Of a stretch of DNA of 37,214 nucleotides, positions 1-37,214 are shown one piece after another. Both the position numbers and the translations under genes were made by a program. The stretch lies in the IMG/VR virus record IMGVR_UViG_3300045110_000179, positions 1 to 37,214 of that record; one strand, given 5' to 3'. Under the pieces are notes generated by a model that was not told the DNA's origin, did not search any database, and saw only the letters and a program-made list of their open reading frames with translations. Position 1 is the first letter of the stretch; every line of letters starts with the position of its first letter. This stretch comes from a virus.

Positions 1-1612
1 CGAGCTTGGCGAGCACGCGCGTCGCCGAGGACTCCACGTCATTGCGATGGACGTTGCAGTCGAGATCGGCGCGCGATTCCTGCAGGTAGTGGCTCACCGT
101 CTCGCGCGTGCCGTGCCGCACCAGGTCGGGCGTCGCCATCAAAAGATGATTGAGACAGCCGCGCGCGTTGTCCTCATAGCCGGTGGTTTCCGACAGCGTC
201 GCCGGCGGAAGGCGCGCGGCCCATTCCTTCGCGCGCTCCATGCTGAAATCGTCGTGCATCGAAAGGTCGTAGCCCGCGCCCAGCGCGCCGAACTGTTCGG
301 CCGCGCGCTTGTCGTGGCCCACCTGCAGTAGACAAAAGCGATAGGCCCGAAAAGTCTTGATGTAGCGCGGCCATTGCACCAGAAGCCGGCCGCGCAGCTG
401 CTTGCCGGTGCGCGCCCAGCTCTCGCGCGTGCCGAGCGTGACATCGTCGTCTTCCGGCGCATCCTCGTCAAACTCGAATTCCTCCTGGTCGCCGGCCGCG
501 TTCAGCGGCAAGAGCTCGCAGATCGCCAGCCGCGAACGGTTCTGCGGCGACAGCGCCTGCACATTGATCGAGCCGAACAGGAAGCAGGATCTCAGATTGT
601 AGGTCTTGGGATTGTTCTCGGTGCCGCCGCGGCCGACCTCGCCGCCGCTTGCCGCCACCGTCATGAGCTCCAGCACGCGCTCCTGTATGGCGTTGTCGGC
701 CTTGGCCTCGAATTCGTCGAGTGACACCGGCAGGCAGGAATCGCCGATGGTCTGGTAGATGAACGCCGGCGTCGCGTTGGCGGGGCGGATGATGCCCGCG
801 TCGCCGAACAGCCAGTTGATGAGCTTCTGCACGGTCGACTTGCCGCGCCCCTTGCCGCCCGTGATCCAGATCGCCGGCCGCCACGGCTGCGCCGCGCCCA
901 GCATCGCGCACAGGATCCAGCCCTGCACCAGCGCCGCGTCGACATCGTCGCGCGCCCAGTTCCACTCGCGCAGCATGTCGAAGAGGCGCGGGCCGGGCTC
1001 GCCGCTGAATTCGGGATGCGGCAACGGCGCGCGCTTGGGATAGAGCAGATCCTCGCGCACGCCGGTCTCGGTGGTGACGGAGTGCCCGCGCACGTTCATC
1101 ACCAGCTTGTCGCCGCAATGCATCACCAGCGTGCCGTCATCTTCCAGCCATGCGCCGCAGCCGCGCACCTTGTGCGCAGGATCCCAGATGCCTTTGTCGC
1201 GCGCCGAGCCGATCAGCACCGGGGCGATGTCGGCGTGGTTGAAATCGCCGGTCTTGTGCCAGTCTCCGTCCTTGTCCTGCTTCCACACCGGCCAGATCTC
1301 GGCCAGATATTCCTTGCCGCCGAACAGGGTGAGGATGTGGGTGCGGCCGTGCTCGGTCGGCGCCAGCTTGATGAGCTGGCCGTCGCAATCGAGATAGAAC
1401 GCATCGGTGCCGAGCTTTCCCAGCGCCTTCACCGGCGCGTCCGGCGGCAGGCGCAGCGGTTTCTTGCCGCGCGGATCGCTCGGCGGTGGCCCCTCGCCAG
1501 ATCCGCCGCCCGGCTTCTCCTTCTCGACCTTCGGCTTGGCGCGCACCTTCTTCGCCGGCGTCTCGATCGCCTTGCGCAGCTGCACAACCTTGTCGTCGGC
1601 GGCGTCGGTCAC
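1..1612 (-). CDS. D5/VapE-type replicative helicase, C-terminus cut by window edge
   Basis: Superfamily 3/AAA+ type ATPase, likely the phage replicative helicase acting with the Toprim primase encoded just upstream. I translated 537 codons that run off the left edge without a stop. The first ~55 residues are a basic, Pro/Gly-rich tail. Residues 252-260 are a Walker A loop (GGKGRGKST). Residues around 295-302 (PVSLDEFE) look like Walker B. A sensor-1-like strand (CFLFGSINV) follows near 345. The start is GTG at 1612, inside the GTGA overlap with the primase stop, so the two are translationally coupled. Related phage proteins usually run about 60-100 residues further, so a short C-terminal part is missing. 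The helicase class is fairly sure; exact family naming (VapE, D5 or DUF5906-like) is inferred from memory of such proteins. Confidence 0.8.
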   Translation of the reverse strand, partial: MTDAADDKVVQLRKAIETPAKKVRAKPKVEKEKPGGGSGEGPPPSDPRGKKPLRLPPDAPVKALGKLGTDAFYLDCDGQLIKLAPTEHGRTHILTLFGGKEYLAEIWPVWKQDKDGDWHKTGDFNHADIAPVLIGSARDKGIWDPAHKVRGCGAWLEDDGTLVMHCGDKLVMNVRGHSVTTETGVREDLLYPKRAPLPHPEFSGEPGPRLFDMLREWNWARDDVDAALVQGWILCAMLGAAQPWRPAIWITGGKGRGKSTVQKLINWLFGDAGIIRPANATPAFIYQTIGDSCLPVSLDEFEAKADNAIQERVLELMTVAASGGEVGRGGTENNPKTYNLRSCFLFGSINVQALSPQNRSRLAICELLPLNAAGDQEEFEFDEDAPEDDDVTLGTRESWARTGKQLRGRLLVQWPRYIKTFRAYRFCLLQVGHDKRAAEQFGALGAGYDLSMHDDFSMERAKEWAARLPPATLSETTGYEDNARGCLNHLLMATPDLVRHGTRETVSHYLQESRADLDCNVHRNDVESSATRVLAKL

Positions 1613-2733
1613 GCGGCTTGTCTCTCTCCCATCAGCACGGCGTTGAAGTCCTTGAAGCCCGGCGGCGCGCGCAGGATCTCGATGTCGTAGCCGCGTTCGG
1701 CCAGGCGCTCGGTGGCGCGATCGAGCGCGCGCGCGGCCTCGCCGTCCGGCTTGTCGTTGTCGGCGCACACGCCCACGGTCGCGATCTGCTTCGGCAGCGC
1801 GATCTTGGCGATGTTCTCCAAGGTGCCGGCCGCGAGCACGCGGGCCGCCGGCATGACGATCGCCGCCGACAGCGCGTTCTCGATGCCCTCGCTCACCAGC
1901 ACGCGCTCGCCCTCCGGCGCGCGCGCCAGCGGCTTGGCGCTATAGCCCTTGGCGAGGCGGATGGTGGCGCCGGCCTTCGGCCCGAGGATGGTCTTGCTGT
2001 CCTTGCCGAACGCCTTCCACCACCGCCCGCCCCGCTCCTGGCGCAGGAACGTGCGATGCACCGCGGCGAACCCGTTGGGTGCGCCTTCCAGATGCATGGC
2101 GGCCAGCATCCCCGTCTCGTCGGTGTATTCGTCTTGCGCCGTGTAGTGGCGCACCTCATGCGACCAGCGCAGCGCGCCGGGGATCTCGCCCAGCGCATGC
2201 ACGTCGATGCCGCGCGCGGCGAGATAGAGGCTCGCGGGATCGTGACCATCAAGAGGTTTCGCCGCCAGCCACATCGCCTGCGCGGCGCAGCGTTTCTTCT
2301 CGGCGGCGAGCTTCAATTCCTTCGTGCGTTTCGCCAGCGCCTTTGCGGCTTCTTCCTCGATCGCCTGGACGCGCGCGCGCGGCGCGTTGCGGTCGGTCAG
2401 CCCCAGCCAGTCCCGCGCCCAGCGGATCGCGCCGGGACGCGACGGGCCTTCCGTCTTCCAGCGGCCCTCGGTGGCAAAGGTCGCGACCAGCGACAGACAC
2501 GGCATGGTGCGCGAGCCGCGCTTGTCGGCCGCGAAATCCGCCCAGCGTCCGGTGTGGACGTTCACCGACAGCGAGCCCAGCCGTGCATCCGCACGGCCGG
2601 GATTGAGCGCGACCCATTCCGCGCCGCGCCGCTCGCCATCGGGCAGCAGCTCGCGCACAAGCGTTTCCAGCCGCGACGCGAGCATGTGCTCGATCGCCTC
2701 GACGGAAATGTCATGTGCGCGCGCCGGCTGCAT
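1609..2733 (-). CDS. Toprim-domain DNA primase
   Basis: A 374-residue primase of the phage/plasmid Toprim type, expected to make primers at the phage origin. The N-terminal part (about 20-75) carries the ALNPGRAD...GRWADFA pattern seen before the Toprim domain in these proteins, but without the Cys/His zinc ligands of CHC2 primases. A charged Lys/Glu-rich helical linker follows. The C-terminal third is Toprim: a Glu motif (VLVSEGIENALSAA), the acidic strand with ADNDKPDGEAA, and the final GFKDFNAVLM. I chose the ATG at 2733, which overlaps the stop of the upstream small gene as TGATG; a TTG one codon earlier is less likely. Its stop overlaps the helicase GTG. Confident about class, less about whether it synthesises primers alone. 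Confidence 0.85.
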   Translation of the reverse strand: MQPARAHDISVEAIEHMLASRLETLVRELLPDGERRGAEWVALNPGRADARLGSLSVNVHTGRWADFAADKRGSRTMPCLSLVATFATEGRWKTEGPSRPGAIRWARDWLGLTDRNAPRARVQAIEEEAAKALAKRTKELKLAAEKKRCAAQAMWLAAKPLDGHDPASLYLAARGIDVHALGEIPGALRWSHEVRHYTAQDEYTDETGMLAAMHLEGAPNGFAAVHRTFLRQERGGRWWKAFGKDSKTILGPKAGATIRLAKGYSAKPLARAPEGERVLVSEGIENALSAAIVMPAARVLAAGTLENIAKIALPKQIATVGVCADNDKPDGEAARALDRATERLAERGYDIEILRAPPGFKDFNAVLMGERQAA

Positions 2734-2885
2734 CAATCCTCAGCTTCGCCCTGGTCGATGCAGGCGTGCTGCTTCTTGACCGCTTCTTCGTGGGTCTGGC
2801 CGCGCGCCGGCTTCGGCTCACGTTTCTTGCGCGGTTTCTTTGGCGCGGATGATGTCTCGCCGCCGGATGCTTTCTGCTTTCCCAT
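2733..2885 (-). CDS. Small basic hypothetical protein of replication operon
   Basis: A 50-residue Lys/Arg/Glu-rich protein with no recognisable domain; the middle is a run of KKPRKKREPKPARG type. It sits between the winged-helix gene and the primase, and its TGA overlaps the primase ATG. The ATG at 2885 has a good ribosome site (GGAG, 7 nt spacing). A longer form starting from GTG at 2945, three bases after the previous stop, would add about 20 hydrophobic/basic residues and cannot be excluded. The charge and context suggest a nucleic-acid-binding helper, but that is only inference. Confidence 0.6.
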   Translation of the reverse strand: MGKQKASGGETSSAPKKPRKKREPKPARGQTHEEAVKKQHACIDQGEAED

Positions 2886-2946
2886 GCTCTCACTCCGTGG
2901 TTTCTCGCGCGCCAGGATGGCGCGGAGGATCTCGATCAGCCGCACG

Positions 2947-3498
2947 TCACGGCTCGACGTTCAGCGCGCGCAGCTCGCGGTCGATCGCGTCAAGTGCGCG
3001 CCTGGCTGTGCCGGCGATGACGCCGTTGGTCTTGCCGGCGAGCAGCTGCGCCACGCGACCCGGAAGGTTGCGCTCGAACATCGCGACGGTCTCGGCATCG
3101 GGCTCGGCGAACTTCGCGACCTGCGCGCGTTCCTCGGCGAGTGCGGCGGCGCGCGGGACATCGGCGAGTTTCAGGCGCGGCGTTGGCTTGTCAGTTGCCA
3201 TGTCGGGATCCTCTGTGGGTTTCAGCCGGTACACCGGCGCTGTCGTGTTCTTCGGGCCGACGATGCGGCGTTCGACCGTGCCGGTGTGCAGCAGGCGCGA
3301 CAGCGCGCGCCGGACCGAGCCTTCGCTCAGGAACGTGGCGGTCATCAGCGCCGCGATGGTCTGCTCGCCGGACTCCAGCGCGCGCACGATGCGCCGGCGG
3401 TTCTGCTCGCCGATGATCGCGCCGGCTTCCATGCCGTGTTCGAGCGCGCGCTGGCGCAACGCGCCGAACCGTCCCGGAATTCTCGCCTGCGCCAACAT
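2947..3498 (-). CDS. Winged-helix DNA-binding protein
   Basis: 183 residues. Residues about 30-95 read as a winged helix-turn-helix: an RRRIVRALESGEQTIAALM helix pair, a recognition-helix-like SEGSVRRALSRLLHTG, then a wing ending in APVYRLKP. The C-terminal half is helical with no recognised domain. It is the first gene after the early terminator and heads the replication genes, so it may be a transcription regulator or an origin-binding initiator; the sequence cannot decide. The ATG at 3498 has an AAGGG ribosome site 6 nt upstream. Only about 24 bases separate the terminator T-run from this start, leaving little room for a promoter. Expression therefore probably depends on read-through or antitermination. 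Confidence 0.7.
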   Translation of the reverse strand: MLAQARIPGRFGALRQRALEHGMEAGAIIGEQNRRRIVRALESGEQTIAALMTATFLSEGSVRRALSRLLHTGTVERRIVGPKNTTAPVYRLKPTEDPDMATDKPTPRLKLADVPRAAALAEERAQVAKFAEPDAETVAMFERNLPGRVAQLLAGKTNGVIAGTARRALDAIDRELRALNVEP

Positions 3499-3521
3499 CT
3501 ACGCCCTTGCACGGTCCCTCT

Positions 3522-3560
3522 AAAAAAAGGCGGCCGGCGTGGATTTCTCCGCACCGGCCG
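3522..3560 (-). terminator. Strong intrinsic terminator inside early operon
   Basis: On the minus strand a CGGCCGG/CCGGCCG stem (3554-3560 with 3531-3537) is followed by seven T residues (3522-3528). A second perfect 8-bp hairpin (CGCCGCGC 3568-3575 with GCGCGGCG 3585-3592) lies between it and the stop of the preceding gene. It divides the membrane-protein cassette from the replication genes. Confidence 0.85.
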
Positions 3561-3603
3561 AAGTTGACGCCGCGCGACGAAGCAGCGCGGCGCCGGGGGG
3601 TCG

Positions 3604-3948
3604 CTATTTCTTGGCGTCTTCCGCCGCATCGAGCTTGGCGACATCGGCCTGCAGCGTGTCGTCGGCCAGGTCGATCGCGGCCTTGAGCGCGGCGAGCTGT
3701 TCGGCCGTCGGCGGCGTGCCGCCGTCGATCGCGGCCTTGATGTCGTCATAGGCGGCGACAGCGGCGGGCTCTGCGTCGACCACCGCGCTTCCCATCTGCA
3801 CGATGTCGGCGATGGCGACGCCGGCGATCGCGCCGCCCGGCACCAGCGCCGCGAGGATCGTTCCCGCGATGGTCAGGCCCTGCTTGATGAGATCGGAGGT
3901 CACGGTCGAGCCGCCGATCTGTTCGCCGTCAGTTTCAGGATTGTCCAT
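3604..3948 (-). CDS. Hydrophobic hypothetical protein, early cassette
   Basis: 114 residues, family not recognised. Residues about 20-52 form a Gly/Ala/Ile-rich hydrophobic stretch (GLTIAGTILAALVPGGAIAG) long enough for one or two membrane passes. The C-terminal half is acidic, Ala-rich and helical and ends in a charged tail. The ATG has a GGAG site 7 nt upstream. It is the last gene before the early terminator and follows a lipoprotein and a two-helix membrane protein, so all three may act at the envelope (lysis accessory or exclusion of other phages). That role is inference from position and membrane character only. Confidence 0.65.
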   Translation of the reverse strand: MDNPETDGEQIGGSTVTSDLIKQGLTIAGTILAALVPGGAIAGVAIADIVQMGSAVVDAEPAAVAAYDDIKAAIDGGTPPTAEQLAALKAAIDLADDTLQADVAKLDAAEDAKK

Positions 3949-4006
3949 GTCGTTTGCTCCAAAGGGTTTCGGTCAGTCGTGGATCCGGCAGCGCGTGCGC
4001 CGCCGG

Positions 4007-4396
4007 TCAGGAGGGCACGGCGGCGCCGTAGCCTTTCAGCACGGTCCACAGCGATCCGTAGTGATCGTTGAAGGCTTTGAGCGCGGTGGCGACGAGCGCG
4101 CTGTTGCCGGCCGCTTGCGCGTCGATCGCGTTGTCGAGATAGGTGCGCAGTTCGTGGCTCTTGGCCGCGACATCGTCGCGACACGCGCGATTGCACGCCG
4201 CCGTCTTCACATAGCCGTCGCCGAGCGTGATGAGCGCCTGGCCGATGTGGCCCGCGGCGTCGACGCTGTTGGCGACCGGCGGCGTCGCCGGTCCGGTCGC
4301 GCCGGTGAGCCAGCCGCCGAGCGTCTCGCAACCGCTCAACGCCACCGTCGCGCACAGCGCGAGGATGGCGAGACCGGCAATCCGGAAAGGTTTCAT
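4007..4396 (-). CDS. Predicted lipoprotein
   Basis: 129 residues with a clear lipoprotein signal: a KPFR n-region, a hydrophobic AGLAILALCATVA core and a lipobox LSGC at residues about 20-23. This predicts lipidation and export to the periplasm or outer membrane. The mature part (about 107 residues) is Ala-rich and helical with a CNRAC pair that could form a disulphide. The start ATG at 4396 has an AGGAG site 6 nt upstream. Reading the frame further upstream gives only low-quality, arginine-rich sequence, so I reject longer forms. It is longer than a typical Rz1 outer-membrane spanin and not Pro-rich. A superinfection-exclusion or lysogenic-conversion lipoprotein is possible but unproved. Confidence 0.8.
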   Translation of the reverse strand: MKPFRIAGLAILALCATVALSGCETLGGWLTGATGPATPPVANSVDAAGHIGQALITLGDGYVKTAACNRACRDDVAAKSHELRTYLDNAIDAQAAGNSALVATALKAFNDHYGSLWTVLKGYGAAVPS

Positions 4397-4440
4397 GTCA
4401 TGCTCCTTGGTTGCGGGGCGAAGCCCGCCTGTTGTGCGCG

Positions 4441-4872
4441 TCAATTTGCGCGGTGAAGTTGCGAGCCGTTGAGCTTGTCGGACAGCGCGCGCTCGGCTTC
4501 CGGCGTTGTCGCCGTGCCGGTCGCGACAATGCGGGCGAGTTGCGCCGGATTGGCGGTCTTGACGATCTCCGCGGAGACCTGCCCCGACGCCGCCGCCGCA
4601 ACCACATGATCGACGACGGCGCTTCTGGTCATCTTCTGCTGCAGGAACCCCCACGCCGCGCCGGCGAAGGCGGCCAGCACGCCGAAGATCGCGGTGCCGA
4701 CGACGAGGCTCAGGTTCGGATCGGTGAAGCCTTCGCGATTGAGCCAGCCGACCATTGCGCCGGTGATGATGCCGGCAAGCGCGATGATGCCGCTGCGAAC
4801 GAGGCTGTCCATGCCCGGCGAGCCGGTCGTGAACGGAAGAACGGGCGCGGGTGCGCCGGCGGGAGAGGTCAT
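4441..4872 (-). CDS. Two-transmembrane protein, holin-like
   Basis: 143 residues. Two hydrophobic helices at about 24-44 (SGIIALAGIITGAMVGWL) and 56-77 (LVVGTAIFGVLAAFAGAAWG) are separated by a short polar loop and followed by a soluble Ala/Val-rich tail. The layout resembles small putative phage holins of the Pam3-gp28 type often seen in alphaproteobacterial phages; this is recall, not a search result. The start overlaps the methyltransferase stop as ATGA. It lies in the early operon, far from the endolysin at 10235-10792, which is odd for a holin. An envelope-modifying role in lysogeny is the main alternative. Confidence 0.65.
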   Translation of the reverse strand: MTSPAGAPAPVLPFTTGSPGMDSLVRSGIIALAGIITGAMVGWLNREGFTDPNLSLVVGTAIFGVLAAFAGAAWGFLQQKMTRSAVVDHVVAAAASGQVSAEIVKTANPAQLARIVATGTATTPEAERALSDKLNGSQLHRAN

Positions 4873-5603
4873 GGGCTTGTCCTTTCACTGGGTTGGAACA
4901 GCGCACCGGGCGCCATCTTCTCGAACAGCGGAACGGGTGCGGGGTTGGCGAAACGCGCGGCATCGTCGAAGCGCGTGTAGCGGCGCTCGGTGCCGGACGG
5001 GAAAGGCCAGTGTGCGCGCGGCGCCTGTCCCTTGAAGAACACGAAGGCGGCATAGCAGCTCGCCGTCGAGAGATCGGGATCCCACGATCCCAGCTGCATC
5101 GACACGCGCTCGACGAACGGCATGATGCAGGTGAGCGGATGTTCGCTTTCGTAAAGCATCTTCTCGCGCCCCCCGCTTTCGAGAAACGCGATGCGGCAGA
5201 GCACGATCACGCCGCGGCGCGCGAGCTCCAGTCCACGCTCGATGAAATCGCCGGCGATCGCGAAGGGCGGATTGGTGACGATCCAGTCGCGGTCGTTGTA
5301 ACTTTTCGTGGCGCGCAGGAAATCGAGCAGCCAGCCGTGGCCGTAGTCGTAGATGTCGCTCGACATCACCTGTTCGCGGCCGAACACCTCGATCAGCGGC
5401 TCGGCAAAATGCCCCTCGCCGCAGGCGGGCTCCCAGATCGTGCGCGCCTGCGGATCCAGATCCTTGAGCCGGTATGCGATCGCGCGCGCGGCCCAGGGCG
5501 GCGTCGGGAAATAGTTGAGATTGCGGAACAGCGCCGCCTCGGGCGTGTCCTTGCGTACCTGCTTCGGCGCGCGTTGCTCCATCACGGCGGAGGACCGGTT
5601 CAT
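4869..5603 (-). CDS. DNA adenine-type methyltransferase
   Basis: 244 residues. This is a class I SAM-dependent DNA methyltransferase: motif I is EPACGEGHF (58-66), an acidic residue in SSDI (about 83) should hold the SAM ribose, and motif IV is NPPF (111-114), typical of N6-adenine enzymes. The upstream YFPTPPWAAR (31-40) is the usual lead-in of phage enzymes of this kind. There is no obvious separate specificity domain and no restriction endonuclease gene next to it, so it is an orphan enzyme, probably protecting phage DNA or marking host DNA. Both ends overlap neighbours by ATGA (5600-5603 and 4869-4872). Target sequence unknown. Confidence 0.85.
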   Translation of the reverse strand: MNRSSAVMEQRAPKQVRKDTPEAALFRNLNYFPTPPWAARAIAYRLKDLDPQARTIWEPACGEGHFAEPLIEVFGREQVMSSDIYDYGHGWLLDFLRATKSYNDRDWIVTNPPFAIAGDFIERGLELARRGVIVLCRIAFLESGGREKMLYESEHPLTCIMPFVERVSMQLGSWDPDLSTASCYAAFVFFKGQAPRAHWPFPSGTERRYTRFDDAARFANPAPVPLFEKMAPGALFQPSERTSP

Positions 5604-5926
5604 TGCGGGCTTCCCTCGATCAGCGCGCGTTCCTTCGCGCGACGTGCGGAGACGTCAGCGGCGGCGGCGCGATCGCGCGCGCGCACGATGCCCGCGACGA
5701 TCGACATGGTGAGCGGGCCGAGCTTGGTTGCGTTCTCGAAATAGTCGAACGACACCCCGCTCGAAACCAGCACGCCGATCATCGCGCATTGCTCATGGAC
5801 ATCGGCCGAGCGCGGGCCGGTGTTGGCGAGCGCGCGGCAATTGGAGATATTCAGCGCCGCGTCGACATCGACCGTCAGCGCATAGATATGTTCGTCGAAC
5901 GTGAAATCGCAGACGAGCTTGGTCAT
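5600..5926 (-). CDS. Small conserved-looking phage protein, possibly TSCPD-like
   Basis: 108 residues. The N-terminal half reads as a small beta domain (LVCDFTFDEHIYALTV), followed by NTGPRSADVHEQCAMIGVLV and a conserved-looking GPLTMSIVAGIV helix. The order (strand pair, helix with regular hydrophobic spacing, Gly-Pro-Leu helix) recalls small TSCPD-like proteins common in alphaproteobacterial phages, otherwise known as C-terminal domains of B12-dependent ribonucleotide reductases. I hold this loosely. Coupled to neighbours by ATGA at both ends, between a small secreted-like protein and the methyltransferase. Confidence 0.65.
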   Translation of the reverse strand: MTKLVCDFTFDEHIYALTVDVDAALNISNCRALANTGPRSADVHEQCAMIGVLVSSGVSFDYFENATKLGPLTMSIVAGIVRARDRAAAADVSARRAKERALIEGSPQ

Positions 5927-6144
5927 GGCCGCAGACCGTTCTCGAAGCGCAGTTCGCCGCGATCTATTTGCAGACGTCGGCGGCGAACTTCGCTTTCGCC
6001 ATTCGGTTGGTAGTGAGTCCCGGTCTTGCGGAAATTCTCTGAAACGACCGAGCGCCGGCCTTCATGCTGGATCGTCGCGCGATGTCGAAACATCGAGAGC
6101 GCGGCGGCGGCAGCGAGCAGAGAAAATATCGACTTGTTGAACAC
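5923..6144 (-). CDS. Small protein with N-terminal hydrophobic segment
   Basis: 73 residues starting at GTG (6144) behind a GAGAGGG ribosome site. The first ~18 residues (FNKSIFSLLAAAAALSMF) form a signal-anchor or signal-peptide-like stretch, followed by a basic, Arg-rich remainder with no recognised motif. Its stop overlaps the next gene start as ATGA, which supports it being real. Function unknown. Confidence 0.55.
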   Translation of the reverse strand: MFNKSIFSLLAAAAALSMFRHRATIQHEGRRSVVSENFRKTGTHYQPNGESEVRRRRLQIDRGELRFENGLRP

Positions 6145-6156
6145 GGTGCAGCCCTC

Positions 6157-6510
6157 TCAATCCCTGTTGTAGAAAGGTTGGTACTTGCGCGGGTTGGCCT
6201 CGGCATCGGCGCCGCGTTCCATCGCCAGCGCGTCCGACAGCATCAGCAGCGCGCAGCGCAGCGCCGGCATCGCCGACACATGGACATGCGGCAGCTGCTT
6301 GACGAGCGCGCGCGCCTGCGAGGCGATCATCGCCGCCGCCGCACTCGGCTCGGTCGCCGGCACGCGCGGCAGATCGTCGACGGCGTGCGCGAAATGCATG
6401 AACTGTTCGCGATCGGCCTTGTGCGCGCGGCGCAGGAAGTCGACCAGCTTGTCGACGGCCGGTTCGCCGTCGTCGCGGGTGCGGGTCGGAACGGCCGGGC
6501 GCGGGCTCAT
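6157..6510 (-). CDS. Hypothetical early protein
   Basis: 117 residues, family not recognised. It is predicted all-helical, with a basic N-terminus, a DKLVDFLRRAHKADREQF helix and a longer Ala-rich C-terminal helix bundle; no membrane segment and no cysteine cluster except one Cys near the end. The ATG overlaps the stop of the cro-like gene as ATGA, making it the second gene of the rightward-type early transcript. By position it could be a CII-like or anti-repressor function, but nothing in the sequence shows this. Confidence 0.6.
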   Translation of the reverse strand: MSPRPAVPTRTRDDGEPAVDKLVDFLRRAHKADREQFMHFAHAVDDLPRVPATEPSAAAAMIASQARALVKQLPHVHVSAMPALRCALLMLSDALAMERGADAEANPRKYQPFYNRD

Positions 6511-6770
6511 GCGGCCCTGCGCTTTCTCGCCACCGGCGCGCGCAGGCGTTTAAGGAAGGCGGCCAGCTCGGCGGCGCCGACCTCGCCCAGCGTCTTGTCG
6601 AACAGCTTGTCGGCCAGGTCCGGGTCGAATCGCCTGGTCTTGCCGTTGACGAGACGCGAGAGACAGCTCTTGTCTATCCCGGCGCGCAGCGAAAAGGCGC
6701 GCAGACTCTCGTTATTCCGCGCGAGATAGTCGGTCAGCTCGGCAAAGTGTCTCATATTTTGAGACGACAT
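6507..6770 (-). CDS. Cro-like helix-turn-helix repressor
   Basis: 87 residues. Residues about 10-60 form a helix-turn-helix of the lambda-repressor/Cro fold: FSLRAGIDKSCLSRLVNG is the turn and recognition helix. A basic tail (ARKRRAA) ends the protein. It is divergent from the CI-like gene and is the first gene of the early operon, the position of cro. The 17-bp operator at 6749-6765 lies within its first codons, so autoregulation is expected. The start may be 6770 or the internal ATG at 6755; neither has a good ribosome site. Confidence 0.8.
   Translation of the reverse strand: MSSQNMRHFAELTDYLARNNESLRAFSLRAGIDKSCLSRLVNGKTRRFDPDLADKLFDKTLGEVGAAELAAFLKRLRAPVARKRRAA
6749..6765. promoter_or_regulatory. 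Operator 1 of lysogeny switch
   Basis: GTCTCATATTTTGAGAC, a perfect GTCTCA-N5-TGAGAC dyad overlapping the cro-like start. The same dyad recurs at 6864-6880 and, with a few changes, at 6806-6822 and 7523-7539, which identifies it as the binding site of the CI/Cro pair. Confidence 0.85.
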
Positions 6771-6771
6771 A

Positions 6772-6800
6772 TTGTGGCCCGTTTCAAAATTCGACTAGAT
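6772..6800 (+). promoter_or_regulatory. Candidate promoter for CI-like gene (PRM type)
   Basis: TTGTGG (6772-6777), 17-nt spacer, CTAGAT (6795-6800). The spacer holds a weak half operator (GTTTCAAAATTCGA, 6781-6794). Start of transcription would fall at about 6806, beside the next operator. Moderate match only. Confidence 0.45.
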
Positions 6801-6802
6801 GT

Positions 6803-6831
6803 TTCGTATCGAAATTTGAGACAGGCGTCAA
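6803..6831 (-). promoter_or_regulatory. Candidate early promoter for cro operon (PR type)
   Basis: On the minus strand TTGACG (6831-6826), a 17-nt spacer, then TACGAA (6808-6803). The operator at 6806-6822 sits in the spacer, where repressor would block polymerase. The -10 is poor but the placement is convincing. Confidence 0.5.
6806..6822. promoter_or_regulatory. Operator 2 of lysogeny switch
   Basis: GTATCGAAATTTGAGAC: right half exact, left half with two changes from GTCTCA-N5-TGAGAC. It lies between the -35 and -10 of the candidate PR promoter. Confidence 0.75.
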
Positions 6832-6863
6832 TCCATCTGTCCCACAATCTGTAGTGGTCTGCC

Positions 6864-6880
6864 GTCTCATAAAATGAGAC
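6864..6880. promoter_or_regulatory. Operator 3 of lysogeny switch
   Basis: GTCTCATAAAATGAGAC, a perfect copy of the dyad in the leader of the CI-like gene. It overlaps the most upstream possible ATG (6874), which argues for a later start. Confidence 0.85.
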
Positions 6881-6900
6881 AGTGGGGCATGGACGAGGCG

Positions 6901-7359
6901 ATGCCGAACCGCATACGCGAGCTGCGCGATGAGCGCGGCTGGTCGGTGCGCGATCTCGCCGACCGCGTGGTTCCGAAGTGGAACTTCAACAAGGTCCATC
7001 GCCTCGAAACCGGCGCGTCGGTGATGGACGTCAACGACATGCGCGCGCTCGCGCGCGTGTTCGCCGTCAAGCCGTCGGCGCTGCTGAACGATGTGGATGT
7101 CGAGTTTCGTGCCGACAATGCGGGCCTCGCCATCATCCAGGAGCTCGACGAAATCCCGCCCGAGGACCGTCACGAAGTGTTGAAGATGGCGCGCGAAATG
7201 GTGCGCATCACGCGCATCATGGCGCCGCGCACAGGCGGCGCACCGCTCGCCGGCGATTCGCGCCTGGCGCTGCAGATGTCGGATCTCTGGAACGAGTTCG
7301 ACCATGAACACCGCGTGCGCGCGCTCGATCTGTGGCGCGCGGCCGGACTGTCCCGGTGA
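6901..7359 (+). CDS. CI-like XRE repressor without autopeptidase domain
   Basis: About 152 residues from the ATG at 6901, where the family-typical MPNRIRELRDERG begins; ATGs at 6874 and 6889 in frame are possible, but the first lies inside operator 3. Residues 1-60 are an XRE helix-turn-helix (SVRDLADRV...NKVHRLETG recognition region). The remainder is helical (about 80-150) and may mediate dimerisation; there is no LexA/S24 Ser-Lys peptidase domain. It is divergent from the cro-like gene across an operator cluster, so it is the likely lysogeny repressor. Lack of a cleavable domain suggests induction by something other than RecA self-cleavage (antirepressor or ligand). Its stop overlaps the next gene as GTGA. 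Confidence 0.8.
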   Translation: MPNRIRELRDERGWSVRDLADRVVPKWNFNKVHRLETGASVMDVNDMRALARVFAVKPSALLNDVDVEFRADNAGLAIIQELDEIPPEDRHEVLKMAREMVRITRIMAPRTGGAPLAGDSRLALQMSDLWNEFDHEHRVRALDLWRAAGLSR

Positions 7360-7517
7360 TCGACCGCCAGCACATCCTGCTGGCCCTGATCGCGCTGGCC
7401 GCGATCATCATCGCCACCGTGCAGGTGATGGAATTCTTCGGCGTTATGCCCTGCGGCATGAGCCCGGCCGCGGCCTGCTACGTCGACGATTACGAGCAGA
7501 ACGCACACGCGAATTGA
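7356..7517 (+). CDS. Small single-pass membrane protein
   Basis: 53 residues from the GTG at 7356, which overlaps the repressor stop (GTGA). One hydrophobic helix (LLALIALAAIIIATVQVMEFF, about 7-26) is followed by a short tail with two cysteines. Coupled to the repressor, so probably made in the lysogen; it might be an exclusion or immunity-associated membrane peptide, but no homologue is recognised. Confidence 0.6.
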   Translation: MIDRQHILLALIALAAIIIATVQVMEFFGVMPCGMSPAAACYVDDYEQNAHAN

Positions 7518-7546
7518 CTTTCGTCTCAAATTCCGAGACAGAATAT
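7514..7546 (+). promoter_or_regulatory. Candidate CI-controlled promoter before gene at 7586
   Basis: TTGACT at 7514-7519, then A/T-rich CAGAAT or GAATAT at 7539-7546 (spacing 19-21, longer than ideal). The fourth operator, GTCTCAAATTCCGAGAC at 7523-7539, sits between the two elements. This links the genes from 7586 onward (possibly including excisionase and integrase) to the switch. Confidence 0.5.
7523..7539. promoter_or_regulatory. Operator 4, outside the main switch
   Basis: GTCTCAAATTCCGAGAC: the left half is exact and the right half CGAGAC differs in one base from TGAGAC. Same 6-5-6 spacing as the three switch operators, 640 bases downstream. Confidence 0.75.
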
Positions 7547-7554
7547 CCCCATAT

Positions 7555-7570
7555 TGTTTCACGTGAAACC
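7555..7570. promoter_or_regulatory. parS: parS-like ParB binding site
   Basis: TGTTTCACGTGAAACC matches the bacterial chromosomal parS consensus TGTTTCACGTGAAACA at 15 of 16 positions; its inner 14 bases are a perfect palindrome. It lies between operator 4 and the ribosome site of the gene at 7586. No ParA or HTH-containing ParB gene is in the window, so the binder would be the host ParB. The match is seen; binding is inference. Confidence 0.65.
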
Positions 7571-7585
7571 TTAAGGGGAACCGAA

Positions 7586-7852
7586 ATGCTGCATTTCCGC
7601 CCTTTGCCGGCCGACCTGTCCGCCCTGCGCGAGGCTTTGAAGGACCGCGACGCGGCCGATGAACGCCTCGCCGCCGTGCTGGTCCATGATTTTCCGCGCG
7701 GCGGTCCCGTCGCCTGGTCGGGCATCGAATGCTTCAAGCAGAGCGGCACCGTGCTCGAACATTGCAGCGGCGGCTATGTGAAGGTCCGCACCGATCTCAC
7801 CGGCCTGGAGCGCATCGTATCGGCTCGCGACATCGCGCGGGTGGACCAATGA
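7586..7852 (+). CDS. Hypothetical protein under operator/parS control
   Basis: 88 residues, family not recognised. The ATG at 7586 has an AAGGGG ribosome site 7 nt upstream. The N-terminal third is helical (LSALREALKDRDAADERLAAVL); the rest reads as short strands with one Cys in IECFKQ and another in EHCSGG, ending in an RIVSARDIARV helix. There is no membrane segment. The upstream operator and parS-like site make it the most unusually regulated gene here. The ATG of the next gene overlaps its stop (ATGATG). Confidence 0.65.
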   Translation: MLHFRPLPADLSALREALKDRDAADERLAAVLVHDFPRGGPVAWSGIECFKQSGTVLEHCSGGYVKVRTDLTGLERIVSARDIARVDQ

Positions 7853-7971
7853 TGCAGCGCGATTCAAGCCCTCCGGTGATGCTCGGCGTGATGTTGCTGC
7901 TCGCCGCCCTCTGGATCGGTGCCTTCCTTGCGCTTGTGGTCGATCGCGTGAGCGGGCTGTGTACGCCATGA
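7849..7971 (+). CDS. Tiny membrane protein
   Basis: 40 residues: a polar start (MMQRDSSPP) then one hydrophobic helix (VMLGVMLLLAALWIGAFLALVV) and a short tail ending in CTP. It overlaps the previous gene at ATGATG and the next at ATGA, so it is embedded in a coupled run and probably real despite its size. Role unknown. Confidence 0.55.
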   Translation: MMQRDSSPPVMLGVMLLLAALWIGAFLALVVDRVSGLCTP

Positions 7972-8279
7972 GCGCCGCCGGCGAGCACGTCGACACCATC
8001 GACCCGCGCCGCTTCTATCGCGCGGCCGACATCGCGCGCCTCGTCTTCGCGCGATCGCTGTCGTGGTTCTACATCAACCGCGCCAGGCTGGAGTCGACGG
8101 ACGGTTTCCCGACGCCGATCTCGTCCATCGGCCGCCCGCGCTGGAACGGCAAGGATCTGCGCGACTGGATCGACCGTCCGAAATGCTGCCACCACGGCGT
8201 CGTCATCACCGGCGACACCGGCGTGATCGACTTCTCCGGCGCGCTGCGCGAGCGCGCGCGCAAGATCGCCGCCCGCTAG
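7968..8279 (+). CDS. Excisionase/AlpA-like DNA-binding protein
   Basis: 103 residues from the ATG at 7968 (ATGA overlap with the previous gene). The core RRFYRAADIARLVFARSLSWFY ... GFPTPISSIGRPRWNGKDLRDWI follows the MerR/AlpA winged-helix pattern of excisionases and prophage regulators: an initial helix, a wing with a Gly-Arg-Pro-Arg-Trp turn, and a final helix. It lies immediately before the integrase, the usual place for xis. It would direct integrase toward excision and may also regulate transcription. Fairly sure about fold, less about excision activity. Confidence 0.75.
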   Translation: MSAAGEHVDTIDPRRFYRAADIARLVFARSLSWFYINRARLESTDGFPTPISSIGRPRWNGKDLRDWIDRPKCCHHGVVITGDTGVIDFSGALRERARKIAAR

Positions 8280-8307
8280 ACCTCCCTCCCGCTTCGGAGT
8301 CATAACG

Positions 8308-9552
8308 ATGCCTGTCGCGAACCGAGTCACGCCCATGCCCCGCAAATCGGCGCTGCCGCCCTATTTCATCTGGCGCAACGGTCGCCCGCGCTGGCAACCC
8401 GGCCCGGCGCTGCGCGCGCGCGGCTTCAAGGGCCAGGATCTAAAAGACGCGAGCGGCAAGTGGCTCGCGAAGGGCAAGGCGATCGACGCCGCCGAGACGA
8501 TCAACGCCGCGATTGCCGGCGATCTGCCCGTCGTCAAGCAGACCGGCGTGCGCACGCTCCACGACCTGTTCGAGAAATACAAAACCTCGCAAGGCTGGAA
8601 GAACCTCGCGTCGCGAACGCAGCACGACTATGGCGACCACATGAAGATCCTCGAAGCGTGGGGCGCGAACACGCCGCTCAATGCCATCAGCCCCGACGAC
8701 GTGCAGACGCTCTATGGCGAGCTGCGCACCGGCCGCGGGCTCACGCGCGCCAATGCGATCATCCGCACGCTGCGCCTCACCATGAATTTCGGACACGATG
8801 CGTTGAAGCCGCGCTTGGTCGACGACAATCCGGCGGCGAAGCCGAAGCTCAAGAAGGTCAAGGGCCGCATCGTCACCTGGTCGCCGGACGAGATCCGCGC
8901 CTTCGTCGCCGCCGCCGACTGGTGCGGACGCGCCGGCCAGGGTGACGCCATGATCCTCGCCGTCACCACGGCGTGGCAGCGCATCGACGTGATGACCGCG
9001 CCGCCGCTGGTGCGCGAGAGCGGCGTCTATCGCATGGCGCGCACCAAGAACGGCCGCGCGCAGTTCGCCCCGGCCAGCGCGCCGCTCGAACAGCGCCTCG
9101 CCATCATGCGCGCGCACAAGCAGAAGCTGTTCCCGAACGTCGCGTTCCCGACGGAGCTGGTCTGCACCAGCGCCGGCAATTACTACGGCCGGCCCTACAA
9201 TCCCGACGGCTTCTATTTCGCCGACGAGAACCGCGCCGTGCGCGCGCTCGCCGGCGGTCTCATCTTCGCGATCGAGGATTGCCTGCGCGCGATGGCGGGC
9301 CTGCCGGCGCTGCTGCGCAACCTGCCGTTCACGCCGACGCCGTCGATCCTCTCCAAGACCTTCGCCGACGCGCGCGACACCGGCATCACGATGGTGTTCA
9401 ACCACACCAAGGACATCGGCCGCACCGCGATCTTCTCCGGCCATTCGCTGCGCCACGTGCAGAGCGTGATCGACGAGCACTATTTCGACCGCAAGGCCGA
9501 GCTCGCCCTCGACGCCACCAACAGCTTCGACGCGCTGCTGGAGAATGCGTGA
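8308..9552 (+). CDS. int: Tyrosine recombinase integrase
   Basis: 414 residues, the usual length for a phage integrase. Residues about 80-185 form the core-binding SAM-like domain (TLHDLFEKYKTS...). The catalytic domain shows Arg225 (WQRIDVM), the beta-hairpin Lys247 (TKNGR), Arg356, His379 in SGHSL and nucleophile Tyr392 in EHYF. The Arg356-His379 and His379-Tyr392 spacings equal those in canonical family members. The HxxR box reads ADAR, so its histidine is Ala353, an unusual change. The first ~50 residues could bind arm sites. The start ATG has a GGAG site 8 nt upstream. attP lies just downstream, as expected. Confidence 0.9.
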   Translation: MPVANRVTPMPRKSALPPYFIWRNGRPRWQPGPALRARGFKGQDLKDASGKWLAKGKAIDAAETINAAIAGDLPVVKQTGVRTLHDLFEKYKTSQGWKNLASRTQHDYGDHMKILEAWGANTPLNAISPDDVQTLYGELRTGRGLTRANAIIRTLRLTMNFGHDALKPRLVDDNPAAKPKLKKVKGRIVTWSPDEIRAFVAAADWCGRAGQGDAMILAVTTAWQRIDVMTAPPLVRESGVYRMARTKNGRAQFAPASAPLEQRLAIMRAHKQKLFPNVAFPTELVCTSAGNYYGRPYNPDGFYFADENRAVRALAGGLIFAIEDCLRAMAGLPALLRNLPFTPTPSILSKTFADARDTGITMVFNHTKDIGRTAIFSGHSLRHVQSVIDEHYFDRKAELALDATNSFDALLENA

Positions 9553-9704
9553 TGGACGAGGCCGAAGATCTGGCGGCGCACATCCACGCGCTAGAGCGGA
9601 TGCTTCAAGAGGATTTGTGGAAAGAGGATCTGATCCACAGCGCCAAGGACAAGCGCGCTGCGGTGAGCGCCGCGATCAAAGCACTCCGCGGAAAGAAAGC
9701 CTGA
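9552..9704 (+). CDS. Small helical protein after integrase
   Basis: 50 residues, acidic N-terminal half and Lys-rich C-terminus, predicted as two helices (DLAAHIHALERMLQEDLWKEDL and KDKRAAVSAAIKALRGKKA). The ATG overlaps the integrase stop as TGATG, so it is co-translated. It might be a small accessory or toxin/antitoxin-like protein; not recognised. Confidence 0.55.
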   Translation: MDEAEDLAAHIHALERMLQEDLWKEDLIHSAKDKRAAVSAAIKALRGKKA

Positions 9705-9719
9705 CAATGGGAATGCTCG

Positions 9720-9913
9720 AAAGTCGCACGTGCGACTGAGAAAGTCGCACGAACCGGAACATCCGTTCTGTTTTCGCGCTCCAAGCCATTGAATTTGTGG
9801 TGCCCAGGGGCGGAATTGAACCACCGACACGCGGATTTTCAATCCGAAAGCCGCCATGACAAATCAATGGCTTAGCGCGAAGCCGCCACCGCAAAACATG
9901 CGCAAGTCGCACG
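9720..9913. other. attP: Phage attachment site attP with tRNA-Phe 3' half
   Basis: On the minus strand 9851-9798 reads as the 3' half of tRNA-Phe: anticodon loop TTGAAAA (anticodon GAA), variable loop GTGTC, T arm GGTGG-TTCAATT-CCGCC, acceptor CCTGGGC, then ACCA. No 5' half precedes it. This is the usual attP identity block that restores a host tRNA on integration. Around it are copies of AAGTCGCACG at 9721-9730, 9742-9751 (direct), 9729-9737 (inverted) and 9904-9913, fitting integrase arm sites on both sides, plus a flanking inverted repeat AAGCCATTGA (9783-9792) / TCAATGGCTT (9864-9873). The 9-bp hairpin 9729-9751 could also act as a terminator. Otherwise 9705-9918 has no gene. Confidence 0.8.
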
Positions 9914-9918
9914 CTGCC

Positions 9919-10224
9919 TTAGATCATTTTCAGGATCGTCGCCCACGCCACATCTAGCACCCCGAACAGCTTGGCAAGGATGATCGCGAACCCCGCTATC
10001 GTGAACGTCAGGTTCCGGTCGCTGGTCCATTTGCTGAACGCCTGGGCGAGCTCGATGCGCCCGCGCAGGAGTTCGTGGCGCGGCAGATCGACATGGACGT
10101 GCGTCGCCAGATTGGTGTCTTCGCCGGGCTGCATCTTGAACACCTCGTCTTCCCGCTCGCGCAGGCGCTGTTCGGCGGCCACCAGCCGCGGGGACTTCCG
10201 AAAGACAACATCCAGCATCGCCAT
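9919..10224 (-). CDS. Small C-terminal-anchored membrane protein of lysis region
   Basis: 101 residues. The first ~70 are soluble and charged (SPRLVAAEQRLREREDEVFK, then HVHVDLPRHELLRG); residues about 72-96 form a single hydrophobic helix (LTFTIAGFAIILAKLFGVL). The ATG has a GGGGGA ribosome site 4-5 nt upstream and follows the endolysin stop by 10 bases. A one-helix protein directly after the endolysin could be a holin, a spanin component or an anchor; the topology does not settle it. It is the last late gene before attP. Confidence 0.6.
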   Translation of the reverse strand: MAMLDVVFRKSPRLVAAEQRLREREDEVFKMQPGEDTNLATHVHVDLPRHELLRGRIELAQAFSKWTSDRNLTFTIAGFAIILAKLFGVLDVAWATILKMI

Positions 10225-10234
10225 GCGTTCCCCC

Positions 10235-10792
10235 TCAGTGACCGTCCTCGGACCAATGCGGCGCGTCGCTGCGCAGTTTCTTCACGCCATAGGTCGCGGC
10301 GACCGCGATCAGCGCCTCGTCGACCGGCAGCTTGCAGATCCCCAGCCGGTGGAACACGCCGTCCTTGGCTTCCACGGCCACAGCGCCGTCCCAGGACAGG
10401 CGCATGTCGATAGCGCGGCCGAGGATGTGGTTGGAGGTGAGCGACGGCCTGTAGGCGATTCCGTAGCCCCTGACCATTTCCTGCGCCGCGCCACGGGAGG
10501 CGTGATAATCGAAATAGCGCGCCTTGTCATAATGCGCCCAGGCGATGTCGACGCCGTCCATCTTCGGAATGTCGAGCGGGTTGGCCGCTTCGGCCGCGAT
10601 GCGCCAGGCCCAATGCATGAGATAGGCGCGCTCGGCCGGCCGCCGCGTCGCCGCGATGTGGATGGCGATCGGCGCGCGGTTGCACGCCGCGAGGAACGCC
10701 TGGACGCTGGAGCGGAATGGCTCCGCCAGATCCTCGATCGCCGAGCTGGTCGCAAACAGCTCGCACCAGGCCGGGCCGCTGGGTTCGGTCAC
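10235..10792 (-). CDS. M15-family peptidoglycan peptidase (endolysin)
   Basis: 185 residues from the GTG at 10792 (a GTG at 10810 would add six). Zinc-site pattern of M15/VanY-type endopeptidases: SNHILGRAID supplies His122 and Asp129, and DAPHW supplies His179; the C-terminal position of the last His is typical. An Arg-rich helix region (TRRPAERAYL) precedes it. It should cut the peptide cross-links of peptidoglycan in the periplasm at lysis. There is no signal peptide, so it needs a holin. It stands between the tailspike and a membrane protein, a normal lysis position. Confidence 0.8.
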   Translation of the reverse strand: MTEPSGPAWCELFATSSAIEDLAEPFRSSVQAFLAACNRAPIAIHIAATRRPAERAYLMHWAWRIAAEAANPLDIPKMDGVDIAWAHYDKARYFDYHASRGAAQEMVRGYGIAYRPSLTSNHILGRAIDMRLSWDGAVAVEAKDGVFHRLGICKLPVDEALIAVAATYGVKKLRSDAPHWSEDGH

Positions 10793-10794
10793 GG

Positions 10795-10845
10795 CTAGAA
10801 TTCTTCCCACTCGAAATGCGGCCGCCGGCCGGTTGGTTTGTTCAT
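10795..10845 (-). CDS. Possible 16-residue leader peptide before endolysin
   Basis: ATG at 10845 to TAG, encoding MNKPTGRRPHFEWEEF, filling the gap between tailspike stop and the endolysin GTG at 10792. The purine run in its last codons (GGGAAGAA) would be the endolysin ribosome site. No good ribosome site of its own. Could be a chance frame. Confidence 0.3.
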   Translation of the reverse strand: MNKPTGRRPHFEWEEF

Positions 10846-10852
10846 ATTATCG

Positions 10853-12184
10853 CTACCCAATACGCACAGCGTAAAGGAAAGAGCCCTTAAACGATGTTCC
10901 CTTGACCGTGTCGGCGTTGACTGTCGACGTGGCGCTGATCTTGATAGTCGCAGATGCGGCCAAGGTGACAATTGTCGACATCGGCAACGTGGCTTGTCCG
11001 GCCGCGCCCGTGCCGGTCACTTCATGGACAGCCTGCGAGTAAACAGTGGTGCCGTCCCATAGCTTTGCGGACCATTGCCTGATCGCCGAGCTTCCCGCGC
11101 CAAGCGAAATCGCTCCCGTGATGAGCCATGTCCCGATGCCCAGCGTGATGCTCGGCCCATCGTAGAACGTCCCATTGGTCGTCATCGCCACGTCGCCGCC
11201 AAGAATGTTAGAGACGGTCGCCGTCGTGTCGATGAACCGCGTACGCGTGCCGGCGTCGGAAAACGGCGTCGTATGTCCCGCCAGCAGATTCGGGCGTAAA
11301 ATGGTGTCAGTAGCGCCGGCATCGACCTGAATGCCGACATTCGTGCCGCCCCCGGTGAGCGCGGTGTTGACGAACGAACCGCCGAGCAGCGAGAAATTCC
11401 CGGAGTTCGCACCGATCCGCAAATTGGTGTTGCAGTACTCGAACCTCGGGCCGTGCATTTCCGAGCCCTTGCCGGCAGAATTCATGTAGGCGCCGGTTTC
11501 GTAGCCCTGGATCACGGTGCCGTACAGGCGGAGCGTATCGCCCGAGGTCACGCTGATGCCGATGCTACTGGCGCGAGGTTGCGTGCCCTGCCCCATGAAG
11601 AACCCGCCGAACATGCGCAATCCGTTCGGTGCCGTGCCCTGCAATTTCAAACCAGTCAGGCAGTCGCCGGCCGAATAATTGTGGAGGTTTCCATATTGGG
11701 CGTTGCCGGATTTGCCGTCGATCAGAAGCCCGGTTCCGCCGATATAGTCGGAACACGTCACATCCTCCAGGATGAAATTCTCGCAGTTCTGGATCACAAT
11801 GCCGCTGCCTGTCGTGGAGGCGGCGGCGGCGCGGAAATGCAGATTGCGGATTTTGTAACCGAGGACCTGATGGCTCGGTGCGCCGCCATTATTCAGCGTC
11901 AGCGCAGTAATTGTGTCGTCCGAGAGAATGCGCGTCGAACCGTTGGCCTGCGCTGCGCTGACACCGGGCAATCCCTCTCCAATAAGCTCAAGCCCTTGGA
12001 CTGCACAGGTGAGCCCTGTTGCGATGCGGTAGATGCCCTGCGGAAAGAGAACACGCCCGCCGCGGTTGGAATTTATGGCATTGATCGCGTTCTGAATTGC
12101 CGTGCTGTCGTCGGTCGTGCCGTTTCCGGTCGCGCCAAAATCCTTGACGTTAATTCCGAACGGCGTGAAGGGTGGATTAAGCAT
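10853..12184 (-). CDS. Tailspike with pectate-lyase-like beta-helix
   Basis: 443 residues. Residues 11-60 carry the signature start of Pectate_lyase_3-type right-handed beta-helices (NVKDFGATGNGTTDDSTAIQ). Repeating strand turns with Asn/Gly ladders run to about 330. The last ~100 residues form a separate domain (GTWLITGAISLGAGS ... FLYAVRIG) typical of trimeric receptor-binding or tip domains. It probably binds or degrades a host capsule or lipopolysaccharide. There is no T7-fibre-type N-terminal anchor, so it may attach via the neighbouring fibre proteins. The ATG lies one base after the preceding stop on the same transcript. Confidence 0.8.
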   Translation of the reverse strand: MLNPPFTPFGINVKDFGATGNGTTDDSTAIQNAINAINSNRGGRVLFPQGIYRIATGLTCAVQGLELIGEGLPGVSAAQANGSTRILSDDTITALTLNNGGAPSHQVLGYKIRNLHFRAAAASTTGSGIVIQNCENFILEDVTCSDYIGGTGLLIDGKSGNAQYGNLHNYSAGDCLTGLKLQGTAPNGLRMFGGFFMGQGTQPRASSIGISVTSGDTLRLYGTVIQGYETGAYMNSAGKGSEMHGPRFEYCNTNLRIGANSGNFSLLGGSFVNTALTGGGTNVGIQVDAGATDTILRPNLLAGHTTPFSDAGTRTRFIDTTATVSNILGGDVAMTTNGTFYDGPSITLGIGTWLITGAISLGAGSSAIRQWSAKLWDGTTVYSQAVHEVTGTGAAGQATLPMSTIVTLAASATIKISATSTVNADTVKGTSFKGSFLYAVRIG

Positions 12185-12185
12185 C

Positions 12186-12626
12186 TTACCATTTCCTCGC
12201 TATAACCGGATGAGAAGTTGTCGCACCGATCACGCTGATAAGCCCTGTCGGCTTATAGCCCGGAGGCGAGACGTAACTGCCGCCGACCGGAATACCGATG
12301 CTGCTCGCGCCCGCGACCACCGCTGTTCCTGCCTCGCGGAAATACAGCGTTTCGGTCGCGCCGGATGGGTTTATGATCTCAAACCCGTTAACGGGCGTTG
12401 CGCCGGAAAATAGGTTTTGGGCTGTGCCGCCTATGGTGATGGTAGCTTCTTGGAGAGTTCCAAGGGCACTTACGGCTGAGACGCCGTTCGTAGTTCCGGG
12501 CGTCGTCTGGTCGATGGTGGCTTGCGACATGGCGAGGAAGGTGCCCGGCGAAAACGTGCCGTCGACGTTCTGCAAATAGACGATGGTGCCCTTGCTGATA
12601 ACACCTTCCGGTTTCACACCCGTCAT
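12186..12626 (-). CDS. Small virion-associated fibre-like protein
   Basis: 146 residues, Gly/Thr/Ser/Ala-rich and predicted all-beta. The C-terminal half (FEIINPSGATETLYFRE ... IPVGGSYVSPPGYKPTG ... ARKW) matches a pattern I know from many phage tail or head-fibre tip proteins, where a sandwich domain ends in a basic-Trp tail. ATG at 12626 with GGAAG ribosome site. It lies between two fibre/spike genes, supporting a tail-tip or adhesin role. Specific function unknown. Confidence 0.7.
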   Translation of the reverse strand: MTGVKPEGVISKGTIVYLQNVDGTFSPGTFLAMSQATIDQTTPGTTNGVSAVSALGTLQEATITIGGTAQNLFSGATPVNGFEIINPSGATETLYFREAGTAVVAGASSIGIPVGGSYVSPPGYKPTGLISVIGATTSHPVIARKW

Positions 12627-12675
12627 ATCATTCTTCCTTTCTGGTTCCGACTACAGGCTCGGGATGGTTGTTGCA

Positions 12676-12759
12676 TCATTGGGGGACGTTGATTTCGAGA
12701 GAGGTGACCGGCGGCGTGCCGTAGATCGTCGCTGACATCGCCTTTGATAGCCCGCGCAT
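12676..12759 (-). CDS. Possible 27-residue coupled peptide
   Basis: ATG at 12759 overlaps the stop of the large fibre gene as TGATG; the frame runs 27 codons (MRGLSKAMSATIYGTPPVTS then LEINVPQ). A second in-frame Met at residue 8 gives a 20-residue form. Coupling suggests it may be translated. The rest of 12627-12758 holds only the ribosome site of the next gene. Confidence 0.35.
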   Translation of the reverse strand: MRGLSKAMSATIYGTPPVTSLEINVPQ

Positions 12760-15700
12760 CAGTTGAGAGCCTTTACCGTGAATAAGATCAGCGTGCCGTC
12801 GGCAGCCGAGCTGGTGCCATCCTGGATCGTGGCCTTGATCGTAATCGTGGAGCTATCGGTCTCGGTTGCCGCCGTGTAATTGGTTCCGAGGTTCACCGGA
12901 GACACGGCGCCCTTGGTGCCTCCAGCGATGACGTTCTGGGTATTGCTTCCGGTTTTCAGCACCGCGATCCACATGCAGCTTACGGACCCGGTGGTAGAAA
13001 CGCCGGTGTCACTGATGACCTCCGATCCGAAATACAGTCTGCTCGTGACGGTGTTGGTATTCGCCGCGTGCAGATAGCAGGCTTCGATCCGGTAGTTGCG
13101 GCCCGCATTGTCGAGCGAGTTGGCCGGGAGCGAATAACTGTCGAGGATCTGCTCGCCGGTGCCCGTGGCCGTGGCGATGCTGGCCGTGATGCTGTGCTTC
13201 AACCCCGGCGTCGAGCAAGCCTCCGCGGCGTTGGAAAGGTTCGCACACGCTGCCTGCGAGAAATTCCCCGCGCCGTCCGACTTGATCGCGCCGGCCACAA
13301 GCTCGGCGCCGTGATAGGTGCTGAAGTGGCTGACATAGGCGTGGGCGCCGCCGATGGGGGCGGTGCCGACAAGGGCCTGGTTAACGCCGCCTGGCTTGAC
13401 CAGGATGCCATCGACGGTCACCGGCGCCGTGGTGCTGGCGGTGAGCAGCGTCACGCGGCAGAGCGGTGTTCCGGAACTGACGAAAGCGGAGTCGAACACC
13501 GCACCGTCGGTGATGTCGGCATGTGTGGGGTCGACGACAGTCGCGGAATGTGCCCCGTTCGCCGCAAGCGTGCCGTGGATCGAATGGCAATGCAGCATGA
13601 TCTTGTCGGGGGCAATGCCGAGTATAGCGCAGGTGAGTGCGATGCGGATCGTCGAACCGGACGGGTTGGAGGTTCCGGTGACCGGCGCGGCGCCGCATTC
13701 GTCGGCGTAGAGATAGTTCGTCGCGCTGCTTGTGGTCTCGCTGTCCTGCAACGTGAGGGTAGCGGACGGCACGACGTGCATTTGCGAATGCAGCTCGATG
13801 CCGCCGGGGCCGCCATACTGGCTAAGCACGAACGCGCCGGCGCTGTGCGTGAGTTGCACCTGGCCGATTGCATTGAGCTGATCGTCGCCGGGACACATCG
13901 TCGAATAGAGCAGCCGCGAATAGCCCGTGATGTCGTACTGCACGCTGTCATAGGAAAGATCGAGGAACCCGTTCTCGATCGTGAACGGCACCGGCAGGAT
14001 CGAGACGTCGTGGCCGCCATAGCAGGGCGCGCGCAAAACCTTGCCGTTGAAATCCACGGTCGCGTCGAACAGTCCGGGGGTGGGCCTGATCCGGCACCCG
14101 TAAGCTGGCGACGGGGGAGCCGTGATCGCCGTCTTGCCGGCTGCGCTGCCCGGAACGGCCGAACCGCAATCGGGGTTGGTGAGTGTGACTGTGGTCGCGG
14201 CCGTCGTGCGCTTGCCGCCCATCTGGTTGATGACCGTGCCATCCGACAGCACGGCGAAGACCGGAATGTCGGAGGTGGATGGTACGAAAATCGAGACGGC
14301 ATAAACGAACGGAAGGCCGTTCGCATGAGCCACGGCCGTGCTTCCGAACAGCGCGCGGCCGGTGACGTGGACCTGCGTTCCAGATTTCTTGGTGTAGGAA
14401 ATCCACTCATGTTCGACATACATGGTTCCCGGCGAAGGCGGCGCGATCGTGCCGCTTCCCGACAACGTCACATCGCCCGTCCCCGTGCCGAGCGCGTTGA
14501 TGTCCGACAGCGTGTAGTTTTGCGCAGCCTGGATGATTTCAAAGGGTGCGCCGACGCCGGCGCCGGTGCCGATGCCGAGGCCGCCGCTCTCGAAGCGCGC
14601 GCGTTCCGCGGTCGTGGTTGTGCCGGCTTCCGTGGTCGAGACGACGACATCGCCGCATTGCGCCGTGTCCGTCCAGCCCTCGCAGGCTTTCAGATCCACG
14701 ATCGCGCGGCTGTTCGGCGAGACCGCCGTCGCGCCATAGCCGCGACCGCCGATGTGAAAGAGCGACTCGTTGTTCTGCACCGCTGTCGGCTGGCCCAGCG
14801 TGCCGTCCGTGCGCACGCCGATTGTTCCCGGCGCCCCGCCATAGGAGTCGATCTCGTCGAACGCATTGCCGCCATCGCGGCCGACCAGGCGGCGCTGCAT
14901 GCCGGCGACTTCCGCCTGCGGCGGGATCAGGCCGCGGAAGGTGAACGTCCCGGTGTCTGTCAACTTAGCCGGTGCCGTCATGGTCACGGCGCAGCTGGGC
15001 GTGCAGGGCGCGGCCGTCAGCGCCTCGATCTCGGTGCTGTGGCGCAGATCCTTTCCGTTCGGCGGGATGATGGTCATGCCGACCACAAGCCCGGTCGTGT
15101 CGAACGTCGCGCCGGTTATCTGGTCGGATCCCGCGGTGATGCTTCCGGCAGTTCCGGCCTTGGCGCTGTCGGTGTTGTTGTTCGTGACGGGCGCATAGCC
15201 GCACTCGAACACGTTGGCCCCGCCCATGATGAGCGAGCGGGCCTGGTCCGTTTCGGCGTAGATGCAGCCGTTCGGGAAGGAATTGTTTCCGAGGAATGTC
15301 GGTCCCGACAGATGGCCGAGCAGGATGTCGCCGGTCGTGGCGTGCGATGCGTCGAGATTGAGGCACCCGTCGTCCACCTGAACGGAGACAAAATCGCCGT
15401 CGCTTACATCGGCGCCGAGGGTCGCGAAATGGACGCACCGCTGCGGCCCGGCGACGTTGTTGAGCTCCAATCCGATCCCCAGCTTGCCGAGCGCGCGGCC
15501 GGAAATGTCGACCGCTTCGTCCTCGCCGTCGATCCACATGCCGACCTGCGTCGGATCGTTGACCGTGCCGTCCGTGTCACCGCTGATCTGGTGCAGGCTC
15601 GGGTGCAGCGCGTTCCTGATGCGATATTGCACTTCGTGCCCGAACACCTGGGCGCCGTTCACGATGGCGCCGGCGTCCTTGTCCACCTCGCTGTCAGGCC

Positions 15701-17252
15701 CGCCGAACATCATGCCGGTGGCGAGATTGGCCGCGCGCAAGCCGCCGGCGCTGTTGCCGGCGACAAACCGTCCGCCGGGCGAGATAATCATGCAGCCGCC
15801 CTTGGGCGGATGGCAGGTCGTGCCATGCAGCGTGCCGGTGCTGTTGGCGAAGGGGATCGAGACCCCGCTTCCTGAGCCGGTGACGTTCGCGCAGCCCACA
15901 AAGGAGCCGCAGTCGATGACAGCGAAGTGGCTGATATGATCGACGTGCAGAACCGCTGTTCCGTCCGTGATGCCGGCCACGCCCGTGATCGTCTGTCCGG
16001 GGGAAATATTCGCATCGTTGGCAAGGCCGCTGATGATGCCCTTGCCGGCGACGAACGTGCCCGTCGTCGTCGGCCCGGCAAAGGACGAACCGTTGAGGAC
16101 GATGTTCGATCCCGATTTCGTGACCGTCCATTTGCCCTGGCAGCCCTCGCGGATCGGCAGCGTGGTGATGAGAACGAGATCGCCGGTGTGGATGTCGACC
16201 AGCGAATGCTCTGTGCTCTGGATGGCGCAATGGCCGGTGCCGTCGTCGACGATGCCGGTGACCGTCCACCACTCGCTGTTGCTGTCGTTCCACGTATTTG
16301 CGCCGGTGCCGTCGACGACGTTCTTCAGGCCGCGCGTCGTGAACGGGAAGACGTTGATCCCGTTGTAGCGGCGCGAACCGTTGTTCGCGAACGCCGCCAG
16401 CCCGACATTGGCATCGCCCTCGATGACGTCGAACGTCGCATCGCCCGAGGTCGAGTTCTGCAGCCCGACGTCGTAGCCGTTGAATGTGTCGTTGCTGTCG
16501 TTGCAGCCGGTGACATCGCACACGAAGCCCGTGTCGGCATTCGTCTGCGCCGTGCCGCCCTGGCCCCAGAAATCCATTTCCGCGCGGATCGTTCCGAACG
16601 GCGCGACGGCAGCATAGGCGGCCGAGACCGCGGCGCAGTTGTGGTAGCCAGATCCTGCCGAGTGTTTCAGGCTCGCGCCTGCGCCGGTGTAGATCGTGCC
16701 GGGAAGGTTGGTGAGATCGCCGTCGCTGTTCTTGTTGCCGATCCATGCGAGTCCGCAATCGAGCGTGACATTCGAGGGCAAGGTGAGCGGTGTCGTCTGC
16801 TTGACGATGAGTCCGTCCGTCGTGGCGCCCGTCTTGTGCGAGGCAGTCACGGCGGCGAGAAGCGCATCCCGCTTTGCATCGAACGCCGTGCATCCCGCAG
16901 CGCCCGCGCCGGTGGTCTTCGAGCAGTCATAGACCGAGCCGGTGACAACGCCCGTTTCCTCGATCGTGGCGCGGAAATCCTGCTTCTGGAAATAGTTGTT
17001 CGCGCCGTCCTTGACGCAGAGCACGCCGTCGACGGTGCAGGTGCCGGCGATCTTCTTCCACAATCCGCCGCCATGATCGCCGGGACCCGCATAGCCATAG
17101 GTCGTGATGCTGTCGAAACCGCCCCATTGCTGTTGCGGATCGGCGAGGGTCGCGGTGTCGGAAATCGCGACGTTGTTGGAATGCGGCGAAGGCGCCGCGG
17201 CAGCGGCGAGGATCCACAGGGCGATCAGCCCGAACGAACGAAGCACGCGCAT
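12759..17252 (-). CDS. Giant tail fibre/spike with N-terminal signal peptide
   Basis: 1497 residues, the largest gene here. It begins with an apparent Sec signal peptide (basic MRVLR, hydrophobic FGLIALWILAAAAAP, about 1-22), very unusual for a tail protein. The body is Gly/Thr/Asn/Asp-rich with many short beta repeats, typical of beta-helical fibres. A polar loop region with Cys residues is spread through 60-560. The last ~120 residues (NYRIEACYLHA ... TLILFTVKALN) look like a compact receptor-binding tip. It follows the tail adaptor by 2 bases with a good AGAGG ribosome site. It is probably the main receptor-binding protein; an exported lysogenic surface protein is the alternative raised by the signal peptide. 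Confidence 0.75.
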   Translation of the reverse strand: MRVLRSFGLIALWILAAAAAPSPHSNNVAISDTATLADPQQQWGGFDSITTYGYAGPGDHGGGLWKKIAGTCTVDGVLCVKDGANNYFQKQDFRATIEETGVVTGSVYDCSKTTGAGAAGCTAFDAKRDALLAAVTASHKTGATTDGLIVKQTTPLTLPSNVTLDCGLAWIGNKNSDGDLTNLPGTIYTGAGASLKHSAGSGYHNCAAVSAAYAAVAPFGTIRAEMDFWGQGGTAQTNADTGFVCDVTGCNDSNDTFNGYDVGLQNSTSGDATFDVIEGDANVGLAAFANNGSRRYNGINVFPFTTRGLKNVVDGTGANTWNDSNSEWWTVTGIVDDGTGHCAIQSTEHSLVDIHTGDLVLITTLPIREGCQGKWTVTKSGSNIVLNGSSFAGPTTTGTFVAGKGIISGLANDANISPGQTITGVAGITDGTAVLHVDHISHFAVIDCGSFVGCANVTGSGSGVSIPFANSTGTLHGTTCHPPKGGCMIISPGGRFVAGNSAGGLRAANLATGMMFGGPDSEVDKDAGAIVNGAQVFGHEVQYRIRNALHPSLHQISGDTDGTVNDPTQVGMWIDGEDEAVDISGRALGKLGIGLELNNVAGPQRCVHFATLGADVSDGDFVSVQVDDGCLNLDASHATTGDILLGHLSGPTFLGNNSFPNGCIYAETDQARSLIMGGANVFECGYAPVTNNNTDSAKAGTAGSITAGSDQITGATFDTTGLVVGMTIIPPNGKDLRHSTEIEALTAAPCTPSCAVTMTAPAKLTDTGTFTFRGLIPPQAEVAGMQRRLVGRDGGNAFDEIDSYGGAPGTIGVRTDGTLGQPTAVQNNESLFHIGGRGYGATAVSPNSRAIVDLKACEGWTDTAQCGDVVVSTTEAGTTTTAERARFESGGLGIGTGAGVGAPFEIIQAAQNYTLSDINALGTGTGDVTLSGSGTIAPPSPGTMYVEHEWISYTKKSGTQVHVTGRALFGSTAVAHANGLPFVYAVSIFVPSTSDIPVFAVLSDGTVINQMGGKRTTAATTVTLTNPDCGSAVPGSAAGKTAITAPPSPAYGCRIRPTPGLFDATVDFNGKVLRAPCYGGHDVSILPVPFTIENGFLDLSYDSVQYDITGYSRLLYSTMCPGDDQLNAIGQVQLTHSAGAFVLSQYGGPGGIELHSQMHVVPSATLTLQDSETTSSATNYLYADECGAAPVTGTSNPSGSTIRIALTCAILGIAPDKIMLHCHSIHGTLAANGAHSATVVDPTHADITDGAVFDSAFVSSGTPLCRVTLLTASTTAPVTVDGILVKPGGVNQALVGTAPIGGAHAYVSHFSTYHGAELVAGAIKSDGAGNFSQAACANLSNAAEACSTPGLKHSITASIATATGTGEQILDSYSLPANSLDNAGRNYRIEACYLHAANTNTVTSRLYFGSEVISDTGVSTTGSVSCMWIAVLKTGSNTQNVIAGGTKGAVSPVNLGTNYTAATETDSSTITIKATIQDGTSSAADGTLILFTVKALN

Positions 17253-17254
17253 GT

Positions 17255-18121
17255 CTATCCTCTTTCGCTGACGTCGATCGTCGTGCCGTCGCTCTTGAGA
17301 CGCATCCAGCCTTCATTGCCGAGCTGCATGTCGAGCGAACCGTTCACGGTGATGGTGTAGGGATTGGCCTTCGTGCTCTTGCGCCGGATCAAGACGTCGA
17401 CGCCCGAGCACGTGACCGGGTTGAACACAATGTCGCGGTTGGCGACCATGTCCGACATGTCGATGAAGATCGTGTCGAGGTGATCCGCCAGCGTGATCGT
17501 GACAGAAGGATCCAGCACGGTGATCTTGCGCGGATGCAGTCCCGGCGTGGCTCCGCCGCCGCCGCCTTCGCCGTTCTGCAGCTGGGTGATCCAGTTCAGC
17601 AGATCCGCGACGGTGAAATCGCTCGCCACCATGTCGCCGTTGGACGCATCGAACACCGCAAAGCGGCCCTTGCGCAGCGCGATGCGCGGCACGGGAGGCG
17701 GCGCGGTTTCATAGTTCGGCGCGTTGAAGCACAACGCCACCCTGCGCGCGATGTCCTGGTCGATCAGCCTGCCGCGGTCCTGCGCGTTGTTGTGCGTCGC
17801 CGACGGGAAGCTGTCGTTTTCGAGATAGCGTTCCGGCTGCACCACATCCGTGTTGCGCCACACCGTGAGCGTGCCGGCGGGAAGTGCGTCGACGGCCTGG
17901 GTGGTGAGCTGGCCGGTGCCGTCCCGGCCGCTCCCGCCGATGGCGAAATCGGTGTTGTAGTGCAGCCTGGTGAGCGTCACGCCGTCCGCGGTGATATGCG
18001 CGGCGATGAGATCCGACGGCTGGTAGAAATAGAGCGGGCCATCCTCGCCCGTCAGGTTGAACGTCGTGCTGACGCCATCGGTGACGAAGAACAGCACAGA
18101 TACATCGACGGGAATCGTCAC
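17255..18121 (-). CDS. Tail fibre N-terminal attachment/adaptor protein
   Basis: 288 residues. The N-terminal ~130 residues resemble the virion-attachment domain of T7-type tail fibres (ITVNGVT-like strand pattern VSVLFFVTDGVSTTFNL ... LTVWRNTDVVQPERYLENDSFPSATHNNAQDRG, the DR-L-D-Q helix near 120 being typical). A Gly-rich linker (GEGGGGGATPG) then leads to a small beta domain with a strand ladder. Being short and directly upstream of a giant fibre, it likely acts as the adaptor that joins fibre or spike to the tail. GTG start overlaps the previous stop as GTGA. Confidence 0.75.
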   Translation of the reverse strand: MTIPVDVSVLFFVTDGVSTTFNLTGEDGPLYFYQPSDLIAAHITADGVTLTRLHYNTDFAIGGSGRDGTGQLTTQAVDALPAGTLTVWRNTDVVQPERYLENDSFPSATHNNAQDRGRLIDQDIARRVALCFNAPNYETAPPPVPRIALRKGRFAVFDASNGDMVASDFTVADLLNWITQLQNGEGGGGGATPGLHPRKITVLDPSVTITLADHLDTIFIDMSDMVANRDIVFNPVTCSGVDVLIRRKSTKANPYTITVNGSLDMQLGNEGWMRLKSDGTTIDVSERG

Positions 18122-20667
18122 GGCCGTGCCCCTCCAACTGCGGCGGAGAGGTCTGGCGCCCGTTCCGGGGCGCTCTCGCCATGATGCCAGTAATATCCGT
18201 TGCCGTATTGGCCGCGGTACCAGCGTTCGATCCGATTAACACGCGACTTGTAGTTCGGGTCGATCGATTCCTGCATTGTGTCCCACACATAGCGTTCGAG
18301 CAAGAGTCGTCCCCACCACATGTTCCCGCCTGGCATGTAGCGTTTGGTGAAGTCGATCCAGCCGAGCGCATAGTTCTGCCCCGGCGTGTTGTGCGGATTC
18401 TTCGCCGCGACGCCGAGCGGGTTGCCGAACAGTGTGTTGATGAAGTCAGACACCAGGCCGACCGGCGAGCCGGCGAGCGTTTCGGCGAGCCCCTTGCCGG
18501 TGCGCGACGTGCCCTGCAGCCCGGCATAGATGAAATCGGCGAGGATGCCGCCGCCGCCGCCATAGGCCATCGCATTGGCCCAGAACCGCCAGTCGGTCAT
18601 GTCGCGCGGGTCGCGGCCGTTGGCGATCTCTTTCAGCTGCAGCGCCAGCGCGCCGGCCAGCGTCGACGAAACGATCAGCCCGGCGGCATAGCGCGCGCCG
18701 CGGCCCGGCGTGCCGCGCGCGAAGCTCTCCAGCCCGTGGGTGAGCATCATCGAGGTGCCGTACTGGTGATACATGGCGAGCGATTGCGCCGCGAGATAGC
18801 GCAAGGTGCCGCGGCGGTTCTGCCCGGCGAACGCCGCGCGGCCCTGCAGGGTCGAGGCCGGCACCGCTTCCTCGGCCAGCACGCCGGCGATGTCGGCGAC
18901 CTTGCCGGCGAGCGTCAGCGCGCGCGACGGATCGAGGTCCGCGCGATCGAGGATGTCGCCGGGCCGGATGTACTGCGCGCCGCTCGCCAGTGTGTGCGGT
19001 ACGGTCTTGCGGATGTCGCGCCAGTCCTGCGCGTCGATGCCGCCGCGTTCGAGCAGCGCGCGGAACTTGTCGTCGAGCTGCGCGAAATTCTTCTCCGCCG
19101 TCTCGCCGGCGATGTGGCGATAGAACGCGAGCCCGATGCTCTCGCGTCCCGCCGCGGTGTGCGCGGTGAGCCCCGAGGCGGCGAGCGCGCGATCGGACAG
19201 CCAGCGCGACCATTCGTGGCCGGCGATCTGCATCTGGAAGCGGTTGGTCTGCGCCAGGCTGCGGCCGTAGTGCTGCGCCTCAAGTCCCGCGCCGCGGGCG
19301 AGCGCGCGGTGCTCGGCGTCGAGCGGATTGAAATGGGCGAGATATTCCTTCATCGCCAGGGTGAACGGCAGGCCGTTCGCCTTGGCGGTGAAGCGCGCGG
19401 TGTTGAAGTCGCCGGTCAGCGCCATCGGCACGACGCCGGGGATCTGCGCCGCGGTCGCGAGATTGGCGATGTCGTCGCCGATGTCGGCGAGCAGGGGCGA
19501 GGACGGGTTGGAATTGGCGTGCGTGAAGCTCGCATACATGTTGTCGATCGCGTCGCCGGCCGCGACCGCGTCGTTCTTCACATGCTCGCGCGCGCGCTGG
19601 AAGAACGTCACATCGCCCTGCTTCTGCGCCAGCGCATAGCGGCGCTTGAGTTCGTTTTTCAGCCAGGAGATCGAGGATTTCGGGTTTGGCCCAAGCACCT
19701 GCATCAGCGCGACGTCGCGCGCGATCTTGTCGACATGGCCGAGCATGGCGTCGACCGGCGAGCCGTTGCCGAATTTGGTCTGGTACGAAAGCCAGTTGTC
19801 GGCATTGGCGAAGTGTAGCACGCGCGCCTCGCCGCGGCGGTTGGCGAGCCCGCCGCCGGCATTGGCCGTCGCATCGCGGCCGGCCCAGCCGCCGGTCACG
19901 ATCGACTGATAGACGTCGTGCAGGACCGTCTGCAGCTTTTCGTCGGTGAGCGGCTTGCCGGTGCGGCGATCGAGCATGCGCGCGCGATCGAGCAGCGGCG
20001 TCACGAATTGCCGCCATGTCTCGAAGCCCGCGCGGCGCACCGTCGTCGCGTCGTGCGATTGCGGCAGCCCCCAGTCCTCAAGCATCGCGATGTGGCCGCC
20101 GAAACGGTTGAACGCCTGGCGCAGCTTCTCGGACGATTTCGCCCAGCCCTTCGCGAGAGACTTGGCCGCCGCGTCGTTGGTGTTCTCACCGAACGCCTCG
20201 CGCACGATGTTCGCCATGCGCGGCAGGTTCTTGCGCACCCCGAGCGCGTTGCGCTTCCACGTGCGGAACGCTTCGTCGAGACCGTCCATCGCCTGGCCGT
20301 GCCAGAACGCATGCGCGCCTTCGACACTCACCTCGCCGCGGCGGCCCTTGGTGATGTGCGACAGCGTCGCCTTCGCCGCGGCGTAAGGATTTTTCTTGCC
20401 GCTGATCGGCGAGACGAAACCCTCCAGCCTGCGCGTGATGTCGTCGCGCGCGGCGAGCGTCAGGAAGGTGCGCCGGCGGCTTTCGGCCGCATCGCCTTCG
20501 ATCATGTTGAACGTCGCGCGCGCTGCCTCGGCCGCCGCCTCGTTGCCGGGCATGTGCGGACGCATGCCGGCGAGCTGCTCGTCGTAGATCTCGCGATACT
20601 GATCCGCTTCCTCTGCGGTCAGGAGCTGGTCGGCCAGCGCGGCGGCAATGCAGCGATCAAAGGGCAT
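18118..20667 (-). CDS. T7 gp16-type internal virion/ejection protein, C-terminal part
   Basis: 849 residues, predicted almost wholly helical. The C-terminal ~250 residues (from YLAAQSLAMYHQYGTSMMLTHG to NRIERWYRGQYGNGYYW) match the conserved end of podoviral ejectosome proteins of the T7 gp16 class, with amphipathic and glycine-rich hydrophobic helices that could line a channel across the host membrane. No lysozyme/transglycosylase domain is seen. It is the third ejection protein of the cluster; together with the 853- and 833-residue genes upstream it should form the DNA-ejection conduit. Start ATG at 20667 overlaps the zinc-ribbon stop (TAATG). Confidence 0.75.
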   Translation of the reverse strand: MPFDRCIAAALADQLLTAEEADQYREIYDEQLAGMRPHMPGNEAAAEAARATFNMIEGDAAESRRRTFLTLAARDDITRRLEGFVSPISGKKNPYAAAKATLSHITKGRRGEVSVEGAHAFWHGQAMDGLDEAFRTWKRNALGVRKNLPRMANIVREAFGENTNDAAAKSLAKGWAKSSEKLRQAFNRFGGHIAMLEDWGLPQSHDATTVRRAGFETWRQFVTPLLDRARMLDRRTGKPLTDEKLQTVLHDVYQSIVTGGWAGRDATANAGGGLANRRGEARVLHFANADNWLSYQTKFGNGSPVDAMLGHVDKIARDVALMQVLGPNPKSSISWLKNELKRRYALAQKQGDVTFFQRAREHVKNDAVAAGDAIDNMYASFTHANSNPSSPLLADIGDDIANLATAAQIPGVVPMALTGDFNTARFTAKANGLPFTLAMKEYLAHFNPLDAEHRALARGAGLEAQHYGRSLAQTNRFQMQIAGHEWSRWLSDRALAASGLTAHTAAGRESIGLAFYRHIAGETAEKNFAQLDDKFRALLERGGIDAQDWRDIRKTVPHTLASGAQYIRPGDILDRADLDPSRALTLAGKVADIAGVLAEEAVPASTLQGRAAFAGQNRRGTLRYLAAQSLAMYHQYGTSMMLTHGLESFARGTPGRGARYAAGLIVSSTLAGALALQLKEIANGRDPRDMTDWRFWANAMAYGGGGGILADFIYAGLQGTSRTGKGLAETLAGSPVGLVSDFINTLFGNPLGVAAKNPHNTPGQNYALGWIDFTKRYMPGGNMWWGRLLLERYVWDTMQESIDPNYKSRVNRIERWYRGQYGNGYYWHHGESAPERAPDLSAAVGGARP

Positions 20668-20855
20668 TAGCGTTCCCGCCTGATGGTTTCGTTACAGGCA
20701 GGGCATTGCACCGACAGCACGGGGATCGTGTTCGCGGGACCCTCGAATGTCTTTGTCGCTTCCGCGAGCGAGAACTGGATGACGCTGTTGCAGCAGGGGC
20801 ATTGCTGGTTGAACAGGATCTCGTTAGCCGGTTTGCCTTGTTGCAGGATTTGCAT
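20667..20855 (-). CDS. Small zinc-ribbon protein
   Basis: 62 residues with a rubredoxin-like zinc-knuckle pair: C19-x2-C22 (CPCC) and C51-x2-C54 (CPAC), a spacing typical of zinc ribbons. Between them is a short helix-strand segment. It lies precisely between two ejection-protein genes, 2 bases after one and overlapping the next by one base, so it is expressed with the virion genes. It may be a virion or assembly cofactor; nothing shows a target. Confidence 0.65.
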   Translation of the reverse strand: MQILQQGKPANEILFNQQCPCCNSVIQFSLAEATKTFEGPANTIPVLSVQCPACNETIRRER

Positions 20856-20857
20856 CG

Positions 20858-23419
20858 TCAGTCCTCCACGCAGCCGCGCAGGCGTTCGACGGCGCGCGCC
20901 TGGCGCTCCATCTCGCTGCGGGCATCCTTGATGGTGATTTCGCGCGGCGCGTCTTCCGGCGCGTGCGGATCGGCGACGGTCGCGCCCTTGCCGGCGGCTT
21001 CCTCGATCGCGCGCATGTGCTCGATCTCGCCCTGCGCGGGACCGAACAGATTTTCAGTTTGCGGGGCGTCGGCCTTCGGCGGTTCGCTTTTTGACTGTTC
21101 CGGCGCGAGCTCCCGCGCCAGATCCTGCGACTGCTTTGCGAACGGCTCCGGCTTGCCGGCCGGATCGCCGAACAGGCTTAGGTTTTCGGCGCCATCCGGC
21201 TCTTGAGGAATTGCAACGCGCGTAGCCTCAGACCCCAGATCGCCGAGTGCTCCGCCAGCATCGTCCCTTCCGAGATCGCCGCGCTGCGCTGCGCTTCGGA
21301 CAGCGTCGAGGAAGTCTCGGGTTGCGGCGTTTCTTGCGGCCTGGGTGCGGCCTTTTGCGGCGCGTTCGGCTGCGGCTTGGAGGGCATCGCTGATCGGTCC
21401 CTTGCGTTCGGCGAGCGCCTTCAAAGTCACGAAGGCGCGCGCGGCGGTTTCCTGGTTGGCCGCGTTGGCGGCAGTATCGAGCACATTGCCGGCCGCCGCA
21501 ATCTGGCTCTCCTTGCCGGTCAGGGTTGCGAACAGCGCCTTGTCCTTGCGCAGGCTGGTGAGCGCCGATTTCAGTATCTTCACCCGCTCCGGCAGCACCA
21601 GGTCGGCCGACAGGTACGTCCCGAACATGTCGGACTGCACCTCTTTGCTCGCGCCGGCGGCCAGCGCCTGGCGCACGAAGATCTCGGCTTCCTCCGCCGT
21701 GTCGGGCGAGTCCTTGGCGAGATGGCCGAGGATCGCGGTCTGCATCTGCGGATCGCGCACATGCTTGCCGACGATCGCCGCGTCGCGTTCGCTCGCGACC
21801 CCGTTCCACGCCATGCCGAAGGCATCGTCGGAAAGATTGGCGATGTCGCGCGCCTGGCGCACCAGCGCCGAGCGCGGCGGCAATTCCTTCGCGAGCTCCG
21901 GCGCGTCGCGCAGCACGCGCGCGGCATCGAGCGCGCTGCCGGATCCTTCGGCGATGTTCTTGGCCGCCGCGATCACGCGCATCATCGGCGCGGTGTAGCC
22001 GTCGGCTTCGCGGTACGGCACGCCGAAGAACGGCGTGTCGTGGCCTTCCGACTGCAGGCGCTGCGCGAGGCCGAGGCGCTGATGGCCGTCGGCGATGACA
22101 TGCTGGCCGTCGGCGCGTTCCCACACCAGCGAGAGGCCGGCCTTCGCCGGATCCCATTTCTCGACGCCGAGCAGCCGGTCGGTGACGCCCTGCGCATTCG
22201 CGCCGGTCTTGTACTGCATCGCCTCGGCATCGGTGATGATCTTCGACGGATCGAAGCTCTGCACGGTGAAGCCGCCGCGGCGCTGCGCCGCTTCGAGCTT
22301 CATGTCGAGTGCGCGGCCGAGATTGCCCGTCGTGTCCGCCGGCGCGACTTCGCCTGGATGGATCGCGGCGCGCTCGGTCTGGTCGAGCGCCTGGCGCGAC
22401 AGATCCTCGCCGACCGGCGTGTCGGCGTGCGGATTGGCGTCGGCGACATCGGCCGCGTTCTCCACCACCGCGCGCGCGGCGCGCATGGTCGGCGGGGCGC
22501 TCGGATGCGCCTTGTCGAAGGCTGCGGCGAGTGCATGGCCGCCGAGTTTCAGGCCGACCGGGATCGCGCCACCGAGCACGAAGTCACCGCCGAGCTCGGC
22601 CGCGACATCGCCTGTGTCCATCGGCTCGCCCAGGCGCTGGTAGCGCGGCAGCCGCGACGGCAGGCTCACCGCGTCGAGGAACGTGTTGACGCCGCCCTCG
22701 ATCGCGAAGGTGCGCAACAGCGACGTCGACGCCGGCGCACCGGCGAGCATCCCGGCCGCGTTCAACGGCTCGCTCGCACCGCCGGCAAGGCCGCCGCCGA
22801 AGGATCCGATGGACGCCAGCGGCGATTTCGGATCGTCGAACACGATGGCCTGGCGCTGATCGTCGAGAACCTGCGCATGCAGTTCGTCCGGCGATTTCGG
22901 GAGATTGGCCGCGGCGCCGGGATCGGTGCGGCGCAGCTCGTCCATGCGCTGCCACAGGAGCCGCTCCATGCCGTCGCGCGTCGCCGGTGCGCCGTCGATC
23001 GCGCGCGCGCCGCCGCGGCCGAGGAAGACATTGGAATTTCCGAGCAGATAGGGATTGGTCACCTGGTCCGTGGGCGGACGGTTCTTGTTCACCGCTTCGA
23101 CCAGCGGCTGATATTCGCGCGCGAGCACGCGCTCGTCGGCGGTCAGCGCGTCGACATCGCGCTCGCGGCGCAGACCGGCGGAAAAGCCCGACGTGAACCG
23201 CGAGAAGGCGCCGGGCTGGCTCGCATCGTCGAGCGTGTCGGTCAGCGGCTTCGACGCCGCGCGCGAGACTTTCGCCGTCAACGATTCATCGGCCGCGAAA
23301 TTGTCCGCCGCGCTGCGCAACGCGCCGCCGAAACGGACAAGCATCGGCGGGGCGGGCGGTTTCGGTTCCGGCGCGGTGGCGAGTCCCGCCACGATCGTGT
23401 CTTCCGGCGTGAGGTTCAT
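20858..23419 (-). CDS. Large ejection protein with ParB-like nuclease-fold domain
   Basis: 853 residues. Residues 1-200 are polar/helical, 200-300 Gly/Ala-rich and hydrophobic (possible membrane-inserting segment). Residues about 384-490 are a ParB/sulfiredoxin-like domain: VQSFDPSKI strand, a helix, then VIADGHQRLGLAQRL (DGHQR at 444-448, the usual ParB signature box), FFGVPYR strand and a long helix. Residues 490-853 are helical and Ala-rich, ending in charged repeats. Position in the virion operon and size point to the T7 gp16 N-terminal role, i.e. a protein injected with the DNA. The domain could bind nucleotides or DNA in the host; it has no HTH like chromosomal ParB. ATGA overlap with upstream gene. 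Confidence 0.7.
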   Translation of the reverse strand: MNLTPEDTIVAGLATAPEPKPPAPPMLVRFGGALRSAADNFAADESLTAKVSRAASKPLTDTLDDASQPGAFSRFTSGFSAGLRRERDVDALTADERVLAREYQPLVEAVNKNRPPTDQVTNPYLLGNSNVFLGRGGARAIDGAPATRDGMERLLWQRMDELRRTDPGAAANLPKSPDELHAQVLDDQRQAIVFDDPKSPLASIGSFGGGLAGGASEPLNAAGMLAGAPASTSLLRTFAIEGGVNTFLDAVSLPSRLPRYQRLGEPMDTGDVAAELGGDFVLGGAIPVGLKLGGHALAAAFDKAHPSAPPTMRAARAVVENAADVADANPHADTPVGEDLSRQALDQTERAAIHPGEVAPADTTGNLGRALDMKLEAAQRRGGFTVQSFDPSKIITDAEAMQYKTGANAQGVTDRLLGVEKWDPAKAGLSLVWERADGQHVIADGHQRLGLAQRLQSEGHDTPFFGVPYREADGYTAPMMRVIAAAKNIAEGSGSALDAARVLRDAPELAKELPPRSALVRQARDIANLSDDAFGMAWNGVASERDAAIVGKHVRDPQMQTAILGHLAKDSPDTAEEAEIFVRQALAAGASKEVQSDMFGTYLSADLVLPERVKILKSALTSLRKDKALFATLTGKESQIAAAGNVLDTAANAANQETAARAFVTLKALAERKGPISDALQAAAERAAKGRTQAARNAATRDFLDAVRSAAQRGDLGRDDAGGALGDLGSEATRVAIPQEPDGAENLSLFGDPAGKPEPFAKQSQDLARELAPEQSKSEPPKADAPQTENLFGPAQGEIEHMRAIEEAAGKGATVADPHAPEDAPREITIKDARSEMERQARAVERLRGCVED

Positions 23420-25917
23420 TTGCCCCTCGCCTGCAGAAGGGTTTGCGCTTTCGCGAAATCGAGCCGGTAGATCTGCCCGTTGGCGTCGCGCACCGGCGTC
23501 GCCTGCCCCTTCGACGGATCGGTGGTCGAGATCGCATAACGGTTGTTGCCGGTGCTGATGAGCCAGGAATTCGCCATGAGGTCATCAGGGACCGACGGCC
23601 CAACATCGGCACCGGGAGGCAGGATCAATTTTGAGTCCGGTTCAACCTTCGCAAAATATCCGCCAAGCTGATCGGCTGAATGCATCTGCAGATTTGTCGG
23701 CGAGGCTTTGAACGTCCAGTTCTTCCCATGCTGGATCCACTGTCCACCGACAGCGCCATCGTGTCCGCTGTAGATGCTCTCCGTCGAGAATGTCGGGTGG
23801 TTCGGCTTTTTGAACGCGTCCGTGAAATGTCCGTTTGCTGCCTGCTGAGCGCCAGCTTTCCACGCACCGCGCAGGTCATAGTCGAACAGGTCTTTTGTGC
23901 GACCCGTGTCACGCACCCACGTTTGAAATTTCTGTTCGTCGGCGGGAGAAAGATGGCTGTTGAAATTATTTGTGAGGTCCGGCGCCTGGGGCCGCGGGCC
24001 GATGACAGGCGGCGCTCCCGTCACACTCGCGCGCGCGAGATCCCTTGCGGTGAGCTGGTGCGCGAGATCCTCGAAGCCGTCGGCCTTGACACCGTTCGGC
24101 GCGATCACCGGGGCGCCGTTGTAGAGCGTGAGTCCGCCGATCTTCTCGCCGTTCACATAATGCGCGCCGGTCGCGGCATCGAGCGCGGCGGCAAACGCCG
24201 CGTTGCCCTTGTTCGCGACGTCGCTGCCGATGAGCCCGGCATCGCCGGCGCGCTTGGCATAGATCGCCTGCGCGGCATTGACCACGCGGCCATATTCCGC
24301 CGGCATCGCCATGAAGGCCCCGCGCAGATTGCCGAGCGTGATGTCGCCGTCGCCGGTGAATTTCTCCAGATGCGGTTTCAGTTCGGGCCGCGCCTTGATC
24401 GCCGCCTCGCCGTTTGCGATGTCGCGCGCGACCGGCACATAGGCCGGCCCGTCGGCGAGCAGTCCACCGGCCGTCGCCATCGCGCCGAGAGAATCGAAAT
24501 GCTCGCCGGCGGAGAAGCTGCGGCCCTGGTGCGGTGTTGACGCCAGATCCGCCAGCACCGGCACGGCGCGCGAGCCGAGGTTCTGCACAAGCATGTGGAT
24601 CGCGGCGAGCCGTTTGTCCGCCGGCTGCGACATGTCGAGCTGCGCGCCGAGATTGTGCATCTCATCCTGGGTGAGATAGCGCGGCTTGACGCCGTAATGC
24701 TGTGCGGCGAGTTCGGCCGAGCGCGTGCGCTGCTGCCACTGGAGCGCGCTGTCGGTGCCGTTCAAGGCCAGCGGCGCGATCTTCACCACGCCCTGCTTCG
24801 CCGCATAGTCGAGCGGATCCTGCGCGAGCCCGTGGTTCATCTGCGCGAGGAAAGAGCGCGCGCCGTGCTCGGCCGCCGCCAGCGAGGGATCGACGCCGGA
24901 CTCGGCGGCGCGCGCGTCGATCGCGTTGATCGTCGCCTGCACTTCCTCCGGCTTCGCCCCGCGAAGATTGGCCGCGAAACCCGACACCTGCAGCGAACGC
25001 GCGAAATGATTGATGAGGTTCGGATCGCCCGATGCGCGCACCTGCGCGCGGGTCTGGTCGATCACCGCCTGTGACGGCGGCAGTCCCGAGCCGTTTATGC
25101 TGTCGAAATCGGCCAGCGCCTCGCGCGCATTGGCGCGGGACTCCGCCGCCGCCGCACGCGCCTCTCGCGCGCGCACGCGCAGTTCGGTGTCGGCCTGGCT
25201 CCTGAGTTCGACGCGCGCCAGCGGATCGAGTTTCGGCAGGAAGTTGGGATCGGAAAGCTGCTTGACGGCGCGCGCGGGATCGCGGTCGACCAGGTTGCGG
25301 CCGTCATAGAGCGCGAGCTTCTCGCCGAAGCCCTGCACCATCTTCTGCGCGTCGTCGGGATTGAGCATCCCCTTGTCGACGATGCCGGTGACCGATTTCG
25401 AGTAGGCGGAGATCGCGGCCTGGCGCTCGACATCGTTGGTCGCATAGGCGGCCTGGCGCGACAGCGTTTCGCCGCTGGCATTCAGGTCGGCGATCGCGCT
25501 CGATGTCTCGCGCTGGAAATAGACATCCTTGAGCGCGACGCGACGGCCCTCGATCATCTGGCCGATGTCGCTGGCGAACGCCGTCTGGTTGTGCGGCTGG
25601 CTGATCGTGCCCTGCAGCCCCTCGCTGATCTTTTCGGCGTCGGCCTGGAAGCGTTGCACCGCGGTCGCGGGATCCGCGTCGGTGCGATATTTTTCGTGAA
25701 GATCGTCGAGCTGCTGCGCCGCCGAAAGCCGCGCCTGCACCAGCGCCGCCTCGTCGCGTGCGTCGAGCTGGTGCTTGACGTATTCGGTCACGGAATCGAC
25801 GGCAGCACCGGCGGCCTGCGACAGCGCCTGACCGGGCATTGCGGCATAGCGTTCATCTGCCGCCGCCGGCAGCGGCGCGGCGATCGTGCGCGGGATGATG
25901 GAGGCCGCGTTCACCAT
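23416..25917 (-). CDS. T7 gp15-type internal virion/ejection protein
   Basis: 833 residues. The first ~500 are helical, with an Ala/Gln/Arg-rich coiled pattern (QALSQAAGAAVDSVTEYV...), as in podoviral ejectosome proteins. A C-terminal module near residues 690-830 holds the widely shared virion motif FDYDLRGAWKAG ... KKPNHPTFSTESIYSG ... GGQW, which I know from many podovirus and P22-type proteins, followed by a conserved VEPDSKLILPPG. It should form part of the DNA-ejection tube in the periplasm. It starts directly after the stop of the gp14-like gene and overlaps the next gene by ATGA. Confidence 0.75.
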   Translation of the reverse strand: MVNAASIIPRTIAAPLPAAADERYAAMPGQALSQAAGAAVDSVTEYVKHQLDARDEAALVQARLSAAQQLDDLHEKYRTDADPATAVQRFQADAEKISEGLQGTISQPHNQTAFASDIGQMIEGRRVALKDVYFQRETSSAIADLNASGETLSRQAAYATNDVERQAAISAYSKSVTGIVDKGMLNPDDAQKMVQGFGEKLALYDGRNLVDRDPARAVKQLSDPNFLPKLDPLARVELRSQADTELRVRAREARAAAAESRANAREALADFDSINGSGLPPSQAVIDQTRAQVRASGDPNLINHFARSLQVSGFAANLRGAKPEEVQATINAIDARAAESGVDPSLAAAEHGARSFLAQMNHGLAQDPLDYAAKQGVVKIAPLALNGTDSALQWQQRTRSAELAAQHYGVKPRYLTQDEMHNLGAQLDMSQPADKRLAAIHMLVQNLGSRAVPVLADLASTPHQGRSFSAGEHFDSLGAMATAGGLLADGPAYVPVARDIANGEAAIKARPELKPHLEKFTGDGDITLGNLRGAFMAMPAEYGRVVNAAQAIYAKRAGDAGLIGSDVANKGNAAFAAALDAATGAHYVNGEKIGGLTLYNGAPVIAPNGVKADGFEDLAHQLTARDLARASVTGAPPVIGPRPQAPDLTNNFNSHLSPADEQKFQTWVRDTGRTKDLFDYDLRGAWKAGAQQAANGHFTDAFKKPNHPTFSTESIYSGHDGAVGGQWIQHGKNWTFKASPTNLQMHSADQLGGYFAKVEPDSKLILPPGADVGPSVPDDLMANSWLISTGNNRYAISTTDPSKGQATPVRDANGQIYRLDFAKAQTLLQARGK

Positions 25918-26310
25918 CTAGCCCCCGGCCGCGAGTTCGGCGATTTTCGTGGCGTTCGTCAGAACCTGCGTCGCCGCGGTGTACGGCGCGGCACGCAGCA
26001 CGGCCGACGCCTGGTAGCGCAGCGAATTCGCCTTGTTGATGCCGTCGGCGCGAAGGCGCAGCGCATCGAGCTCCTGGTTGCGCGCGCTTTGCTGCAGAAG
26101 CGCCAGCGGCGTGCCGGTCGATACCGATGTGCCGCGCGTCGAAAGCGCGGCGAGCTGGTCGGCAAGATCAACGCGCGCCTTGTTGCGGTAATCGCTCTCG
26201 TTTTCGTAGCCCTGCTCCTGCACGGCGCCGGCCTGGCTCTTGAGCGCGCTCGCCTGCGACTGCGCACCCATCATGGTGCCGAACGTCTGCAGAGACGTGA
26301 GATCACACAT
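25918..26310 (-). CDS. T7 gp14-type internal virion protein
   Basis: 130 residues, all-helical, opening with MCDLTSLQTFGTMMGAQSQA and a Ser/Ala/Gln-rich helix, as in the small ejection protein that inserts in the outer membrane. The MCD start and the helix LALLQQSARNQELDALRLRA are characteristic. It overlaps the nozzle gene end by eight bases (ATGTGTGA) and is followed with no gap by the gp15-like gene. The order gp14-gp15-gp16 is kept as in T7, which strengthens all three calls. Confidence 0.75.
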   Translation of the reverse strand: MCDLTSLQTFGTMMGAQSQASALKSQAGAVQEQGYENESDYRNKARVDLADQLAALSTRGTSVSTGTPLALLQQSARNQELDALRLRADGINKANSLRYQASAVLRAAPYTAATQVLTNATKIAELAAGG

Positions 26311-28570
26311 TTTGCGACACCTGCATGTCCGGGGTGATGGCGCGGATCGTCGCCGGAAGCGGATCGGCGCAGCGGATCGTGAGCTGGCCGTTGGCGTCCC
26401 AGTCCGACGGAAGTGCGTCGAGCACGAACGGGCCGTCTTTCAGCGCCGCCGCCGCGTCCATGACGCCGCCGGCCGACGGGATCATCAGCTCGAAGCCGTC
26501 GGCGATCGCCGCACCCTCGATGCCGGCGGAGCGCAGCGCGTCGACGACAAGCTTGCGCACCTGCATGCGATCGTCGCTGAGCGCGCCATAGAAATCGCGA
26601 TCGAAGCGCAGGGTCTTGATGAGGCCGACAAGCGGCAATCCGATCAGCACCTTCGACGCCGCGAACGGCAGCGTGATCTTGCCGTCCGCGACCACAAGCC
26701 CGCGCACCACCTTGCCGTCGGCGAGCACCGCGACCGGTTCGCCGTTCAGATGCGGCGGGATGCCGGAAATGATCGTCGCCGGTGCGTCGTTGTAGAACAC
26801 CGCGCCATCGGCAAAGAACGCCTTGGTGACGTCATGGTCGCCTTGCTCGAAAAACGGTTTCAGGCATTCGATGCGGCGCGATGTGCCGCCGGCGCAGGTC
26901 CGCGTGACGATCGCCCACAGATCCTGCCGCACGCCGGAAGGCGACGGCACGCAACAGATGCTTTCGACCGTGCCCTTGACGGTGGGGTGGCGATGCCAGC
27001 CCTTGACCTGCTGGTCCTTGCGATAGGTGAGGCCGACCAGCATGCCGTCATCGCGGAACGCCCACAGGATCCGGTACGGGTCGCGCTGCCAGGCGAGGCC
27101 CTTGAACCTGCCGCCATTGTCGCCGGCCATGTGGTCGGCGAGCAGCGTCAGATCCGGCGCGATGAAGCTGTCGGAGCCGTAATCGTAATCGAGTTCGTGG
27201 ATGCGGCGTCCATCCTTGGAGATGAACACCGGGCCGTCGATCTTGATCGCGGGAATGGAGGCCGAGCCTTCCGACGTCGCCGGCGTGACGTCGACGGTGT
27301 CGGGCTTGATCGGCTCGCCCGGCGTCGCGCTGTCGAGAACATGCTCGTCGCCGCTGGTGCCGATTCCCATGCGCTTGCCGCTCACAAGCCATTGCGGGAT
27401 GTTCACCCGGCCGGTGTCGGCTTCCAGCGTCTCGGTGAAGCCGTTGGTCGCAAGACCGCTCTGCGCGTCGAAATTGGTGTAGTCGTCGATCGCACTCGCC
27501 CACACCGTCGTCGGCTGCGCCGATGTCGAGGCGAGATAGAGCCGCTTCTTGTGGATCAGGGCGAGGCGCGGATAGCCGCGCACGTCACTGAACGCGCCTT
27601 CGGCCCAGCGCCAGGTGCCGCCGGTGAGCACGCCGCCGCCGTCGACCGTGCCGAACAATTCGTGCGGGATGTAGCTCTGCGCCACGGCGGTGACCGTGTT
27701 GGCGTCGGTGAAGCCGGTGATCTTGGCGATGCCGAACCCGGAATGCAGATACAGCCACTCGCGCGCGTCGCTGTCGCCGGTCGTGATCGGGCCGTCCCAT
27801 TGCGAGCCGAACAGATGCACCGGCGGCTCGTTGCCGGACTTGTCGTCATTGGTGGCGATGCACCTGTAAACATTCTCGACCCAGCGCACGATGTTGCCGA
27901 CGAAGAAGTTCTGCGAGCCCGGCGCCCAGCGGCCATATTCGCTGCCGTCGCGCTCGCGGATCAGGAACAGCGCGCCGACATGGCCCGCCTGGAAGATCCC
28001 GGTGCCGTGCTTGCGCAGGGTGAACGCGGTGTCCTTGGTGAGCTCGCCGACGTGATCGGTGTAGAGCGACTGCGTGTCGTCGGCGTTTTCGTCCATGAAC
28101 GGGCCGTTGCGGAAACTCGCATCGCCGATGGTCCAGTCGCTGGCCGCGACGCGCGCCAGGCGCTGCACCGGCCGCGCGCCGGTGGTCAGGAACATCACGT
28201 CGGCGCTCTGCGCATAGCGCAGGTTCGGGATCTCCGGCGCGGTGAACGGCGTGCCGAGCTCGAAGATGTCGCCGTGATCGTCGAGCAGATACTCGAAGTC
28301 GCGATAGAACCGGCAGGTTCCGGCCGCGCATTCGATCGCATAGCCGTCATCGGCGGAGAACGCGAACGGGATCAGCGTCGAATTCGCCAGCGCCTGGTTG
28401 ATGTCGCGAAAGCCCGAGCGCCGCGTCGTGCCGCCGGTCACCAGGATCACGAAATTCTCGATCGCGGCGAGCGAGGTTTTCCACAGCGCCAGATCCGCGC
28501 GCGCGTCGAGGTTCGGCGATTGCTCGCCGCCGGTGAAACTGCGTTGCGGGGTGCGGTCGCGGCGGGCCAT
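26303..28570 (-). CDS. Tail nozzle (T7 gp12-like tail tubular protein B)
   Basis: 755 residues from the ATG at 28570, which overlaps the adaptor stop (TGATG); the open frame reaches much further upstream, but that part is a shadow of the adaptor gene. The start ARRDRTPQRSFTGGEQSPNLDARADLALW and the following NFVILVTGGTTRRSG strand are typical of podoviral nozzles, the hexameric ring that closes the tail and seats fibres. The body is beta-rich. It sits between the adaptor and ejection genes as in T7. Confidence 0.85.
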   Translation of the reverse strand: MARRDRTPQRSFTGGEQSPNLDARADLALWKTSLAAIENFVILVTGGTTRRSGFRDINQALANSTLIPFAFSADDGYAIECAAGTCRFYRDFEYLLDDHGDIFELGTPFTAPEIPNLRYAQSADVMFLTTGARPVQRLARVAASDWTIGDASFRNGPFMDENADDTQSLYTDHVGELTKDTAFTLRKHGTGIFQAGHVGALFLIRERDGSEYGRWAPGSQNFFVGNIVRWVENVYRCIATNDDKSGNEPPVHLFGSQWDGPITTGDSDAREWLYLHSGFGIAKITGFTDANTVTAVAQSYIPHELFGTVDGGGVLTGGTWRWAEGAFSDVRGYPRLALIHKKRLYLASTSAQPTTVWASAIDDYTNFDAQSGLATNGFTETLEADTGRVNIPQWLVSGKRMGIGTSGDEHVLDSATPGEPIKPDTVDVTPATSEGSASIPAIKIDGPVFISKDGRRIHELDYDYGSDSFIAPDLTLLADHMAGDNGGRFKGLAWQRDPYRILWAFRDDGMLVGLTYRKDQQVKGWHRHPTVKGTVESICCVPSPSGVRQDLWAIVTRTCAGGTSRRIECLKPFFEQGDHDVTKAFFADGAVFYNDAPATIISGIPPHLNGEPVAVLADGKVVRGLVVADGKITLPFAASKVLIGLPLVGLIKTLRFDRDFYGALSDDRMQVRKLVVDALRSAGIEGAAIADGFELMIPSAGGVMDAAAALKDGPFVLDALPSDWDANGQLTIRCADPLPATIRAITPDMQVSQNV

Positions 28571-29157
28571 CAAAACCTCGCCGCGATGATGTCCTGCATG
28601 GGGGCTTCGTTGTTGTCGTTGCCCTCGGCCGCGTCGGTCGGGAATGCATCCTCGGCCGCATCGGTGGCCGCGGCCTTCATTTCCTTGGCGAGCTCGGCAT
28701 CCTTCGCGATCGGCCGCGCCAGCACGCCGGCGAGCGAGAAGCCGAAGGCGATGCGGTACAGCGGATCCCACTTGGCGACTTCCGGCGTGCGCCGGGTGTA
28801 AACGATCTGCAGCGGCGCCGGCAGGTTGGTGTAGATCGCGCGGCCGACGACGCGCCACTTGTCGCAAGACCCGGCGCACGGGATCTCGCGCACCGCGAGG
28901 CAATCCTCCGGCAGCGGGAAGGAATTGGTGAAGCCGAAACCAGGCAAGGTCGCCGACGCGACCAGCGAGGCGCGCGCCTCGCAGAAATTCCACGGATAGC
29001 GGCGCTGCAGCGCGTCTCGCGCGATCGGGAAGAAGAACGCGCAGGTCTTGGATTTGAAATCGCTGCCGCTGTCGATGGAGAGGATCGGCGTCACGCCAAG
29101 ATGGCCGAGCGCCTCATTGGCGCAGGCGGTCTCGGTGGCCTCGGCGATCAGCGGCAT
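28570..29157 (-). CDS. Tail adaptor (T7 gp11-like tail tubular protein A)
   Basis: 195 residues. Helical N-terminus (ATETACANEALGHLGV) and the RDALQRRYPWNFCEARASL core followed by FSLPEDCLAVREI match adaptor proteins that join portal to nozzle in short-tailed phages. The C-terminal Asp/Glu/Ala-rich tail is loose. No strong ribosome site at the ATG; it lies 69 bases after the cement-like gene, with a hairpin between them. Confidence 0.75.
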   Translation of the reverse strand: MPLIAEATETACANEALGHLGVTPILSIDSGSDFKSKTCAFFFPIARDALQRRYPWNFCEARASLVASATLPGFGFTNSFPLPEDCLAVREIPCAGSCDKWRVVGRAIYTNLPAPLQIVYTRRTPEVAKWDPLYRIAFGFSLAGVLARPIAKDAELAKEMKAAATDAAEDAFPTDAAEGNDNNEAPMQDIIAARF

Positions 29158-29174
29158 GGTGCGTCAGGCGCGGC

Positions 29175-29211
29175 CGGCGGATGAGGGGACCAGACATCCC
29201 GTCATCCGCCG
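29175..29211 (-). terminator. Hairpin between cement-like and adaptor genes
   Basis: GGCGGATGA (29176-29184) pairs with TCATCCGCC (29202-29210), extended by one pair, with a 17-nt loop. No T-run follows, so it may be an mRNA-processing or attenuating hairpin lowering expression after the highly expressed capsid genes rather than a full terminator. Confidence 0.5.
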
Positions 29212-29225
29212 CGCGGCGATCCCCT

Positions 29226-29696
29226 CTAGTTTGTCGCGAAGAAGAGATCGAGCGTGATTGCCCCCGCCTGGACGGGTGCCGTGACCATAGTGCCGATGAT
29301 GTCGAGTTCGGCCGGCGCGGAATTCTCGTCGGTGTAACCGGCGAGCTGCCATGCGGGCTTGACGAAATCGGCGTAGGCCGGCGCGGTCATGTTGAAGACG
29401 CCGCCGGCATGTATGTCGACGGCACTCATCAGCGCCGCCGTCGAATTGGCGAAGCCCAGGCTGAACGAGGTTAAGCCGGACATCGCGGTGGCGAAGAGAT
29501 CGGATTTGCGCGAGATGCGCGCGTCGCGATTGATCTTGCCAAAGTTGATTGTCGAGGCGGCGTTGTCGGCCGCGGCGGTCGCCTGGGTGCTTTTCATCGA
29601 CTTGCAGTTTCCGGCGGTGACTTCCACCGCAAGGGGCACGCGCGGCGTCACGGTGGGGTCGTAGGCCGCCGATGCGTAATATGCTTTCAAGGCCAT
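29226..29696 (-). CDS. Capsid cement/decoration-like protein
   Basis: 156 residues from the ATG at 29696 (GGAG 6 nt upstream); a TTG four codons earlier would have no ribosome site. Beta-rich, with one conserved-looking core (NFGKINRDARISRKSDLFATAMSG) and an acidic C-terminal end (ITLDLFFATN). It follows the major capsid gene, the place of the BPP-1 cement protein and similar decoration proteins. That it sits on the capsid surface is inferred from position and size only. Confidence 0.65.
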   Translation of the reverse strand: MALKAYYASAAYDPTVTPRVPLAVEVTAGNCKSMKSTQATAAADNAASTINFGKINRDARISRKSDLFATAMSGLTSFSLGFANSTAALMSAVDIHAGGVFNMTAPAYADFVKPAWQLAGYTDENSAPAELDIIGTMVTAPVQAGAITLDLFFATN

Positions 29697-29780
29697 GTCT
29701 TGCTCCAAAGTTGCGGGACGACGCCCGCGGATTGCACGAACACCGGGCGCGAGCCGAAGCCCGCGCCCGCTGTCAATTCG

Positions 29781-30698
29781 TTACGGGCCGGTGGTGTCAG
29801 CGCATTGGATGCGCAGGACCTTGTCCTCCTGCGTTCGCGTCGCGCCGAACATCTGGAACATGTACAGCGTCGGCACGAACTTCTTCTGCGGGTTCGGCGC
29901 CAAGTTGACGCTGAGAGAATCCCACGCGCCCAGATGGATGGCGCTCTTGGTCCACACCGGGCAGGAGCGGATGTTCGACGCCCAGGGCCATTCTTCGAGC
30001 ACGACGAACTCGAAGCCGTAGAACTTCTTCAGCCGGCCGTCGCCATCCAGCACCGGCTCGCCATAGTCGCGGTCGATGTACTTGGTGTCGTTCATCAGGT
30101 CGGATTCCTGCTGCGACGTGATGCCGACAAAGATCGGCTCGCGGCCGATCATCCAGCGTTTTTTGCGCGCCAGGCGGCGCGCTTCGATCAGCTTGGCGAC
30201 GTTGAGACCGACATTTCCGGACCCGCCATTGCCGACCGTGATGGCAATGTCGTTCGCCGACGCCGGATATACCGTCGTCGTCGCCGCACCCTTGCCGGTC
30301 TTGGCATCGGCGAAAAACGCCGGGATCAGGATGTCGGTGTCGATCGAGTTCTTCATCGCGATGTGCGCGGCCTGGTTGACCGGCGAAGTCTCGTCGACAA
30401 GGACTTTCAGCTCGTCGATCTTGGCGAAGGTCGTGCCCCAGTCTGCGGTGACGGGGAAGCACCAACGCTGGTCGCGGCTGATGTTGAAGTTCGGGGTATC
30501 GCCGTTGCGATCCTCGTTGCCGACACGGGCCTTTGCAGAACCGTACTGCTTGATGACCTCGGCGGACTCGCCGCGATAGCTGCCGCTGTAATCGACGGCC
30601 TGCATGAGATCCGACGGCATGCGCTGCAGAAGCAGTTCCTGCTTCTGTGTGAACATGGGCTGGTAGTGTTTGGGGATTTCGACTTCGGGTGCGTCCAC
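29781..30698 (-). CDS. Major capsid protein
   Basis: 305 residues from the GTG at 30698, preceded by AAGGAG 7 nt upstream, the strongest ribosome site in the late region, as expected for the most abundant protein. The sequence (HYQPMFTQKQELLLQRM near the start, LNVAKLIEARRLARKKRW, PIFVGITSQQESDLMND and the final RIQCADTTGP) is that of the BPP-1-type HK97-fold capsid group of podoviruses. It has its own transcription start region: a terminator, then the 30-bp repeat at 30870-30899, and a 171-base leader. No internal protease site is evident; the scaffold is a separate upstream gene. Confidence 0.85.
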   Translation of the reverse strand: MDAPEVEIPKHYQPMFTQKQELLLQRMPSDLMQAVDYSGSYRGESAEVIKQYGSAKARVGNEDRNGDTPNFNISRDQRWCFPVTADWGTTFAKIDELKVLVDETSPVNQAAHIAMKNSIDTDILIPAFFADAKTGKGAATTTVYPASANDIAITVGNGGSGNVGLNVAKLIEARRLARKKRWMIGREPIFVGITSQQESDLMNDTKYIDRDYGEPVLDGDGRLKKFYGFEFVVLEEWPWASNIRSCPVWTKSAIHLGAWDSLSVNLAPNPQKKFVPTLYMFQMFGATRTQEDKVLRIQCADTTGP

Positions 30699-30869
30699 GA
30701 CGCTCTCCTTCGCTTGGGTTTCTTGGACCTGTTGCGGAGGGGCTCCCCGTTTCGGGATCGCGCTTTGCGCGCGTCGCGGACCCGGCCTTATCCCTTGCGG
30801 GGATCACTCGGCCGGTCTCACCCGGCTTGCAGCGGAATCGTTTGCACGACCTGCCCGCGTGATTTGACA

Positions 30870-30899
30870 AACCGCTGTGGCGACCCGCGCGCTGTCAAG
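30870..30899 (-). promoter_or_regulatory. 30-bp late repeat, copy C (before capsid)
   Basis: Minus strand: CTTGACA, five variable bases, CGGGTCGCCACAGCGGTT. It lies 171 bases upstream of the capsid start and directly after the terminator at 30904-30932. TTGACA followed by 17 bases gives GCGGTT, a poor -10, so a phage-specific polymerase or activator is possible. The rest of 30699-30869 is leader with a GC hairpin. Confidence 0.65.
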
Positions 30900-30903
30900 G
30901 GGC

Positions 30904-30932
30904 AAAGAAAAAGGGCGGCCATCGAGCCGCCC
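30904..30932 (-). terminator. Intrinsic terminator after scaffold gene
   Basis: Minus strand GGGCGGC (30932-30926), loop of six, GCCGCCC (30919-30913), then TTTTTCTTT (30912-30904). A textbook rho-independent terminator 50 bases after the scaffold stop, ending the terminase-portal-scaffold transcript just before repeat C. Confidence 0.9.
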
Positions 30933-30982
30933 TCTCCGATCGCGTCGTCCGAGGACGCGATCTCGCGTTGCCCCGCCGGGAA

Positions 30983-31879
30983 CTAGCCGTGGATCAGCTT
31001 GTTGAGACGTTCCTCGCGCTCGACCGCCGCCTTGTGGCCGGGATTGGTCCTGTCGCCGGCGGCCTTGCGATGTTCGGGATCGCCGTTCAGCCGATCGAGC
31101 TCGGCCTTCGCGGCGGCCGGACCTTTGGCGAAGCCGGCATCGCCGGCGCCCTTGATCGTGTCCTCGCCCATCATCTTGCCGAGCTGGATCATGAACTTCG
31201 CCATTTCCTGGCCGCCCATCGTCACCGACGCCTGGTCGGCGAACTTCACCGGATCGACGCCGGCGAGCTTCGAGATATGCGTCAGCGCCTCCCACGCCGC
31301 CGTGCGCCGCGCCTCGAAATCCACGCCGTGTTCCTTGCGCAGATCGGTCTCGATGCGTGTCTTCTCGGCGGCGGTGTCGGCGGTCTGCTTCGCGATCTCG
31401 CCGAGGCGGGTCTCGACTTCGGCGTCGTAGATCGACTGGTGGAATTTCGCCGGCACGCGGCCCTGCACCAGGCGCTGGCGCAAACGATCTTCCGCCGCCT
31501 GGTCGTATTCGACGCCGTCGGGCATTTTCTTCGGCGTGATCTTGACGTCCTTGGGATCGCGCGCGACGCCGAGCTTGGCGCTGTCGAGCCATTTGTCGAA
31601 CGCCTCGTCGTTGGAGAGATCCGGCGCCGGCAGGCGATCGGCGCCGAGCAGCTTCTCCGCGTTGCGGTAGCTGTCGACGATCACGTTGGGGTCGGCGTAG
31701 TGGCTGCCGTCCTTTTTGTAGAAGCCGTTTTTCTCCGCGAAGTCGAGATTGTCCGGCGACAGCGATTTGAAAAATGTCTGCCGCGTCGCCGCATCGAGCG
31801 GGGTGTGCGTGGTCCCGCCATCGCCGCCTTTGCCGTCTCCGCCTTTGCCGTCGCCCGTACCTTCGCCTGCACCACTCAT
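30983..31879 (-). CDS. Capsid scaffold/assembly protein
   Basis: 298 residues, mostly helical and rich in Lys/Glu/Ala, without membrane parts or Cys. It opens with a flexible Gly/Asp-rich stretch (GAGEGTGDGKGGDGKGGDG), and Glu/Lys/Arg-rich helices follow (about 120-230). Size, charge and place between portal and capsid genes fit the T7 gp9-type scaffold that guides procapsid assembly and is then removed. ATGA overlap with the gene upstream, intrinsic terminator downstream. Confidence 0.75.
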   Translation of the reverse strand: MSGAGEGTGDGKGGDGKGGDGGTTHTPLDAATRQTFFKSLSPDNLDFAEKNGFYKKDGSHYADPNVIVDSYRNAEKLLGADRLPAPDLSNDEAFDKWLDSAKLGVARDPKDVKITPKKMPDGVEYDQAAEDRLRQRLVQGRVPAKFHQSIYDAEVETRLGEIAKQTADTAAEKTRIETDLRKEHGVDFEARRTAAWEALTHISKLAGVDPVKFADQASVTMGGQEMAKFMIQLGKMMGEDTIKGAGDAGFAKGPAAAKAELDRLNGDPEHRKAAGDRTNPGHKAAVEREERLNKLIHG

Positions 31880-32169
31880 TTGTCTGTCTCCGTTTCAAGG
31901 TGGTCGATGTCTTCGTTGGTCAGCTTCGCCATCGTGGCGATGTGGATCCACACTTCGCGGCGCGAGCCGAGGGCGTGGCTTTCGTTCGGGTCGCCCTGCG
32001 CATAGGTGGTGTGGAAGGCGCAGCATTTGAGCGCGATGTCGGCGAACACCAGCGGGAATTGCGCGACGGCCTGTTCGTACTGGGCGCGCAGATCGGGTCC
32101 GCGGCGCGGCCAGTAGCGCGCGATCCAGTCGAGCACGACGCCTTTGCTGTAGGAAACGAAACGCCTCAT
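31876..32169 (-). CDS. Bbp19-like small phage protein
   Basis: 97 residues with the pattern of the BPP-1 Bbp19 group: an FVSYSKGVVLDWIARYW helix, a VFADIALKCCAFHTTY core, then DPNESHALGSRREVWIHI. This group is regularly found between portal and scaffold genes in such podoviruses; its job is not known to me. Overlaps both neighbours by ATGA. Confidence 0.75.
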   Translation of the reverse strand: MRRFVSYSKGVVLDWIARYWPRRGPDLRAQYEQAVAQFPLVFADIALKCCAFHTTYAQGDPNESHALGSRREVWIHIATMAKLTNEDIDHLETETDK

Positions 32170-33833
32170 GCAGCCTGCTTGGGTTGCGGCCCGCGCATGG
32201 TCTGGATCGCAGTCGCGCCGGATTGCGCGGCGGCGGTCGCATCCTTCGCGATCGTCGCGCCTTGTTGCGCCGCAATCATGCGCTGCTGCTGCTGGCGCGC
32301 GGCGTCGGTGGTGTCGTCATCGTTGAGGATGCCGTCGACGTTGTAGCCCTCGGCGACGATCTGCATTTCCTTGTCGGAATTGATGCGCGCCGAAGCGGTC
32401 GGATCGCGCGCGAGGATCGGCGCGATGCTCTGCTCGAAGCGCAGCACGCCGGCGGCGCGCGCGGATTTCTGCGCCTGCGCCATCGGCGACACGACGTTGA
32501 CCTGCAAGGTGTGGCCGGCGAGATCGGGCGGCGGCGGCGAAATGATCGGCTGGCCCGAAGCATCGGTAACGCGCAGCAAGCGGCGATAACGCAGCATGAA
32601 GGCCGGGATCAGGAAATCGCCGTTGATGCGGCCAAGATACGGCGCCATCATCCGAAGCGTCGCCTCCTGGCGCTCCAGCGTTTCGATCGGCGCGAGCCCG
32701 GTGCGGTTCATCACCGGCAGAAGCGAGAAATAGAAATATTCCTTGATCGCGCTGCGCAGCGCCTCCGCCATCTCGACCGAGAACGGCGGGCTCCCCATTT
32801 CGTAGAGCGGCTTGACGAGCTGGTTGCCGGCGCGATCGAGCGCGCCATAAGTGACCTTGCCGGGATGGTCGCGGATGATCGGCGTCGTCTGCTCGCTGTA
32901 GGCGCCGAGCGAAGGACGCGCGGCGCGCTCGCCGGCTTCGAGGTTCGCCTTGGTCATCACGTTCGACGATTTCACGTCCGGCAAGCTGAGCTCGCCGGGG
33001 CACTCGCGGCCGTAGCGTTCTCCTTCGGCAACGCCCCAGCGAAAACACTGGAACGGCAGATCCAGAAACCCGCCAACCTTGATCTCATGGCAGGTGTCGA
33101 TCTCCATCGAGACCGACGCCACCGGCTTGCCGGACGGCCCGATGCGATCCTGCACATAGCTCGAATTCGGTCCGATATACTGCAGGAACTCGCGCTTGTC
33201 GCACTTCCCTGCCTTCAGATCGGCTTGCGTTTTTTCCGACAGCGCCTGCGCCGTGAACATCGTCGCGGCCTGCGCCGGCGTCATCATCCAGCGGCGATAG
33301 AGCGTGTCGACCGTGCCTTCGCCGTCGGTGTCGATGTACGACGTCGAGAGCGCGCGGCAACGGTCGATGAAGCCGGAATGATCGGCGCGCACTTCCGTGG
33401 TGAAGATCGCGGTGCCGAAACCGGCGCCGTCGAGATAGAACGCGAGACATTGCGCGTAGAAGTCGCCGAAGTTCGGGCCGAAGCTCCCCAGCACCTGCTT
33501 CGATGTACGGTCGAGCCATGCGCGGTTTGGGCCGAAACGGTTGCGATCCTCATCGAGCGTGCCGAGGCCGCCCCATTGGTCGGCGGGATTGGAGGCGAGG
33601 CCATAGAGACCGGCGCCGAGATTTTGCAGGCCCTTGATGCCGGAGCCGTCGAACACCTTGCTCATGCGCTTGGTGCCTTCGGAATTCGTATTGCCGCGCA
33701 GTTCGGTGCGCAGCGGGCGGATCACTTCCGCGATGTCCGCCATGTGGGAGTCCCACGTCGCGCGGTCGTTCTTGAGTTCCTCCGCCTTCTTGACGAAGTC
33801 CTTGCAGCTGTCGGCGTTCTTGCCCTCGTCCAC
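32166..33833 (-). CDS. Portal (head-to-tail connecting protein)
   Basis: 555 residues, podoviral portal of the head-tail connector family: DRATWDSHMADIAEVIRPLR near the N-terminus, KRMSKVFDGSGIKGLQNLGAGLYG (about 58-80), then long mixed helices, and an Ala/Gln-rich C-terminal helix (AARQQQQRMIAAQQGATIAK) as the crown/barrel. It forms the dodecameric vertex through which DNA enters and leaves. GTG start 2 bases after the preceding stop; no strong ribosome site, so coupling probably matters. Length agrees with the family. Confidence 0.88.
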   Translation of the reverse strand: MDEGKNADSCKDFVKKAEELKNDRATWDSHMADIAEVIRPLRTELRGNTNSEGTKRMSKVFDGSGIKGLQNLGAGLYGLASNPADQWGGLGTLDEDRNRFGPNRAWLDRTSKQVLGSFGPNFGDFYAQCLAFYLDGAGFGTAIFTTEVRADHSGFIDRCRALSTSYIDTDGEGTVDTLYRRWMMTPAQAATMFTAQALSEKTQADLKAGKCDKREFLQYIGPNSSYVQDRIGPSGKPVASVSMEIDTCHEIKVGGFLDLPFQCFRWGVAEGERYGRECPGELSLPDVKSSNVMTKANLEAGERAARPSLGAYSEQTTPIIRDHPGKVTYGALDRAGNQLVKPLYEMGSPPFSVEMAEALRSAIKEYFYFSLLPVMNRTGLAPIETLERQEATLRMMAPYLGRINGDFLIPAFMLRYRRLLRVTDASGQPIISPPPPDLAGHTLQVNVVSPMAQAQKSARAAGVLRFEQSIAPILARDPTASARINSDKEMQIVAEGYNVDGILNDDDTTDAARQQQQRMIAAQQGATIAKDATAAAQSGATAIQTMRGPQPKQAA

Positions 33834-33835
33834 GG

Positions 33836-34012
33836 TCAGCGTCCGGTGAGGACGGCGCGGCCGAGGGTCGGCGTGCCGGCGGTGTCGAGCACCGATGCCT
33901 GGAAGCCCGCCGCGGCGCGGCGCTGTTGCGCGACCGCATCGGCCGCGGCGTTCACCGAGCGGCTTGTCGGGTCATAGATCACTGGGGCGGGTTTCGGAAT
34001 GCTCCAGCACAT
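33836..34012 (-). CDS. Small late protein upstream of portal
   Basis: 58 residues from the ATG at 34012 (GGGAG ribosome site 7 nt upstream). It overlaps the preceding gene by 41 bases in another frame. A Pro-rich start (SIPKPAPVIYDPTS) is followed by an Ala-rich helix (VNAAADAVAQQRRAAAGFQ) and a tail ending GRAVLTGR. Short proteins with a similar Gly-Arg end occur beside portal genes of related phages; role unknown. A 211-residue version of this frame beginning at 34471 is a shadow. Confidence 0.6.
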   Translation of the reverse strand: MCWSIPKPAPVIYDPTSRSVNAAADAVAQQRRAAAGFQASVLDTAGTPTLGRAVLTGR

Positions 34013-34508
34013 CAGGCTTCTCCCAGTCGCTTCGCCGCCAGGCGCAGAGCACATAGGGCTCGCGCCGACGGCCGTAATCCGGCAACAGCGTTTCCTCGAT
34101 CGCACCGCAGGCGCGCAGGAAGCGGCGCGAATCGGCGTGCGCGGCCAGCGCGCGTGCCTCCATGCGCGAGATCCCGGTGGCGAGAATTTGCGGCGCGGTG
34201 TCGCGGCGTATGTGGCGCACCAGCGCGCGCGCGAGCAGCGGAAAATCCGGCGTCGCGAACATCGCCGCCTCGGCCAGCCAGGGGGTCGCGTCGGAGGACC
34301 ATACGGCCACAACCGCTGTGGCGACCCGAGACGTGTCAAGCCCCGCGACGTAGCAGACGCGCATGCGCTCGCGGTTGGCGGCGAAGCCGGCGGCGAGCAG
34401 ATCGGGATCGCGCTCCGGCCGCACGTCCAGGATCTCGCGCGCGTCCATTTCGCGCATGTTGCGCGCGACATGCAGGATGTCCCCCGCCCACGGCTCGCGG
34501 ATCCACAT
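33972..34508 (-). CDS. gp13/GNAT-fold-like late protein
   Basis: 178 residues resembling the T7 gp13 group (DUF2833), which has an acetyltransferase-like fold: MREMDAREILDVRPERDPDLLAAG at the start, VCYVAGLDTSRVATAVVAVW as the central strand pair, TPWLAEAAMFATPDFPLLARALVRHI, then a Cys-containing LRACGAIEETLLPDYG. Whether it acetylates anything is unknown; in T7 gp13 is needed for virion assembly. It starts one base after the terL stop. The 30-bp late repeat (copy B) lies inside its coding sequence. Confidence 0.7.
   Translation of the reverse strand: MWIREPWAGDILHVARNMREMDAREILDVRPERDPDLLAAGFAANRERMRVCYVAGLDTSRVATAVVAVWSSDATPWLAEAAMFATPDFPLLARALVRHIRRDTAPQILATGISRMEARALAAHADSRRFLRACGAIEETLLPDYGRRREPYVLCAWRRSDWEKPDVLEHSETRPSDL
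34311..34340 (-). promoter_or_regulatory. 30-bp late repeat, copy B (inside gp13-like gene)
   Basis: Same 25 fixed bases as copies A and C; only the five spacer bases differ. Its codons give Leu-Asp-Thr-Ser-Arg-Val-Ala-Thr-Ala-Val in the gp13-like protein. It lies about 300 bases before the small gene at 34012 and 478 before the portal start. Confidence 0.6.
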
Positions 34509-36086
34509 TCAGAAATCCCGCAGCGGATCGTATTGCTCGACCTCGCCGCCGCGGCGCGAGCGTTCCTTCGCGCGACGGCTGCGCAGATGCTTGAAATCGC
34601 CGGAACCGATCACGGCGTATTGCAGCGCGTCGTGCGGGTGGGTCCACGGGTTGTCGACCGGCGATAGTGGCGAGCGTTTGTCGCCCTGGCGGTTCTCCAA
34701 AATCTCGAAGCAGTATTTCGACATGAAGCCCTTGCGCAGCACCTTGCAGCGCGGCGACAGGCGGAACATCGGCCGGCCGCTATCGAGTTCGTTGAGCAGT
34801 TGCGCCACGCCCATGCGGCGCGGCCCGAAATCGTTTGTCGGCACTTCGCCGCAATAGGTGCGGTCGAGCTCGGCGGCATCGAGAAACGCATCGAGCCACA
34901 CGACCTTGTCGACCATGTCGTTCGGATTGTCGGTCGCCGGGTCGGCGTAGATGCGCATGTTGCGCAGGTTGGGGAATTCGTCGGCGACAAACTGGGAAAA
35001 TTTCTCGCCGAACTTGTCGGCGCTGCAGCGATGTTCCGGAATGCATTCCGCGAGGACGTCGAAGCCGCCCATCAAACGGCGCTGCGCGAACACGGCGCAC
35101 GCATCGCGACCGCCATCGACGCCGACGATCAGGTCGCGCGTCGGATCGTATTGGACGTCGATCGGCGCGGTGTGAAGATCGTCGTTGAATTCCGGATAGA
35201 CCGGCTCGCCACTGCGGCTGTAGCCGGGCTTGTTGTGAACGAAGCGGTTGATCCACCACGGATCGGCGTTTTTCTTCATCAGGTTGGCGTAGTAGCCGGG
35301 CCGCAGGTTCGGAAGATTTTCCGCGCCGGGATCGAGCCCGCCGGGCTGCACGAAGTTCTTCCAGCCTGGGATCGGTTTCTCGATGAAGTTTTTGTAGAGG
35401 TGGTTGTCCTCGTCCGGCGCATTGTAGTCGGTGAACAGCTTGGCGTATTTGTCGACCTCGTCGCCCCAGTTCTCCGGCCGCTGCTCGCGCGAGGGATAGC
35501 GCGACAGGCGCGGCGTCATGAAGATCGTGAACAGTTCCTCCGGCACCGAATCACCGGCGTTGACGAAACAGTTGGTGAGCTGCAGTCCGTCGCAGAATTG
35601 GCGCACGTTGTGGTCGCCGACCGCGACAAAGATCACCTCCCAGTCGAGTTCGGTGCCATCCTGCAAAGCCCAGCGAATCCGCGCGCGACCGGGCTCGCCC
35701 GACCCTCCGCCGCGCCACTCGCCAAGGTCGCGCGGAAAGTTCTCGAACCAGGACGAAAGCGTGTTAAGCTCTAGGTTCCTGTAAGTGTCGCGAATTACAC
35801 CCGTCCGTGCATATCGAACGCCATCGACCGGCGAAGGTGGCACGGCAATCGAGCAGACCAGACCTTTGACGAAACCCGCCGTCGTCTTGCCGGATCCCCA
35901 CGGCCCCATGATTCCGCTCGTAAGCGCGGAGCTGAACACGAAGCTGCGCGCCACCGGGCCGGACGGAATCCATTTCAGACCTTCGCCGACAGAGTGCTGC
36001 GCCGCCGGCTTCGGCATCGGCTCAACGAGCATCGCGACTTCGCGATCGGAAAGTGGCGTGCCGGTCTGATCGGCGTCTTCGCTCAT
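34509..36086 (-). CDS. terL: Terminase large subunit
   Basis: 525 residues, the DNA-packaging motor. The ATPase domain has Walker A GPWGSGKTT (61-69) and the strand NCFVNAGDSVPEE (172-184) followed by MTPRLSRYPS in the Walker B place. The nuclease domain of RNase H fold shows Asp324 (VGVDGG), Asp382 (YADPA) and Asp486 (HPHDALQY). Length is normal. ATG with a GGGG-rich region upstream; the next gene starts immediately after its stop. The Walker B strand lacks the usual Asn-Glu pair (Asn176-Ala177 here), an oddity to note. It works with the small subunit encoded 327 bases upstream. Confidence 0.9.
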   Translation of the reverse strand: MSEDADQTGTPLSDREVAMLVEPMPKPAAQHSVGEGLKWIPSGPVARSFVFSSALTSGIMGPWGSGKTTAGFVKGLVCSIAVPPSPVDGVRYARTGVIRDTYRNLELNTLSSWFENFPRDLGEWRGGGSGEPGRARIRWALQDGTELDWEVIFVAVGDHNVRQFCDGLQLTNCFVNAGDSVPEELFTIFMTPRLSRYPSREQRPENWGDEVDKYAKLFTDYNAPDEDNHLYKNFIEKPIPGWKNFVQPGGLDPGAENLPNLRPGYYANLMKKNADPWWINRFVHNKPGYSRSGEPVYPEFNDDLHTAPIDVQYDPTRDLIVGVDGGRDACAVFAQRRLMGGFDVLAECIPEHRCSADKFGEKFSQFVADEFPNLRNMRIYADPATDNPNDMVDKVVWLDAFLDAAELDRTYCGEVPTNDFGPRRMGVAQLLNELDSGRPMFRLSPRCKVLRKGFMSKYCFEILENRQGDKRSPLSPVDNPWTHPHDALQYAVIGSGDFKHLRSRRAKERSRRGGEVEQYDPLRDF

Positions 36087-36413
36087 ACCCCGACCCCTTG
36101 GTGATGAATTTGAATTCCCGCGCCCGTCTCAACCTCTGAGCCATGAAGCGCAGCGAGGCGATGGCGCGAAAATCGCGATGCATCCCGATGCATGGGGCGG
36201 TGGTTTTTCGCGATCGACCCTCCCCCCCCATCGCGCGCGCGGGCCGGTGGCCGGTCCGAATTCGGGGGGGTGGGGGTCGCGGGACTGGTCGACCACGGCC
36301 GCCCAGCCTGCGGATTTTCGATCCGTGGCCGTAACCGCGCGAAAGCCTGCTTTCCCGCCATTCCCGGCGCATCGTGCGACTTGAACCGTGCGACTTGATC
36401 GCCAGTAGAAATG
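36087..36413. other. Non-coding stretch between terS and terL
   Basis: 327 bases without a convincing gene. It contains two direct copies of CGTGCGACTTGA (36373-36384, 36387-36398), the reverse complement of the attP arm-like repeat; an operator-like GTCTCAACCTCTGAGCC (36126-36142); two ATGCAT palindromes near 36180; C-run 36217-36229 facing G-run 36264-36276; and a nested hairpin CCACGG/CCGTGG (about 36292-36327). A regulatory or packaging region is likely; which is unknown. Confidence 0.5.
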
Positions 36414-36971
36414 CTAAGCCGTTGTTTCATCTTCACTTTCCTCGGGAGGCGCGAGACGCGCGATCTCGCCGCCGGCGTGGGGGTCGAAGCCCTCGGCGAT
36501 CTCGGCGGCGAGCTGGCCGGCAAGCAGGTCCATGATCGCTTGCGGGCCGATGGCGGCACCGCCGCCGGGCATCGGCACCGAGACGTTGAACGTCGCCACC
36601 TTGCCCGACACCGCGACCGCCAGCGGCTGTTTGCTGTACAGGTACGGCATCACATCGGCGCGCACCTTGCGCTGGAATTCCGCGGCTTCGAGCAGATCGC
36701 AACCGAGCATCCGGCGCAGGCTTTCCAGCGGGATCGTGAGCAGGCGCGCGCTCGCGAGCAGCTGGTCACCGGCGATCTGCTCGAACAGCATCAGGCGCTG
36801 CCTGGTGGCGATGTTCTTGGCGCCAGGCGGCCGACCTTTGCCGAACCTCCGCGCGATCGCGGCCTCGTCGGCCTGCACGACCGGCGACTCCATCGCCAGC
36901 AGGTCGCCCGCGATCCGCGGAGCCGTCCCGCCTCCCGGTGAATCCCCCCTGATTTCGTCGTCGGCGGCCAT
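36414..36971 (-). CDS. terS: Probable terminase small subunit
   Basis: 185 residues, first late gene and upstream of terL, the usual place of terS. After a variable N-terminus comes a basic region FGKGRPPGAKNIATRQRLM (about 43-61) with helix content, then Leu-rich helices (LFEQIAGDQLLASARLLTIPLESLRRML) that could oligomerise, and a C-terminal acidic tail. The DNA-binding HTH is weak by eye. The ATG at 36971 has no ribosome site and lies a few bases past a hairpin terminator; a Met at residue 27 is an alternative start. Its transcript probably begins at repeat copy A. Confidence 0.7.
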   Translation of the reverse strand: MAADDEIRGDSPGGGTAPRIAGDLLAMESPVVQADEAAIARRFGKGRPPGAKNIATRQRLMLFEQIAGDQLLASARLLTIPLESLRRMLGCDLLEAAEFQRKVRADVMPYLYSKQPLAVAVSGKVATFNVSVPMPGGGAAIGPQAIMDLLAGQLAAEIAEGFDPHAGGEIARLAPPEESEDETTA

Positions 36972-36977
36972 CGGCGC

Positions 36978-37006
36978 AAAAAGCCGGAATATCCGGCCCT
37001 TTTTTT
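36978..37006. terminator. Bidirectional hairpin terminator before terS
   Basis: GCCGGA (36983-36988), ATA loop, TCCGGC (36992-36997). On the plus strand it is followed by seven T residues (37000-37006); on the minus strand by five (36982-36978). It lies between repeat A and the terS start, so on the late strand it acts as an attenuator or ends transcription from the early side. Confidence 0.7.
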
Positions 37007-37023
37007 ATTGCCACGGCTCACCG

Positions 37024-37053
37024 AACCGCTGTGGCGACCCGCGCGATGTCAAG
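37024..37053 (-). promoter_or_regulatory. 30-bp late repeat, copy A (before terS)
   Basis: Minus strand CTTGACA-N5-CGGGTCGCCACAGCGGTT, 52 bases before the terS start. With copies B and C all 25 fixed bases are identical, so the element is under selection and is a likely promoter or regulator site for late genes. Confidence 0.65.
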
Positions 37054-37091
37054 CCTTCCGGCATCAGGAGGCGAATTCGCGCAGCGTTTGC

Positions 37092-37174
37092 GGGACACCG
37101 GGACACCGGGCGGGACACCTAAACCTATATATATCAATAGGTTATATAGTAGTGTCCCGGTGTCCCGGTGTCCC
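37092..37174. repeat. Inverted array of GGGACACC iterons with AT-rich centre
   Basis: Left arm: GGGACACC at 37092-37099, 37100-37107 and 37112-37119. Right arm: the reverse complement GGTGTCCC at 37159-37166 and 37167-37174 plus GTGTCCC at 37152-37158. Between them a 32-bp AT-rich centre holds a second dyad AACCTAT (37122-37128) / ATAGGTT (37137-37143) with TATA-like runs. Iterons around an AT-rich core suggest a replication origin or a strong regulator site. No gene in 36972-37214. Confidence 0.75.
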
Positions 37175-37214
37175 GCGCCCATTCCACGTAAGCGCGCGCG
37201 CGTGGGCATGAGCG

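Follow-up and report, generated by a model that had tools for sequence, protein, structure and literature searches.

What is the role of a 30-base element that occurs three times, in one orientation, before or within the packaging, portal and capsid genes of a phage? To our knowledge, late-gene switching in temperate T7-like podophages of Alphaproteobacteria is poorly worked out, and the element presents a specific and testable switch, with start sites predicted and with candidates for both the binding block and the early regulator.

The element and the genome that carries it

The window, by which we mean the whole stretch of 37,214 nucleotides that was analysed, is the entire virus record and represents a nearly complete 37-kb podophage. 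The phage is called temperate because its plus strand carries genes for an integrase and for a cI-like repressor (a helix-turn-helix protein). The minus strand contains, in this order, the early genes, a Toprim primase, a DUF927-like helicase/primase, terS, terL, a gene of 178 codons, and the portal, scaffold, capsid and tail genes. The label DUF927 is our own, as the family matches were to phage primases, and the names terS, terL, scaffold and helicase derive in part from gene position and from resemblance to relatives. Since the genes of related prophages in Rhodobacteraceae run from primase and helicase through terL, the 178-codon gene, portal and capsid to tail, the two ends of the window are placed next to each other between the helicase gene and terS. 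Judged by this synteny, the record is circularly permuted and cut between these two genes (positions 1 and 37214). The truncated helicase is short by roughly 100 residues, and about 0.3-0.4 kb of the genome is therefore missing. The genes and the three copies of the element are located as follows.

29781..30698, minus strand: major capsid protein gene (phrog_3437 major head protein, E 3.8e-43)
30870..30899, minus strand: element copy 3, N5 = GCGCG, exact match, with position and spacing as in the TTGAC boxes of the relatives
30983..31879, minus strand: probable scaffold gene (phrog_3742, function not given), named from its position and from homologs before the capsid gene in relatives
32166..33833, minus strand: portal (head-tail connector) gene (phrog_332, E 1.4e-80)
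33972..34508, minus strand: 178-codon gene containing copy 2, with homologs between terL and portal in relatives and no family match
34311..34340, minus strand: element copy 2, N5 = CGTCT, exact match, about 480 nt upstream of the portal gene
34509-36086, minus strand: terL
36414..36971, minus strand: probable terS, from its position before terL, with no PHROG or Pfam match
37024..37053, minus strand: element copy 1, N5 = TCGCG, exact match, flanked by an ori-like inverted repeat and by terS

A scan of the whole window with the 30-base pattern CTTGACA-N5-CGGGTCGCCACAGCGGTT gave exactly three matches without any mismatch, all three on the minus strand, which confirms the description in an earlier note on this DNA of 25 fixed bases and a free five-base spacer. 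The fixed parts are CTTGACA and, after the N5, the invariant 18-mer, which extends over the remaining spacer bases and through the -10 position. No match was obtained in 100 shuffles of the window, even when three mismatches were allowed. The number of exact matches expected from base composition is 1.8e-10, and for any spaced 25-base word shaped like the element about 2.5e-5 pairs are expected. The next-best site in the window has eight mismatches, with nothing between it and the exact copies, and matches with at least eight mismatches are equally frequent with permuted control patterns. Because the N5 differs between the copies, a recent copy-and-paste event does not account for 25 other bases being identical, while constraint does. 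The element has the same orientation as the late genes and there are no partial copies, which favours late promoters. It was also considered as a hairpin RNA, and this was rejected since the folding of the three 30-mers was not better than that of shuffled sequences.

All three copies contain a -35 box of the TTGACA type (CTTGACA). A TATAAT-like -10 box is absent at 16-18 nt downstream, where GCGGTT is found at N17 instead, and a promoter scan did not detect the element. Most sigma70 promoters have an A at -11, which GCGGTT lacks. The earlier note was thus correct in stating that the conserved part is not a sigma70 -10 box.

The capsid promoter and its leader RNA

Copy 3 is located in the gap between the scaffold and capsid genes, where the following features are arranged in the direction of transcription.

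30908..30937, minus strand: intrinsic terminator between the scaffold gene and copy 3, with a 13-bp stem and a T-rich tail
30893-30898, minus strand: TTGACA of copy 3, aligned with the -35 boxes of the relatives
30870-30875, minus strand: GCGGTT of copy 3, in the -10 position
30735..30859, minus strand: conserved leader of the capsid transcript, a structured RNA with twin bulged hairpins (covariance model R1)

The terminator (-26.9 kcal/mol, z -3.8) is followed by TTTTTCTTT, and copy 3 lies directly 3' of it, as had been claimed for the capsid copy, with its TTGACA 200 nt upstream of the capsid start. In the related prophages in Rhodobacteraceae, the scaffold-capsid gap contains CTTGAC[AT] or a close form about 200 nt upstream of the capsid start, and this form is almost absent from the rest of the fetched region. 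In four of these (L115, L116, L119 and L122), the -35 box is placed immediately 3' of the T-run of a terminator.

The covariance model R1, built from eleven loci with the window left out, matched a single site in the window with 30.2 bits (E 1.8e-4), which begins 10 nt 3' of GCGGTT, the last bases of copy 3. The leader was found in the window and in the relatives L114-L122, L046, L201, L230, L040 and L096. It consists of two mirrored hairpins with a three-base bulge, xGG-GCA-ACCC...GGGU-CCx and GGGU-CCGG...CCGG-GCR-ACCC. Covariation supports these pairs, as changes on both sides were observed in 7 of the 17, and 97% of the cells are paired, as compared to at most 62% when slid. Of 50 capsid upstream regions, 13 contain the core GGRCAAVCC, with an expectation of 0.012 per region, and the leader had no match in Rfam. 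This RNA appears to be widespread and undescribed.

A TTGACA-like box (at least 5/6) is located at -36 to -43 from the first base of the leader in 12 of 12 leader loci, the window included. The shuffle control gave a mean of 0.63 and a maximum of 5, although the relatives are mutually non-independent and the significance is therefore overstated. The distance from the -35 box to the leader is 36-37 nt in the relatives, and once 43 nt. The TTGACA in the window is at -39, so that its spacing exceeds that of most relatives by 2-3 nt. A -35 box would stand in this range if the first base of the leader is the transcript start. For copy 3, the start site is predicted at about 30859-30863, where the leader begins. 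Taken together, the match to the leader model and the spacing of the box suggest that TTGACA is a -35 box and that GCGGTT occupies the -10 position. Copy 3 is thus very probably the promoter of the capsid gene.

In the capsid promoters of the relatives, the spacer varies and the -10 box is degenerate (e.g. GATGAA, GATCAA and GCTTAC). Degenerate -10 boxes are also general among Alphaproteobacterial promoters, and most of the sigma70 promoters analysed there lack the T at -7 (PMC8407463). Copy 3 resembles the capsid promoters of the Rhodobacteraceae prophages (L114-L122) in the upstream terminator, present in several of them, in the CTTGAC -35 box about 200 nt before the capsid gene and in the leader RNA downstream. 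However, these promoters occur in a single copy per prophage, with a variable spacer and often with GATGAA as the -10 box. The promoter and the leader form a module before the capsid gene that is conserved across distant phages and may control capsid expression, the leader possibly by translational control or as an antiterminator RNA similar to the put RNA of HK022 (PMC9378689).

The copies upstream of terS and portal, and the element in other genomes

The copies had been described as preceding terS, the portal region and the capsid gene. This order stands, but copy 2 is not intergenic, as it is placed inside the gene between terL and portal. There it encodes LDTSRVATAVV, within a protein that can be aligned with its homologs in the relatives. 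For copy 1, a start site is predicted near 37016 by analogy with copy 3, and a hairpin follows downstream.

36978..37002, minus strand: terminator-like hairpin with an 11-bp stem and T5 (z -2.4), terminator-like on the plus strand too

This hairpin lies between copy 1 and terS and begins about 15 nt past the predicted start, while no terminator was seen just downstream of copies 2 and 3. The layout of a terminator followed by a promoter, described earlier for the capsid copy, is true of copy 3 only. Neither copy 1 nor copy 2 has a counterpart in the relatives or a leader RNA behind it. The terminator, the position of the -35 box and the leader RNA conserved in relatives argue strongly for a late promoter at copy 3, and from their identity with it we infer that copies 1 and 2 act as promoters too.

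Upstream of copy 1, between the helicase gene and terS, there is an ori-like structure at 37090-37176, in which GGGACACC units form a perfect inverted repeat of 21 nt on the two sides of an AT-rich centre of 45 nt. Several of the related prophages have comparable tandem and inverted repeats at the same place, such as CTACAACG and CTACGACG.

The 18-mer had no matches in other IMG/VR contigs, a 16-base version gave 17 single and unrelated matches in other viruses, and the near-full pattern was absent from 84,980 prokaryote genomes. Among the loci screened, no relative shared the 18-mer or had a repeated element at equivalent places, and the Rhodobacteraceae prophages have no copies before terS or portal. 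Searches with single proteins identified no close relatives in collections that may omit records very near the window, and the closest portal protein was about 36% identical. The element is thus known from one genome, and constraint across species cannot be measured from a single carrier. The earlier note had named relatives without the elements at the same places as evidence against its reading. Relatives do lack the 18-mer, and also copies 1 and 2, but they keep the promoter position of copy 3.

A candidate late switch and its alternatives

The balance tips slightly towards the three elements being late promoters that are used by a host sigma70-type polymerase together with a phage-encoded, sequence-specific activator acting over the spacer and -10 region. 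The host polymerase would read the element through CTTGACA as a consensus -35 box, with the next five bases free. The predicted activator would bind the block CGGGTCGCCACAGCGGTT and allow the polymerase to start only late, whereby the packaging, portal and capsid genes would be switched on together. The poor -10 sequence, GCGGTT, and the invariant spacer point to such an activator. Moreover, 18 bases of the spacer and -10 region are fixed in three places, and sigma70 alone needs no such fixity, which suggests a second sequence-specific protein. The earlier note had proposed a phage activator or an alternative polymerase. The former is made plausible by the invariant spacer, while the latter is not supported, as neither an RNA polymerase gene nor a sigma factor gene was identified among the proteins scanned for PHROG and Pfam families, in a genome of which only the short segment in the helicase region is missing.

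The main rival, which we consider unlikely, is that an antiterminator of the Q or AlpA type loads at the 18-mer. Transcription would then start constitutively and stop at early terminators, to be released late, once the antiterminator has boarded the polymerase at the promoters. The invariant block does occupy a putative regulator site between the -35 and -10 positions, which is where lambda Q and the AlpA of Pseudomonas bind (PMC7969949). The lambda promoter pR' is likewise a late promoter with the site of a phage protein inside the spacer, but lambda has one such promoter while the window has three copies, one of them inside a gene. The AlpA-controlled promoters of Pseudomonas aeruginosa are similar in the putative site, GGGACG-N5-GGTA as compared to GGGTCG-N7-GGTT in the element, and in having a terminator near the start. 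In the AlpA target PA0807, this terminator begins 26 bp after the start (PMC7969949), which resembles the hairpin after copy 1. However, the resemblance between the sites was spotted post hoc and differs in spacing and in the offset from the -10 box, which in the window is also fixed, so that it is a lead rather than a match. Furthermore, a downstream terminator is present at copy 1 only, a usable -10 box would still be required, and no homolog of Q or AlpA was identified by family matches among the proteins.

It is improbable that the 18-mer is bound by a repressor, of the lysogeny or stoperator type, that keeps the late promoters silent or halts elongation in the lysogen. The phage is temperate, and the stoperators of mycobacteriophage L5 are asymmetric, lie in one orientation and have an end that resembles CTTGACA, its reverse complement TGTCAAG also ending the L5 site. 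Mycobacteriophage stoperators are described as asymmetric sites that are scattered over the genome (PMC9283540). However, the window has three copies only, with no other site of fewer than eight mismatches, and the immunity region (6755-6889), in which a repressor has to act, contains none of them. A stoperator was therefore rejected. The poor -10 sequence would also be left unexplained.

That TTGACA-N17-GCGGTT is recognised by an alternative sigma factor of the host has a low probability. The -10-like part does not vary and differs from TATAAT, and the phage has no sigma factor gene among the proteins scanned, but the fixed block reaches 12 bases into the spacer, which is normally not read by sigma factors, and the pattern is absent from the prokaryote genomes searched. 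We find it similarly hard to believe that the element is no transcription signal at all, such as a recombination or packaging site or a mobile repeat, and that the TTGACA at copy 3 is coincidental. The position of copy 2 inside a gene and the lack of copies 1 and 2 in relatives are in line with this, but the orientation matches the genes, a consensus -35 box is placed at an ancestral promoter position, and a recently copied repeat would have carried the five free bases along. A promoter for a single-subunit phage RNA polymerase of the T7 type, likewise a long, invariant element repeated in a few copies before late structural genes, is nearly excluded, since the cognate polymerase gene was not found among the proteins scanned and the missing 0.3-0.4 kb or so leaves little room for it, the element has a free five-base gap and a sigma70-like -35 box, and in the relatives this place is taken by an ordinary TTGAC box.

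Returning to a promoter with a phage regulator, we tentatively suggest that an ancestral single capsid promoter was expanded into a late regulon of three sites. It would have gained a fixed 18-base spacer and -10 block for a new phage regulator, either an activator or an AlpA/Q-like antiterminator, with one site inside a coding gene and a capsid transcript that opens with the twin bulged-hairpin RNA at its 5' end. A candidate for the regulator is encoded in the early region.

2947..3459, minus strand: protein of 170 amino acids with a winged-helix N-terminus (Pfam HTH_5, 22.7 bits against a cut-off of 22)

This protein also has a weak match to the transcriptional regulator family phrog_2030. 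Its choice is a guess based on position, and its link to the element is speculation.

Two further genes on the minus strand were observed. The early region encodes a phage DNA methyltransferase (4869-5603; phrog_799, E 3.8e-47). A protein of 1497 amino acids (12759-17252), without a PHROG or Pfam match, is encoded next to the tail genes and is possibly a large tail fibre.

Follow-up and report, generated by a model that had tools for sequence, protein, structure and literature searches.

What is the short array of facing repeats at the right end of this viral contig, and which protein would read it? The window, meaning here the whole analysed stretch of 37,214 bases, is a linear record without end repeats, and the array occupies its positions 37092-37174. 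An earlier note had proposed an iteron origin or a large regulator site, with a winged-helix protein as a possible binder. To our knowledge, most phage genomes have their replication origins unannotated.

The array contains six exact copies of GGGACAC, three forward and three inverted. The longer unit GGGACACC occurs exactly five times in the whole window and always within the array, at 37092, 37100 and 37112 on the plus strand and at 37159 and 37167 on the minus strand, and the sixth unit at 37151-37158 (-), GGGACACT, has a single mismatch to it in the last letter. This 8-mer is expected 0.94 times per shuffle and reached at least five copies in 0/100 shuffles. When any one 7-mer with at least three copies per orientation within 90 bp was sought, 0/300 dinucleotide shuffles equalled the array, and the rest of the window gave at best one copy per orientation. 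The nested inverted array, with three units against three, is therefore real.

The outer triplet (37092..37119, +) lies on the terminase side and consists of three exact GGGACACC units at spacings of 8 and 12, a class seen also in relatives, while the inner triplet (37151..37174, -) faces the helicase side at spacings of 8 and 8. The two sides differ in unit spacing, which corrects the earlier note. The outer arms at 37090-37110 and 37156-37176 form a perfect 21-bp inverted repeat. Between the triplets is the AT-rich centre at 37120..37150 (~31 bases), a candidate melting region that indeed contains its own 7-bp dyad, AACCTAT/ATAGGTT, at 37122-37128 and 37137-37143. An exact match to the IHF consensus, WATCAANNNNTTR, is at 37132..37144 (+). 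An alternating purine-pyrimidine tract, GCGCGCGCGCGTG, follows at 37192..37204 and is probably the middle of the full element, as runs of at least 12 are typical of the related arrays.

Read from the right end, the window has the array, a small-terminase-like gene (36414..36971, -), the large terminase gene that starts the late genes (34509..36086, -) and the head-tail adaptor gene (32166-33833, -). The small-terminase-like gene is named from its position and from homologues at the same place in relatives, with no Pfam or PHROG match of its own, and the large terminase from tblastn matches to annotated TerL such as that of Burkholderia phage BcepC6B (31% identity). At the left end, a Toprim primase gene (1609..2736, -; PF13362 Toprim_3, PF23639 DUF7146; phrog_510) comes just before the helicase gene (2..1768, -), which is assigned by phrog_21086 (E 5e-58), phrog_35358 'DNA primase' (E 4e-42) and alignment to full-length relatives. 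The cumulative GC-skew maximum (1.22) falls at 34501-35500, ~1.6-2.6 kb from the array, on a curve that may simply follow gene direction, and so speaks neither for an origin at the array nor against one.

The helicase frame runs off the left end and is ~120 C-terminal residues short of its nearest relative, L053, so the element is cut on the helicase side. The missing part is the putative C-terminal DNA-binding domain. The circular map assumed in the earlier note was inference only for this linear record. When the helicase frame was followed across the joined ends, no relative-like C-terminus appeared, and therefore sequence is missing between the window ends. We read the window array as the second half of a larger element, whose first half lies off the contig along with the ~120 helicase residues; the extent first noted is that of this half, the rest being lost at the contig end.

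Elsewhere in the window, a stretch resembling a tRNA 3' end, GGTGGTTCAATTCCGCCCCTGGGCACCA, is found at 9798-9842 (-) beside an open reading frame (8308-9552, +) that looks by eye like an integrase gene without a Pfam match. ARAGORN calls no tRNA in the window, and the stretch is a possible attachment site.

Relatives identified by the helicase protein have an array in the same place, with GGGACA in L053, the nearest one (48%), but with another word, GGAACC, in L006, L008, L009 and L011. Since loci chosen by a word cannot show the diversity of the word, a panel was built by the helicase protein only, from 80 IMG/VR loci and 30 bacterial-genome loci. All entered except L301, whose match reaches its contig end, and 104 of the 109 have 2.5 kb downstream. 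The search, blind to the word, asked for at least 7 copies of a single 6-mer inside 260 bp, with both orientations represented.

In 89/104 loci such an array follows the helicase stop within 2.5 kb, versus 5/94 upstream stretches, and in 87/104, at a median offset of 199 bp, no other such repeat of the locus is stronger. It is absent from the downstream 2.5 kb at this threshold in 15/104. In L224 and L291, the best inverted iteron array is ~4-6 kb upstream of the helicase stop. Later contigs collected with a different helicase query gave the same picture, 41/45 downstream versus 0/39 in upstream controls, one of the 45 (L450) being the contig of L017 that had been met in a word-selected scan. 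The common gene order of the panel is primase, helicase, TerS-like and TerL, and the array sits between the helicase and TerS genes, before TerL. Among the titles of the genome set are Sphingomonas, Brevundimonas, Oricola, Ancylobacter, Martelella and Nitratireductor.

The exact-word route, an IMG/VR scan for GGGACA arrays, led to phages with several kinds of helicase and terminase and was set aside because its loci had been picked by the word. Many of the loci among the matches listed hold an isolated pair only. In the GC-rich phage loci L003, L005, L021, L027, L123, L125 and L159, GGGACA and TGTCCC are mixed irregularly and very densely, with as many as 30 in ~500 bp and partly inside open frames, which looks like a different use of a similar word. 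Direct tandem runs only, of a similar word without inverted copies and in some cases in open frames, are found in L016, L023, L029, L037 and L066 and are probably another feature.

VapE-type helicases offer supportive but weaker evidence for a second family with the array. At least 7 copies are downstream in 18/82 of their loci versus 0/69 upstream, and in many of the remaining loci a GGGACA-like word is present 4-6 times, at about +370 to +410. Unannotated inverted arrays of TGTCCCAC or GGTCACCCC words lie beyond the VapE-type primase/helicase genes at ~5950-6250 of the loci of Pseudomonas phages Haddon, vB_Pae_U5 and LPPA36 (L187, L193 and L194) and at ~5590-5870 of that of Marinobacter phage PS3 (L188). 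These are candidate origins in culturable phages.

Across the helicase-selected panel, the layout recurs. Arrays of 11 to 13 iterons make up 53/80, with a median span of 246 bp, and neighbours in the same orientation are spaced by 8 or 9 bp (248 cases) or by 11 or 12 bp (146 cases). The most regular ones, in L225 and L300, are arranged as <<<>>><<<>>> with inner spacing of 8 and outer spacing of 11-12, and other loci vary. In all 80/80 arrays, the AT content of a gap between neighbouring iterons exceeds that of the locus by >0.1. Alternating purine-pyrimidine runs of 12 or more are present in 70/80 arrays versus 5/80 control stretches, and the exact IHF consensus in 14/80 versus 0/80.

An inverted repeat between operons might instead serve as RNA structure, a hairpin or a terminator, and the minus strand of the array does fold at -61.9 kcal/mol (z -8.7). 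However, such folding is expected of any inverted array, and the window has no Rfam family match. The facing groups of relatives often differ in spacing (8/9 versus 11/12), so that one stem is not kept across them. The sole terminator-like site found, a hairpin with a T run, is elsewhere, at 36983-36997 (+) between the array and the small-terminase-like gene. We consider the RNA explanation extremely improbable.

The array also sits between early and late genes, and inverted repeats would suit a phage regulator that binds there and switches early to late transcription. The winged-helix protein (2947-3498) put forward earlier as a possible binder is the candidate for that role, but tblastn matched it in 0/81 panel loci, with at least 5.5 kb of sequence ahead of the helicase stop in 68 of these. 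No sigma-70-like promoter was found at the site by scans that are weak for this purpose, and 11-13 sites over ~246 bp with AT-rich gaps exceed what a simple operator needs. An operator as the main function is thus very unlikely, while dual use of the array by the helicase for autoregulation is possible. As to other initiators, no RepA/pi winged-helix-type Rep was found among the 10 window proteins compared with Pfam and the 10 compared with PHROGs.

The word itself is hypervariable. Iterons were assigned by eye as NNNNACN in 95 loci before any residue was inspected, and they comprise 46 distinct 7-mers. Left without an assignment were L196, L197, L200, L232, L234, L250, L289, L293 and L302, which have no array of 7, and L207, L212, L224, L285 and L291, where the array is weak or elsewhere. 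A tree of the core helicase requires at least 59 changes of the iteron. The layout stays across relatives and the word changes, apparently in step with a helicase amino acid, as the following comparisons suggest.

In a Mantel-type model with all genes together (73 loci at <90% identity), the best partial predictor of the word is the identity of the helicase C-terminus (coefficient -0.127, p 0.003). The primase is weaker (p 0.032), the helicase core is borderline (p 0.056), and TerS and TerL have no partial link (p 0.43 and 0.95). This bears on a packaging site, in which a cosB- or pac-like array would let the small terminase and IHF start DNA packaging. The array is just upstream of the small-terminase-like gene, and repeats with an IHF consensus are reminiscent of lambda cosB, but neither terminase predicts the word with the helicase in the model. 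Moreover, phages with the VapE-type primase have an antitermination-Q-like gene between the array and the large terminase, and in one phage only, Variovorax phage VarioGold, the annotated cosR end is ~1.6 kb from the TGTCCAC repeats. Packaging is hence a very unlikely function of the array.

The helicase link can be narrowed to single residues. Among 1324 columns scanned in four proteins, helicase residue 668 ranks first (z -7.1) and residue 663 second (z -7.0) in L195 numbering, although shared ancestry is not fully removed, because 3 further helicase columns and 4 TerL columns also pass the thresholds (down to z -5.3). Across 81 loci, base -2 is G with K668 (16/16) and A with Q668 (7/7), mostly T with T668 and mostly G with S668. 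Likewise, base -3 is mostly G with R or K663 and often C with other residues. In 28 representatives at <50% core identity, both links persist and the crossed pairings lack significance. The tree-based independent pairs mostly point in the same direction but are too few and not significant.

Rules for both residues were fixed before the last scan and applied to the later contigs. A script assigned their iterons, and ambiguous cases were removed before any look at the residues. Of the 45 contigs, 4 were without an array, 10 ambiguous, 11 too similar and 20 tested. Where the residue-668 rule made a call, base -2 came out right in 18/18 loci (p 0.0001; mean of 9.4 under permutation). Counting each distinct iteron once gives 8/8 (p 0.003), which is the fairer figure because 11/18 successes form one S/T663-Q668 group. 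The residue-663 rule, also set beforehand, failed with base -3 correct in 5/20 (p 0.19); post hoc, S or T is with T (11/11) and K with A, C or G. From the window iteron CGGGACA, residue 668 of the missing helicase end is therefore predicted to be K, R or S, and in the panel, L195 and L300, whose words come closest to this one, carry R668.

Taken at the level of the relatives, the recurrence of the array in the interval that follows the helicase gene and precedes the terminase genes, the conservation of its layout and the covariation of its word with the helicase uphold the iteron origin of the earlier note. The binder is likely the helicase's own C-terminal domain, the part absent from the window contig. 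The link of the window to this reading domain goes through relatives because its own helicase is without that domain.

The helicase of L195, 45% identical to the part present in the window, was modelled confidently, with a mean pLDDT of 86.5. Residues 663 and 668 are within a beta-hairpin (657-675) that follows a helix (635-641) in the C-terminal domain of the model. Its structure is closest to that of SCCmec Cch (5dgk; Z 17.1, rmsd 6.3, 424 residues), followed by the SaPI5 primase-helicase, Rep (7om0; Z 16.2). However, MCM proteins score closely (3f8t, 15.8), so membership in the Cch/SaPI Rep group is unproven by the ranking alone. The C-terminal domain by itself has no clear fold match, the best among the matches listed being a heat shock factor DNA-binding domain (Z 3.1), followed by a pCW3 relaxosome accessory protein (Z 3.0).

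The alpha protein of satellite phage P4, also a primase-helicase of the phage type, recognises short repeats in its own origin, ori. A further likeness is with SaPI Rep and SCCmec Cch/Cch2, the closest fold matches being 5dgk and 7om0/7ola; PMC7581432 describes for them a primase and helicase module with an iteron array downstream of the helicase gene. According to PMC7581432, SaPI Rep proteins bind iterons just downstream of their own genes, and the isolated C-terminal domain of Cch2 binds a repeat region just downstream of its own gene. Thus, binding of the array by the C-terminal domain is shown for Cch2 and is here proposed for the phage helicase. The present arrays differ in being carried by temperate tailed phages, many in Alphaproteobacteria, and in grouping their 11-13 iterons in opposing orientations at two classes of spacing. 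The Cch2 site has three 5-nt direct repeats conserved between elements (PMC7581432), whereas the word here differs between phages in line with a helicase residue.

Two other systems resemble the phage one in how the origin and its initiator are paired. In geminiviruses (PMC12548392), the position and repeat pattern of the iterons are conserved and the word is diverse and paired with the initiator Rep, but these are single-stranded DNA plant viruses with rolling-circle replication and unrelated proteins. In PLE, the DNA-binding domain of the RepA_N initiator covaries with the origin and an origin change lets the element escape its rival (PMC8263062, PMC7145576). When an origin-directed nuclease attacks them, PLE origins change (PMC8263062). 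PLE differs in that its RepA_N initiator is described there without predicted helicase or primase activity and its iterons are three of ~30 bp (PMC8263062, PMC7145576).

We conclude that the window array is most likely the terminase-side half of an origin at which the phage starts replication and to which its own self-loading helicase binds, a conclusion drawn by computation. The helicase, encoded just before the site along with the Toprim primase, would be the initiator. Its C-terminal DNA-binding domain would recognise the iterons and assemble on the inverted groups, and the AT-rich centre would be opened, perhaps with bending by IHF. The helicase would then load on the strands and replication would start with the phage primase. 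What the computation shows is the array, where it recurs and how it is laid out among relatives, how fast the word changes and the statistical tie of the word to helicase residue 668; we infer the binding, melting, loading and fork direction as well as any role of IHF.

An initiator helicase with a downstream iteron origin is already known from SaPI and SCCmec elements. What appears to be new is its occurrence across temperate phages, a layout of several groups at two spacings and a hypervariable word tied to a helicase residue, inasmuch as the open PMC literature, which leaves most subscription papers outside, yielded no published report of such phage origins or of a residue-word code.

More tentatively, and with somewhat less than even confidence, a large clade of temperate phages may carry replicons with self-loading helicases, the identity of the origin acting as a fast-changing password that would keep co-resident prophages and satellites from firing or hijacking each other's origins. 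The password would be written on a roughly fixed scaffold of ~12 sites in a hypervariable word that is read by the helicase beta-hairpin. The code proposed from residue 668 to base -2 is G for K, R or S, A for Q, and T for T and other small or aliphatic residues. In this clade, the origin can be located from the helicase gene alone and one base of the word predicted from a residue. The clade is thus a natural series of initiator and origin pairs for how DNA-binding specificity shifts without killing the replicon, and bears on why origins diversify, be it by incompatibility, satellites or origin-directed nucleases.
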